Below, one piece after another: positions 1-64,000 of a stretch of 64,000 bases of DNA (positions are counted from its first letter, which is position 1; each line of letters starts with the position of its first letter). The translations under genes were made by a program, and so were the position numbers. The notes beneath the pieces were generated by a model. The model saw nothing but the letters and a program-made list of their open reading frames with translations, was not told the DNA's origin and made no database searches. Origin of the DNA: Periplaneta americana (taxonomy: Eukaryota > Arthropoda > Insecta > Blattodea > Blattidae); assembly GCF_040183065.1 (NCBI RefSeq), contig NW_027185499.1:1612001-1676000 (forward strand), in the 5' to 3' direction.

Positions 1-41
1 AACATTTTCTGCAAAATCTTTTTGTAATAGCCTACAGCATG

Positions 42-1012
42 TTAGGTTGTAAGATTTCCTTTCAGATATTTTATTTCTTGCAGTTGTGTTTTTGCATAGA
101 AACATAGTTTGCATAAACCCTTAAGATGTCTGATCAATATATTTCTTGCAGTTTCAGGAGGACAGGTGACTGCCTCCATTTTATGTGTCTGTCCACCTGT
201 ACTATCTGGGAATAGATTTGTTATAAACTGTTCAGTATTACTACATTTGGCTTTCCAAGTAGCATGCGATATTCTAGTCACATGTGGACATTTCTAATAA
301 TTTATTAGTAGAAAGGATATTCCAGTGCACTTGCATAATCCGTCAGTAAGAAGGTCCACATTTGACAACAGCAAACATTTTTATCTTTTTCAGAAACTGG
401 AAGTATATACTGTATTTTGGTCGTAAACTAGCAAACTTAGATTTTTTAATTGAACATTGGATATTCACTTTTAAAAACTATATGCTTCCATTGCTGTCAT
501 CATAAACACTCTCTTCTGTTTTCTTTCTTTTTCTGGATCTTTATTGATGAAAGTGACAAAATCTTTGTGCTCTGGAAATACAGTAGACTCTAGACCACTT
601 TCGTAAAATTGTGAAACAGCTGAATAATCATGAGAGTTTTCACCTTCCTTCTGCTTAATTTCGCAAGTTTCTATGACTCCAAACTTTTCAGCAAGTTTCT
701 TCACAACAGCACGTTTCTTTCTTGGAGATGTTGGTAATGACCTTTGTGCTCGATGTACTGTCTTCCCCAATGACTGAGACGTAGATGGTGAATCATATCC
801 AACATCTCTTAACATTGCTTCAGCCCTTAATTTCTCTCTGTACTTTCTCATTCGTAATTTACTATTATTTTCAGTTTATTTTTTCTTCGGCACTCTAGAC
901 CATTTCTTTCTTAAAGTGGTTTCTGCTGTGCATTCTTTTCTTGATTTCTTAATTTTTTCGTCACTTAGCTTCTCCCTGTATTTTCTACCTTTTCAGCAGA
1001 AGATTTTGGCAG
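42..1012 (-). pseudogene. broken copy of an uncharacterised insect-expanded protein family
   Basis: The best-preserved part (851 to 471) encodes 126 residues beginning MRKYREKL, with an SPRKKRAVVKKLAEKFG segment, then SQFYESGL, HKDFVTF and QKRVFMMTAMEAY. Upstream, in-frame apart from a TAA, lies a second KYREKLSDEK block (about 1010-890). Downstream, in shifted frames, come KKSKFASLRPKY (about 450-410) and then 79 residues with scattered Cys/His (281 to 42). I recognise this order (basic KYREKL repeats, SPRKK, FY...KDFV...QKR, SKF..LRPK, Cys-rich part) from a highly duplicated insect family of unknown function that is often treated as transposon-derived. At least one stop and two frameshifts make this copy dead. 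Start and end are approximate and the locus may continue beyond base 1. Confidence 0.5.
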
Positions 1013-2794
1013 TATGTTGTCCTAAACCTTGATATTTGAAGTTGATAATTAAAGAGTGTTACGTCAGTAACATCAATAGCTTCAAAATTAGTTTCGAAAA
1101 AAAATCACAGATTGCATGAGCTGAATGGTAATTAAGTTTGTTAGAACCTGTATAGTCTTCCCTGATAACAGTCACGCTGTCCCCGCAGTGTTCAGGCTTA
1201 GGGTGAAGCATGCGTCTTGCAAAATATACATTACTTAAACTGATTTATTATTAATGAAAGTATTAAAATACTCTTGAACCATAAATGTAATAAAAACATT
1301 ATGCAAAATTATTTGTTGCAACTGAAAATAATAATGTGGACATGTTTACAAAATGGGTGTTTGTAAATGTGTTTAAAAGATAAAGGGATAAAAATAATCA
1401 TAATTATAATTGCTATTTATGCAACAAGTTGCGAAATAATAGCATTTTAAGCATGACAAGTGAAGATTGTCCAACACGGCAAGTGCTTAAAACACTGGTT
1501 TCGCATGTATTTCGTGCAAAATATTTTGAACAGTCACTCGAGAATCCTAAATGTATTTATATTTTAAAGAGAATGAAATTGTTGATTCGTTATCTCGCAA
1601 TGGCAAACTTATGATGTTGAAGACGAAAGTGTATTATATTCGTATAAAAAGAGATAGATTTCATGGCCTTTGGATATGTAGTGATTGTTTTGCTGGTTGT
1701 TATGAAGTTGTTTTCTGCTTGTTATGTAATTTGGAATATACAATTATTACAATGAAAGTGATAAATGTAATTAGAAAAGTGAGTGATTCGGAAGTGAATA
1801 ATTTATATATCAAATCTCCAAATGTAATTTCAATTTTAAATAATTGTGTTGAGAATATTTATAATAAATAAATAATTGGAATTTATGTTTTCAGTATTTC
1901 TAATTAGTGTGCTTAAAAGTACTTCAGGCATGGAAATTTACTTTTTAAGCACGCTAATATATGGATGCAGAATTCAATGAATTTTTGATGCTAAAATGAG
2001 AATCGAAAAGTCATCACCATGAAACGAATGTCTAAAAAATAATTATTTCTGAGAAATGTTAATCTTTCGAAATGATAATTGTTTCTCTTGAAGTCGTCAG
2101 CATCAGCCTCCCTGTATTTACTCAGTTGCATACCGACACCTCTTGTAAGGCACTGCTCTGTATTATATCCCAAAATTGTTAGTCTTAATTATGAAACAAT
2201 CTGTTTATCTGTATCCAATTAGAACTTCACAGAACATTTACCTTCAATAAATAGCAATACTCTCTAGTTACTGCTAGCCTCTTCATATAAACAGCATAAA
2301 ACACATTCTTATTATTTTTCCAGCTATCTGTGTTTGAAGCTTGTAGCTATGTTTAAACACAGGTGTAACGTGGCTTTCCCGCAGTGAACAGTTTCTCAAA
2401 CTTCAACCCATGGAAGTTATCCTTCTGTTCTGCAGGACTGCTTCTATTCCAACAAATGTAAATCAAATATTCAAAGTTCGTGATTTCGCACCTAGCTAAA
2501 CTTCACATTAATTTGGAAAGTAATCAGTAATGACGAGGATTCCTCTGCTAAATTTCATATCCATGTGTCCTAAGTGAAAAGCTCTGAGAGGATTGCCTAC
2601 AGGTTGTCGTTTGAGAATCACTTGTGCAAAGGTTCACACCCGTGGCACTGGACAGAACCAGAAATCTGGTGATGTCTGGTGGAAACCATGCACTTTGATG
2701 AGGTCTGGAAGCTTCTGGTTTGGTGCCGGCTTGAAGGTGAAGTTCTGCAGCAGGACACTAAGGATCAACCACATGTTCTGCAGCCAAATGTCTG

Positions 2795-2797
<3 letters not shown>
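1013..2797. other. AT-rich stretch with no gene recognised
   Basis: I see no supportable coding region. Short frames at 1429-1871 have no recognisable motif. The only structure I would mark is a small hairpin near 1903-1958. Confidence 0.4.
1903..1958. repeat. short inverted repeat (hairpin)
   Basis: The arm ATTAGTGTGCTTAAAAGTA is followed about 17 bases later by ACTTTTTAAGCACGCTAAT, which is its near-perfect reverse complement. No target duplication was identified. It may be a decayed MITE core. Confidence 0.5.

Positions 2798-2862
<65 letters not shown>
2798..2862. repeat. (CA)n microsatellite, 65 bp
   Basis: An uninterrupted CA dinucleotide run. It creates artificial His-Thr and Val-Cys open frames on the two strands, which should not be read as genes. 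Confidence 0.98.
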
Positions 2863-2865
<3 letters not shown>

Positions 2866-2981
2866 TCCCTGCAACACATTTCGAAATTATCAGATGGTAC
2901 AGGAAAAACATTGACGAGAAAGTGTACTAGTGAGCACTTGAGTAAGTGAATAAGATACTGGGTAGTGAACCAACAAATAAA

Positions 2982-3180
2982 TTAGTATGACTTGAGGCTT
3001 TCCCGGCGTTTGATATAGAATAACTCTTCTTGGGTTCTCAGCCAGGTGAGTTGGAGATTAGATTCCAATCTTTCGATGGCTAGCTCTGCCATCTTCTTCA
3101 GGGAAGAAGTGCATGTATGAGGGATTATGTGGTTGGAGTTGTAGGAAAATGGACGACGTAGGTATATAGGCCTAATGACG
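2982..3180 (-). mobile_element. Penelope-type terminal-repeat fragment with ribozyme-like motif
   Basis: Read on the minus strand, this holds CTGAAGAA-GATGGC-agagcta-GCCATC-GAAAG (3101 to 3070), a perfectly paired 6-bp stem between the two conserved boxes. About 70 bases further on is a tail GCCGGGAAAGCCTCAAG (near 3005-2990). Similar tails end the palindromic insertions at 44.1 and 49.7 kb (GCCGTGGAAGCCTACG and GCCGTGAAAGCCTGC). Shared boxes plus shared tail suggest a common source in Penelope-like element terminal repeats. No coding part or second arm is present here. Boundaries are approximate. Confidence 0.45.
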
Positions 3181-3779
3181 CAATAGAGGAATGGGGCGCG
3201 GTGTTGCATTCACCCGTGACTCACATCGGACGCAGGAGCAGCAAAATCGGAATCCCAAATAGAAGTTTATTTTCGAAACAAGTCCAAGGTTATAATCTAT
3301 CCATCTGTGAAGATTCTCACCACCATAACTCTGCCGAATGTGCAGCGGGAAGAAAGCTGATGTAAGTAGAGCAGAGAGGTCACCAAATTCTAACTGCAGT
3401 CCAAAGGACACCCTTTACCCTCGAGCATATGGATGCTAGAGCCCGATAAAATGTTAAAGAAAAGAACATCCAAATTGGCTACTCGGAGGAGACTTTTTTA
3501 GAAAACGAGAAAAAGAAAGGGCTGAGATTCCCGCATGCTTTACTATAAATCATTCCACATTAAGAAAAAGTCATTGGTTTCATGGACCTTGCAGAGCACA
3601 TTGTGGAAGCTGTGGCAGGCAGGCGTTTCTGTGCCAACTGATCATTTGATCGAACAGCCCTATATGCTCAATGCGTTTTTCTTAACGTGGAATAAGTCTA
3701 TAGCAATCAGTAAAAAAAATGAGCTTCTCCACCATTCCTGACGGACTTTACGTGAGATAAAAGTTTTTGAGCCTATCAA
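3181..3779. other. no gene recognised
   Basis: Short open frames exist on both strands, but none shows a domain, signal peptide or family motif that I can support. Confidence 0.4.
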
Positions 3780-4056
3780 AAGTTATTGCTTTGTCAGCTG
3801 TCCGAAGACAGGTCTGAATCTCATAAGTGACACCAATAAGTCATCACTCATGAAGCAACTAAGCCGGAAGATAATTGGGTAGGTGACCAATTTCTTTTCC
3901 CCTCCATTGCATACATTGCCGACTAGCTACATATTACATTAATCAGACTTCAGAATTATATGATACAAACATTTGTTCTTCCTCTGGCACGTATTGTCAA
4001 GTGAGATGTACTGTCTGATAATAGATGTGCATATCATCCAGAACCTCAATCAGAGG
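3780..4056 (+). repeat. dispersed repeat, copy 1 (pair with 61375-61645)
   Basis: About 270 bases here align in direct orientation with 61375-61645. Shared blocks include CATCACTCATGA, TTTCCCCTCCATTGCATACAT, TAATCAGACTTCAGA, GTACTG(T/C)CTGATAATAGATG and CTTCAATCAGAGGT-like ends. The copies are strongly diverged. No coding potential or tRNA-type box was seen, so it may be a SINE body or the 3' untranslated end of a LINE. Confidence 0.75.
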
Positions 4057-4479
4057 TACTATCAAAAGTGGCTGGGAATATTTCAGCCTTAATTCTGCAG
4101 TAGCCAACGACTGGACAAGAAGTGTATGGTTACAGAAATAAGAGAATTGATAACTTGAGTTGTCAAACGAAAAGACGAATAAAGGATTATGAGAATAAAT
4201 AAATAGGTCTATACAAATCAGTTTGCTATTATATCACTGTCTCTATAGCACTGATGAATTCTTAGAGTTGCTCTATCTTAGATCTTGTCTTCAAGATAAT
4301 TCAGAGTAGTTAGATGAGGAGTCTATTCTACAATTTTACAAGTATTTGGTTTACACACTGCAAATGGTCCTTTTAGCTGAAGTTGGCTCAGCCTATAGTT
4401 TTCTAAAATTAAGTTCCAGATTTTGTGTATTTGTATTTAATATTATAGTCATTTATTATATTTAATACAGCACTGACGA
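4057..4479. other. no gene recognised
   Basis: AT-rich sequence with no open frame or repeat structure that I can support. Confidence 0.4.
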
Positions 4480-4700
4480 AAACGAAAATAATGGCTTTTA
4501 AAGGAAAGGACCCAGTGAACTCAAAAATTGTAGTTGATGTTAAAATTTTCAAGCAGACGTCACATTTTAACAGTCCAGGTTACAATGTTTATTATAAGAA
4601 GGGTATACATGCAGATGGGGCTCATTGCAATTTTACGAAAAATTGGTTTATTGGCTCCGTCTATAGCATTTTCAGAGGACTTTCATTTAACATAAAGTGA
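4480..4700 (+). pseudogene. LINE reverse-transcriptase C-terminal fragment
   Basis: A 69-codon frame (4491-4700) contains FKQTSHFNSPGYNVYYKKG followed by a FTKNWFIGSVYSIF segment. This fits the post-catalytic part of non-LTR reverse transcriptases, where a F.YLGY...Y motif precedes K.....G.....F and then the connection region; here YLGY is changed to SPGY. Only this module is left. A poly-A run (about 4710-4726) follows directly. It may belong to the family of the 62.6-kb fragment (LINE-F), but the two do not overlap, so that is a guess. Confidence 0.45.
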
Positions 4701-4908
4701 ACTGGAAAAAAAAAAAAAAAAAGACTAACAGCGATTAGTTCATTTTAAAAAACACTGAAATTTAAGGGGACCTGGTAAGCCAAAAAATCTTGAATTTTTC
4801 ATTTTTCATTTATCTTTCAGATGAGCCATGATTTAAGTTTGTATCTTATTCCTAAGTATGTTTTTTTTTTTCGGTTTAAATGAACAGTGACATTTAAGTG
4901 GGCGTGTC

Positions 4909-5673
4909 CATAGGCGGAGAGAGAACCATTTCCTTGGGGAGGCAAAGGAAGACATAATTAATTACCTCCTCCTCCGTTATAGCTTGACCGTGGTACAGTA
5001 TATTGGAATATGATCAGTTAATAAAGGTATTTTCGGGGGGAGGGGCATGTTTTTTACAGTGTTACATCCATATCGGCGATGTTTCAAACCGAGTTGTATA
5101 GGGCTTGAACTGTAGGTCTGCTAAAAATTAAAACAATCTCCCTCTTTTTCTCTCTCGTGCAGAAACACGTGCATACATCAATAAAACTACGTAACAGTGC
5201 TAACAGAAATATTTTTATATGATGCTTACCTTCCGAAGATATATGAAATGTAATTTGTAATAATTATTTTATTTAATCTCATTTTTTAAGTTTACACATT
5301 ATACTGGGATCACTTTTCTTTTTCCTGCATTGTCGTGCAGTATGTTATTCATACATTTCGAAGTGGTGGCCTCAACAACTGCAGACTTCAAAGACAATAG
5401 TACAGGCTGTTACGAAAGAAACATTACAGTGCTTCCATTCCTCAAATGAGGTAGTATAGGAATTCTTATACATTCAGAAATTTAAAATAAATACAGTATT
5501 ATAGTCCAGGCACATGATCAGAAGACATTAATTCATCAATTTAAGCACAAAAACTTAATCATAAACAAAAACAAAAAAAAAGATCTTTTGAATTCAATAG
5601 AATAATAGAAAAAAAAACAAAAGAGATCAGACAAGTTGGGGGGGGGGCAGTGGCCCCCATTACTCCGCCTATG
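4909..5673. mobile_element. non-autonomous hAT-like element, 765 bp
   Basis: The ends are CATAGGCGGAG (4909-4919) and its exact reverse complement CTCCGCCTATG (5663-5673). Outside them stand GGCGTGTC (left, 4901-4908) and GGCTTGTC (right, 5674-5681), an 8-bp target duplication with one mismatch. An 8-bp duplication and CA...GGCGG termini are hAT-like. Inside there is no transposase frame, only AT-rich DNA, a 10-11 base G run near the right end and A-rich tracts. Confidence 0.65.
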
Positions 5674-5703
5674 GGCTTGTCTCCTGTTCATCTAGCACAC
5701 TAC

Positions 5704-5886
5704 CACAGTCTACTATATACAGTCACGAAGCTTGAGTTTTGAGGGTGCTAGAAACAATAGACTGTGACTGTACTATTTTGTATTGCCTGTAATGAGGCGA
5801 TATTAGCGATCCTAGTGGTGAGCAACTATCTAATGTTTGCATATTTACTACGTATTGAGCTTCGCGACTGTATATACTAGACTGTG
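5704..5886. mobile_element. short MITE with about 30-bp imperfect inverted ends
   Basis: The left end CACAGTCTACTATATACAGT and the right end (reverse complement CACAGTCTAGTATATACAGT) match closely, and the match continues through a C(A/G)CGAAGCT block. The interior is non-coding. Flanking bases (ACTAC / ATACTACT) do not give a clear target duplication. It sits just upstream of the Mutator-like transposase relic, but I see no matching end beyond that gene, so I do not join them. Confidence 0.65.
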
Positions 5887-6091
5887 ATACTACTATGTTA
5901 GTTTCAAATTTTGCGCCTTATGTGCGAAATTTTTTCATTGTAGGGAATTTATGTGTATTGGTACACCTGGTTAACCGTCTGTGCTTTGTTTCGTAGCAAC
6001 GGATTTGTTTACAGTGTTGTGATGTTATACACGTGCTGTACGGAGTTCTATTATTAATTGTGTTACGATACAGTTCAGTTGCATTATAGAG

Positions 6092-7388
6092 GTGCATTTT
6101 GTGATATTTTCTTACAATATGGGTTACAAAAGTAGCTTGAAAGTATTTAAGAAGAGAAGAAATGTTGATAAACGTAAGAACTCTGTTAGTAAGGTGAATT
6201 CTAACCTACAACCCTCTAGCACACGTGGTCAGTGTGAATCTGTAAATAGTGGCTGTGCATCAGGAAAGAAACTTGAAGATTCTAAAATCAGATATGAAAC
6301 CCTGAAACAAGAACACAGTGTTAGTGATACCAATGGGGTTATAGATGTTGGCATATTATCTAGTGTACTGCAAAATAATGTATTCTGTAAAGGCTGTGGC
6401 AAAGGTGGGATATCTCTTGAGGTAAAAAAGCACATTGGTCTTGCTGCAGAATTAGTTTTAAAATGTAAATACTGTGCGTATGGTGTAAATTTTTACAACT
6501 CTTCATCTATTGATATTTCAAAGATAAACCCAATAACATGTAAACTCTACACAATAAATGTTAGACTATGTATGGCCTTAGGGCTATAGGAAAAGGTAAG
6601 ACAGGTGGAGAGACTTTATGTGGCATTTTGAATTTGCCACCTCCTCCAACCAGGTCTACTAGATATAACATAATAATTGGATCTGCGATTGAAAATGTTG
6701 CATTACATAACATGAAGGTTGCTGTGGAAGAAGCAGTTGCAGAAAATGATAATGTCAGAGGCATATCAGCTGCCTTTGATGGGACGTGGCAGAAAAGGGG
6801 TCACATTTCACTAAATGGCGTTGTGACGGCAACTAGTGTGGACACTGGCAAGGTAACTGATGTTGCTATATTATCAAAACATTGTAGGTGTGAAGGTAGA
6901 ACAACAAATAAACATGAAACCGATTGTGAATGTAATTACAGTGGGTCAAGTGGTGGAGTGGAGGTTGCAGGTGTGACGAACATTTTCAATCGGTCACTCA
7001 GTTCATATAATGTGAGATATGTGAAATATTTAGGAGATGGGACTCTAAGTCATTCATTGCTGTTGAGGAATTGAAACCACATGGGAATGACGTACAAATT
7101 AGAAAATTAGAGTGCATAGGCCACATACAGAAGAGAATGGGCATTTTGAGGAGACTGAAAACCAGTGTGAAGGGACAAAAATTATCGGATGGTAAGGGTT
7201 TATTAGGAAAGGGGAGGCTAACTGACTCAGTTATAGACAAAATTCAAAACTATTACGGCATGGCCATAAGACTTCTATTTACTATTTTCCCGAAACACAT
7301 AACCACAGTGGATCATATGACGATTCACCACTGTTATTCTCATCCCAACCGACACTTGAGACAGGCATTGACAAGAACCGAGTTCTGA
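6092..7388 (+). pseudogene. Mutator-like transposase, frameshifted relic
   Basis: Three frames in different registers form one protein. The family start is probably MGYKSSLKVFKKRR at 6119, not the upstream ATG at 6092. The first part ends with a Cys pair region (FCKGCGKGG, KCKYC). Frame 2 (6568-7074) has GKGKTGGETLCG, NLPPPPT, AAFDGTWQKRGH (likely first catalytic Asp), NGVVTATSVDTGKV, YSGSSGGVEV and VRYVKYLGDG (likely second acidic site). Frame 3 (from 7071) has KLECIGHIQKRMG, LSDGKGLLGKGRLTD and KIQNYYGMAIR. This matches the insect Mutator-like transposase domain family. Frameshifts lie near 6570 and 7065. Homology stops near 7275 and the last third is missing. Confidence 0.8.
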
Positions 7389-7741
7389 ATGGGAGAAGTG
7401 AAGGCTGATGGGTGGGGGAATACCTGCTAGGCCACGAGGCCACAAGAAATGTATCTCAGTTTCAGCTTTCCCAGTGCAACCATAAAACCCGGGGAAATGC
7501 AGAAGCCAGACACGGCATGAGTGATCCTGGCTTCAGGAACAAATTTTACTGCAAGACAGGTCTATATACATCACAAGGTTTTCTACTTCTACAACTCTAT
7601 ATGCTTCATTGAAAGAACTAATATAATAGCTATGATATATACGACTAAAAACCACTAAAATTTTGAGTTTAAGAAAACAAAGTGACTGAGGCCCAGCATC
7701 ACTTGCCTCAGCCAATCAGCCGCCACTGTACAAATCTACCA

Positions 7742-7828
7742 ACATGGAATTTCATCTCAGACTAAAACCTGTCTTGACCCTTTATACCCATTGGTGACTG
7801 CACATGATAAGGTCGCAGGGCAGATCTT
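7742..7828. repeat. dispersed repeat shared with 16497-16580
   Basis: The blocks TTCATCTCAGACTAA, ACCCATTGGTGA and CACATGATAAGGTC(G/A)CAG occur in the same order in both places. The second copy lies in intron 1 of the P-element gene. LINE-A copy 1 begins (3' end) about 25 bases to the right of this copy. Confidence 0.7.
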
Positions 7829-7853
7829 GCCTCCTCTGCTATACCAGATAATG

Positions 7854-8945
7854 TTGTTGTTGTTTTCTAATGCCAGGCGTTTGACAGTAAAGTCATTTGA
7901 CCTCTCCCACTCCAATATTTTTCAAAGATATTATCATGGCTAGCCACTGAACCACAGATTTTGAGGTGTTCCGAATCCATTTCTTGGTTTGAGTTGCACA
8001 ATGGGCAGTTAGGGGACTGATATATTCCAATGCTATGCAGGTGTTTGGCCAAACAATCATGGCCTGTTGCCAATCTAAATGCAGCTACAGACGATTTTCG
8101 TGGTAAATCGGGAATTAACTGTGGATTTTGATGCAGAGAGTTCCATTTTTTTCCCTTGGGATTGTGTTATCAAATTTTGTTTGTTGAAGTCTAAGTATGT
8201 AGATTTAATAAATCTTTTAACAGAGTAATACGTAGATTTAGTAACAGATCTGTAAGTAGCAGTGCTGCTCTTCTTTGCTAAATCATCCGCATTCTCGTTT
8301 CCCAGGATTCCACAATGGGATGGTATCCATTGGGATACAATTCTTTTATTGAGTGATATTAATTGGGAGAGCATTTTAGTTATTTCTGCTGTTTGAGATG
8401 AAGGTGTGTGTTTAGAGACGATTGATAGAATAGCTGCTTTGGAGTCTGACAATATAACTGCATTTTTAAATTTATTGATGTGGCATAGAAGATTCCTGAG
8501 ACTTTCACTTATTGCAATGATTTCTCCATCAAAACTTGTTGTTCCATATCCAAGAGATCTATAAAGTGAGAAGAGACAGCACGTAACACCTGCACTGGCA
8601 CCTTGTTCTCTGGAGATCAAGGATCCGTCGGTGTATAAATGAAGCCAGTTTTGTGGAGGGTACCTAATATTAATTGTCTCTAAAGACAATTGTTCCATTA
8701 TTTCAGTGTTTACTTCTGATTTCAGTATTTCTTCTGTTAAATTTAGATTATATTCTATATTTAATAGAATTAAGGGGTTTGGTTTAATTTGTAAGTTTTC
8801 TTTTAAATTTGGGATATTGATTTTCTGTTTCAATTCTTGAAATTCTGGTGGTGTACAGTGCAGATAATTATAATAAAGTCTGAGCATGGAACTGAATTTC
8901 AATAACTTAAAATGAGTAATCTTCATATCAATAATCATTATTTCA
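7854..8945 (-). pseudogene. LINE-A, 5'-truncated: RNase H and C-terminal domain
   Basis: On the minus strand the frame from 8938 to 8075 encodes a ribonuclease H domain with the expected acidic residues in LYTDGS, FDGEIIA, LSDSKAA and GNENADDLAK. This domain removes RNA from the reverse-transcription hybrid in I/Jockey-group LINEs. A frameshift near 8085 leads into the second frame (8073-7867) with GHDCLAKHL and a Cys motif CPLCNSNQEMDSEHL. The reverse transcriptase and endonuclease are missing, so the copy is 5'-truncated near 8945. Its 3' end is TTGTTG-rich, at about 7854. Four other places in the window carry the same or related 3' end. Confidence 0.85.
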
Positions 8946-9256
8946 TTAGTTTCAATATATTAAATTTGTGCAGCTCTGTTTATAAATATAACATAGTATT
9001 CTTTTTTAATGTTTAAACATACTTTTTTGTGCGTATTTTAATGTATAACTAAAAATTTCAGTGAAAGAAATAAGTATGATACGTTGATGTGCCTAAAATG
9101 CCTATTTTCATTAAAATAGAGCCTAATTTTACAAATTTTCAGCTTATTTTAGGCGCCTAAAACTGCAATTTTTAGTGCCTAAAAATCCGATGTCTATTCA
9201 TTATTCAAAAACATAATTTAAATAAATAAATAGATTTTCAACTACAAAATACATTA

Positions 9257-10010
9257 TGTTGTTGTTGTTTTCTAATGCTAGGCGTTTGACAATAAAGTCA
9301 TTTGACCTCTTGCACTCCAATATTTTTCAAAGATATTATCATGGTCAGCCAGTGAAGCACACATTTTTAGGTGTTCATATTCCATTTCCTGATTTTCTGA
9401 GAGTATATTGGCTAGTTCAGTCTTCTTAGCTGATATTATACCACCAGCATTCCATTGTAGGATATTTAGTTGATTCTGTACGATTAAAGTAGTCCCCCCC
9501 CCCCCCCCCCCCAGAGATCCGATTGGGGGACTATTTTACCTCCGGATAATTTTACCTTAATGGTACTCATTTCATATTGGAGTTAAATAGCAAGTTGTAG
9601 CCGATTTAAGTGAACACCATATTTTAACGTTTTGGTGACTACTTCATTCACACACAACCCCCAGAATGTCTGGAGGCCACACCTGCTGTTGGTCGACGGG
9701 TCCATTGGACCTAGCTGGGAGATCTTATTGATCACCAGCTTTCCCTCCTTAAGCCACTGGAGGACGATTTTAGTGCCATAGCAGGTCAGCACTAGGAACA
9801 GAAAAGTAGAAAGAGGAGGAAGGAAAGGGAAATGAACCCCAAGGCCTCGAATGCTCTAATACCGTTGGGGTCGAAGAAAGTAAGAGTTCAGTCAGAGGAC
9901 TGGATAGGAAAGGGTAAAGAGGGAATTAGGTATTGAATAGAGGAAAATTATACCAAATTCAGTCATTAACTCATCAAGCTGACCAGTGCTAATTGATGAG
10001 TAGCCCCTCC
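9257..10010 (-). mobile_element. LINE-A copy with large internal deletion
   Basis: On the minus strand the element starts with a leader-like part (to about 9515) and the first codons of the endonuclease ORF (LNILQWNAGGIISAKKTELA, about 9478-9405). It then jumps straight into the last part of the 3' end (about 9398-9257, same sequence as 7854-8000). Everything between, including reverse transcriptase and RNase H, is gone. The start matches the LINE-A 5' end at 29.2 kb in having the WNAGG start and a GGGGACT...CACCTCCGG-like block. The outer 5' boundary is uncertain. Confidence 0.7.
9494..9512. repeat. homopolymer C19
   Basis: Nineteen consecutive C inside the LINE-A leader. It is prone to slippage and assembly length error. 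Confidence 0.95.
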
Positions 10011-10388
10011 CTTTAAAATATTGTAGGCCTATTAATTAGTATATGATTTAGCCTAAAATCTTTAACCAAACAGATTACCGCTGTCTAGACAGTTCTCAAT
10101 AAAAATCTTAAATACATTTTGGGGGCAAAAGCTTTAGTTTCGACTGTAAAGAAGAGACAATATATGAAAGTAAAAAAATGTTCAGTCAATGTAAAAAATC
10201 TCTTGCATATGTCTCACTAATAACGAAGGTAGACCTAAATTACAATCACAAAACAAGGCAGCTTGTTCTTGTCTTATTATAAAAGTTGAATTAAAATTTT
10301 ATTTAATTTATTTCTCAAAAATATATTTTAAAGCATGCGGCAACTAACAGTTACAAAAATGTGTACATTATTAAGCACAATAATAAGA

Positions 10389-10630
10389 TAGGGTAAAGGT
10401 TGGTAATATCGTGATATGAGTAATATCGTGATAGTTGGTATGAGAATTTATTACAATTTTACTTATCGAGACAAAAATCTGTTTTTTGTGATAATGTATT
10501 AAGGACAAGTTCGTGGACAAGTTGCTGCATGAAATCGGTCCTTCTCTCACTCTGTAAAAGCATGATAAGAAGCTATCAAACACAGTATCACGATATTACT
10601 CTTATCACAATATTAACAAGATTTACCCTA
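10389..10630. mobile_element. 242-bp MITE with about 45-bp inverted ends
   Basis: The left end TAGGGTAAAGGTTGGTAATA and the right end (reverse complement TAGGGTAAATCTTGTTAATA) continue into (T/C)GTGATA.GAGTAATATCGTGATA on both sides. Reading the terminal TA as the target duplication gives GGGTAAA ends and a TA insertion, typical of Tc1/mariner-related MITEs. No coding content. Confidence 0.7.
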
Positions 10631-11306
10631 CTTCGTTTTCCTCTCTCCTACAATTTGTTATTCCATTTGAATGAAATATATTATTTCTTTCTTTTAAAGT
10701 ATTGACAATTCATAGGGAATGGAATATTTCTCGAATTTTGGAAAAAAAATATTTCTCAACATCTAATTACAGTAAATATACATTCTTCAATTCATTTATG
10801 CCTGATTTGAATTCGTGAAACATCGCGAAATCCGTATCAAGTCGGGAATGGGGTTTTTTAAGCAATTAGCGAATTATGTGCGCGAATTTTCAATTTTTAA
10901 TTTTTTTTACTGCAATCGATAATCGATAGCTGTCGCACAGATAAGGTCGATATTTATGGTCACTAGTATTGCACATTCGATTCTGAATCTGTTTTAGTCA
11001 ACGGTCAACGAGCTAGAAGGTTTTAATTCAAATACCTGGTCTAAACACATTCCTGACATCATATCTGATATATGTAGCGATGTGCGAGAATCGTATTGTG
11101 AGCGTTGTGAGCCTGCTGAATGCATATTACTTTGGAGCGTGTTGAGTGTGTTTGTTTTATTTGTTTATAGTGTCACACATAGGCGAAATAACATTATTGT
11201 GTTCCCGTGCAAGTGAGGCTACAAGAATGCTTAATAATAAAATAGCTCCAATAGAGCTTTCCAGTATATAAGGCATAGGTTTTATTGCACAGACAAAAGT
11301 ACAGTC
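10631..11306. other. no gene recognised
   Basis: AT-rich. Contains ATCGATAATCGAT-type short palindromes near 10915-10930 but no supportable feature. Confidence 0.35.
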
Positions 11307-11640
11307 ATGTGTAAATTTTGTAATTGTGAGGTCTCGTGGGAAAGAAGAGATACTGTTGAGAAAGATTCGAAGTTGGTAAAACATGCATCGGCAATTAATT
11401 TTCGCAAGGAAGACGAACAATCTCTTGTGCTGACTTCTATTGCCACTTGTTTTTGCAGTGTGCAAAACAAAAAGAAAACTTGCGAATATCTGGGAAAAAG
11501 TGTTGTAAAGACTTTATAAAAATGAACATACCAATTTCCAAGCTCGAAAACGAACAATGTGAAAATACTGAAAAATTCAATTGAAAGCACCGATTTTCCC
11601 ATTTGAAAATCCCACATTTTGCACTTTGAACTCAACAAAA
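11307..11640 (+). pseudogene. possible hAT N-terminal (BED-like finger) fragment
   Basis: The frame 11307-11519 starts MCKFCNCEVSWERRDTVEKD and continues with KHASAINFRK, resembling a C..C...W...DTV..H...KH BED-type finger with one His replaced. After a stop, an adjacent segment reads MNIPISKLEN (about 11523), like the N-P-L-KL segment that follows BED fingers in hAT and CGGBP1-like proteins. No catalytic domain follows. The match is by eye and the fragment is short. Confidence 0.35.
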
Positions 11641-13104
11641 AATTCCAGTCTCTAACGATTCAGAATGCTTTATGGTTGCTGGGTCGTTAGTAGTCAATAA
11701 CATTTAAGCTGTGCTCATGTTTGAATCTAAATCCACACAGCAATCAAGTCTTCAAAAGGCTTGTTTTTTAAGATCCGATGCATGCGAGGTGAGAGACCAC
11801 ACTATACGAGCAATAGTGAGTGGTTTGTAAAGTTAAGAGGTGCGCAGTCAGAAGTGCGTTCCACCTTGATTGTCTCAAATTCGGCAATCCTGAGTATGAG
11901 GCTTTTACATGAGGTGGGTCCTTCATCTTTCCAGGCAAGAAATGTTTATCATCAGAAAGATTGTCAAGGGGTGACAGTACAAAAGTTCATGTCAGTTCAC
12001 ATCATGTTTCAACCAAGCTATCACTGGTGAGAGAACAACAGGATGGAGTCTGCAATAGATCGCCTACCAAGAAAAGTTTATCTTCTGAGAGAACACTAAG
12101 TCTGCCAGAGATACGTACATGATACCGAATCTCTTACAGTCCAAATAGAAACAGTAAGATTAAACATGCAAAATACATTCGATACCCTCAGTCAAGTACT
12201 TAGTTATGTCAATATTCTAGAATCTGACATAAGAGATCTAAAAGACAACTCTTCACTTAAAAATTACATGTGTTTGCTAGTAGCTAACAGAAATTCCTCC
12301 AGTGTCTTGACATGGTAGTGTGGTGCAAAAAACCGAACTTTCAAAAATTCAAATTCCCACAAGGCTAATATTATGCATTAATGTGTAAAACAAGCACAAA
12401 AAATTTCATTAAAATATTACCATTTACAAGTTGCTCCAGAGGTGAGAAGTTTATAATGTGTAACATAGTGAAAGAAAAAAGTCAGAGCAGCTTTTGAAGG
12501 AGTAGAAAACTCTTATCAGTGTTTGGATAAAAGTTATAGAAGGAACTGTTTCTATTCATCTTCGTCAATGTCTCATTGTACTTTTGGAACAGGTTGATAG
12601 TGCGTTCTGTCGTGTCATTTACTACTTTCGTCTAAGAGGAGCAATCACGAAGTTCCTTGAAAACCACTCTGTAGGAAGTCTGTGCAGGAAAGATTGAGAT
12701 TTGTCTCTTCCTATTTCAATCTTCAAATAAATAACCGGTTCTTAATGTTACAGGATTCTCCAATTTCAGGTTTTCCAATTTAGCCATGGTCTGTAGTCAT
12801 TGAGGAGTATCAGGTTTCTGTGGAGGCTGCAAGTTTGTTACTATATTTTCCTTTTTTGCTGGTTTAACGAATTGAGTCCACAACAGACCACATTATCTAA
12901 AGCCTGTTTAGTAAATGATGATGATGTTGATGATGATGATTTTTCTTTTTCTCTGTGGTCACTTGGTCATCAAAAAAGCAACTAGATGCTCAGAGAGAAA
13001 CCAAAGATGTTGGCAAAATGCCATAATAGCCTATAATTGTTCTTTCTTATCTACAGTTTGGTTGGGATATTTCTTATGGAGAGTAAGAAGCTTGTGGACT
13101 TTGA
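11641..13104. other. no gene recognised; GAT-rich patch at 12917-12941
   Basis: Several short open frames lack recognisable motifs. GAT/GTT trinucleotides at 12917-12941 give a poly-Asp-like frame and are best read as a microsatellite. The last bases (13105-13111, ATACCAA) are the left target duplication of the P element. Confidence 0.4.
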
Positions 13105-13408
13105 ATACCAACAAATACTCTCTAACATTAATACTGGAAAGCTTCCCTGTTTAGCATTGCAAGCGGCGGCGAAAAGTAACAATGCTGCCATCTAGTGGCT
13201 TGAAATGTTCACACACTCTGTGCGCCGTGCTGGATTACGTGAGGAAAAGAGGAGAGGTGTGCATTTGATTTCAATAAGAAGCTGCAAAGCAATAAATAGT
13301 ATACTTTAGAGTCACTTTGTTCATAACATGTTTAATTAATAACAAATTACAAAGTTATTAGAATAGAAATGAATTGATAAATTCTCATATTTTCAAATTT
13401 GATGAAAT

Positions 13409-16400
13409 TTAGTTATGCATGACTTTAGCAGCTTTCATACATCGCTTGTTTTGTTTTTTAGCTGTATGGTTGTCCATTTTATTTTTGCTGTAACAATTTA
13501 TTAACACATTGAAATATTTATCAATGAAGACATTGGCACAGTCACTGCAAATGGACATGTTAACAGGGAGCACTACCATTTTAACTAGTTCTTTTTTTAC
13601 ACCAATTCTAGTTTTATAAATAACATGATCAATTTCTTTAAAAACATCAGAACACAATTGGCTGAGCATTAGAGAAACATCATTAGGAAAAACAATTTTT
13701 GAATCTTTACAGTATTTTTTATTTGCGATGTGCATTGTTACGTCATTGTTGGGGTTTTCTTTACAAGATAAATTTCTTCGACAAATTTCGTGATTTATTC
13801 TGCTACACACCCAACCTACAACATAAGCCCTTGCATTTTCTTGCAACACGGTTTCTTCATTTGTATGCTGTACATTTTTGTCATCAACAGTTACATCCAA
13901 ATCAGAGACATCTGTAATGCCTGGACTGCAAATATTCAATTTAGCTGCCTCGATATCTTCTTTCTTGAGTAAGAAAGAAGAAACGTCAGCTTCACAGTTG
14001 CTTGTTTCAGGAGGACTTAGGAATTGTTTCGTCATGGTTGCCCGAATTGTAGCTCTAAACTTCGATTAGTCTGGAGTTACGTTGTTTCCACCTTTAGATC
14101 GAATAATAGAAGAGAGATTTTCTATGCAGCCTTGTGTTAATCTTCTTGTTATTAAAAATTTAAATCCATAATTATAATGCAATTCTTTCCATAGCAGTTT
14201 TAAAGATTGTAAATTTTCTAGCCAGCCATTTATACATCTTGGGTTCATTTTCCTATTGTTTATTACCTGAATATTTCCAAATGTTTTTTTCTATTTCATT
14301 AAAAAAATTCCAGTGTGTGGAATTTTCACTTAGTGGCCTATTTAAGGCTTTACTAGTTTGGAAACTAGAAGAGTTAAAACAATCAAAAGCTTTATCCATA
14401 AACAGGATGAAGTCTGCAGTAGGTTGAGCCTCCTCTGGTAACTGAATTTTATGAGTGATGCCATAGCTTTTCCTACAGAATGACTTAATAACTGTGTAGC
14501 AAGGCACACTCGCATCGGTGTGAATGCTGGTAGATTCAAGTGATTAAGTTTTACTTTAGGACAAAGTCGGGGATTCATATCTTTATCTATAAAATAAAGT
14601 TTTTCTAGGTATTCCCACTTAATTAATTTATCAAATAGCTTAAAATTATAATGTTTTAAATTATTCCTTACTCTCTTAATCAAATGTGGTGTATCATGAA
14701 ACAAATAAATTTTTTCACCATCGTGTTCAAAATAAGGCTGTACTTCATTACATCCAAGCAGTCTTCTCGATTTAGTGTTGTTCGATCCTTGGTCTGAAAC
14801 AATCACTTTAGGGATAAATCCCGTATCTTTTATTTTATTTATTACATCAAGCAGATGTGATTTTAAAATCTCTGCAGGCATGGCATCTTTCAATAGAAAA
14901 TAACCAATGGTTTGCTTAAAATTTTTACACATTCCTCGAATCATAAAAACCATTGCTTGGTTTGCAAGTGGTACCTCTGAATCTTTTACATTAGTTTGAG
15001 ATTGTTGGTTAGGGCTGTGTATACCCAATTCAATGAATCCCTAAAAAATGTCCACTTTAGCATTGTACGTTAGGCCTATATTTTCCTTCAAATACATTTC
15101 ATCTACAATAATTGTTACTACCTTTTCATTTAGTGGCAGCATTCCAGACTTTACTTTTAATAATTGTAAAATGGTGGGATTTATACCGGGGCCTATACCA
15201 AATCCATGAAGCCAATTTCGGAGAGATCTGACTGTTGGCAAACACAATTTTCTCCTTAAAAATCTGTAGCCCTGAGGTGAGCAATAATGGAGTGCAATGC
15301 AAAACTTTTATCGTAACTGGAATACCGCCTTCCCATTTTTTTCTTTCTTTTTAAACGCACTTGCGACATAATGAATTCATCATTAGAAACAATTTTGATT
15401 AAATCAGTATTTGAACTGGTTGTCTTCAGAGCTCTAACTTCCGCCCGAAGAGATGAAATAATTTTTTTGTGTTTAGATACCAACTTTTGAGCTGGAATCA
15501 ATTTCTTAGAAAGTGTCTTTATCTGAAGATCTTGAGCCATCTTTGACCTTTTAGGATTTCTTGCATCTTAAAAAATAAACAGGGACTTAATTTAGTGAAA
15601 TATTAATAAAGTCTTGAAAGTCTAGGGCTAGGTAAATAATATTTTCTGAATAACTAACTGAATCAGTTTTTATGAGAAAACATGAGTTCACACACTTTCT
15701 TCACAAAATCAATAATTCGTATTTTTATGTTGCGTATCACAATATGCGTCTATTTAGTTTGAAAAAGTCATGACTTTCAGTATTTTGTATGGAGAAACTA
15801 TAAAGAAATTGTGTTTGGTATGATGGAAGTAAAGTAGTTTTATGCAGTTTAATAACTGATTCACTTAGCACAGAGAACATGTTATTGCTAATGTACTATC
15901 TGATTATGAGGTACCTGGTAGAGGACTATCGTCGTTTCTGTCTGGAATCGGAGAACCTGTCGCCTCCTCGATGGAAGGTCTAATGCGTTTCTTTGGGGAC
16001 CTTCGCGGTTCTTTCATTGTACTTTGACCCATATTTTCGGAAGAAGGCGCTGTTAAATTCAGTGAAGGAATAGCTGTTCTCTTCAGTCTGTTATTAAAAA
16101 AATATATTAAAAATTAACAGGTCTATGACTCATTTGAAACTTCGGTACTTTTCCAATTACACCTTATTTTTACTTACTCCTGACTTTTCAAATTAGGGTT
16201 ATTGAAGTCCGATAATCTAAAGTGATCTGAACTATTCTGTGATTTTTGTACAGATACTCTGTTCCTCTAGTTTTAAACGTTTCGTCTAGGTCTTGTCTTT
16301 TACATTTATTTACCCATATGGCACATCTATAAGACAAAAACAAATAACAGTAATAATAATAATAATGATATGATGATGATGATGATGATGGTGAGGACAC

Positions 16401-16778
16401 GAGACCTGTCATGTGAATCGTGCAAGTGGGAAAAGAATGAGCTAACAGAAAGAGAGTTTGTTTCATGATTAAAATTATACGAATCTACTGACACGAAAGT
16501 TCATCTCAGACTAATTATCTTCCTTCTCCATACCCATTGGTGAGAGCCACAACACATGATAAGGTCACAGAACAAGTTATCTACTGACTCTACTGTAATA
16601 ATCATCATCATCCTGTGGCAGAAAAGTAATAGACTACTTGTATTTACATGACTACTCACTCACCTACTCACTTCGGAAATCTGAAGAACGATCTAGCATC
16701 TTTTTGCCAAGCGTAGTTTTTACAGAAGAACACAGAACAAACAATTCCACTTTCCCTGACATGTTGTGGGACAGCCAT
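13409..16778 (-). pseudogene. P-element transposase (THAP type), four exons, decayed
   Basis: Exon 1 (16778-16672) starts MAVPQHV and holds the first zinc ligands CSVFFC and FRFPK. Exon 2 (16326-16178) continues KCAIWVNKCKRQDL, then SDHFRLSDF after a 2-bp loss that removes the third Cys. Exon 3 (16087-15915) is the ELKRTAIPSLNL linker. Exon 4 starts at 15566. All introns (345, 90 and 348 bp) begin GT, end AG and keep phase. Exon 4 has a coiled coil (15520-15420), GRRYSS.DKSFAL, RSLRNWL, VDEMYLKENIG, ANQAMVFMIRG, VSDQGSNN, FHDTPHLIKRVRNN, FDCFNSSSF, NGWLE, GFKFLITRRL and a C-terminal CxxC. Stops lie at 15041-15043 and 14066-14068; frameshifts near 15300, 14430 and 14265. The product would be a nuclear DNA transposase, now inactive. 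Confidence 0.9.
16348..16391. repeat. AAT/GAT trinucleotide microsatellite in P-element intron 1
   Basis: AATAATAATAATGATATGATGATGATGATGATGATG-type run on the plus strand. It lies just upstream of the exon 2 acceptor side and does not disturb the splice site. Confidence 0.9.
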
Positions 16779-17280
16779 GAGAATAATCCTTACGACTTAC
16801 ACCACGTGTTGAAGTACAAAACTCTTGTTAGATGCAGTTTACCGCGCTATGTGCCACGTTATCCTCACTGTCAACATTCCCTGCTGCTAGATAGCACTGA
16901 TGAGTCATTCGCCTCTCTTATCGTGAACTGTCCAGTATTAATGTTAGAGAGTATTTGATACCAATAGATGCTTTGTTCCACTCTCTAATGTTATCTAGTG
17001 TCTCAGCAATGGCTCCAGCTACAAATACTGTTGCACAATCTGGAAGACTGACTCTATCCAAGGCACTGACTACTTTAGGTGACTGGAATATGTTGTTAGG
17101 GACACTAGGTGTGAGGAGGGAACCTTTGAAGAAAGTAATAATGTTGAAAATCAAGATAATGGTTCAGACAGTCGATATGCATTCTTGCTATCAGATGTAC
17201 TAGGTGATTAACATGATGAAGAGGGTCGGTTGCTCTTCCTTTCATGGATATAAATTCACTTCTTCATGTCCACCAAGTTA

Positions 17281-17690
17281 GTGCTGTGGTAATGCGACTG
17301 CATTCAAACTAGCCGGCTCAGGTTCGATTCTCAGCAGGTTCAGAAATTTTCATGTAAGATTTCTACCTCGGGACTAGGAGAGATGGTGGTGCACAACTTT
17401 TACTCAATAAATTGTGCAGCAGTATGCCTGAATTAAATCCCAAATCTCTCCACGTGCATATGAAAAGAAGGCATATGTCACTGTTGATAGAGATTCACCC
17501 ATCGGATGGGGACATTAAGACTGGTGGTCCCCTGGGTGCTATCAACAGGAGTAGGCTACGTGTCAGCACCGGGTTTCCCCCTTTCTTTCTTCCTCACCTT
17601 TGTCATCGTCCTCATCATTTCCTACACTACACTTACACATATACTCACTCTAATACACAACGTAACTCTTAACAGATACACATTATGCAT
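17281..17690 (+). mobile_element. tRNA-headed SINE
   Basis: A B-box-like GGTTCGATTCTCAGC (about 17322-17336) stands near the start, downstream of a weak A-box-like region. The body then runs through GTGCACAACTTTTACTCAAT, GATGGGGACATTAAGACTGG and TGTCAGCACCGGGTTTCCCCC, to CT/CA-rich sequence. I recognise this kind of body as a very common insect SINE. It is non-coding; the frames 17412-17775 are by-products. End boundary approximate. Confidence 0.65.
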
Positions 17691-17699
17691 ATTGTGGTC

Positions 17700-18163
17700 T
17701 GTCGAAGTGGTGTGCAACTTGAAAATGGATCACAGTCCTGTCATCTATCCGCGGTATGCAAAATCACGCAAGTGAAGTGGGTAGGCATTAGACACACACA
17801 GATTTCACTTCTTCGTACCGAGCTCTGGTTTCTTTTGCAGCTGTTTGAGATCACTACCTTCCATGCTACTTCAAAATACTTTTCTCTTTGCTTTTCAAGA
17901 AACATCTGGCCCTCCTTATTTCCAGTCTCTTTCATTGCATATGTCAAACAACTTGCCCAGATCTCTTTAATGTGTTTTGTTTCATTATATTACTTCCTTG
18001 CTGTCTAGCTCTTTTTTTAGATCCAGATATTTATCATAGTTTGGGAAGTTTCTTAACACACAAATCTATTCACAGAGTTGGAATCCTTGCATGCTCCCTT
18101 AGGTCAATTTGTAAGTATGTTGGAGGGGCTAGTCTTTGTCCAAGTGATGAAACTGTACACTTG
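17700..18163. other. no gene recognised
   Basis: Frames of about 60-107 codons exist but are rich in Phe/Leu/Cys with no family motif; I read them as chance. Confidence 0.4.
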
Positions 18164-18636
18164 GACAGTGGCGTGCAGTGACCATTCAGACAGCCGAAGC
18201 ACTGAATATTATAATTGTTAGATAAATAATAGTAAATCAAGGGGCTTGCCTTGATAAAATCACAACTGATAATAATTTAAAAGAACATATATTAAAATAA
18301 GTAGACCTAATATCAATTTAAATTTCTTAAAGCTACCATTATACAACATTTGATATAAAATAACAAGCTTCTGGCTTTAAACTCACCCTTGGCACTTCTC
18401 ACAGTAAGATCAACGGAACTGAAATTCAATCCTTCTCTCCTGGGAAGCAAATTTGGTAACCACCTCATCAAAGAACTCTTTTTTTCTTCCTGAGTTCTCC
18501 TAGTAGGCATACTTCAATTGGAATAATTCCAACATGAGATAGTCTCTCTTCTCCAGTAGAATTTCGAGAGTAGCTTTTGATTCTCTTCAGCATTGAAAAC
18601 GACCTTTCTACTAAAGACGTACTCACAGGAATTGTA
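18164..18636 (-). pseudogene. hAT-2 transposase, C-terminal half (split by Tc1 element)
   Basis: The element's terminal CAGTGGCGTGCAGTGACC starts at 18164, close to the hAT-1 end CAGTGGCGTATACTGG at 26022. On the minus strand from 18636 the coding part reads TIPVSTSLVERSFSMLKRIK, then SYSRNSTGEERLSHVGI. This is the hAT C-terminal dimerisation domain, as in ZMYM1-like proteins. The N-terminal half lies at 22540-22985, on the other side of a 3.9-kb insertion. Removing the insertion and one TA joins the two halves in frame (LLC then TIPVS), so the insertion happened while the reading frame was still open at this point. Confidence 0.8.
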
Positions 18637-19195
18637 CAGTCACGGAAGAAAAATCTGGCCGATGAGCAGCAAAACTCATAATGTTACTTATGCCGGTTTT
18701 GTTGTGATTATCACAGTACAGAGTGTCTAAGAGAGATAGTGTTTACCTCCCTTCGAAGTTCCTGGGCTAGGAAGGAGAGGCTTTCGGACTCTTTCTGTTC
18801 AGAATGTCTAATAGGGACACTATTGACTTCCCCTCATAGCTGCTACGCTTCGAGAGACTGACGTTCGGAATGGTTTTGTTTAAAGTCTATAATATACTGT
18901 ATTTGTATAATTGCAATGTTTGTTGTGTTTTAGTCGACATATAGAAAGTTGTTTTGCCATTGGTTTTGCCATTGCGGATATGAAGAATGTTGTTAATGTA
19001 ATTTTTATCCCCTATGTTCGTCTGTCTTCACTCTACAGGCATACTACGTTTATGATTTATGACCACTGTATAGCCTACTTCGTGTTTTTTCTAGAGTCCT
19101 AGACACGTGACCCTGCCCATCTTTACCAACAGATTTTGTCTATAAATAGCCACAACCACTTCGAAAATCATCATTAGTTTTTCAGTTCGATAGCT

Positions 19196-20198
19196 ATGGA
19201 CGTCAAAGCCAAAGTAATTGCACTGATCGAGGAAGGCAGATTTAGTGCGGCGCAAGCTGGAGAACGCTATGGAGTTGCGACTAGAATAGTGTCCAGATGG
19301 TGAGCGCAGTATCAAGAGCAAAGATACGTAACTCGTAAACCTTTTAGCGGAAGACCCAAGGCATCAACATCACAACAAGATCTTATGTTAATAGAACGTT
19401 CGAGGCACTTTCCATTTCACACTTCTAAAATGCTTGTTGCCGACACGGGATTTCCTGCTTCCAACAGAACGGCTTCTAAAAGGCTCAATGGTGCCAATAT
19501 TGTGCCGAGAAGAGTGGCGGTAAAGTTCTGACTGAAGACCATCGAATTGATCGTGTCGCATTTTGCCAAATGCATTACAACTATCCATGGCAAGAGGTCA
19601 TCGTTTCGAATGAGAAAGTGTTTATGAACCACAGCACAGGGCCAGTGCAAGTATATCGACCGAAACAATCCAAGAGATTTGACCCTGAATATGTGGTCCA
19701 GAGGCAACGCATTGGTCGTTTGTCCATGTCGATGTGGGGATGGATTTCTGGTTATGGTGGCGGCGCGCTATGGAGGATTCATGGGCATATGAATGGGCAT
19801 CAGTACACCAATATACTGGAAAATGTGATGCTACCTAGTGTGCGTGTGTTTCAGCCCAAAAACAAAATAAAATTCCAACACGACTTTTCTTCCGTACACA
19901 CATGTGTTGCCGTGTAGCGGTGGTTCAACATTCACAGGGATGATGTTGTAGAGGTTCCATGGGTGCCAAAAAGTCCTGACTTAAATCCCATAGAAAATGT
20001 GGGGCGGAAGTGTAACACGGTGTTAATGAACAACTACAGGGTCGGCGTCCTAGGTATACGGACGAATTGTGGGATCTCGTTTCAGATGCTTGGGATGATG
20101 TTGCATTGTCAGATAGATATATCCACAACCTTGTTAATTCTGTACATAGAAGAATGGATACAGTGAACAATGCCAATGGTTTCTGGACAGATTATTAA
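19196..20198 (+). pseudogene. Tc1-like transposase relic (DDE type)
   Basis: The start at 19196 gives MDVKAKVIALIEEGRFSAAQ, an N-terminal helix-turn-helix (ERYGVATRIVSRW). A TGA follows at 19301-19303, then GRPKAST (minor-groove/linker type). A frameshift near 19530 leads to EVIVSNEKVF, where the first catalytic Asp is Asn. Next come a second site in FQHDFSSVHT (Asp kept) and a third in SPDLNPIENV (Glu kept). There is a stop at 19915-19917 and a frameshift near 20030; the C-terminus (YTDELWDLVSDAW) continues in another frame to a stop at 20196-20198. The enzyme would cut and paste its own element at TA sites; this copy cannot work. Confidence 0.85.
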
Positions 20199-20722
20199 GT
20201 CCAGAAGGAAACTATTGTATATCACTAGAGCTACATAGAAAGAAGAACATTTTAATTTGTGATAAAAAGAACATTCAATATTAATTATTTTACTTCAGGA
20301 ATGTATATTTTCCCTTATTTTCAGAACTAAAGTAAATACTGTAGGTTTAAAAATAGAATAAATAAATGAGTTATAGTAAACCGCTTATATAATCAAACGT
20401 TTCCTTAAATCGCACAAAAATTATTTCTAATTAACAAATCTATTTATGTTCCTCTTTCGTCACTATTATTAATTGTTTACCTAAATTAATTTATATATAT
20501 TTATTTCAATTTATTTTAATGTTCACTTATACCGTTTGTATTGGATTACTTCAATCAATTTATATTTATTCTACTTTATCTGACTGTTGACTTCTATATC
20601 GTCTTAGAACGAAGTTCCTATGTATTGTATCTTTCTCAATTTTGTTTACTCTTCGTCATATTGGCAGTCTGTTTTGCCAGGAAGATATTAAAATAAGAAT
20701 AAACCATAAATAAATGTAGTAT

Positions 20723-21064
20723 GAATAATTTCAAGGGGAAATTGTTCCGGGGCCGGGTATCGATCCCAGGACCTCTGGTTGAACGTACCAGCGCTCTACC
20801 ACTGAGCTACCCGGGAACTCCACTCGACACCGTCTCAACCTTTCCCTTTATATCCACACAACTCGCATGGGCTGATGAAACGCCAGAGACCCACAACGAG
20901 TACACACAAGCTCTGTGTGACTTGGAATTGTGGTTTTCTGTTAACGTACACAGTAACGTATATATTATGCAAATCTAGTCTTTCAGGTGAAGCTCCCTGT
21001 AAAGCAGATTTGAATAATTTCAATTCTGCTTTACAGGGAGCTTCACCTGAAAGACTAGATTTGC
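20723..21064 (+). mobile_element. tRNA-related SINE-1 with terminal hairpin and 14-bp target duplication
   Basis: ATAAATGTAGTATG flanks the insertion at 20709-20722 and 21065-21078. The head starts AATAATTTCAAGGGGAAATT and contains, on the minus strand, a tRNA-like A box (TAGCTCAGTGGTAGAGC) and B box (GGATCGATACC). The tail forms a near-perfect hairpin: GCAAATCTAGTCTTTCAGG (from about 20969) is mirrored by the reverse complement ending near 21064, with a loop around 21010-21024 that repeats the head motif TTGAATAATTTCAA. This looks like a partial inverted second SINE copy joined at the tail. A related copy is split at 25782-28870. Confidence 0.8.
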
Positions 21065-21399
21065 ATAAATGTAGTATGTCTATAGCAGCTGTGCCCAATA
21101 CTAAAGTTTCAAACTTAAAATTAAAAAAAAATATTTGAACAGACCTGTATTATTAATTAATATAAATTACAATAATCACTAATTAGCAAGACATTTATGT
21201 AAATAATTTATTATTGGACGATGTCTGTGGCCCTCCAATAATATATTTTTTTTAATATTGGCCCGCAGTATTCATAAGGTTGAGCATCCCTGGTCTATAG
21301 ACTAAAGAGAGACGAACAGAGGAGATGATAATGAAATCAGTAACATTCCTCATACCCGCAATGGTAAAAACAATGAAATAACAAATTTCTGTAGAATAT

Positions 21400-22267
21400 A
21401 ATATAACATAAATATTTATTTTTTATTCAGACTAAATGACTTATCAGTGTTTTAAAGAAGATCAATAAAATTTATAAAATATATATTCATTGAAGTTGAG
21501 GTTAAAATAATGCTAACGTTTTGCGCCTATTGGCATCTTCAGGCACTTGAGCCAACAATATCATGTGATACATTAATTTACAGTAAAAGGCATGGCTGTT
21601 GAATATATACATTAATCAATCTTAAAACTAACAGATTAAAATCATTTGTGCAAATTAAATGATAAACTATAGTTGAGTTAATTATTGTTTTGATATGTAT
21701 GATAGTTGAATTAATTATCCTCATCTCTACTTAAATTTACGACAATAATTAAAACAACTATAGGACACAAAGATTAAATTGTAGATTTAAAATGGATTCA
21801 AATAAAATAAAATATTACCTTGTAATAAAAATTGATTACTTCTATAATGTCTTATTAATGCTTACATTTGATCGTATAATTTTACCAATTACTGGTATGT
21901 GCCGTTATTGATGTAATTATATGTATTATAATGATATAATCTTATGGTTCTTATTGATTCCAATATTAAACTTCATATTGAGTGGACGTCGAAATAATTT
22001 CAGATGGTTGAAACGTAGAATGCAGGTATGACTTTCAACAGGAAGTTGAGCTGTTCATGATGCAATTCGTTCTATAATATATACGTATCGTAAGTAACTA
22101 ATATAAAATATTGCTCAAATGCCTAAAGGTGGTAATAGGCGAAAACGTTAGCATTATTTTAACCTTTAACTTCAATGAATATTTATATTTATACATTTTA
22201 TTGATCTTTTTTTAAAACACTGATAAGTCATTTAGACTGAATAACAAATAAATATTTATGTTATATT
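21400..22267. mobile_element. fold-back element with about 145-bp inverted arms
   Basis: Arms 21400-21545 and 22122-22267 are inverted copies, starting AATATAACATAAATATTTATT and reading through CTAAATGACTTATCAGTGTTTT and GGTTAAAATAATGCTAACG. The inner end of the left arm has CTGAAGATGCCAATAGGCG.AAAACGTTAGC on the minus strand, one of the ribozyme-like motifs. The right arm has a degraded version on the plus strand. The central 570 bp is AT-rich and non-coding. It lies inside the Tc1 element. No clear target duplication was found. Confidence 0.7.
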
Positions 22268-22539
22268 GTATTGTATATTGACTTATCTGAAAATTACTAC
22301 TACAATGCTTACTAAGAAAATTTTTGTAGGCCTATGTCGACAAGAACACAAGAGTTTCAACCTTATGGAATGTGAACAGAAACAGTCCGAAATCCTCTCC
22401 TTCCGAGACCAGCAACGTTGGGGGGGAGTAAACAGTATCCCTCTTAGATACTCTGTACTGTGATAATTACAAAAAAACCGGCGTAAGTAACATTACGAGT
22501 TTTGCTGCTCATCGGCCAGATTTTTCTTCTGTGACTGTA

Positions 22540-22985
22540 CACAGTAATGTCACTAACACATTAAACTGCTGAAAACTTTTTTTCAGCATTGAATTAGTAC
22601 TCAATAGTTTTGCAAGTTCACTCATGGTTTTATTTCTAAACTCTTTACTGCTGTACACTACAATCAAAATTTTCCATATGTATCTATGAGATTTTGAAAG
22701 CAACTTTCTGGGAATTGGTTAGTATATTTTTCATAGTTTTGAGGCGACAATAAATTTAAAAATTTCAGTTTAGAATAATCTTGAAATCTTACATCCAAGT
22801 GGTTATCAATATTATCAAACACTTCGCAATAGATGCGTTTATAGTTGATATTTTTTCTCTTCAGAGGCTCACCTACTTGAGACACGGTTTCTTGGAAAAC
22901 CCCTTCATAATCGTGAAAGAAATTTTGTTGAAACTTAAAAACTGTGGGCCAAGGACTAAAACAATCAAATTTCAGTAATTGTAAT
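22540..22985 (-). pseudogene. hAT-2 transposase, upstream half
   Basis: Minus-strand frames encode DNIDNHLDVRFQDYSKLKFL and NLLSPQNYEKYTNQFPESCF (22885-22664), then EFRNKTMSELAKLL and QFNVLVTLLC ending at the insertion point. This is the segment preceding the hAT dimerisation domain. It continues in frame with TIPVSTSLVER at 18636. A frameshift lies near 22690 (DTYGKF into ...VVYSSKEF). The N-terminal zinc finger and catalytic core, and the right element end, are absent, so the copy is also truncated on this side. Confidence 0.75.
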
Positions 22986-22989
22986 TGTT

Positions 22990-24300
22990 GTGTAATGTCT
23001 CATTTAAAAGACTGACAATATTCAGAGACATTGAGGTGATGACAGAGTGGTAAATGATAATAGAGCATTGAAAATGTGATGTGGTTGTTTTGCACAGAAT
23101 TTACTGACATGGCACAAAGACATACGTCCCAAGGGCCGCACCATGTGTTGGGACGTGTCAGATGTACAGAACAAGGCTGCAGTGAACTTATTCCCCTGTC
23201 ATGGCATGCAGGGAAATCAGCTGTTGTGATACAATCCGGTGAGCTAATTGTGCCTTCGAATTCTATTTTATAATTGAATCAGGAATTTTCAAAAGGGACT
23301 AAGTCTGGAAAAGTAAATTTGAAGAAAACGACAAAAAACCTTTTGTATGGATCTGGATATATAACAGTCCAAACATGTTGATACACAATTTAAATGTGTA
23401 CATTCTAAAGGACTTCGTTCCTTTTAATGCTGAAATCCAAGAAGAGTGTATGGAGACCCAGAAATGGGCATAAACTCAATTTACAAAAAATATGGACTTG
23501 GTCCCTTTTTCAAATTCCTCATTCAATTCTTTCTGTCATATATGAGGAGCTCACAACCAGAGTGGATCAAGTCTACCAGTGGTCAGTTTGTGGATTAATG
23601 CAATCTCAGATGAAGAAAACTTAGATTTATTCATTGCCTTAACAAACTAAGTCAATAACTCATTTGTTACTCCAGAGAGGGCAGCATTTCCTATGGAAAG
23701 TGAAGGTTGCTAAGCATGAGTCAGGTACTTTTAAGACTCAATTTCTCAAAATTATTCCAGAAGGACTTGGTCCACTCTGGTTGTGAACCCTTCATATATT
23801 TTTACATTAATTTCTTTATTAACTACTAGAGTTCCACGAAAAATTTACTGGTCTCATTTCTTGCCCACGTCAAATGTAGCTCTATTAGTCATCATTTTCA
23901 ACCATGAACGCATCATTGTAGGTAACGAATTCGGTGTTAAGAGATACTTCTGTCTCATACACAGAATTCTTTTAACTGCCAGACTCATAGAATCCATGAT
24001 GGTTGGAATGACCATAACCAAATTTGTTACCAACTGACTGATCATCAAGCTACTTGTTTATATATTAATTAGTTCCTTCAGTCCTTCCTCTGTTCTTTAC
24101 TTTGTTAGTTCACTTATTTATCTATCCATTAAGGTAAGATTAGAGACCTTGTATTACCAGTGTTAAATTCACCATCTTTAAGTACCCTTATCACAGAAAG
24201 TGTTACAGATATGTCTGTGAATATTTTAAACTGATTCTTTGTTATCTTAAAAGTGCTGAGCTCTTGTTTAAAAAGTGAACTTTGTGAAAATAATAAGTTA
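22990..24300. other. non-coding repeats; inverted pair at 23549-23788
   Basis: No gene recognised. TCACAACCAGAGTGGATCAAG (about 23549) and the inverted CTTGGTCCACTCTGGTTGTGA (about 23766-23786) bound a possible 240-bp MITE. A small hairpin (ACGTCCCAA ... TTGGGACGT) lies at about 23125-23157. Confidence 0.45.
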
Positions 24301-24309
24301 TGACTTTCT

Positions 24310-25140
24310 ACTACATATGCACATTCTTCCTGTCTGTCCTATGTAAAAATGTGGACAACTATTGCATTTTAGTTTGTAAGCCCCAGTTGAATTATATTTA
24401 TTTGAATGTTTGATGTGATTATTTAGATATTTCTGTGTTGTGTTTTTGTTTTGTACCTATGCTATCTTGTGTTTTAGTTTTCTGAATGACGTTGCAATTT
24501 TGTAAGTATTGATATTGTGATATGTTAATGTTATGTATTTATTCTCACGCGGTGTTTGTGTTGGTTTGTTCTGTTTTTGTTTTGTCTTTTTTATTAGTGT
24601 ATCTATCATGTTAGGATTATATCCATTGTCTTGTGCTATATATTTTATTGTGTTTAGTTCTTCAGTATAGTTGTCATTGTTCATAGGTATGTTAAATATT
24701 AATCTGTATGTCATTGTATGGAAAGCTGCATGTTTATGTTGTATAGGATAGTTCGATGAATTCTGTATGTGTGTTGTAGTTGTGGTTTCCTGTATATTTT
24801 GAATTCATGTCTATTATTTGTTTTGGTTATGGTGATGTCTAAGAAATTTATAGCTTGGTTATGTTCTGTTTCTATTGTATACTTTAATTTGAGATGTATT
24901 TTGTTGAGTTGTTGATGTAGGTTTTCTATTTGTCTTTTGTTTCCATTATATAGGACTATTATGTCATCTACATATCGATGCCAGTACATTATTCTCTCTG
25001 CGTGTTTGTTGTTGTCAGTGTTTAGTATGTGTGTTTGTTCTATATTATGAATGAAGATTTCAGCTAATGTACTTGATATAGGTGAACCCATTGGTAATCC
25101 TTCAGTTTGTGTATAATATTTATTGTTATGTGTGAAATAA
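24310..25140 (-). pseudogene. Penelope-like element: RT core and GIY-YIG fragment
   Basis: Minus strand from about 25140: GLPMGSPISSTLAEIFIHNI (RT motif with MGSP.S...AE), then YWHRYVDDIIVLY with the catalytic YVDD, INFLDITI and KIYRKP. A frameshift near 24780 leads to HAAFHTMTYRLIFNIP and YTEELNTIKYIAQDNGYN. An in-frame TAG (about 24460) follows, then STGAYKLKCNSCPHFYIGQT, a GIY-YIG nuclease motif. RT followed by GIY-YIG is the hallmark of Penelope-like elements, which use telomerase-like RT with a homing-type nuclease. The N-terminal half of the RT is missing: at about 25140 the sequence changes abruptly into LINE-A endonuclease on the same strand. Confidence 0.85.
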
Positions 25141-25771
25141 TTTTGTTTTGTAATAATCTTTCTTTAATGTTTCTAAATCTTTTGTCCAGAAAGGTTTGTA
25201 GTTTGGGATCTTTCCTCGGGGCACCCATTTCTTTGCTGCTTTTAGCATAGTTGCACAAATTATGTCCTTACATTTGTCTGGGGATTCGTTCATATTAATG
25301 GAGAGGTTATTTTCTAGATCTTCTCTAAATTTAGTCCAATTGGATTTTTTAAAATTCCAAGAACATCTGTTATAAGATTTGTTTGTAGGTTTCTGATGTA
25401 GTAAAATAGAAGTAGCAATGATTTTGTGGCCAAGTCCAGGGTCTTCCAGAACTTTCCTGCTTGCCTTGTTATATATGTCTGAAGATATTAGAGTTAAATC
25501 TGGATTAGATGTTCCATGGGAATGAAGATATGTTGGAGGGTCTTCTGGGTTGAATAATAATTGGATTGATTGGGTGTTAAGAAAATCTTCTATTGAATGG
25601 CCAACAGAATTGATGCCTAAATATCCCCATTCTTTAGAATGACCACTGAAGTCTCCAATTATGAGAGTCTTTGGTGTAACTACTATATTGTCCAATTTGG
25701 GTTTGTTATTAGGGGGTTATATATGCTATACATTTTGAAGTGTTATTTATCCGAAGTTCTATTTTACAAAT
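25141..25771 (-). pseudogene. LINE-A endonuclease, C-terminal part
   Basis: The minus-strand frame 25695 to about 25140 contains TLIIGDFSGHSKEWGYLGIN, HSHGTSNPDLTLIS and CSWNFKKSNWTKF. These are the GDFN.H...WG and SNPDL motifs of APE-type LINE endonucleases, followed by the linker to RT. Upstream after a frameshift, SEICKIELRI reaches the SINE insertion at 25772. The first half of the same endonuclease is at 28881-29229. Downstream, the expected RT is replaced by a Penelope-like RT. Confidence 0.8.
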
Positions 25772-26021
25772 TTCAGATTTGTGAATAATTTCAAAGGAAA
25801 AATTGTTCCTGGGCCAGGTATCGATCCTGGGACCCTTCGCTTAGCGCATGAATGCTCTACCGATTGAGCTACTCCAGGAACTATACAAGACACCGTCACA
25901 ATTCTTCCCTTTAAGTCCACACAACTCAAATGGTTTGACAAGACGCCAGAAACCCAACTTTGAGTGCACACAATTCTGTGTGACTTAAATTGTGGCTTTC
26001 TGTTAACGTACCTACAGCAAC

Positions 26022-28790
26022 CAGTGGCGTATACTGGTTTAAGGGTCTGGGCTACCACTGACCCTATTATTACACAAAATATATTTTAAAATCCCTATAA
26101 TAAAATTCCTTACCTATTTATATGTGAATTCCAGACGTCTTGATTGGGACGAAAATACTTTGATGACTTCGTCATTGAAATTATAGTTGGGCCACTTGCG
26201 AAGTTTCTGTAGAAATGACTTTTCAATGGACATCAGTGCCAAGCCGGATAAACGTTCTTGTGTATGAGTTGATCTACAGTAGGATTTTATTCGCTTCAAC
26301 ACAGAAAATGTTCTTTCTACCAATGCTGACGTAGCTGGTATTGTCACAATGAATGTTGCCAATTTAAGGACTTCAGGAATAACTTGGTTCAGCTGGTTTT
26401 CATATATGGTAGATAATATTTCGTGGATAGGTTTGTTCGAAAAATCAAAGACTTCTGCTGAATATATTACGCTTAATTTATTTTTCAAACGTACTTGATC
26501 AAAGTGACTGTTATAGGACTGAAATAATTTGTTTAGTGCCTCATTCGGGAAGTTTTCTCTATAAGCAAAAAATTTTTGAGAATCTATAAGCTTTCCATAA
26601 TCAGAAAATCTGTCAGTAATTTCCATGTGCATACGATCTACTATGCTGTAGTACAGCTGCCTGTATTTCAATTCATCATCTCCTTTTCTTCGCTTTAATG
26701 GTGGTTCCATTGTATTGGCTGAAGAATTTTCATTTTCCATATTACTCCATATGGACGGAAACCCACTACGTCTGAACTCGGATATAGTATTTTTTAACTT
26801 TGATACCTCTTGCAAGCAGTATGCTATGTCTAGACTTTTTGTCTGAAAAATATTGTAGAGCACATCTGTATGTGCGAACACTCTAGCATAGACTTCAAGA
26901 AGAAATATATTCTGAAACTGTGTGAAAAAATACAAATATCCTTGAGCCTGCACAATTACATCATCATCATCCCAGTTTTCTTCAGAGTCATTACAAATGA
27001 TATTTTCAAAGAAAGCAGTCAGTTGTTCTCTGTATTCCTTTACTGTATTTACAAGCCGAGATGTAAAATTCCATCTAGTTGGTGCTATTTTTGGGAGTTT
27101 CTTGTTCATAAATTCCTTGAGTTTTCCTGATCTTTTAGGAGATGATGAGAAAAATGCAGCTAAACCCGACTGTGTTTTGAAAAAAATGCGGCATTCTGGG
27201 ATGGATGAAATAGTTTGTTGCAAAACTAAATTGAGAACATGGCTGTAACAATGGACAAATAGTGCTTGAGGATACTTTTCTTGAACTTTCGTTTTTAAGC
27301 CATTAATATTTCCCGCCATAACTGAAGCACCATCGTATGTCTGTGCAATTAACTTATTGCCGACATTGTAGCTATTCTGCTATAACACCTTCCACATGCT
27401 GAAACAAAGCAGCAGCAGTTTTGTCCGAACTGACATTTGTGAATCCTATAAACCGTTCTTGAACATTGGCAGTACTGTCGACGTATCTTAAAACAGTGGA
27501 CAATTGACTCTGATCACTTGTCATCAACAACAATGGCCACAAAAGGTGCTTCCTCTATTTCAGATTTTATGTTCTTTATCATAACCCCACTTATAGCAAA
27601 TATTAAGTAATTCTGAATTGCGGGAGAAGTACCACGAAATACTGTTGAACTCTCAAGATGATTGGCCAGTAAATGGTCAAATTCACTTAAGGAACTTAAA
27701 TATTCAATATAATTTCTTCTATTGTCTGATTCCACACTCTCATTATGATCCCGAAAAGCCAATTCTTGTTTTCCTAGGAAGTAGACTGCGTTAATAAGAC
27801 GCAGTAAAATCTCCCGATTTCTTTTCACAAGAGCATTGTGTGGTTGATGTGTAGAGCTTTTTGCTTATCTAGCTGTAAATCAATTCTTGTCTTCCCAAAG
27901 TTTGCAAAGTTCATGCTACTACAAATATGAGCTTTTGATTTGTCGTGTTTTAGGACTGCCGTTCGAAGGGAGTTCATATTAGAAAACTCCTCTTTTGACC
28001 ACACATTAGTTTCGCGGCTAAATAACAAACATGGCCAGCAAAATAGTTTAGACAGTTTAGAGCTACCACACAACCAATTCCACTTACCATATGATGTTGA
28101 AGTGAAATGGCGTGTGTACTCACGCTGTTTTTCTTTTACGTTCATGGACAAATTTAACTCAGGAGTTGGTCTTTCCATTTTCACAATTTCAACTTTCTCG
28201 TTGTATGTACGACGGTTAAAAGGCACTTTTATTAAACCTTCTATTACACAGTCATTTTCAACACAAACCTCTCCAGAAACTTGTTCTGTCATATTTTTCA
28301 CAATATCACTTAATTGGGAAATTAAAAACTTCATAATTCACAATTAATATAACTCTTAGACACTCGAACAAATCACAAATTTAAAATACTGAACTGCAAG
28401 AACACAATCACATTCATGAGCTAGCGTACTAAGCCTATTGTTGCTTCGCACCTTCGAAGAAACCGATCACGAGAGCGGCAACTCACCCGGCCTACACTGC
28501 ACGATAGAAACAGGTAGCGGGGGACAGGCAGTTGTGCGACAGGACAGCGTGAGCGGAACGGTCACAGGCTACCCCTCGTAGCAGCGGTTTCTGCAGTGAT
28601 GCCGCCTTGACAACTTGTTTCTTTTCGAGAGCAGAGAGTGCATATAAATCTAACAATTGCTTTAATTTTAATTACTTTGGTAAAACTAATAATATAAAAT
28701 TATTACATTATGTTATATTATAAACTTTTTCTTTTGTAATTTCCTTGGGCTACCGCCGGTAGCCCCGGTAGTCCACAAAATACGCCCCTA
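26022..28790 (-). mobile_element. complete hAT-1 element, 2769 bp, 8-bp target duplication
   Basis: ACAGCAAC flanks it at 26014-26021 and 28791-28798, perfect and 8 bp as expected for hAT. The left end CAGTGGCGTATACTGG and the right end (reverse complement TAGGGGCGTATTTTGTGG) are imperfect inverted repeats sharing GGCGTAT. The element carries one transposase gene on the minus strand. The end near 28480-28790 is more GC-rich than its surroundings. Confidence 0.92.
26114..28334 (-). pseudogene. hAT transposase (ZMYM1/TTF-finger type), three frameshifts
   Basis: It starts at 28334 (MKFLISQLSD). The N-terminal part (28334-27825) has a TTF-type finger: RHFTSTSYGKWNWL, CWPCLLFS and LKHDKSKAHI. Next is the start of the catalytic domain, VAIVVDD (first Asp, near 27520), then TYDGASVMAGN (second Asp, near 27330) and HCYSHVLNLVLQQ. 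The 401-codon open tail ends with the dimerisation block TIPATSALVERTFSVLKRIK and a stop at 26114. Frameshifts are near 27835, 27525 and 27375. A canonical hAT order and near-full length show that this was the element's own transposase. It is now broken, so movement needed another source or predates the breaks. Confidence 0.88.
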
Positions 28791-28880
28791 ACAGCAACAA
28801 ATATATTATTCAAGCCTGCTTCACAGGGAGCTTCTACCTGAAAGACAGATTTGCATAATATATTCGTTACTTCAGATTTG

Positions 28881-29600
28881 TCTTCCTTAGTCATTTGTTT
28901 AACAATGTTAAAGGTTGAAGTTATTCCTCTTTTGATGCCAACTAGTATGCCACTAGTTCTTTGTCTTGCTTTAGGTTGTAGAAATGTATTTTAGTTCTTG
29001 AAAACAAAGAACTGTAATTTTGAGCTGTAACATTGGCTTCCATTATTGCAAACATATCAATGTCTTTATCTATTAGAATTTTATGTATTTCAGTTTTCTT
29101 GGTTTGATTAAGGCCTCCAGCATTCCACTGTAAGACCTTCAGCTGAGGTAGAATTATATTGTGTTTTGTCTTGTTATGTGATGCTAAAATAATCTCCATC
29201 CGGAGATCCAAATGAGGGGACTTTTTCACCTCCGGAATATTTTACTTCGGATTGTATTTGTCATTTGAGCATGTTGGATGGTCGTTTTTTTCTATGTTCA
29301 TTAAACATAGTTCAGGGGGCACCACGAGAAGGCGACCATCATCACCCCCAGAACACCAATATAGCGCAACATATTGTTGTGGCGGAAGTCTAGCCTTGTT
29401 TCATACTGAGATTTAGTGAATTGATATCTCCTCTCTAGTCCCCCTCAAGCTTCCGAGTCAAGGTCGTAGCCATGCCTTTAGAGGTTTAGAGACTTCTGCC
29501 ACAAATCTCACACCAAACTCTGCATCCTGGAATGACTGCCAACAAGGATGTGAGTGAAAACCAAGTGTTGCGATACATCATTATTGCAAACTTATAGACC
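28881..29600 (-). pseudogene. LINE-A 5' end: start of endonuclease ORF and leader
   Basis: The frame from 29229 encodes LPQLKVLQWNAGGLNQTKKT, the N-terminal strand of an APE-type endonuclease, then DMFAIMEANV (ITE.. equivalent) down to LKQDKELVAY, where a stop/frameshift begins. The next codons run to the SINE insertion at 28880. Upstream (29230-29600) is leader-like DNA with a GGGGACT...CACCTCCGG block also present near 9523-9545. I see no clear ORF1. Confidence 0.75.
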
Positions 29601-29639
29601 TATTGTTACTAAGTATAATAACTCAATAACTCCCGAAGA

Positions 29640-31250
29640 GGAAATCTCAAGCCTGGTTTGACAGAGTGTGCTATGAAGAAAGGCAGAAAGTCAAACTCCT
29701 ACACAGAGCAAGGAACTCATCAAATACAGAAATCTTGAAGCAATATAACGAAAAAAGAAGACATTACAAGAAACTACTGAGAGAAAAAAGGGCGAGCCAT
29801 CTTGAAAAGGAAGCGCAACAACTGATCAAATTTGCAATGGACGGTCCTTTTACGGCCCTCAAGACAACAAGACCCTCCTTTCCAAACATGATACAAATGC
29901 AGATTTGGGTAGACCACTTTCGTGAGATTCTGAACCAGAGTAGAAGCGATGCAGCACTGCCGGTACAAAGCAGTCACCACCCAATATTCCCAAAAATAAC
30001 GGAGCAAGAGATATTAGCTGCTATAATGGGAACAAAAACTAGAAAAGCAGCAGGGTCGGACGGCATTGCAAACGAGCACCTTAAACTGGCAGCACCGCAC
30101 CTAATCCAGACATGGACTCAGCTATTCAACAAGTGCCTGGAATACGGCACCATTCTGGAAAAGTGGAGACACTCCACCATCAAAGTTCTTTATAAAGGCA
30201 AAGGTGCTACATCCTTGCCAGATGCTTACAGAGGCATAGCACTGGAGAATCCACTATTCAAAGTCTTCTCAAAAGTTCTGACAAAGAGGCTATACGACCT
30301 GACAGACAAAAGGATCCCAGGAAGGGGAGAGCCACCTTGCATGCCATAAACAACCTGTTGTCCGACATCCAAGTGGCACTCAGACATCCCAAAGGGAAAC
30401 TATATACAATATTTATCGATTTCAAAAAAGCCTTCGATCTGCTCGACAGACAGATCATAATGAAGAAGCTCGAAACGATAATTGGAGACAACTACCTGAC
30501 CCACATCATCAGGTGTATTATGACAGTCAACAGGGTGACCATAGACGACAACATAACGACATCGACACCTATAGTTCAAACGAATGGAGTCCTCCAAGGT
30601 GATCCAATAAGCCCTCTGCTATTCAATATCACCACGGCAGATGTCGTCCAAGCGCTAAAAATAGCAAACTGTAAAGCTACCATATACTTGTACTCAGATG
30701 ATATGGTCCTATGCGTGACGAAACATAGAGATCTACAAGAAAGTTTCAACACCCTCATAGCATGGACAGAAGAAAACGCACTACGCATAAACAAAAGCAA
30801 GACTTTGCAGATGGTCTTCAGAAAAGGAGGAAGAGTGGCAACACATGAACTGGTGTATTACGGACAAGAACCACTGAAACAATCAAGCCACTACAAATAC
30901 CTCGGAGTAAAATTCCAAACAACGGGCACGTGCTTCAGTAAACATATCGCGGAAAAATCAGTCGCAGCCATAAGAGCCATCAATGACATCAAACTCATAA
31001 ATAGACTATCTCTGGACGCAGCAAAACAGCTATTCACCACAAAAAATTTTCGAATATTCGCCTACGGCCTGCAAATAGTATGGATATATCTGAAGAAGAA
31101 AGATCTAGAACAACTGGAGAAAGTAAAAGCCACGTTCCTAAAAAGAGTACTTGGGGTGTCAAAAATGGCCCCCTCTGGGTAGACTTGTATACTAACAGGC
31201 ACGGGAACCATTTCTGATAGAAGAGCTGAGGCTATCGCACCATCTGCGAT
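29640..31250 (+). pseudogene. LINE-B reverse transcriptase, one frameshift
   Basis: Starts abruptly at AWFDRVCYEERQKV (about 29651), the region after a lost endonuclease. RT blocks then follow: KTRKAAGSDGIANEHLK, YRGIALENPLFKVFSKVL, a frameshift near 30322 replacing the usual GFR.GR.T stretch, LHAINNLLSDI, FIDFKKAFD (catalytic Asp), TNGVLQGDPISPLLFN, LYSDDMVL (catalytic SDD, usually ADD), NKSKTLQMVF and YKYLGVKF. The second frame ends at a stop near 31180; homology (LVY..AREPFLIEEL) continues to about 31250. I cannot assign the clade from sequence alone. It directly abuts LINE-A's 5' leader. Confidence 0.85.
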
Positions 31251-31254
31251 ATTT

Positions 31255-31434
31255 TATTTAGATATTTCCATTCAGCCCGTATCTTTTTTCATCAGAAAAC
31301 AATCATAAACCTATGCAGTAAATTCATATTGTGGTCCCGCCGTTGAACGTCTTACCTGCCCTGCTACGAGGAACTCTCTGTAGAATAGGAGGTGGGGACC
31401 ACTGTTTTACGGGCTGAATGGAAATATCTAAATA
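31255..31434. mobile_element. 180-bp inverted-repeat element
   Basis: Arms 31255-31281 and 31408-31434 are perfect 27-bp inverted copies, starting TATTTAGATATTTCCATTCA. The 126-base loop is non-coding. It ends the readable LINE-B sequence. A poly-A run lies just to the right (about 31454-31472). Confidence 0.7.
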
Positions 31435-31619
31435 AACTATCTTAAGCAATTTGAAAAAAAAAAAAAAAAAACATTGTAGCCTATTTTCAACAAAGTTAGA
31501 AGTTAATAAGTTTATAATTACTTTCAGAAATATAATACACATTTCGTGTTAATTATTCGGGCAATGCATGGCAATTACTGCAAATGCTTCTGTTAAAGAA
31601 AATGTTGAACAAAACACAT

Positions 31620-33210
31620 AAAAACCCTAGGAATAGTAATGCAGAAATTTAACTCCATTCAGGCCACTCAACATGGCATTAGCACTGATTTTTCGGGATT
31701 TGTTTAATTCTCTTTCCCCTCAGCAATTTCTCAACATTTGGAACTATTGTTTGTATAGTGCAAAATGTGACAGCACATTTTAAGTTGTGATCCGATACTT
31801 GGCTTCCATGACATGGCTTGTTTATCTTCATCATAGGAAAAAATTACTGTTCCCACAGATATGTGAATCCGAAAATGTATGTCTGTACAATCGGGGAAAT
31901 CTAACACATGGAAAGTTCATATAAAAGTCAAACAACTTCTTTTGTTTTGATATTTGTCCTTCAATTCACTATCGTAAAGTAAATCAATAAGTTCCAATCA
32001 CGAATAATAATCGAAAATCAAATCGAAAATTTTCCTAGTCTTTAAATCTCGAATCAAATTCCTGGCGCAGATTGCATGATGTGTGAATGTATTCTTCGAA
32101 ATCCAAAGTCTTAAGAAACTAGTATGCCTATATCGTTGTTAATTTTGAAAAATGTGATGTAACTTATCCTTTCAGTTAAGCTAAGGTTCCATAATTAGAG
32201 ATGGGTTCATATTAAACGCCTTCACTGTCATATAACTTTGTAATAATCTTGTTGTTACCTTGTAGAAAACACTTTAAAGCATTCAGGTAATTCCATTAAG
32301 AAGGCAAGTTCACAAATCCATTTTTTCATTTTTCACTTATGATACAGACTTTTCTTCTTCCTCCGTGAACGATGATGTTTCCTCCCTCAGTTCAAAGAAC
32401 CTATCCAATAATTTGCCACGACTTAGTCACCGCACTTTACTATATTATGACAGATCGCTAAGAAATAATTTCATGGGATAAATTAACGCTTTTCACTTCG
32501 TCCCTTAGACTCCTTATTACACCCGTTTTACTTCCAACCATGGAATGAGCACCATTGCTTGCCAAGGATATAAGTTTATTCCAAGGGAGTCCAAAATAAT
32601 TTCTACAGCCTCTACATGAAAATATCGGAACCAGTAGTAGTATCTTTTATGAGAACAATATATAAGAACTCTCCTTAACCTAAAGGTTTTCAATAGCGCC
32701 TCTTACAAAAATCACCAGTTGGGGATTATCGCTCACATAAGTATTTTCATCTACTGCCAAAGAATAACAAATGAAAGACTGACAAACAATTACTAATTGC
32801 ACCTGAACGTCCTTGGCTAGACCTCGGATGGGATGCATCATAGTGGAAGGACACAAACTGATAGATTCGAACTCCTACACTTGTTGTGAGAAAAATTCTT
32901 CAGTTATAATTAAACATTCTTCAAATTTTCAATCTTTAAAAGGTTTCTAATATTTTACTATTACAAGTGAAATTTTATAACTGAGTCGCACAGCCGATTC
33001 ACTAACATTGTGATCTTAAACAACTTCTAGCTCAGTTTCCTTGAATTGTTGAATTAATGCTGCACGCTCTTCTCTTTGTATCTGCCATATTCGTTCCTGT
33101 TAGTTGTATAATGCATCTGTAAGTTGTATTTCTTCAGTGTGGCCTACGTTTTGAAGTGTTTTCTGCTCCTTACATCTCTTGTTTGAATGGATGGCAAGAA
33201 CCGCCTCTGT
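31620..33210 (-). pseudogene. decayed hAT-like transposase of GTF2IRD2/ZBED type
   Basis: Minus-strand fragments in shifting frames: LKKYNLQMHYTTNRNEYGRY (about 33165-33110), like the KEYN..RHY.T.H..Y finger end of this family; then LAVDENTYVSDNPQLVIFVR (about 32770-32715), which matches the LALDESTD.SDTAQL.IF.R block with the catalytic Asp; YIVLIKDTTTGSDIF (about 32665-32620); LGKQWCSFHG.K; and SHVMEAKYRITT near the C-terminal side (about 31820). Many stops and frameshifts. This is visible only as an ordered series of family motifs, so boundaries are loose. Confidence 0.6.
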
Positions 33211-35170
33211 TCACTACAACACAACGTCACAAACTAGTCCTCTGCCTGGTACAGTAAGCACGCATCAGCCAAGCACTGCCCAAGCCCGCTCATACGCGAG
33301 TTGATGATCACTGATCTAAAACTTTCAAGGTCTAAGCAGAATTAAAAAAAAAATGTTAAAAAGCAATTATTCACACATTTTTCGGTTCTTTGGTGAAAAA
33401 TGCAACAGTGAGGTGCCAGAACTCTGACAGATTACTAATATTTTAAAGGCAAAGCCTGATATTATAGTTATTTTTGTCTTTAGAGTTCCCTTACCACAAT
33501 GAAAACACAACATTACTTTGCACAGTCAAGATCTGTTTGAATTATGCCTGAATCTATAATCTCGAAAGCTCTATAATTGGGATTTTTATGACTAGCACTT
33601 GTTGTAGATGGAACAGATTCTACCACAGGTGAAGTTCTTTGTTATAATATTTCCATATTTTCAGTTTAAACCCATTCTTCACTGTTTTTTAGGTTAGGTT
33701 TTCACCATTTCTTTATCAAAACCCTAGATTTATTACTCTGTTTAAAGGGTCTTTTGCCCTTGTTACGGAAATTTTTCAATCTTTTCATCAAATTTTACAA
33801 TTATTTACCCTACTAACATAATATATTCTATTTTCACTGAACCAACATGTATTATAGGCCTACCGGTAGGCTGTATTCACTTATTTTCTTATATATAACT
33901 TACAGAGAGTTCTTATACAGAACAGTCCCAGGTAGTAATGTTTCAACGGCTTAATGACAGTAGTGCAGAGCACCTGTCCTGAGGGAGCTAAGCGGTAAGG
34001 AGTGGAGTGGGACTTGTCAGTGTAGAGAAGTATGCACAGACTTGTCAGTACACCTGACCACTTGCCATCCTACAACAGATTTGTTGGAGGTTGGAGTGGG
34101 ACTGGTCTGCATGGGAACTCTCTGTAGGCCTATACATTCCTTTATACTACTTACAAACGGTCAAATACACTAAAATAATATTATTCTATCTACAACACGT
34201 ACTAACAGACGAAAGTTTTGTAAACATACCAGTGACAGATCACACACCATCGAACTAAAACCCCAATATGTTTTCCTCCATTGCTGGACAGCACAGGATT
34301 ATCTTGTTATGTAGGATTGCCATATATTTTTGATTGAAATCCAGAATACATTCATTATCGACTTGTTATACTGCTGAAATTCTGTTCTAGGTTATATATT
34401 TTTTAATGCTCATACTGATTCTCCTAATATTACAAAAGTAACCTAAAATTATTTTAGGGGGAACTTCCAGCTTAACTGATACAAAAAACAGATATATTTT
34501 ATTTTGTCCAAAATCTGGAGTACAGAATTTTCTCTTTTTGTCTGTGAAAGAATTTGATAAATTCCTAAATTAGTTTCCGAGCTATGGCCCAAAATTTGCA
34601 CCAAGAGAGTTCTAGTCAACACCACCTGTCTGTAAGTTTGTCGCTTGTTCTCTGAAAGTTAAAATTTTTTAAAATTTTCAAACCATTTCCCTCATAATGA
34701 AGAAACTATTAAAGATAATTGCATGAAATTTTACGTGGATGATATATATATCATGATCCAAAATGTAAATTAATATCTTATTACTAATAGAAGAAATAAA
34801 AAAAATATTTGAATGAAAATTTTCAGGAAAATTTAAAAAATTTAAAAATTACTAACTACAGTAACACTACAAATAATTGGATGATATTAATTCACACTGC
34901 TGCCACAACCTACTGGAACAGGATGGACACAAGAGTTTAAAAATACTTTTAAAATTGTGGGAGCTAAGGGGGAAATGATGTTTGGTTGTACAAAAAAAGA
35001 TTCCAAAATTTCGAAATTTTAAGATATGGCAGAAAAAATTTTTATTTCAAGTAGTGGTTTTTGTGAATGAAGATGTGAATAAAAACCTTGTAAATTTTCA
35101 GCTTATTTCATTAAGGGATACATCAATCAATCTTCTTAATGTATCCAGCTGTTTGCTGACAACAGTCTAT
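33211..35170. other. long AT-rich stretch, no gene recognised
   Basis: I see no supportable coding, inverted-repeat or tRNA-like structure. The segment 34480-35160 is extremely A/T-rich with GGAAAATT-type tracts. The frame 34982-35194 is not recognisable. Confidence 0.4.
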
Positions 35171-35647
35171 TCAGTTGTTTTTCACGAGAAATGAGGGGTA
35201 TTTTGATCGGTGTTCATTATAGATGCCTGTTGCTAGTAGCCAGAGGTGGGGTGTAGTCAATATATACTGCAGGGCTGTGTCTTCTGCAACTAGTACTGAT
35301 GATTTTAATTTACTTCTTTTGTGGTTTATGGATGGACAGTATAGAAGAATGTGTTCCAGATCTTCATCATGATTATTACACCACAGACAAGTAGGATTAT
35401 CAGAAATGTGAAATCGGTGTAGGTATAATTGAGTGACAATGTGACCTGTTCTGGCTCTTGTTAAAAATGTTTGAACATGTCTGGGCAAGTTTTTGTACAT
35501 TTCCAGGTCATTTGGTTTCTTTTGTAGAGACTGTAAAATTTTTCCTTTGTCAGAAGAGAGCCAATTGTTGATCCATAGGTTTGTAAAATGAGACTTTACT
35601 GAAGCAGAGAACCATATAATGAGACAAAGAGGCAAATATAATACCAA
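35171..35647 (-). pseudogene. LINE-C 3' end: C-terminal Cys domain
   Basis: A 158-codon frame with RHVQTFLTRARTGHIVTQLY, CLWCNNHDEDLEHILLYCP and LWLLATGIYNEHRSKYPSF. The R..TGH......L......CP.C...E...H.L..C pattern follows RNase H in I/Jockey-group LINEs. The rest of the element is missing. The last 110 bases match, inverted, the plus-strand fragment at 58660-58800, so this family has at least two copies here. Confidence 0.8.
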
Positions 35648-36090
35648 TAGGATTGAAGTGTGCGTCAGTTCAATGCAGAAGCAAAATCCATTCTCTGTAA
35701 TATAAAAAATGAGGCTAAAAAGAATAAATTCATTAAGGGATACATGAGAAAATTAAAAAACAAAAAATAAAAAGTTTACTGGTACAACTCTCGCAAAAGA
35801 TTTGACAACCTCGCAACTGTTGAGATTTAAAACGCAGGTACTGGTTCCTGGTCAGGCATAAGTCCACTTGCAAAACATTTCTCTCTGTCAGTCGTTCGCT
35901 CGCCAATAGGTGCTTGTAGTGAATCTCTTTGTGTTCCTCTAGGGAAGTTTTATGTATAGATATTCAGTGATAGCATTTATAAGTGTGTGCATGTATTATT
36001 ATGAATATTATTGATTATAATAATTTGAATTACTAATGTAATCATAATTAATTTTTACCTGAAGGGAATATTGATAATGTGACATAATTA
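35648..36090. other. no gene recognised
   Basis: A-rich around 35700-35775, then AT-rich. No feature that I can support. Confidence 0.4.
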
Positions 36091-36094
36091 GGAA

Positions 36095-36366
36095 TATTAA
36101 ATCCAGACGTTTGAGATGAGCAGGCTATGTAGCACGTATGAGCGAACCCAGAAATGCATATAGAGTGTTATTTCGGAGGCTGGAGAGAGAAAGATCTTTG
36201 GGGAGACCGAGACGTAGATGGGAGGATAATATAAAAAATGGATTTGAGGGAGGTGGGATATGATGGTAGAGACTGGATTAATCTTGTTCAGGATAGGGAT
36301 CGATGGCGGGCTTATGTGAGGGCAGCAATGAACCTCCGGGTTCCTTAAAAGCCATTTGTAAGTAAG
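36095..36366 (+). pseudogene. LINE-D 3' end
   Basis: Plus-strand fragments, with indels, correspond to the C-terminal stretch seen more clearly at 47195-47595: a RRLRWAGHV-like start, RNAYRVL, LGRPRRRWEDNI, REVGYDGRDWIN, RWRAYVRAAMNL. It ends with a stop and AAGCCATTTGTAAGTAAG, a short GTAA-repeat tail as in RTE-type LINEs. LINE-A's 3' end abuts this tail in opposite orientation. Confidence 0.7.
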
Positions 36367-36710
36367 TTGTTGTTTTCTCATGCCAGGTGTTTGACAATAA
36401 AGTCATTTAACCTCTTGCACTCCAATATTTTTCAAAGATATTGTCATGGTCAGCCACTGAAGCACAGATTTTGAGGTGTTCAGAATCCATTTCTTGATTT
36501 GAATTGCACAATGAGCAGTTAGGGGATTGATATAGTGCAATTCTATGCAGGTGCTTGGCCAAACAGTCATGGCCTGTTGCCAATCTAAATGCAATTACAG
36601 ACGATTTGCGCGGTAAATTGGGAATTAACTGTGGATTATGATGCTGAGAGTTCCATTTTTTCCCTTGAGATTGTGTTATCAAATTTTGTTTGTTGAAGTC
36701 TAATTTTTGT
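36363..36710 (-). pseudogene. LINE-A 3' end, 5'-truncated
   Basis: The minus-strand frame (36775-36407) carries LDFNKQNLITQSQGKKW, KSSVIAFRLATGHDCLAKHL and CSLCNSNQEMDSEHLKICAS. It is uninterrupted where copy 1 (7854) has a frameshift, so it shows the proper reading. Homology to copy 1 stops near 36700. Confidence 0.85.
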
Positions 36711-37039
36711 GAAACTAAAAAGTAAGTGATGACAGAAATCTGACAACTCAAGAAATTTTTTTTAAATATAAACAACTGCAGTCTGTTCTTTTTTGTTCAT
36801 GGCTTTTTTAACACTCTGACTGAAATAAACAACTTGTTCGTTAGGTGAGTGCAGTGGTGATATTCGGCCAGCTCGCACCAGTATTGACGAACCGGTTGTT
36901 AAAATATTTCTAGGTAATATTTGGAATTACCATGGGCATATACTGTATATGTTTAACATACACGAGAGAACTGATTGTTAAACTTTTTGAATATCACCAC
37001 TGGGTGAGTGGTATTGTATAAACCCAGATAGCTATTTTG

Positions 37040-37790
37040 AAAACAAGTTGTTGGATTCAAGGAATGAATTGAGATGTGCAGCAATCATTCTTTCCATATT
37101 TTCCATATCTGGCTTGTCAGAGAAATAGGTCTGTAGTTATTAATATTAGATGAAGTTTTACCTTTCTTCAAAATGGGTATAATACTGGTAATGGTTTTCT
37201 TTTTCAGTTAGCAGATCCTGGTACTGTAAAACGTTCAGTATGGTTTTTAAGACTTGTCTCCAAGGTTCTTGATAAATTCTGAATGAATTAAATCTGGACC
37301 AGAGACTTCATTGCATTTAAGAGTCCCAATAGCTGCATCTAGTTCATGGATTGTGAAACTAGCAACAAACACTTCTCTTGTGTTCATGCAAACACACTTC
37401 TTTTGTTCACCTTCATATTTTTTTCATGCTTTTTTCTAACTTTTTGTGAGTTGTTGTGATTCTATGTATTATTGCATATGTACTTAGAAAGGCATTTTCA
37501 ATAACCTGGGGGTCTGTTAGTTGTGTATTTTTGTAAATTATAAGTGAGTTACTTGGTGGATTACTGTTTGTGATATTAGATATAAATTCGGGTAAGCTTT
37601 TATACCATCTTTTCTATAGACCATTTTAGAGATGAAATTGTTAAAACTTTGCCTTTTGGCTGAGAGTACTTCTTTCTTAAATGTGGCCACTTTACAAGCT
37701 TCCAGTCTATAAAATTGTCTCTATTACTGTTCTCTTCTGCTTGTTTTCTGGCTGAATCACGAGCTACTTTTAATGTCATTGATTCTGGTT
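37040..37790 (-). pseudogene. LINE fragment: linker and RT fingers
   Basis: Minus strand, shifted frames: NFIDWKLVKWPHLRKKYSQP (about 37730-37670), FTIHELDAAIGTLKCNEVSG and PDLIHSEFI (about 37365-37280; the usual L..AI..LK.....GPD.I motif), then IIPILKKGKTSSNINNYRPI and SLTS (about 37180-37120; the P.lKpgK....NYRPISL motif). The catalytic palm is absent. It could belong to LINE-A or LINE-C; no overlap with either is available to decide. Confidence 0.65.
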
Positions 37791-37799
37791 CATGTTAAC

Positions 37800-37960
37800 A
37801 CTTTGTTTAAAAAATTTATAATTGTTTAAATACACGTTAAAAGTGTTAAAATTTTTTAAAAAGATTATGTACCTTAGACAGACAGCCCGTTTTGATGCCG
37901 GTTCTGCATCATCTTCAGTATCCTACGAACTACTGATGTTCCTGTTGATCTTGCATACTG
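37800..37960 (-). mobile_element. isolated terminal fragment with ribozyme-like motif
   Basis: Minus strand 37918-37888 reads CTGAAGAT-GATGC-agaaccg-GCATC-AAAACG, a 5-bp perfect stem between the two boxes seen in other copies. It is followed by A/T-rich DNA to about 37800 that contains a local TTTAACACTT / AAGTGTTAAA inverted pair. No coding part. Confidence 0.45.
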
Positions 37961-38088
37961 CCATTTGCATTCGTCAGTTGTAGGGGTGGGGGTGAGTTGC
38001 TCCTATGGTGGGGGTGTTTGTTTGTGTGCTATGTATCATGATGTCGAATAATGTGTGGGTATTGAACTGTAATTGTGTATTAAGTATA

Positions 38089-39215
38089 CGAGGCCTGTCT
38101 AAAAAGTATCCGACCTTTAGCCAGAAAAAATATTTCAAACACCTGACGGGGTTGGGACCCTAATCCCCTTCAAAGTAGGCCCCTTGTGCTTGCACACACT
38201 TAGCCCATCGATCCTTCCACTGCCGGAATCACCTCTGGAAGTCTTCTTTTGGAATGGTGTTCAGCTTCGTCGTCGCGTTCCGCATTATCTCTTCTCTACT
38301 CTCAAAACGGAATCCTTTCAGTGGTGTCTTCAATTTTGGAAACAACCAGAAGTCGCAAGGAGCCAGGTCTGGAGAGTAGGGAGGTTGGCGAACGGTTGTA
38401 ATTCCATGTTTGGCCAAGAAAGTGTGGATCAATTGGGATGAATGTGCGGGGGCGTTGTCGTGATGCAAGTGCCAGTTGTTCGCCGTCCACATGTCTGGTC
38501 TTTTGCGCCGAACTGCATCACGGAGTCGCCGGAGAACATCGTGATAGTACTCCTTTGTCACCGTTTGTCCTTCCGGTGCGTATTCGTGATGCACAATTCC
38601 ACGGACATCAAAGAAAACAGTCAGCATCACCTTGATTTTGCTTCGCACCTGCTGCGCTTTCTTCGGCCTTGGAGACTCGGGATGCTTCCATTGCGACGAC
38701 TGTCTTTTTGTTTCTGGGTCGTACCCGTACACCCATGACTCATCTCCAGTTATCACGATGTTCAGAAACCCAGGATCAGTGTTGGCGGTGTCCAGAAGGT
38801 CCTGTGCAACGTCACGACGGAGGTCTTTTTGTTCCGGGGACAACAACTTGGGCACGAATTTCGCAGCCACTCGGTTCATGTTCAAATCATCACGCAAAAT
38901 TGCATGTGCAGAATCTTTACTCACTCCAATCTCTTCGGCAATCTCCCGCATGGTCAAACGACGATCTGCCATCACCAAATTTCGCACCCTCTCAACAACG
39001 GCTCCACTCCGAACAGTTTGGGGCCTGCCACAATGCTGCTCACTCTCCGCTGATGTGCGGCCATCTTTGAGTCGGTTGAACCACTCCATAATTTGTGTTA
39101 CACCCATCACATCTTCCCCAAACACCTGCTGAATCTTACGAATTGTTTGACTTTGAGAATCACCAAGCTTTAGACAAAATTTGATGCAGTATCTTTGCTC
39201 AATTCGTTCAGTCAT
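38089..39215 (-). pseudogene. mariner transposase, near-intact with one premature stop
   Basis: A 328-codon frame opens at 39215 (MTERIEQRYCIKFCLKLG). It has an N-terminal helix-turn-helix pair (TIRKIQQVFGEDVMG...WFNRLKDGR; LTMREIAEEIGVSK), then ITGDESWVYGYDPE, LHHDNAPAHSS and YSPDLAPCDFWLF. Spacing between the last two Asp is 34, so DD34D. TGA at 38229-38231 replaces a codon before FRQWKDRW; the same frame continues through a normal mariner end (GAYFEGD) to TAG at 38160-38162, giving about 351 residues without the stop. The left terminal repeat CGAGGCCTGTCTAAAAAGTA begins at 38089 after TA. No matching right repeat is seen after 39215, so the 5' end is lost. Dense antisense frames on the plus strand are shadows. 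Confidence 0.93.
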
Positions 39216-40654
39216 CTATGTATGGACCTATCAAATTATATATGTGGTAAATCAAATACTGAATAATTATGAATTAGCAATAATAACTGTATATCGAAGT
39301 TTTTCATACTATTCTATTTATAACTTCATGTTCCTGTTTTGGTACGTTCCACTGACTGTTCCATTAAACGTTTGTCATAAACGCAGAAAATAAAGCCTTA
39401 TTTTTACCGTGTGAGCAAAACATATGTGTATCTTATTTGCCGCCTTCCATACAAGATAAGACATGTTGGTGAGGTGACCTTGTACTGTGCTTCTATTTAT
39501 TACGAGCGTATCACGACCGATCTTACCTCACTCAAGGGTGCGACACTTGACCAAGTTCAAGCAAGCAATTTAACTCCAATGCAGCATTCTGATAGCTATA
39601 CTGTAAATATCTATTAATTTGAGAAAAATTCGTTCCAGCACCTGCAATCGATTCATTGATTATTCAATGAGGATGGCGAGACCTCATATAAGAATATATA
39701 TGTACCGGTAGGCTATATGAGCCTCAAAAGCCTCTTAAGAGCTTAGTCACTGACAGATATTCCCCTCAGAATTTGTCATTTGAGCTCAGCACATGGAACG
39801 GCCAGGCGCTACATGCCCAGCAGAGTAGGCGAACTGTCTGGTCTTGCCTAGGCTCTCTGCCCTGATCATGGAACCTGTATGTAGTTTCGAAACGTTCGAA
39901 ACGTTAGAAATGTTAGCTCCAGGACATAGTGCAATATCCAAATCACATTCACCGTGAAAACCTAAAAAACACATATAATTTAAGGTTATATAGAAGGTCT
40001 AACTCCAAACTTGTTAGCAGAATTTTTGTAATGTGACATTGTTTATGCATTGCCAAGTAGAGACAAATGATACTTTGGAGAAATTGCATTAATGCAATCT
40101 AAAGCATAAATGAATTCAGAACTGTGTTTTGTACATGTCGAAATGGAAATTAAATAAAACTTGGTTTAATGTAACATAGTAGCAGCAGCAGTATCTATTG
40201 CCCAGACACTTGGAAGTTCTCCATTCACCTTCTAACTTCGCAGTATAATTTAGAGTCCGAATCCAAAAAATCTGATGCCAAAGCTGGACATTTTCGTAAA
40301 TGTTCTTGATTCATCAAAGAGTCTTCTAGATTACACAGGATGGTGAACAAAAAATTTCAATTTTAAACAGGGTGCTGCAAACAGTCATGACCCGTTAGCA
40401 TCCGAAATTTTGCTACTGAATCATGTCGAAAAGAATCAGATACCTTATATATTCTTTTTCAGTAAGTAATACTGACCAAGATTTATTATTACTGTTTTCT
40501 TAAAATTTCTTCAGAATTTTGATTTGAAATTTAATTTTAATGTAACATAACATGACTTAAAATACAGATTAGCCCAAAAAAAGTATACACTGTTTGTTTA
40601 TAAATAACTTAAGAACAAATTCAGATAAAATTCTCATTTTCGGGGAAATTGTAG
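39216..40654. other. no gene; small SINE-2 fragment and degraded ribozyme-like motif
   Basis: 39606-39700 repeats the SINE-2 end (ATTAATTTGAGAAAAATTCG, then AGCACC.G.AATCGA) fused to GATGGCGAGACCTCATATAA, which also occurs near SINE-2 at 45.4 kb. At 39862-39896 (plus) CTGATCAT-GGAAC-ctgtatgta-GTTTC-GAAACGTT resembles the motif family with one core change. The rest shows nothing that I can support. Confidence 0.45.
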
Positions 40655-40915
40655 CTTAATGGATAGGTCGAAGAGGTGCTGTCGAGCATGCAGCACAGTC
40701 CCCAGACCTAACACCAATTTCTACATATGGGGGACCCTAAAGGATGTTGTTTATTGGGAAACGCCAGCTACACTGGATGTGCTATGAGAACAAATCAAAA
40801 TTTAACGTCATGTGCAGCTATGACACTGGACACATTACGGAACTTAGTTCGTGGAGCAGTTCGGCGGCATCAATAGTGTTTGGATGCTGATGGTGGTCAC
40901 TTCGAACACCTACAT
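40655..40915 (+). pseudogene. mariner/Tc1-superfamily transposase C-terminal fragment
   Basis: Shifted plus-strand frames read WIGRRGAVE, ARSPDLTPIS (third catalytic-site region, with DFFLWG altered to TYGGP), a KDVVY-like segment, VVRRH-like residues and finally CLDADGGHFEH. The W.GR.GP..WP.RSPDLTPLDF ... C....G.HFE pattern ends many mariner-like transposases. The upstream catalytic domain is missing. Confidence 0.6.
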
Positions 40916-41365
40916 TAAGCTACAATTTCATGAAAAACGAGAATGTTTTCTCAATTTGTTTCACTGTTTTAGGACCCCATCTTCTTTCATTCAGAGCAGA
41001 ACTAAGTACAGATCTAATACTTTTCTTCTTAGGCATAATTGACAACTTATCCAACTAAATATAACAACTATAAATAAACAGAACACTACAACTATACTTA
41101 TTTCACTATTTTTAGGTCTATGTAAATGTTTCTGTGTAAATGAGACACTCAGCAAACGAATATAAACCCACAACACAAAACTAAACACTCAACTAACGAT
41201 TATAAATGCACAAAACACACCAAACAAGGCTGCAGGCCGAGTTGATAACCAGTCTACTATTGTAATATGAAGTTACGACATGTGTACCGTACAAAGTTTC
41301 ATCTGCTTTGATAAAAAAAATAATGTAAAATTGAATATTGTCTAAATGTAAAATTTTTATTGCCA
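40916..41365. other. no gene recognised
   Basis: AT-rich with a local direct repeat of the kind ATATAAA.(C/G)CACAA(C/A)ACA.A(C/A) around 41160-41220. Confidence 0.35.
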
Positions 41366-41495
41366 GCTATATACATTTGCTTTGTAGGTGATCGATTCAT
41401 ATAGAGGGCCTTGTACGAGAAACATTTGAAGCTATATACATTTGCTTTGTAGGTGATCGATTCATATAGAGGGCCATGTACAAGAAACATTTGAA
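41366..41495. repeat. tandem duplication, 2 x 65 bp
   Basis: GCTATATACATTTGCTTTGT starts at 41366 and again at 41431. The two 65-base units differ at only a few positions (for example CCTTGTACG versus CCATGTACA). Confidence 0.9.
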
Positions 41496-41889
41496 GAATG
41501 TTATTATTGTCGGTACTGTCACCATGACTATTTATAAATATAAGTGTCAATGGTATTGCATTAACAGCTGTACTGATTTATTAATTCCAACAAAATCGTG
41601 ACAGAGGTATGAAGAGGAATATAAGAAGTTTGAAGAGTGGTGTAAAAAAAAAAAGTAGAGAATATTTCTGAAAAGTTTATGCTGGAATATTTTTCAATGA
41701 AAAGTGAAAAGAAGAAATCAAGTTCTCTGTGGATTCATTATTCTATGCTGCGGTGTACGGTATCACTGAAGAAAAACGTGGACATCAATCAGTAAGTAGA
41801 CACAATAATTGTTAGCTTTTTAAAGCAAAAAAGTGAATTGTGAAAATGTTACCATTAATGTGTATAACAAATAAAAAGCTTACAAGGAC

Positions 41890-42119
41890 AAGGATCCTGC
41901 TGATCCAAAGTTGCACTTGGGCATGGGTTAGATTCCAGCTTGTGCTCATTACTGGTAGTTTTTTCCGAGGTTTTCTCCAACCATAAGACGAATGCGAATG
42001 TCAGGTAATCTATGGTGAACTCTCGGCCTCATCTTGCCAAATACCATCACGCTATTACCAATACAATCAATGCCAAATATCCTAGTAGTTAATACAGGGT
42101 CGTTAAATAACCAACTAAA
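41890..42119 (+). mobile_element. tRNA-derived SINE, degraded head
   Basis: The B-box-like GGGTTAGATTCCAGC (about 41924) is followed by a body that I recognise as a widespread insect SINE: TTTTTCCGAGGTTTTCTCCA, ACCATAAGACGAATG, CAGGTAATCTATGG, CTCGGCCTCATCTTGCCAAA, then the 3' end GGGTCGTTAAATAACCAACT. Non-coding. Target duplication unclear. Confidence 0.75.
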
Positions 42120-43898
42120 CAAATTGCAGAGAGCAATCTGAGTAGTATAATGAAGCTTTAATGGTTGAAGTGTTGATGAAAATTTTTAATGATGGTGGTG
42201 GTAGCAGTATGTGTAAGAAAAGTAAATAGTTGGTGTACTATGGTTGATGTTTAAGAAAGTACGAAGTTAATACAATGCTAATAGTACCTCCCTCATGCCA
42301 ATAATTCTGCTACAAGAAAGAATAATACAATTATGCCTTAATAAACTCTTGATTACCCTTCAGAACTGTTGTATTCAGGATTTAAAATATTTGACTTCCA
42401 TTAAATTTATAACAATGTGTTATTGAATTTCGTACATAAAAACCGAAATATATTTAATTTATATTCAAATAAATCAGTGATTTCAATTGATGCCCACAGG
42501 AGCAAGCGCGCGCTTTAGAGCTCAGGAGACCCTGAGCACTTTACAGCTGAAAGGAAAGAGACAGAAGAAAGAGGTCGTATATGCCGCTTGGTCGAGCTAT
42601 GTTCAGGGATGGCCAGCACTGATTCAATAGATAAAGGGAAGAGAACTTATTATAACTGTATCCATGTTAATTTTTAGATTTGTCTGGAAGTATAAGTGCA
42701 TTATAAGAATGTAAGTTTTAATTTCAATGTTCACTTTTCACAAGTTTGATTGTTCAAAAGAAATATTTTCTCAACTTTCTTTATAGAAAAGTGAAATTTT
42801 CAGATATAGGCCTATTTATTTAGTAGCCTTACAGAATGTTTTCGTTAATTTAATATACCGTAAATGCATATTACTGAAGATAGTATATTGAAAGTTTTGA
42901 AAATATTCGCATGGAAATGAATTATTAACAGAGCAACTACTGTTACATCATAAGCAAAAGATGCGTCCCCATGTATTGTAAAAATGTCAGCTCTATAGCT
43001 TCAGCACATTTCGAGAAAATAATTTAATATTCTGATGATAGGAAGTTGCTCACCAATAGCACCTTAAAAGCATAATGCGATAAGGGTTTTGTTACGGAAT
43101 ATTAGTTACACTTAATCAATTACACTTGTCATGTCATACCCAATCTCTTTTTTTGGGATATCACTTTCTTTATGAATGATGTGTTTCATCCATTTAGTAC
43201 AGGATAGTTGTACTACTATGGAATTTATGAGAATATTCCTTCTTATCTCTTTATTATGTTATTAACATTTAAAACACAACTGCAATATTAAGAAATTGGT
43301 ATTAGTACTTTTGTTTTACAGACAATGTAGATAATATCAAACAGAAAGAAGCCATATAAAAATAACGACATAAAATGTCACGTTCTGTTTGAAGTTTGTG
43401 CACCACTGTTTTCTTAATCCTACAGGCTGCTTACTTATGTACACAATCCTTCCTCTTTCCATACTTAGCGCTTGATGCCTGTGCATGACGTCAAGGTCAG
43501 AAAAATGCGCTTGCTTTGACATCACTGACAAATATAAAACCAAAAGATCAGAAAACATATATTATGCTTAACAGAACCTAAATGTATCACAGCTGTAGCA
43601 TATAATCACAGTAGCAACTTCGGTCCAAGGCTTTATAACATACCTTAATAGCTAAATTCCCAAATATACAATTTACTAATGCTCCTTATTTAAAAAATTA
43701 AATTAAAAATTGCTGTGTAGAGAGAAAATTTAAAGTTAAATTATTGTGATATGTTTTTTCTTGTTCTTTTTTATTTTTTTTATTTTTTACTCTGTTATAG
43801 TATTTCATAAAATATCTTAACGTTATGTGGAATGCCCTCTGAGCACGAGTATGTAACTTACTCTTTCTGGGGATGCTAGAATGTTTTTATATAAAAAG
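42120..43898. other. no gene recognised
   Basis: AT-rich. I found no open frame with family motifs and no marked inverted repeats. Confidence 0.4.
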
Positions 43899-43913
43899 CA
43901 ATATGTATCTTTG

Positions 43914-44138
43914 GTGTGTGGATAAGCTTTAGGGCTTCTACCGCGTTGTCTTGGTGTTATTGGCTGACGTTTCGACTGCTGTGTTGTGGTCATCTTCAGA
44001 GCAGAGCATCCAACAACTGCTCTGAAGATGACCACAACACAGCAGTCGAAACGTCAGCCAATAACACCAAGACAACGCGGTAGAAGCCCTGAAGCTTATC
44101 CACACACCATGTACACCAGCCGTGGAAGCCTACGCAAA
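43914..44138. mobile_element. 225-bp palindromic Penelope-type insertion with 15-bp target duplication
   Basis: CAATATGTATCTTTG flanks it at 43899-43913 and 44139-44153. The arms are 91-bp, nearly perfect inverted copies (43914-44004 and 44017-44107) with a 12-base loop. Each arm carries CTGAAGAT-GAC-...-GTC-GAAACGTC (minus 43999-43966; plus 44022-44055). After the right arm comes a one-sided tail (44108-44138) with GCCGTGGAAGCCTACG. This is the architecture of the larger insertion at 48517-49764, including the tail and a long target duplication. I infer a short Penelope-like terminal-repeat derivative. The antisense frames across it are by-products. Confidence 0.75.
44022..44055 (+). ncRNA. 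hammerhead-like motif in small palindrome, right arm
   Basis: CTGAAGAT-GAC-cacaacacagca-GTC-GAAACGTC. The stem is GAC/GTC where the 49.6-kb copy has GTCT/AGAC: different bases, same pairing. The mirror copy is on the minus strand at 43999-43966. Confidence 0.45.
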
Positions 44139-44158
44139 CAATATGTATCTTTGTTCTA

Positions 44159-45230
44159 CGAGGGCTATTCATAAAGTAACCGTTTATTTCTTACAAACCT
44201 GTGAATGACGTTACAGAATTGGGTTACAATACGTTTGAAATTGTACACTCTAATTTATTTTTCCACACAGTTCCCAGTCACATTGAGACACTTGTCATAG
44301 CGTTTGACGAGCTTTGAAATTCTGCAATCGTAGAATTCGGCCAACTTACGACGCTGGTTTTCAACTCTTCGTCATCGTCAAAGCACTTCGAGCCAAGCCA
44401 CGTCTTCATATGCATGAAGAGATGGTAATCGCTAGGCACCAAATCTGGGCTATAGGGAGGATGATCCAATACTTCCCAGTTGAACTCTTGCAGTTTGGTC
44501 GCATTACGACGCACTGTATGCAGCCGGGCGTTGCCATGCAGGAAAATCACCCCAGAGCTCAACATGCCACGACGTTTGTTTTGAATGGCCCTTTTCAAGT
44601 TTGTTAGTGTGTTACAGTAACACTCAGCGTTAATTGTGGCATTCCTCTCCAAGAACTCCACTAGCAAAATTCCTTTTCTGAACCAGAACACAGTTGCCAT
44701 AGGTTTCCTCGTGGAAAGTGTTTGACGACACTTTGTGGGTTTTTTCGGGGAGTGAGTATGGTCCCACTGCATTGATTGAAGCTTTGTTTCTGCATTCACA
44801 TACGCACCCAAGTCTCATCTCCTGTCACAATCTGATCGAGAAAAGCATCGCCTTCTCTTTTGTAACGCTCAAGAAAGGACAGTGCTGCTCCCATTCGCTG
44901 AGCCTTTTGTTCCTCAGAAAGAAGTTTAGGCACTTATCTGGCAGAAAGTTTCCAGTAGCCCAAATCTTTGGTAATCATTTTGTACAGAAGAGTACGACTA
45001 AACTGTGGAAAATCCCCACTCAGCTCTGACATGGGAAATCTGCGGTTTGCTCTAACCTTTTCGTCAACCAAACGAATCAGATCTGCATTCACGATACTCG
45101 GTCGACCACTTCTCTCTTCATCATGGACATTGGTTTGCCCATTTTTGAACATACAGCACCATCCAATTTTTAACAGTCTCCCGACTTCCGCATTTCTCTT
45201 CTCTTTGAGCCTTTTTCTACCTTATTTTTA
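44159..45230 (-). pseudogene. second mariner transposase, decayed
   Basis: The left terminal repeat CGAGGGCTATTCATAAAGTA starts at 44159 after TA. Minus-strand gene: CMFKNGQTNVHDEERSGRPS, LVDEKVRANRRFPMSELS, a TAA at 44934-44936 within SAR-VPKLL, then FLDQIVTGDETW (first Asp). A one-base loss near 44815 leads into the 177-codon frame with QWDHTHSPKK, IFLHGNARLHT (second Asp changed to Gly) and HPPYSPDLVPSDYHLF (third Asp). No right terminal repeat is seen, so the 5' end is missing as in the 38-kb mariner. Different subfamily from that one. The palindromic insertion ends five bases outside the element. Confidence 0.88.
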
Positions 45231-45394
45231 CATAATGTAAAAATTAATTGAAACATTTAATTTTCACATAGTTGAAGGTGATTTATATGATGGATTCTGT
45301 TGTTCCAGAGATGGACTGAAATGTGCAGCTAAGCTTATACAAAGAGTGTTTTCTTTTATGAACAGTAAGTGAACATATATATACATACATTCAT

Positions 45395-45640
45395 ATATGA
45401 GGTCTCACCAACCTCATTAAATAATCGAGACTACTATTTTTTGTTAGTAGTCAACATGTAGATACCTATTAATTTTGAGAAAAATTCGTTCTAGCACCGG
45501 GAATCGAACCCAGGACCTCTCAACTCTGCGTGCTGAGCGCTCTTTCCAACTGAGCTATGCCGTGACACAATCCATGGTGCCAGCCAAACTCTCCTCATTA
45601 TATCATCAATGGCCTGCTACCTGCATTTTAGACATACACT
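45395..45640 (-). mobile_element. tRNA-headed SINE-2
   Basis: Minus strand: TAGCTCAGTTGGAAAGAGCG (A box) and GGGTTCGATTCCCGG (B box, 45503-45517) with tRNA-like spacing, a variable part TCAGCACGCAGAGTTGAGAG, then the 3' part CGAATTTTTCTCAAAATTAA. The first nine tRNA pairs cannot be closed, so it is a SINE head rather than a tRNA gene. A related fragment is at 39606. TATGAGGTCTC-type modules flank it at 45399 and 45736. Confidence 0.75.
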
Positions 45641-45759
45641 GGTAAGTCATATATGCAGGAGCACATATTTAAATGACTTTATGGCCAATTTTAACAAGCT
45701 TGTTAACATTGATATACCTATACTCACATATGAAGTCTCGCAATCCTCAGATGTCCGAA

Positions 45760-46109
45760 AAAGGAGCGCGACACTTTAATCAAATCAGAACTGCAAATCA
45801 CAGTCAACTTCAATTACTCATGTAGGAAATTTTTACAATTTGTTTGAAACTATTACGCTAGGTAAAATATCTCAAAATACTTTAATTTAAGCCTAACTGC
45901 CAAAATGTAGAATAAAATTGTTTTTAGTGCCGCTAACTGAATTGAATAATTTTTCAATTTTTTAGGTGAAATATTGTAGACCACTTAGTCTCCCATATTT
46001 TCTTCAAAAACAGTTGGCAACCATAGCACCAATACTATTTCTACCCAAGTCTTCAACAGAAATCAGAGTGAAAATTCCATGTGCTTGTGTAATGCTCATA
46101 CATGTTTTC
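45760..46109. other. no gene recognised
   Basis: The plus frame 45966-46151 is antisense to the PIF/Harbinger remnant and has no motif of its own. Confidence 0.35.
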
Positions 46110-46330
46110 CATCTATTAGGAATATTCACAATTTGTCGCATCTTCAAATAATTCTTTCGACATTCTGTAATATTCTGTGAATTTATCTGGATGCTGTGCT
46201 AACTCTACCAATAAAACATTACAAGCACCACGATTTTCAACCAATGAATCCAAAACCTACACCTTTATCTTCGCATTCTTATTATTGCCTATAGCAGGAG
46301 ATCATCATCTGATGACTCCATACTGAACGA
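46110..46330 (-). pseudogene. PIF/Harbinger transposase, N-terminal fragment
   Basis: Minus strand from about 46323: MESSDDDLLL, a stop, then AII.RMRR and FWIHWL, then after a frameshift ENRGACNVLLVELAQHPDKF and TEYYRMSKELFED. This is the acidic start, basic patch with (Y/F)W(V/I)HPL, and L..EL..dp.kF..yfRMs...F motif of PIF/Harbinger nucleases. The catalytic domain does not follow. TGAT/GTGTCACG-rich DNA upstream may be element end, not resolved. Confidence 0.5.
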
Positions 46331-46572
46331 CTCATTACATCAAATAACATGGCGTTATGTGTCACGCTCCATGTGCCATGCATCATGTTTCTTGCATCAC
46401 CCGATGTGTAACGTGCCTAATCGATTTTATTCAAGTTGCGCACCCAAATTATAAAGTACAGCCCACATAGGAATGCAGCAGGTTTACAGCATGAGCTTCA
46501 TCTGGTTGTAGTGTAATGTTTACTTTTCAGAATGTTACATATTTTCAAATACGAATGTTGTACTTATATTGT

Positions 46573-47010
46573 ACAGGTGATATATTGTTGTTGGTCCAGT
46601 GTCTAGGCACTTGACAATAAGTCAATCGCTGTCTTGCACTCCAATATTTTTCTATGATGTTATCTTGTTCTAGCAATGCTTTGCATCCCTGGACATGTTT
46701 CACGTTCATTTCTTCATTTGCATCACACAATACACGGGCTGAAGTATAAGAAATTCCTATCCTGTGCAGGTGGCTTGTCAAACAATCGTGACATGACTTG
46801 TTATCAACCTGATTTATGAGGCCCTTGAGGGATTATCTTGGGGTTAACCATTCAAAATTTCCTGGTAGTATCATTTGCTCCATCCAAATTTTATTGTTTT
46901 GGGCAGATCTGAATTTACTTCTGATTAGTTGTTTTACAGAATAATTGTTATTGAATTGTTGTAAAATTTCAGTTTTCTTTTTAGCCAAAAGTCTACTGTT
47001 TCATTTCTTT
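46573..47010 (-). pseudogene. 3' end of a LINE related to LINE-A
   Basis: The minus-strand frame (46781-46545) TSHLHRIGISYTSARVLCDA, NEEMNVKHV, CKALLEQDNIIEKYWSARQR is clearly homologous to LINE-A's HDCLAKHLHRIGIYQSPNCP ... DNIFEKYWSARG but diverged, so it is a sister family. The 3' end GTGATATATTGTTGTTGG is at about 46573. The upstream part (to about 47010) matches the linker only loosely. Confidence 0.7.
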
Positions 47011-47189
47011 CATGTCACAATGGGAAGGAAACAACTATTTTTTTTCTGTAGTTTAGTTAGATAACGCATCTTTTTTAAATCTTGTAGGCTATTTTAGCCT
47101 TTTTCGTGATCTGTTGTAAGATTATAGTCTGTATGGCTGCCCTTCAATCTGATAATTAGAATTTATTTACTCTTTCTTACTTACTTACT

Positions 47190-47670
47190 GGCTTTTAAGG
47201 AACCTGGAGGTTCATTGCCACCCTCACATAAGCCCGCCATTGGTCCCTATCCTGAGCAAGATTAATCCAGTCTCTATCATCATATCCCACCTCCCTCAAA
47301 TCCATTTTAATATTATCTTCCCATATATGTCTCGGCCTACCCAAAGGTCTTTTTCCCTCCGGTCTCCCAACTAACACTCTATATGCATTTCTGATTCGCC
47401 CATATGTGATACATGCCCTGCCCATCTCAAACGTCTGGATTTAATGTTGCTGATTATGTCAGGTGAAGAATACAATGCGTGCAGCTCTGCGTTGTGTAAC
47501 TTTCTCCATTCTCCTGTAACTTCATCCCTCTTCACCCCAAATATTTTCCTAAGAACCTTATTCTCAAACACCCTTAATCTGTGTTCCTCTCTCAAAATGA
47601 GAGTCCAAGTTTCACAGCCATACAGAACAACCGGTAATATAACTCTTCATAAATTCTAACTTTCAGATTT
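47190..47670 (-). pseudogene. LINE-D 3' end with GTAA tail
   Basis: Minus-strand frames: LREEHRLRVFENKVLRKIFG, VTGEWRKLHNAELHALYSSP, NIKSRRLRWAGHVSHMGES, then, after a frameshift near 47400, RNAYRVLVGRPEGKRPLGRP, HIWEDNIKMDLREVGYDDRD and WRAYVRVAMNL. These are the post-RT domain and C-terminus of an RTE-like LINE. The tail is (TTAC)n on the plus strand (47172-47191), i.e. GTAA repeats. It gives the clearest reading of the family. Confidence 0.85.
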
Positions 47671-47828
47671 TTTGACAGCATACTATATGACAAAAGCTTC
47701 TCAACCGAATATATTAACAGGCATTTCCCATATTTATTCTGCGTTTAATTTCCTCCCCAGTGTCATTTATATTTGTTACTGTATTTATTTAATCTATATA
47801 AGAGATTTTGCAAACATATATGTAAATA

Positions 47829-48043
47829 GACAGAAATCCATATAGAGTGTTAGTTGTGAGACCAGAGGGAAAAAACCTTTGGTGAGGCCGAGACATAGAT
47901 GGGGGGATAACATTAAAATGGATTTGAAGGAGGTGAGATATGATGGTAGAGACTGGATTAATCTTGCTCAGGATAGAGATTGATGGCATGCTTATGTGAG
48001 GGCGGCAATGAACCTCCAGGTTCTCTAAAAGCCATTTGTAAGT
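47829..48043 (+). pseudogene. LINE-D 3' end, short copy
   Basis: The plus strand repeats the last about 210 bases of LINE-D (GGGGATAACATTAAAATGGA, GATATGATGGTAGAGACTGG, GGCAATGAACCTCCAGGTTC) with indels, and ends AAGCCATTTGTAAGTAA. 5'-truncated. Confidence 0.8.
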
Positions 48044-48059
48044 AATATGTAAATAGCAG

Positions 48060-48500
48060 TAACTTAAAAATTTGTTGTATATTCTCTGACAGAATAGTAA
48101 AATGAAAAGGCAGGACATATTCATCCCAGTTTCTGCACCTTTGAATATGATATAAGAGATTCATCCGTATAAATTTGTCAACACTCCATACGTGTGTATC
48201 TTGTCTCAATTGTTTCTATAGCCATAATCTTCAAACCTAGTTTATCTGAAGCCTACGTATAATATTTGTTTGTAGTTTATAGACATTATTTCAATAGTTT
48301 CTTTAAAGCTGTGATGATATGTACTGAAAACTCACTTTACAACATTTTTTGGTGTGTTAAAATTGCATTAATATTACTGCCAGGATACAAACGAACGTAT
48401 TTTTCATACTTGTTAAGTGTTTCGGAACCCTACATAAGAAGTTGAATGTCTTAAGAAGTATGTGATGAAATAAAATGGTGAAGTGTTTGGCAGCGAAAAT
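48060..48500. other. no gene recognised
   Basis: AT-rich DNA between LINE-D and the Penelope-type insertion. ATATATTTTTCTTGTT at 48501-48516 is the left target duplication of the latter. Confidence 0.4.
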
Positions 48501-48570
48501 ATATATTTTTCTTGTTGAAACAGAGCTTCCGGGCTAAGATGCCGTGGTCTACTGGTGCTGACGTTACCAG

Positions 48571-48604
48571 ACGTTTCGTCTACTTCTACGGCAGACATCT
48601 TCAG
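48571..48604 (-). ncRNA. hammerhead-like motif, left arm
   Basis: Exact inverted copy of the 49642-49675 motif in the other arm of the palindrome, so the boxes and the GTCT/AGAC stem are unchanged. Confidence 0.5.
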
Positions 48605-49197
48605 TGGTTAGGTATCCTCGGTCGAAGTCTTCTGCTCGGGATACCTGTAGCAACTGATGACATGACTGGTTGCTCGTCCTTATTTATAGCGCCGAGACTT
48701 GGTGTTCCGTTGTTGCGGAGGTCCGCGTCCGTCAGATCGTGACCTTGGACTGGCCGTGGCGTTGATTGGTCGCGGCGGCTCGCACCTGCTCGGTCCCGGT
48801 GGCCTTGGGCTGGTCGTGGCGCACAGTTGTTGCGGCGGTCCGCGCTCGCTAGAGTGCGGTGGCCTTGGGCTGGTTGTTGTGTTCCAATATCGTGGCGGAC
48901 AGCACTTGCAGGATTTCGGTTTCCATCCGTCGTACCGTCGCTGTGCACAGGTTTTGTACGAGTCCGTTTCAGGACAGGATGCCAGCAGTTGTTAAGTTTC
49001 AGACCCTCTTCTTTACGGTTGAAATTGTTTGGATGTTTATGGATTTCAATCGCTTCCCTGAATAGGCGGGGGAAGTAATTGGACGTGTTACTGAGGATGT
49101 CTGTTTCTCGGAACTGTATGTCGTGCCTCCCATCCTGAAACGCATGTTCCGCCACTGCAGATTTATCCAGCTGTCCCAATCTGCAGTTCCGTTCGTT
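48601..49197 (-). pseudogene. Penelope-like C-terminal GIY-YIG-associated region, left arm
   Basis: Minus strand from the spacer: RNCRLGQLDKSAVAEHAF (the conserved E.HA helix after GIY-YIG), IQFRETDILSNTSNYFPRLF, REAIEIHKHPNNFNRKEEGL and LNNCWHPVLKR. This order (K.A.AEH....H.I.F....IL.....Y..R...EA..I..HP.N.N......L...W.P.L) is typical of the end of Penelope-like proteins. The frame continues into three 20-residue repeats (AQGH...RR....PRP) to a stop at 48601. The frame also stays open upstream across the palindrome centre to 49419, but that part is antisense of the other arm and not a real N-terminus. Confidence 0.8.
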
Positions 49198-49344
49198 GAA
49201 ATCCATAAACATCCAAACAATTTCAACCGTAAAGAAGAGGGTCTGAAACTTAACAACTGCTGGCATCCTGTCCTGAAACGGACTCGTACAAAAACCTGTG
49301 CACAGCGACGGTACGACGGATGGAAACCGAAATCCTGCGAGTGC

Positions 49345-49550
49345 TGTCCGCCACGATATTGGAACACAACAACCAGCCCAAGGCCACCGCACTCTAGCGA
49401 GCGCGGACCGCCGCAACAACTGTGCGCCACGACCAGCCCAAGGCCACCGGGACCGAGCAGGTGCGAGCCGCCGCGACCAATCAACGCCACGGCCAGTCCA
49501 AGGTCACGATCTGACGGGCGCGGACCGCCGCGACAACGGAACACCAAGTC
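49345..49550. repeat. 60-bp GC-rich minisatellite, about 3.5 units (also inverted at 48697-48900)
   Basis: Units end CCAGCCCAAGGCCAC, CCAGCCCAAGGCCAC and CCAGTCCAAGGTCAC at 60-base spacing and encode a repeated ..GHR....RR....PRP peptide. The reverse complement is present in the left arm. Confidence 0.8.
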
Positions 49551-49557
49551 TCAGCGC

Positions 49558-49565
49558 TATAAATA
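49558..49565 (+). promoter_or_regulatory. TATA-like box in Penelope terminal repeat (right arm)
   Basis: TATAAATA directly after the GC-rich repeats and about 75 bases before the ribozyme-like motif. The same box lies in the left arm on the minus strand at 48681-48688. Penelope terminal repeats are known to hold the promoter; assignment here is by position and sequence only. Confidence 0.4.
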
Positions 49566-49641
49566 AGGACGAGCAACCAGTCATGTCATCAGTTGCTACA
49601 GGTATCCCGAGCAGAAGACTTCGACCGAGGATACCTAACCA

Positions 49642-49675
49642 CTGAAGATGTCTGCCGTAGAAGTAGACGAAACGT
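49642..49675 (+). ncRNA. hammerhead-like motif, right arm
   Basis: CTGAAGAT-GTCT-gccgtagaagt-AGAC-GAAACGTC: conserved CTGAAGA and GAAAC boxes joined by a 4-bp stem. The hammerhead core is CUGANGA plus GAAA joined by helix II starting with a G-C pair; here one extra T stands between the first box and that G-C pair. The mirror copy is at 48604-48571 (minus). Penelope-like terminal repeats are known hosts of hammerhead ribozymes. Confidence 0.5.
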
Positions 49676-49789
49676 CTGGTAACGTCAGCACCAGTAGACC
49701 ACGGCATCTTAGCCCGGAAGCTCTGTTTCAACTAGACACCGGCCGTGAAAGCCTGCATGCTAAGATATATTTTTCTTGTTTTGTTTTTT

Positions 49790-50325
49790 CCTCCCAATGT
49801 ATAAAGACCATTATTTCGATACCAGTATGTAGATAATTCATATTTCATATGATATGCAAATACTTTCGTTCCTTCACAGTTTATGACATTGTCACACAGA
49901 ATATATGATGTTTCTTTCAAATAATTCACAATTTAATGCACATTAATTTTATCATCCACTGTTTTATATTAAACTTTTCATAGCCGATTTTGGGAAAGCT
50001 ATTGATTGAATTCCCAATATGCTCAGTCAGTTTAAGAGAGCAGTGTATTATGATAATAGATGTTTGAAAGAATTTTAGTTTTGTCCTTTAAAGAGAAAAT
50101 TTGGCACGAACAAATGTAACTTTCTTTCCTCAAAATACAAGGAGAAAATGGGGAATACAGGAACAAAGAAAATACGAGACGATCAAGGTGAAGACAGATG
50201 GACGGGCAGGCAGGCAGATAGATTAATTTTTTCCATAATATTCTTACAGTTGCTTTATAGCATAGAATGTAGCCTAACATATCCAATTCTTACGTTTAAC
50301 ATATAAAAATGCAAATACGAAATAT
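49790..50325. other. no gene recognised
   Basis: AT-rich, with no supportable frames. A GGACGGGCAGGCAGGCAGATAG-like short repeat occurs at about 50201-50222. Confidence 0.4.
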
Positions 50326-50515
50326 ATGTTGTTGTTTTCTAATGCCATGCGTTTGACAATAAAGTCATTTGACCTCTTGCACTCCAATATTTTTCAAAGA
50401 TATTATCATGGCCAGCCACTGAAGCCCATATATGGAGGTGTTCCGAATCAATTTCTTGGTTTGAATTGCACAATGGGCAGTTAGGGGACTGATATATTCC
50501 AATTCTATGCAGGAT
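50326..50515 (-). mobile_element. LINE-A 3' end, about 190 bp, with short target duplication
   Basis: It matches the last about 185 bases of LINE-A (GACAATAAAGTCATTTGACC, CTTGCACTCCAATATTTTTC, CACAATGGGCAGTTAGGGGA). GAAATATAT stands on both sides (about 50316-50324 and 50518-50526). Severe 5' truncation, as is usual for target-primed LINE insertions. Confidence 0.8.
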
Positions 50516-52274
50516 ATGAAATATATACAGAATTAATACCGGTAGGCCTACCTTAATAACAATAACATATTATACAATGCAATATGTTTACCATTTAATA
50601 GTACTAAAATATTTACACAGTACAGTGAAACGTCAAGAATTCATCTACAGAATAAAAAGTGTGAGATATTAAGTAATTTTTTAGTTTTACCTTAAATAAT
50701 GCAGGGTTTTGGTTATGATTCTTATGGCCAGTTTCTCCAAGTAATGTTTAATTTGGCTTAACAAATGTTAAATTAACAGCTGGTTTATTTTAAACGTTTT
50801 GTTAAGATGTTTTTCATTTTTCCAACATAATTTTGTTTAAAATAACCAACACTTAACTTTAACTGTTGTTAATACTATTCTAACTACTCAACAGCAGTTG
50901 GTAATGATTTTGCATATATAAGACAACTTCTTATTGGCTGCTATTATTATTTAAATTCTGTACTTTAGAGTAAGTCATGATACATGTGTAAAATCGTAAC
51001 CTGTTACAGTAGCCATGATTCATACAGTACAGAGAGTTGATAAATGAAAGTTGCATTGACTACTATTGAATAATAATAATTATTATAAGTATGGTTATAT
51101 TTTATAATGCTAAATATGAATTTCTGTTTAGAAAAATCTCAGCATTATGACCACCAGGTGACAATAATTACACGAATGTGTGTAGTCAACTGTACACAAA
51201 ACCCCGAGGAGAATTCCGTATGATATAAAATTCTCTAATTCAGGTCCATGTATAAATTATATGTAATTTCGTCCTAAAGAAGCAATTGCTGCTGAAACAT
51301 TTTATTATTTACTCACTGTGTATTTTGAAGTACTATTGACATCGGCTATAGTTGAAGAGCCAGTAACATAGAATCTAGAGTTAATAGTAGCTGGTGAATT
51401 GGAACAAGTGGCCTATTTCTGTTTGTAGGATATTCAGATCTGACTTCAATTTCTTGCCACGTTAAGATCGCACATTTCCTCAATATTAAATGGATAATAG
51501 CTCAGCATCGAAATAAGCGTCAGTATGATAATCAGTTGACTTATAAAGATTATCTTCCCTATATTAATATTCCAAAATATCTTTTAAATTATATATTACC
51601 AGTCTTATGGCCGGTTTCACAAAGCTTCATTAAGGTTTTAATGATTCATTAATTTATTTACTGGTTCATTAAATCATTTTTATATCTCACCAAGCATCTT
51701 TAGCCTAACGAACCAGTAAAACTATCATTAAATTTAGTGATAGTAATTTCCGTCTTTAAATTTTTAATTATTCATTAGTTGCAATATAAAATGCAGAACG
51801 TTTCGACGCAGAATTGTTATATCTGGAACTGCTCGAAAATTAAGAGTCAAATGGAGATAATATTAACCATTTAAAAACCGATCATTTTGAAAATTTGAAT
51901 GACACAAAAATTCACAAAAGATACCGCGTCACGAAGATCGTGGTACCGGTACTCAAAATTTTAGAAGAAACTGATCATAGGTTAGAATATCATAAAAACA
52001 GCTGAGACAAAGCTGAAACTAGTCAACTAAGTAGCATACAACTGAGTTTTATTTTAAGACATGAAAGTGATTATTATAACTACATACCGGTACCTAAGAA
52101 ATATTAGTAAATTAATACATAATGTGCATTCAAACATAACAAAACTTAATTGGTATATTAACTTTCATTTATTAGAATTTTATTATAGCTAGCGATAAGA
52201 TATGTTTGGACTGACTTTAAAACAGAAGCGAAAGAGCTGGATTCTTGGAATTTATAATCGTTTTCCTTTCCGAT

Positions 52275-52541
52275 GGAAATTTTATTTTCCAGCAGGATAA
52301 TCACCCCGCGCACACTGCCATAAACGTTCAAAGACTGTTCACGGAAAAGCATGAAAAAGAGGAGGATTGACAAATATCGAGACATCCCACCTCAAAATCC
52401 AGATCAGTTCTGGGATCAAGTTCTGGTTACCTGGAAAGATTTCGCTAAGGACCAGAACTATTTCCGAGATCTGGTGGACTCAATGCCCCGAAAATGCCAG
52501 GGAGTGATAGACGCCGATGGCATGTGGATGAAGTATTAGAT
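52275..52541 (+). pseudogene. Tc1-like transposase fragment with internal deletion
   Basis: Plus strand: a FYFPAG(Q)DN-like run, then PRTLP/HTAINVQRLFTEKHEK (the region of the second catalytic Asp, QQDNHPAHT type, frame slightly disturbed). It is followed directly by KRRIDKYRDIPPQNPDQFWD and SMPRKCQGVIDADGMWMKY with a stop at 52537-52539. The normal stretch between, which holds the third acidic residue (SPDLNPIE), is missing, so the fragment has an internal deletion. Confidence 0.65.
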
Positions 52542-52734
52542 CCACATGTGTATTTATTTTATTTTTCTTTAATTTGTTTGCTTATCTTTGTTTTATTTCG
52601 AGAAGAAAATTGATCTCCCAAGAGTTTTTTAAATTCTCCTAGTGGAGCCAGAGTTGCGAAATAATTCGTTCCAGTACACAAAATTAAAAAAATGAAGAAA
52701 GGTAACATGTATAAAAATTAGTTACATTAATAAA

Positions 52735-52830
52735 AAAAAAAAGTTATCGCTGAGAATCGAACACGGGCCCCTGGCATAGCAATCCAACTCGCTACTGACT
52801 ACTCCATCGAGGAGTCATGACGTAAGTAGC
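52735..52830 (-). repeat. tRNA-like (SINE head) segment
   Basis: On the minus strand GGGCCCGTGTTCGATTCTCA resembles a tRNA T-arm/B box, preceded by a CC...GGGGCC region and an anticodon-arm-like part. The acceptor stem cannot be closed. An A-rich run (52732-52742) abuts it. Read as a SINE head, not a tRNA gene. Confidence 0.45.
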
Positions 52831-53227
52831 GCGACGAGGTACATATAGCTACTCGGCTTGAAGTCTAGGGGAAGAGTGCACATATAAACGTACTCGTGAA
52901 AATATTTTAATGTTCAGTACTAGCTAATGTTTCATTTGCACTGATTTACTGAAGCTTGGTGAAACCGGCCCTTACTGTAAACATTCCTCAAAGAGAAACA
53001 TAACATGTTATTTTCACAACTTTTGTCTGAACAGCTGTGGTGTTATTCACCATGTTTAACTGTTTGTTAAATGAGTTAACGGCCTGAAATCCTACATTTA
53101 AAGTTAACAAACGGTTAAGAATCTGTTAGGCCAAACTGGTGTTGAACAAATGGAAAAACTGTATTTAACAAACTGTTGAAGGTTTAACAGTCGTTAAGTG
53201 TTCTAACAATACTTGGACAAACCGGCC

Positions 53228-53534
53228 ATTAATGTCTTCAGGAAGACCATTGAAAATTTTTATTGCCATGTAACGTACTCCCCTTTGATAGCATGATAAA
53301 TTTGATGATGGTGTATGAAAATCATTCTTTCTGCGGGTATTTGTGCTATGTATGGCTGAATTAGTTAGAAAATTTTCTTTATTACATAAGAATAAATTTA
53401 TTAAAGAGTATATGTACTGATTTGTTAAGGTCAGAATCTCTCATTAAAAAAAATGGTCTACACGATTCTCTAGCCTTTGCTCCAATTATTATTCTAATTG
53501 CTAAGGAGACAAGGAGAACAAGTGTGGGTTATTT
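53228..53534. other. possible LINE-C-like remnant, otherwise nothing
   Basis: AT-rich DNA without open frames. TTTTATTGCCATGTAACGTA is suggestive of repeated DNA but I cannot assign it. Confidence 0.3.
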
Positions 53535-53536
53535 AT

Positions 53537-53578
53537 AATAATAATAATAATAATAATAATTATTATTATTATTATTAC
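53537..53578. repeat. AAT/ATT microsatellite, self-complementary
   Basis: A run of AAT units turns into a run of ATT units, so the tract can fold on itself. Confidence 0.9.
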
Positions 53579-53664
53579 TACTTATTTATTTATTCTGGTA
53601 AGGTTAAGGCCATCAGGCCTTCTCTTCCACTCCATCAGGACAGTGACAGTTAATTCCAGAGTTA

Positions 53665-54237
53665 ATCCACCGTTGTGAGTGAGGGGTTAGCGAGCCTAAC
53701 TCCGAACCCAGCGGGCACGGGTTCGATTCTTGGACGAATTGCCTGGGTGAAGTTTTTTCAAGGTTTTTCCCTCACCCCTATGGATGAATATCAGGTAACT
53801 TTATCAGACAATTGGAACCCCACTCAACTACGCCACTTCCTTTTCTCCCCTATAATCCTTTCATTCATCATTCCGTTACTTCTTCTGGTTTTCAGATCGC
53901 TCTACAGGCGGCCCTCCGAAGCTCCTGGCTCTCTCGACTGGGCTCTGTGGATTGTATTCAAGTGATGATGCATAGCTTCTGCAACGCAACCTGGGGCAAA
54001 CCACCTCTGTGGAGGACTTCCACCTCGGACCGTTAAGGGAGCATTGGAGGGGTTGCCGGAGCAGGAGTGGTACATGGACTTTGTTGGCTGTAGGGACCAG
54101 TTGTTAAGGGGGTCAAGTGGTTAAGTCAGTGCACGTAGGGGATCGATCGGTGGGCAACTCATCCCAAATAGGGGGTGTACAATATACCTCAGGTCGTAGT
54201 GTGTGGGATGTTCCCTCCCTCCTAACAAGAAAAAAAA
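53665..54237 (+). mobile_element. long tRNA-headed SINE with 13-bp target duplication
   Basis: AATTCCAGAGTTA flanks it (53652-53664 and 54238-54250). The head has an A-box-like GGGGTTAGCGAGCCTAAC and B box GGGTTCGATTCTTGG (about 53719-53733). The 570-base body runs through TTTTTCAAGGTTTTTCCCTC, GGCAAACCACCTCTGTGGAGG and TGGGATGTTCCCTCCCTCC, and ends in an A-rich tail. The 96-codon frame on top of it is a by-product. The long, exact duplication and A-tail show a retrotransposed copy. Confidence 0.85.
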
Positions 54238-54754
54238 AATTCCAGAGTTATCACTCATAGGTACTGCCTGAGGAAAAAGACGTAGTTCTACGTGGACAGT
54301 GAATACAAAAGAGAACAAGATGGCATACACTCATTCGTTCATAGGGTTCTGCCGGGACCTTCGCTATAAGTTCTTTATCAGGACTGGATAGTAGAATCGT
54401 GACGTCATACAAACGGGACATGCTCTGCATGCCATTTCTCTTGGGTATATTTAATAGTGGTGCTTGGCATTATTTACTCTAGTTAATAGTAAATTATATT
54501 AACAAGACAGTAATCAGCATAACTATTATTTTATCTACTACTACTACTACTACGGTTGTTAAATGAGCATTGATTGACTTCTTTTCCTATTGCGGATATA
54601 TGCATGTTCAGCAGTCTTACATGTACCAACATAACTTATGAGACATTACAAACGTTTCACGCTAGTTTGCAATGTTCCAGCGGCATAGAAATTCGGCCAT
54701 TTTCATACCTTAGGGAAGTGTATAGTGGTAAGAAAATGGAGTGTTATGACAGGC

Positions 54755-55217
54755 TAGGTTAGTTTAGACTTTTATTAAGTCTTACGTACTTATCTGTGAC
54801 AGGTTAGGTTACGGTAGTTTAGGGTTTTGTTATGCCTTGTATAGGCAAATCTGTGTTAGGTTAGTTTAGAATTTTAGTGACAGGTTAGGTTAGGTTAGTT
54901 TAGGCTTTTATTATGCTTTGCATATACGAAACTGTGACAAGTTAGCTTAGGATAGTTTAGGCTTTTGTTATGCCTTGTATAGGCGAATCTGTGAAAAGTT
55001 AGGTTAGGTTAGATTAGTTTAGAATTTTAGTGACGAATTAGGTTAGGTTAGTTTAGGCTTTTATTATGCTTTGCATATACGAAACTGTAACAGTTTAGGT
55101 TAGGATAGTTTAGGCTTTCGTTATGCCTTGTATAGGCGAATCTGTGACAAGTTAGGTTAGGTTAGATTAGTTTAGGATTTTAGTGACAGGTTAGGTTAGG
55201 TTAGTTTAGGCTTTTAA
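54755..55217. repeat. 153-bp tandem array containing (TTAGG)n blocks, about 3 units
   Basis: GGCTTTTATTATGCTTTGCA recurs at about 54903 and 55056, and the matching GGCTTTTAATAT at about 55209: spacing 153 both times. Each unit has TAGGTTAGGTTAGTTTAGGC, a TTATGCCTTGTATAGGCGAA part and a second TTAGGTTAGGTTAGATTAGT block, so roughly half the unit is TTAGG-type sequence. TTAGG is the usual insect telomere repeat. Here it is interstitial and embedded in a longer unit. The first unit (54755-54900) is more diverged. Confidence 0.85.
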
Positions 55218-55546
55218 TATCGTCAAGATGAAGGTGAAAGCGATTGAGTGTGGTGCTCTTGAACAGGTAGTGATTTTGTTTTCTTTGTTGGCAGTTCAAT
55301 TCAGTCGATGTCTATTCCAAATTTGGCGGAAGTCATTTAAAGCTCGTTTCTTACTACTGTTAGTACAGAAAAACGACAGTTAATAAAGCAGAAAATTGAC
55401 AGGAATGCGCAGTTCTCTGAAGAAGTAGAAGCAGTATAGTTATTCATGAGATGTCATTTAAATACACACTATTATTGGTACCTGTTTTTTTATGAAACTC
55501 TGCAATTTTCTTCTTGTTCCTGAAGCACTGGCAATACTATCTTGTT

Positions 55547-56085
55547 TCATTTTAGAACATTAGCCAATGTAGTTGTGGCTCTAGAAACTAGCATACTTGT
55601 GAAATGTTCGCAATCACACACTGTAAAGTCACCACTATTACCAACACTTTCACATTGTTCACGTATTAATGTTTTCAAGAGACGCCTTTGATTTGTTGCA
55701 TTAATGAAGTCGCTCTCATATTTGTCCGAAATTAAACACTGGAACACATTATATGCAAGTACAGTCACATTTGTTACGAATTGTGTGCACCACATGAGTA
55801 CTCCTCGGTCTATTATTCTTAAATAATTATTCAATTATACTGTATCACTGGAATATTCCAATGTCTGATCACAGTATAAACTTGTCAACATCTAACACAC
55901 TTTACTACTACACTTACACACTTGGCAACATAACCTGCAATGTAGTAGGCCTATATCAGCGCCATCATATTATTTTCTTCTAACTCAACATCCTCACAAA
56001 CAAAAATAACATCTTCACAACCACATTCCATAACAGCATCTAAATCTCCCCTGTAGTTACAATCATGTCCACTCCCATTTTAAGG
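55547..56085 (-). pseudogene. possible C-terminal fragment of a P/THAP-type transposase
   Basis: Minus strand: ECGCEDVIFVCEDVELEENN, then after a stop YYIAGYVAKCV (about 55955-55920), degraded Cys region, then the 95-codon frame (55834-55547) RIIDRGVLMWCTQFVTNVTV, ISDKYESDF, FTVCDCEHFTSMLV and TTTLANVLK. The order YxAGYVA...(C..C)...GGL..P....... F...L......C.C...........N.L.N fits the end of P/THAP9-like transposases and parallels 13990-13430 in the P element here (ARAYVVGWVC ... SICSDCANVFIDKYFNVLIN). Sequence identity is low, so it would be another family. Confidence 0.45.
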
Positions 56086-56133
56086 GAATTTTAAAAGTAG
56101 ACGTTAGTTGTCCATTACATAATTTCTCTAGCA

Positions 56134-56808
56134 CAGCGTTTCTCAAACTTTTTTTGAAGTGAGGACCATCTTTTTACGTTACTTGTGATTGGGTACAAAA
56201 AATATAATTAGAAAAGTATTGTAATTTGAATTTTTGGATCTGATTCGCCCGGATTTTAAAATAGGCAGAGTCTAAAATTTCTTATATCGTCATCTGGAAA
56301 AACAGAAATAAAAAGAATTAATGCAGAAACATGCCCGATTTCCAACAAGTAAATATGCAATTTGGCACGTTCTATTATTGGTATACGATGTACAATACGT
56401 GACCATTTCAGTGTGCAGACTGGGTGTCGGCAAAACTATTAAGAAAGTCATAAATACATGAAAAGATTGGTACTTTGATCCTCTGTTATAAATTTGGGTG
56501 GTCCCTGGCTGGGTTACAGACGCGGGATGTGTGGGGAAAAGATGGCGAGATACCACGTTCATAGTGCTTTACATCCCTCTTTTGTTGCTGAGAGTAGAGT
56601 GGGAATTCGGTAGACGAGTAGGGTAATAAATTTCATAAAATGTCAGTACTGGGAGAAAAAGTGAAAGGCGATTGCCATGGTTCATTTCCAAACTCTGAGA
56701 TTTTCAGCTGTAGTGTGATACGCAATTCGTTTGAATTTTATTTTTTCTTCTGTCTTTTTTGAAGAACCAAAAGACCACAGGTGGTCCTCGGACCATAGTT
56801 TGAGAAAT
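56134..56808. mobile_element. non-autonomous hAT-like element (copy 1)
   Basis: It starts CAGCGTTTCTCAAACTTTTT, then GTGAGGACCA, and ends TGGTCCTCGGACCATAGTTT followed by GAGAAA, the loose reverse complement. CAG.G.TTCTCAAACTTTTT is a common hAT-type end. The interior (56190-56540) matches 63640-63990 at high identity. No 8-bp duplication recognised. Confidence 0.55.
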
Positions 56809-57695
56809 AAATAATTAAATATATGAAAAAATAATTAAATAATAAATAAATAGTTTGAGAAATAAATAATTAAATATATGAAAAAGACCCAACCCACTTT
56901 ATTAATAACTATAAAATATTTGATTTTTAATCATAATATTATTATCTTACGCAAGTTTTGTAGTTTATATATTAACAGCATGGCATTAACTATATTAATA
57001 ATTAATTTCTAATGGTAATGATGTCATCAAACCACCTCAAATTTTGTAGATTTTAATATCCAATACACAGCTGTACTCAGAAAATTACACACCGGAGAAT
57101 CAGACCTGTAAATTATTTTTAGTAAGTCTTGAAGCTTTTAATAACCAATTGAATTTCAACTCTAAATATGTCAGGAATCCTGCAGATCATGGCCTTCGTG
57201 TAATAGCTTGTAGTTTATTGTAGTGTGTGTTTTGTTTTATTTTGAAATGCAATTAGTTCTCAAAACTGACGAAAGATGGATTTTGGAAAATAGAAAAATT
57301 ATGTAGGAAAACTGACATTTCGCTGAAGACTTTGGGTTCCAAGCTTCAAAATGAGGGGTCATTTATTAAAATCCATTCAGCCATTGTCCCGTAATTTCCA
57401 TTACCAGTTCAAATTATATATATAGATAGCATAGTTTAGTATACATAATGTAAATAATTTATATTGTAAATATTAGTGTAATTGTTAAAGTGGTCCATGT
57501 TTTGTTCTGCCGAACTTGACCACAGTCATGTGAGCAATTAGTCAAGTACTTCGCTTGCTAGATGCACGCGCGTCAGCTACTTAAAACTCCAGTAATACTT
57601 AACATACTTAACCTTATAGCCTCATTGGACAAAGTATGGTCCCTTGTGATAATTGTACTACATCATAACATTTTGTACTTTATGTAAGTGGGCTA
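56809..57695. other. no gene recognised
   Basis: Starts with three short AAATAAATAATTAAATA-type direct repeats (56802-56885). The rest is AT-rich without supportable features. Confidence 0.4.
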
Positions 57696-57699
57696 TACA

Positions 57700-58545
57700 T
57701 ATAATCAGAAAATGGAAGAACAGTTGAAAGAAGAGCAGTTTGGCTTCACGAAGGGAAAAGGTACGAGAGATGCAATTGGACTCCTGTGAACAATTGACGA
57801 AAGATATCTAGAGAAGAATAAAGAAGTGGTTATAGTATTTTTGGACCTAGAAAAGGCGTTTGACAGAGTGAATTGAAATCAATTTATGGGGATCCTAAAG
57901 AAAATTGACGTGGATTGGAAAGAGCGGAGGCTGTGTAGTAACCTTTATGTGAAATGAGTCAAGTCAGGATAGGAGAAGAAATGTCAGAAGGAAACAAAAT
58001 AGGAAGAGATAAGTCAACGATGCCCTTTATCACCTACCCTGTTCAACATCTACTTGGAGGATTTAGTGAAGATCTGTTTTCAGAACATGGGAGGAGTGAT
58101 AGCAGTAGGGGGAAGAAGAATAAATTGTATAAGATTTGCTGATACGGCAATGTTAGCAGAAGAGGAGATGATACTAAGGGATATGCTACTAAAGCTGAAT
58201 GACAGCTGTGAGCAGTATGGAATGAATATAAATGCCAACAAGACGAAAACCATGGTCATAGGAAGAAAAATAAAGAAGGTAAACTTGCGAAATCTAAATG
58301 AGGCAATAGAGCAAGTGGACAACTTCAAATACTTGGGGTGTACTATAAGCAGTAACATGAGCTGCTGCCAAGAAGTCAAAAGGAGAATAGTAATGGCAAA
58401 GGAAGCTTTTAATAAGAAAAGGAGCATCTTCTGCGGACCTCTGGAGAAAGAACTAAGGAAGAGACTAGTGAAGTGCTTTGTGTGGAGTGTATCATTGTAT
58501 TGGGCAGAAACATGGACATTAAGACGAAGTGACTAAGAGCATTTG
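57700..58545 (+). pseudogene. LINE-E reverse transcriptase fragment
   Basis: Plus strand, several stops and frameshifts before 58054: EEQLKEEQFGFTKGKGTRDA, VVIVFLDLEKAFDRVN (catalytic Asp), QRCPLSPTLFNIYLEDLVK, then the open 160-codon part INCIRFADTAMLAEEE (normally FADD; the second Asp is changed), YGMNINANKTKTMVIGRKIK, VDNFKYLGCTISSNMSC and KRLVKCFVWSVSLYWAETWT, ending at a stop near 58534. Neither the endonuclease nor the C-terminal domain is present. I recognise the family as one highly repeated in insect genomes; clade not assigned. Confidence 0.88.
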
Positions 58546-58659
58546 AAACGTTTACAGTTCTTGTATTATGTATTTGCACCATTATAAATTTAATGTAATA
58601 TTCAACAAATCAGACACTATGTATTACAAAAGGATCTAAAAATACATTTAAAATTGCAA

Positions 58660-58800
58660 GCCTCATCCAGATCTCAGATGTTCTTCAAACTGTCCTGTGT
58701 ATATTGACTACACCCCAACTCTGGCTACTAGCAACAGGCATCTAAAATGAACATTGGTCAAAATACCCCTCATTTCTCATGAAAAACAAAAACTGAAGAG
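58660..58800 (+). pseudogene. LINE-C 3' end, second copy
   Basis: About 120 bases match, inverted, the end of the 35.2-kb LINE-C: TTGACTACACCCCAACTCTG, GCTACTAGCAACAGGCATCT and AAATACCCCTCATTTCTCAT. Strong 5' truncation. Confidence 0.75.
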
Positions 58801-58820
58801 TACAGTGGACTATAATGGAC

Positions 58821-59278
58821 TTATGCTCGACCATGCCGAAATGTAGTAGTTATACACCTGGTAGCAGTCCTTTAATGCATGTCATTAAAGTACACCTATT
58901 CATTAAAGTTCAGGTTTTCGATTATTCTCGGATATGCAATCGAAAGATGAGGGAAACGTCACGGAGGCTGGAAATCCAATACTGTCGCAGAAGGTTGTGT
59001 TCTGTTACTATAATAATTAGCATTAATTGTAAATAATATTAAAATAAATTCAATTTGTCATCTCGTTTTTCAATTCTAAATCAGTTTCCAGGTTATACAT
59101 TCTCTGCATTACATCAAGGTCAATGACATTATTGTTCGTCGGAAAAAATCAATACTTTCGCGTCTGCACACATCTCACAATTTCGAGCTATCAACAAGGT
59201 CACTTCTGATCTTCTGTCAGATACAAATAAAATGTATACTTCTGAATAATTTCAAGTTAGACGTATGGTCGAGCATAA
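58821..59278. mobile_element. 458-bp inverted-end element
   Basis: TTATGCTCGACCAT at the left end and its exact reverse complement ATGGTCGAGCATAA at the right end. The interior is non-coding; the 73-codon frame at 58815 crosses the left end. It directly follows the LINE-C fragment. Target duplication not resolved. Confidence 0.6.
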
Positions 59279-59295
59279 AAAGTCGTATGAAACTT

Positions 59296-59374
59296 GCCTA
59301 TAATGGTAATTAAGACGCAAGCGATCGTTTCATAAACAAACATACTTGCGTCTTAATTACTATCATTATAGGCT
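59296..59374. repeat. 79-bp hairpin
   Basis: GCCTATAATGGTAATTAAGA and CGCAAG, then a 23-base loop, then CTTGCGTCTTAATTA and CATTATAGGC, inverted with one small bulge. Confidence 0.75.
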
Positions 59375-59939
59375 CGTTGCATAATGTACTATTATGTTGT
59401 CAGCAAACAGCTGGATACATTAAGAAGATTGATTGATTATAATATAATGAATCCAGCTTAGGTTGAACATTGCAGACATTTATAACTTTAGTTGTATTAG
59501 ATTTTAGATTCTGACTCGGAATTGTTGTATATATGATGATGTCTATGACAATCCATGAAAAATACCACATCGTCACACTGTCATATTGTGCATGATTGGA
59601 ATGCACGAAAATGTCGATTTAGATGCCTCAAGAGAATCTTAAAAGTTACCATAATTTAATGCAGACCTGGTGTATTCTGGTACAGAGACTCAAGCATTCT
59701 ACGTCACACTCAAAGAACTTCGATATGAAGAGATGGATTCAAAACTGGCATAAGTCCAAATGACAAGTAATGAGAAAAATGACGAAAAATGGTAAAATAA
59801 ATTTAACACCTTTAGATCCGTTTGAAAAAAGCATCTGCAGACACTAAGTCAAGACTTAGGAAAATGTTAAATAAACTTACACAGTTATAGCCTATATAAA
59901 CTGGAAAAGGATAAATTAAAATGTGAATAAAGCAAGTTA
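59375..59939. other. no gene recognised
   Basis: AT-rich, with no supportable frames or repeats. Confidence 0.4.
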
Positions 59940-60340
59940 AAGTCTTAAAAAAAAGAACTTAGGACACTTTGGAATCCACCTCTTCATATGTGCAAACCCC
60001 CCCCCCCCCCCAAGTGGCATGGCAGATGTCCAAACTGTACGCAATCTCCGGCCAAATATTCAGAAACATTTGTGCTGTCGATAGCTTGACGAATTTTGTG
60101 TCACAAATCGTTGAAGTTATTCTGAGGTGCATGATACACTTGGTCCTTCACAAAATTCCACAGGAAAAAGTTCAGATGAGTAAGATCCAGTGAGCATGGG
60201 GACAAGTGAATGCTTCGGCTCGAATTGACTTCCTTAGGCTTCTTGCAAAGGTCATGTGAATTCTTTCCACTTTTTCCTCAAAGACCTTTCTTTTACTATG
60301 CTTTCCATGCATGGACACAATACAGCCCATTTCTCTTAAT
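59940..60340 (-). pseudogene. mariner-like transposase, HTH joined to C-terminus by deletion
   Basis: Minus strand: VFEEKVERIHMTFARSLRKS and IRAEA (about 60290-60220; the E..V.R....F.rSPrKS.rrA helix-turn-helix linker). It passes directly into a LLWGF-like piece (SCGIL), EGPSVSCTSE in the KDQVY.....L region, DLWHKIRQAID-like residues (about 60110-60070) and FGHLPCHLG for the usual RLDVCR.T.GAH end. The whole catalytic domain between is missing. A run of 14 C at 59997-60010 interrupts the last codons. Confidence 0.55.
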
Positions 60341-60419
60341 GCTTGTCCCATTTAATTATGCTCACATCTAGGTAGGAACATCTTTGTGATGCCTAAAATT
60401 AAATTCATTCCGAAATGCA

Positions 60420-61370
60420 CATTGTCTACACTTCACAGATTTCATTTCCATCAGTGAAAGAATGCAGAACAATTTCTGTTGAGATGTTCATATCGTCATC
60501 TTTGCGCATTCTGATCATGCACATCACACCAGCACCAGAATGTGGTATTTTTCATAAATTGTCACAGATATCATCATATTTACAACAATTTCGAGTTAGA
60601 ATCTTAATACAGTGAAAGTTATAAAAGGTCGTAATATTAAACCTATGAGCCAGACATGTGGTACAGTACTTATATAATGTGTTATGATCTTAAATTTTTC
60701 CATAATTTCGTAAGAGTAATATCATACAATATTGTATTAATTGTATTGTTCATGAATATAATTCTAGCTGTATTCTCTTTCATATAATAAGCATTAATAT
60801 CCGTTGTAGATCACAATTCAGTCTCATTTTTCTTTTCATTTTTACTGGTTCCGAAATCTTGCTATTATCATGCTATTCTTAAATTTTTTATGGACTTTTG
60901 TTTTCCTGTTTTTAACTTGTTTATATTGTCGTTTCTCAGAATTATTGGGAATATTATTTTGTAGGCCCTAAAGTTTTTTAAAGTATTAATAACTTACTGT
61001 TCATGTTACCTTAAGCTTTCTCACAACCAACAAAATATGATATATGGTGATAAAAGTCGTTATTTTACAATATTGCGTATACAACTTGTGCTCTTCTTAA
61101 AGCGACACTTTTCTCTCTCTTAGATATTCTCAAATCATGTTTGAATTCATTTTGTATGATGCAGATAATTCATTACTATATTTTCTTTTACCTTGTTTAT
61201 TAATGCAGTCCTTATTTTCAATTTCTATGTATCTGTTTATTTCATTCATTCGTAATTGTCTGCCCAAGGGCAGATCTATCAGTCCAAATCCAATTTTTTC
61301 CAATCTTTCTTCATTTCCTCCTACTTCTTAAACAATCTATACAATCTCTATATCTTAATATTGATCTGCT
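60420..61370. other. no gene recognised
   Basis: AT-rich, with Phe/Ser/Leu-rich chance frames only. Confidence 0.4.
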
Positions 61371-61374
61371 TATT

Positions 61375-61645
61375 GTCGTTGTTTAGTCAACTGTCCAAAG
61401 ACAGGTCTGAACCTCATAAGTGACATCATAAAGCATCACTCATGAGGCACCTAGGCCAGGAGATAATGGGGTAGGGTGGCCAGTTCCTTTCCCCCTCCAT
61501 TGCATACATCGCTGACTAGTTACATATTACACTAATCAGACTTCAGATGTATACAAACAATTGATCTGCCTCTGATACATATCATCAAGTGATGTACTGC
61601 CTGATAATAGATGTACATATCAGCCAGAACTTCAATCAGAGGTAG
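61375..61645 (+). repeat. dispersed repeat, copy 2 (pair with 3780-4056)
   Basis: See the 3780-4056 entry. This copy is slightly longer on the left (TTGTCGTTGTTTAGTCAACT) and includes GGTAGGGTGGCCAGTTCCTT, where copy 1 is changed. Confidence 0.75.
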
Positions 61646-61964
61646 ATCTGTTTATTATTCTTCACTAATTATGGTCTTTTAAATTTTTTAATGCAAAATA
61701 AAAATTAGAACCGTTACTTCCTCAGGAGGCAACAAAACTATGTCAGCATCAGAGTGATGGAGGCGAAAGAAAGCTGGACAAGATGATGGTCAGCAGGGAA
61801 ACCAGCAGCAAGTAACAGATTTGACAGAACTGGCTAATCGTCTCCTTACCGAAACTGGTAACATGGATATTTACCAGGAAAGCTATGAACATATATCGAA
61901 GTTTGTAAGTTCATTTAGTTAAATATCTAGAATGGCTTTCTTACATAAATTCTAGATATATACG

Positions 61965-62571
61965 GTCTTACTAATAAACCATATATAGTTTTTATACGAG
62001 ACTTATGTAGAGTTGGGACAGAAAACATTAGCTACTAATAAATCACGCATAAGTGATGGATGTATAAGCAGCCTGTAACTATACATGGGAATTGCTTTGC
62101 AGTAGTTATATACACGAAATGCCTTGTTTAAGTGTTGTATAGAGAGAAAAAAATGTCCACCCCTCTAACAGCTGTTTCTATAGATTGTCATTTTATGATG
62201 ATGGTTCCCTTGTAACCACAGAAGAACAAACCAAAGAGCACAGAAGAATTAGAATAATGTTGCTGTAGCTGTACTCTTTGACCAAAATATAGTGTGGTAA
62301 TCGACCAGGTCCAGTTGTACTGTCGATACTTAGCGTGGCACACTAGCGCTCACTAACCGGATGCAATAGAGAACCACAATTTTATTATTCTATCACCTTT
62401 TGTAATGAAGTAATGACGAAACTATGACGTAGCTATGTAACAGTTGTACTGTTATACATGACGTATGTAGTGATTATTAGTAAGGAATTTACATACAACT
62501 TATAAACGAGTTATTCATTGTGTAAGTATAAGACAGTTAAACGTCTGTATAAGAGTTTTTATTAGTAAGAC
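61965..62571. mobile_element. MITE-like element, about 607 bp
   Basis: GTCTTACTAATAAA at the left end and the exact reverse complement TTTATTAGTAAGAC at the right end. Variants of the same word (CTACTAATAAATCACGCAT; TGATTATTAGTAAGGAA) occur again about 80-90 bases inside each end, so the termini have a two-step inverted structure. The interior is non-coding. Confidence 0.6.
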
Positions 62572-62589
62572 ATAAATAAAAAAGTCTGC

Positions 62590-62930
62590 CAGAGACAATT
62601 CTGAAATGTTATAAAGTCATGGCAATTCCAACTTTGTAATACAGCTCAGAAACATGAACTTAACATTTTGACAACTTCAAAGAATAGAAGTGCAGAAATG
62701 AGAACTCCAGAGACCTTTGGTCGGATATACAGTACTTTATATGATCATAAACGGAATGTCGACATCAGGAATGAATTTAACATAACTGCCATCACCGGTA
62801 CCATATCAACATACAGAAACAACGGGTATGAACATGTATCACGGACGCCCAATAACAGGCTGCCTCAGAGGCTATTTCACTACAATCCTTTTGGGAAGAG
62901 AGACCTTGGACGATCAAAAGTGCAATGAAG
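62590..62930 (+). pseudogene. LINE-F 3' end
   Basis: Plus strand: a YSSET-like start (Y.SETW motif), EMRTPETFGRIYSTLYDHKR, NVDIRNEFNITAI, ISTYRNNGYEHVSRTPNNRL, PQRLFHYNPFGKRDLGRSKV, then a stop in W-R. The IR.EL.I......I..YR..W..H..RM...R.P......P.GKR..GRP pattern is the common C-terminal end of LINE proteins. Probably a different family from LINE-D. Confidence 0.8.
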
Positions 62931-62989
62931 AGGCCAGCTTTCGGCCAGCATCCAACATGGACCCTATTCTACAAAAGTATGGTCTAATA

Positions 62990-64000
62990 TAGCGTTTCTC
63001 AAACTTTTCTGAAGTGGGGACCACTTTTTTAAGTCAGAACAGTTCTGCAGACCACCTTACTCTTGTTCCCTTCAAAAGCAAATTTATCATTTTTGTAGCA
63101 TATTTTAATACCAGTAATTAAATTTTAAAGTAGAATTAATTAATTAAAATTAACTTATAATTCAATTAAGTTTATATTAGTATTAACTAATTAAGTTAAT
63201 GTTAATAGAAGAAAATTCATTTTTGTTTTTTTTTTTTTTAATAATTCAAGGCTATTAGAGTTTGAATAATCTTTAATTTATTAACTAAAAAAAAATAAAT
63301 AAATGTTGGTACTCACATTAATGAGATGGATGAGCTTGCCAATTCTTGCACAGTTCTATATTTGGACGTCTAGATATTTCATTAATGGCACGAGAATCAT
63401 TGATATTAATATCTTCACACACAGCTTCTGAACTATTAACACTGCCTAAATGAACTGTATCATCACGCTCCTTTCTTTTCAAAGATTGGATCAAAGCCAG
63501 TTTTTCATTATATATAATGGGCACTATTTAACAGAGACATAGACAACTACAAGCGTGTACCACACAAGAAGGATTTCAAACAACTAACTGCTAATGAAAA
63601 AACGAATCGATAATGCACAGAATCTGTTATAAGTTACTTGTGATTGACCACAAAAAAAGATATTTAGAAAAGTATTGTAATTTGAATTTCTGGATCTGAT
63701 TCGCCTGGATTTTAAAATAGGCGGAGTGTAAAATTTCTTATCTGAAAAGAAAACAGAAATAAAAAGAAATAACACAGAAACAAGTAAAGATGCAATTTGG
63801 CACGTTCTATTTTGGTGTACGACGTACAGTACGTGCCCATTTCCCATTTCAATGTGCAGACTGGGTGTCGGCAAAACTATTAAGAAAGTCATAAATACAT
63901 GGAAAGATTCAGTACTTTGGTCCTCTGTTATGAATTCAGGTGGTCCTTGGCTAGGTTACAGGTGCTGTGCCAAATGTGCAGGAAAAGGCGGCGAGAAATC
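62990..64000. mobile_element. hAT-like element, copy 2, longer and running off the window
   Basis: It starts TAGCGTTTCTCAAACTTTTC, then GTGGGGACCA, like the 56134 element. 63640-63990 matches 56190-56540 (TTGATTTGAATT-type context, GCACGTTCTATT, GCAGACTGGGTGTCGGCAAA). The middle part, absent from copy 1, has a minus frame (63524-63318) with KLALIQSLKRKERDD that I do not recognise. No full transposase in view. Confidence 0.55.

Follow-up and report, generated by a model that had tools for sequence, protein, structure and literature searches.

The motif formed by CTGAAGAT, helix II and GAAACGT, which recurs in the window (the 64,000-nucleotide stretch of Periplaneta americana contig NW_027185499.1 analysed here), is very probably the minimal dimer-type (type I) hammerhead of Penelope-like retroelements (PLEs), placed around the start of the element's open reading frame (ORF). 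It is not a new kind of ribozyme; the sites are further examples of the known PLE hammerheads. Four strict matches, cleavage base included, occur in the window, and they lie in the arms of two palindromes at 43.9-44.1 and 48.5-49.7 kb (Table 1). The first-pass annotation of this DNA had described fixed boxes with a paired stem at 44.0, 48.6 and 49.6 kb, which is confirmed by the comparison with chance: the strict boxes with a helix II of at least 3 bp occur four times, versus none in each of 200 dinucleotide shuffles. When a helix I of at least 3 bp and a palindromic helix III are demanded as well, which are criteria beyond those used by that annotation, four sites are again observed versus none in 100 shuffles. 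As the arms of each palindrome are nearly identical (1 mismatch in 93 nt at 44.0 kb; 6 in 446 and 0 in 98 at 48.5-49.7 kb), the four strict sites represent two families and are not independent of each other. Under loose criteria, four sites are found in the window versus a shuffle mean of 0.33 with a maximum of 3 in 60 shuffles, so that a single additional chance site would be unsurprising.

Table 1. Positions of the hammerhead sites and of the PLE features around them in the window
Feature	Position	Strand	Remarks
ORF start MAELAIERLESNLQLTWLRTQEELFYIKRRESLKSY with tail-like GCCGGGAAAGCCT	2982..3092	-	
Probable hammerhead, fourth PLE family	3067..3101	-	complete core, extra base A
Decayed hammerhead, third family, left arm	21514..21542	-	one extra C after G12
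Decayed hammerhead, third family, right arm	22123..22150	+	CTAAAGG core; GAAAACGTT intact
Target-site duplication, left copy	43899..43913	.	15 bp, CAATATGTATCTTTG
Inverted (left) pseudo-LTR arm	43912..44004	-	inverted repeat; final 2 nt overlap the target-site duplication
Minimal hammerhead, left arm	43966..43999	-	core, extra T, helix II GAC/GUC, GAA, ACGU, C17
Direct (right) pseudo-LTR arm	44017..44109	+	inverted repeat
Minimal hammerhead, right arm	44022..44055	+	predicted cleavage after C44055
PLE ORF, first 37 codons (MTTTQQSKRQP...SRGSLRK)	44028..44138	+	insertion end at +111
PLE tail, right arm only	44110..44138	+	29-31 nt, with a 2-nt ambiguity at the boundary
Target-site duplication, right copy	44139..44153	.	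15 bp
Target-site duplication, left copy	48501..48516	.	16 bp, ATATATTTTTCTTGTT
Inverted (left) copy, PLE 3' part and pseudo-LTR	48510..49049	-	inverted repeats
Minimal hammerhead, left copy	48570..48604	-	
Coding remnant VAEHAFQDGRHD...FREAIEIHKHPNNFNRKEEGLKL...	48952..49155	-	
Direct (right) copy	49196..49736	+	5' end cut off inside endonuclease-like coding remnant
Minimal hammerhead, right copy	49642..49676	+	predicted cleavage after C49676
PLE ORF, first 39 codons (MSAVEVDETSG...SPEALFQLDTGRESLHAK)	49648..49764	+	insertion end at +117
PLE tail, right copy only	49733..49764	+	32-35 nt, with a 3-nt ambiguity at the boundary
Target-site duplication, right copy	49765..49780	.	16 bp

Both palindromes have the anatomy of PLEs, with target-site duplications (TSDs) of 15 and 16 bp, pseudo-LTRs inverted head-to-head and a tail of about 30 nt on one arm. 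The suggestion of a hammerhead-like RNA in Penelope-like terminal repeats is borne out. The two palindromes would represent two recent, 5'-truncated PLE insertions in head-to-head inverted arrangement, which accounts for the presence of one hammerhead per arm. The ORF starts of the two families are similar to each other, with 5 of 1000 shuffles scoring as well. Of an ORF with PLE reverse transcriptase and GIY-YIG endonuclease, these copies retain just the coding remnant of the 48.5 kb insertion, which presumably corresponds to the C-terminal end of a PLE GIY-YIG endonuclease, which it resembles; a Pfam search of the remnant confirmed no family and returned only a sub-threshold DUF. The palindromes could also be read as microRNA-like or MITE hairpin elements in which the hammerhead match is incidental, as their inverted arms are near-perfect and bordered by TSDs, and a permissive Rfam search over the 44.0 kb palindrome returned mostly microRNA precursor models, all below their gathering scores. 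This is scarcely credible, since almost any long perfect hairpin scores with microRNA models, and a tail on one arm, an ORF start, ends at +111 and +117 and a motif common to two unlike palindromes are not features of MITEs.

The secondary structure has features for and against the reading as PLE hammerheads. All four strict sites carry the core CUGANGA ... GAA, with A15.1-U16.1 and C as H17, without a core mismatch, and they have one base beyond the textbook core between A9 and helix II. The earlier description of a hammerhead core apart from an extra T holds for the strict sites, and at 3.1 kb an A stands in place of the T. In the two sure families, helix I has 3 and 4 bp and helix II 3 and 6 bp: the right-arm hammerhead at 44.0 kb is flanked by helix I, a UGC-type arm GCU/AGC (3 bp), and its helix II is just 3 bp long with a 12-nt loop, and the right-copy hammerhead at 49.6 kb has helix I ACCA/UGGU, helix II GUCUGC/GUAGAC (one G-U) and the helix III box ACGU. 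There is no closed helix III, and the ACGU palindrome would permit pairing between two copies. The pairing partners on which the first-pass annotation had made its reading depend thus exist, for helix I in cis over 3-4 bp and for helix III as a palindrome that two copies could use. Rfam matched no hammerhead family at any threshold used, the permissive one included; as its hammerhead models are built on a helix or loop that is closed, this silence carries little weight and agrees with the open helix III. The hammerhead is not the minimum-energy fold at either locus. For the monomers, an alternative fold reaches -11.7 kcal/mol versus -9.6 kcal/mol for helices I and II at 49.6 kb, and -6.6 versus -1.5 kcal/mol for the hammerhead helices at 44.0 kb; imposed dimers have -16.5 and -3.9 kcal/mol, neither being the best fold. 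A transcript spanning either palindrome would be expected to form a long hairpin, which would bury both hammerheads.

Beyond the strict sites, the loci named earlier fared differently: those at 44.0, 48.6 and 49.6 kb stand, the one at 21.5 kb is decayed, the one at 3.1 kb is probable, and 37.9 kb is unproven. The site at 21.5 kb (helix I GUGC/GCAU, helix II GCC/GGC, helix III box AACGUU) is real, but it had been misread. It belongs to a decayed third family and sits in one arm of an older inverted repeat, whose arms are 89.6% identical over 164 columns. On the opposite arm (22123, +), the 5' box has decayed and the second pair of helix II is broken. At 3.1 kb, a helix II of 6 bp (GAUGGC/GCCAUC) and helix I UUCC/GGAA are accompanied by the box AGAU, which is not palindromic. 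The site is probably the hammerhead of a fourth PLE family, a status accepted because of its helix I, its ORF and the tail-like GCCGGGAAAGCCT. Its ORF start resembles that at 49.6 kb (25 of 1000 shuffles equally similar) and is unlike that at 44.0 kb (669 of 1000 shuffles as good). A scan for the core, an ATG, an ORF and the pattern [RK].SL gave three sites in the window versus a mean of 0.32, and this is a weak control, as it was devised after the sites were known and three sites also turned up in one or more of the 60 shuffles. The 37.9 kb site has a helix II of 5 bp, but G12 is replaced by A and both helix I and a palindromic helix III are lacking; no repeat copy of its sequence was found elsewhere in the window. 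The site at 39.9 kb, in which G8 has become C, was rejected as a hammerhead.

In the pair count across the four families, which takes three pairs from helix I and three from helix II, every one of the 24 cells is Watson-Crick, and five of the six pairs vary. Pairing this good requires the true partner arms; for either helix, 1 of 24 permutations attains it. The 21.5 kb row of this count is the left arm with the inserted C removed, and at 3.1 and 21.5 kb the length of helix III and the cleavage register were set per site. As helix II served to choose the sites, helix I is the sole independent test of pairing. The claim that pairing is kept despite changes in sequence holds between families, but the sites on which it had been based are not all independent or real, so that the covariation rests on two sure families, one decayed and one probable family. 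The same data bear on the idea that the boxes are conserved as coding sequence of the PLE N-terminus or as a DNA signal such as a promoter or an endonuclease target. The motif does extend over the start codon into the first codons, and pseudo-LTRs have been proposed to hold promoters (PMC3846280, PMC11167929). However, the box GAAACGTC is translated in two frames, as DETS at 49.6 kb and as SKR at 44.0 kb, which argues that it is conserved as nucleic acid and not as peptide. The arms of helices I and II also change together, and conservation falls on the positions of the hammerhead core and does not extend to loop II. A purely coding or DNA-level explanation is consequently very improbable.

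The extra base had been taken as the mark of a new or little-described variant. It is present in all four accepted families (T, T, T and A), and no site without it was found; GAAA sites lacking the extra nucleotide number 0 in the window versus 0.42 expected from shuffles. The 3.1 kb site retains its extra A even though the ATG sits 3 nt further on, which argues against a codon effect alone. The T is nevertheless the T of the ORF's ATG; the ATG at 44028, for example, shares bases with A9 and the extra T. In the CChMVd viroid, the additional nucleotide reportedly sits between A9 and 10.1, a place at which U occurs naturally and speeds cleavage. In PAc, the Poseidon PLE of Anolis carolinensis, C3 and G8 are described as preceding the start codon, at which stem II begins (PMC11167929), and this layout implies the same extra U. 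A viroid core with an extra nucleotide has likewise been published, for the plus-strand hammerhead of CChMVd (De la Pena & Flores 2001); it is an extra A in a viroid RNA, whereas the PLEs of the window carry T in three families and have A in the fourth. The extra T is therefore unlikely to define a new class, and the chance that one nucleotide between A9 and helix II sets these sites apart as a new hammerhead variant is small indeed.

As known PLE hammerheads, the sites can be compared with several published systems. Minimal type I hammerheads of PLEs are reported from pseudo-LTRs in thousands of metazoan copies, with a helix III of a few palindromic bases and a proposed cleavage as dimers (Cervera & de la Pena 2014; Lunse, Weinberg & Breaker 2017). 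The strict window hammerheads share the pseudo-LTR location and have a palindrome that could serve as helix III between copies. In the account of PAc, a hammerhead of stems I and II only lies at the junction of pseudo-LTR and ORF and cuts 26 bp downstream of the start codon, and reverse transcription begins 111-118 bp into the ORF, which defines the tail (PMC11167929). The PAc hammerhead is described as requiring protein in vitro, and no surplus of RNA 5' ends was found at its predicted cut. The two sure window families have the same junction hammerhead, in which C3 and G8 precede the start codon and the ORF begins at stem II, and their insertions end at +111 and +117 of the ORF. Their predicted cut lies 26 nt past the ATG triplet in the 49.6 kb family. 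Unlike PAc, they are found in another host as 5'-truncated inverted fragments, and in the 44.0 kb family the predicted cut lies 25 nt past the triplet. The Penelope elements of the rotifer Adineta vaga are described with inverted pseudo-LTRs that hold the first ORF codons, TSDs of 8-10 bp, a 31-bp tail and head-to-head palindromes ascribed to self-priming (PMC3846280); the main text of that paper has 0 occurrences of "ribozyme" and names no hammerhead. The window insertions share the inverted pseudo-LTRs and the head-to-head palindromes and have a tail of about 30 nt on a single arm, whereas their TSDs are longer (15 and 16 bp). Tails of 30-40 bp or 31 bp are given for the published elements (PMC3846280, PMC11167929).

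CUGAAG lies in the leader, the AUG consists of A9, the extra U and the first G of helix II, and the predicted cut falls 25-26 nt downstream of the AUG. A way in which the element could work is proposed on this layout. PLE loci would be transcribed through the pseudo-LTRs, and a pair of hammerheads, carried by tandem transcripts or by separate molecules, would share helix III via ACGU and then cut, probably with the assistance of the PLE protein. Cleavage could split the units of a read-through transcript or strip the AUG from some of them. What the analysis established are the sequence, the compatibility with the structure, the TSDs, the tails, the layout of the ORF and the insertion ends; cleavage, help by the protein and the role of these hammerheads are what we infer. 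A more far-reaching version, which we consider doubtful, holds that the extra base is constitutive in a large insect PLE hammerhead lineage and that ribozyme and start codon form one composite, in which each cleavage removes AUG and leader and the cut decides between messenger and template for reverse transcription with the PLE protein as trigger. Under this composite, the extra A at 3.1 kb, with its AUG 3 nt further downstream, would show a catalytic role of the base in its own right. Since reviews call the role of PLE hammerheads unknown, a composite start-codon ribozyme would be a testable proposal.

The insertions provide clean examples of PLE hammerheads in which both insertion ends are defined. 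They join three published facts, namely the hammerhead over the start codon, the insertion ends at the internal start of reverse transcription, and the tail as the interval from one such start to another. Should the extra base prove general, it would account for standard hammerhead models missing such sites and would offer a simple correction for genome searches.

In the search for relatives, the box pattern matched at least 120 viral contigs, and a stricter pattern matched 54 genome contigs and one viral contig. Among the 120 viral-contig matches listed, helix II reaches 3 bp or more in 17 and helix I in 2, and both do so in none. Both helices have at least 3 bp in 2 of the 55 prokaryote and viral-contig matches, which implies that a single site can be imitated by chance, and the matches in viral and genome contigs look like chance. 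No relative emerged from protein searches of viral contigs, phages and plasmids; as these sets hold little or no insect DNA, the missing relatives are uninformative. A PLE-specific match was not found in a search of the PDB. Within the window, a separate reverse transcriptase fragment lies at 24711-25163 (-), with a match to RVT_1 (5.6e-10).

The hammerhead motifs of the window are known hammerheads of Penelope-like elements (PLEs). Four matches to the strict motif, CTGAAGAT ... GAAACGT, occur in the 64-kb window; all four remain when helix II next to the boxes must have 3 bp or more, against none in 200 dinucleotide shuffles, and all four again when helix I must also reach 3 bp and helix III be palindromic, against none in 100 shuffles. 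Among box matches in a null set of prokaryote and viral contigs, both helices reached at least 3 bp in 2 of 55, and in a looser viral set in 0 of the 120 listed. No Rfam hammerhead model hit the window motifs. As the strict sites lie in near-identical palindrome arms, they represent two independent families, referred to by position as 44.0 kb and 49.6 kb.

Features of the window, with strand where assigned
Feature	Position	Strand	Remarks
Strict motif	43999	-	pattern match
Strict motif	44022	+	pattern match
Strict motif	48604	-	pattern match
Strict motif	49642	+	pattern match
Palindrome	43912-44109		arms hold two strict sites; 1 mismatch/93 nt between arms
Larger inverted repeat	48510-49736		arms hold two strict sites; mismatches 6/446 nt and 0/98 nt
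Target-site duplication CAATATGTATCTTTG	43899 and 44139		15 bp; 44.0 kb insertion
Target-site duplication ATATATTTTTCTTGTT	48501 and 49765		16 bp; 48.5-49.7 kb insertion
ORF start inside motif, MTTTQQSKRQP...	44028		44.0 kb family
ORF start inside motif, MSAVEVDETSG...	49648		49.6 kb family
Broken mariner-like transposase	44278-44814	-	by eye; adjoins 44.0 kb PLE insertion
Open frame, 328 codons	38229-39215	-	by eye; looks like nearly intact mariner-type transposase
Old inverted-repeat element	21392-22275		both arms with decayed third hammerhead family; about 120 bp AT-rich between hammerhead and arm end
Near-perfect 50-nt palindrome	20965-21068		4-nt centre; no relation to PLE palindromes
PLE-like remnant	24322-25163	-	reverse transcriptase fragment (RVT_1, 5.6e-10), then thumb-like stretch and GAYKLKCNSCPHFYIGQTGR
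Repeat, three related copies	36069-36354, 47189-47472, 47831-48034		two same-strand, one inverted (I3, I4, I9, I10, I16); probably end of a non-LTR reverse transcriptase ORF
tRNA match (Rfam)	20745-20816	-	
tRNA match (Rfam)	45494-45560	-	weak, partial (positions 5-66 of 71)

Each palindrome is a single insertion flanked by a target-site duplication (TSD). Local alignment relates the two ORF starts to each other (score 30; 5 of 1000 shuffles as high), and a tail of the form ACC(A/G)GCCGTG(G/A)AAGCCT is common to both. The left copy of the larger insertion also codes for VAEHAFQDGRHD...FREAIEIHKHPNNFNRKEEG, which we take to be the end of a PLE GIY-YIG endonuclease; Pfam gave no support for this identity (0 families; DUF5884 at 0.15).

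Rotifer Penelope elements have inverted pseudo-LTRs (terminal repeats) that include the first ORF codons, short TSDs, and head-to-head junctions that form palindromes; one of the inverted pseudo-LTRs bears a 31-bp tail (PMC3846280). In the window, the right arm alone carries an additional 29-31 nt (44.0 kb) or 32-35 nt (49.6 kb) that the inverted left arm lacks, with boundaries set by hand. For PAc, the Poseidon PLE of Anolis carolinensis, reverse transcription begins within an AC-rich stem loop, 111-118 bp from the start of the ORF, and the tail is the stretch separating two such start sites (PMC11167929); the window insertions terminate at ORF +111 (44.0 kb) and +117 (49.6 kb). In these insertions, positions C3 to G8 lie upstream of the ATG, and the predicted cut falls 25 nt (44.0 kb) and 26 nt (49.6 kb) past this triplet. 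This match of several independent distances supports the PLE reading more strongly than any other observation. The first-pass annotation had sighted known PLE hammerheads correctly.

The units, registered by hand, have the same order in both families: core CUGAAGA, extra U, helix II (GAC/GUC at 44.0 kb; GUCUGC/GUAGAC at 49.6 kb), GAA, ACGU and C17, with helix I formed by GCU/AGC and ACCA/UGGU, respectively. As ACGU is self-complementary, helix III is possible only between two copies, which is also how reviews describe PLE hammerheads. In both families the extra U doubles as the U of the AUG. The 3' box is read as SKR at 44.0 kb and as DETS at 49.6 kb, and these different frames imply conservation at the nucleic acid level. 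For a lone unit, the hammerhead fold is not the one favoured by the predicted energies, with another fold at -11.7 versus -9.6 kcal/mol (49.6 kb) and at -6.6 versus -1.5 kcal/mol (44.0 kb). These modelled values agree with the weak or protein-dependent activity reported for such motifs (PMC11167929), and are no demonstration of activity in the window copies.

The motif had been proposed at several further loci, of which two can be accepted. The 21.5 kb site belongs to an inverted repeat and occupies its left arm; the right arm, near 22.1 kb, shares 89.6% identity with the left across 164 columns, and no TSD was found at this repeat. The left arm retains helix II (GCC/GGC) as well as the 5' box, with an additional C after G12; in the right arm GAAAACGTT is kept, whereas the 5' box and one pair of helix II are gone. 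For helix I, this third family has GUGC/GCAU (left) or AUGC/GCAU (right), with AACGUU as candidate helix III. The 3.1 kb site has a full core, a helix II of 6 bp, a helix I of 4 bp, A as the extra base and an ATG displaced 3 nt further on; its ORF start is similar to the 49.6 kb one (score matched by 25 of 1000 shuffles) and shows no likeness to that at 44.0 kb (669 of 1000). At 37.9 kb, helix II is the sole convincing feature. The 39.9 kb site was rejected, its essential G8 being replaced by C.

With one row per family (44.0, 49.6, 21.5 left arm minus the inserted C, and 3.1 kb), three pairs each of helices I and II are Watson-Crick in all 24 cells, and five of the six pairs vary. When partner arms were permuted, only the true assignment attained full pairing (1 of 24 per helix; means 5.5 and 8.0 of 12). 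Because helix II had been a criterion for picking the sites, and for two of these the cleavage register was set individually, the cleanest test is offered by helix I of the two strict families; three Watson-Crick pairs are expected there with a chance of about 0.02 per site at the window's base composition. The proposed covariation, with sequence changing while pairing holds, is real, but few families underlie it.

The extra nucleotide, suggested to be new or little described, is present in all four accepted families (T, T, T, A), but the layout of PAc implies such a nucleotide (PMC11167929), and one is likewise known in principle from a viroid hammerhead. This places the PLE hammerheads of the window within a known kind. 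A literature text search that combined CUGAAGAUG with 'hammerhead' returned no paper, a weak result since sequences are mostly in figures. The extra nucleotide is the part of the finding worth keeping, and a regulatory role for the ribozyme and start codon as a composite has a modest probability.

Beside the PLE-like remnant at 24 kb no hammerhead was found. Its 31-aa piece with GAYKLKCNSCPHFYIGQTGR had no Pfam match, and GAYKLKCNSCPHFYIGQTGR looks like a GIY-YIG motif.
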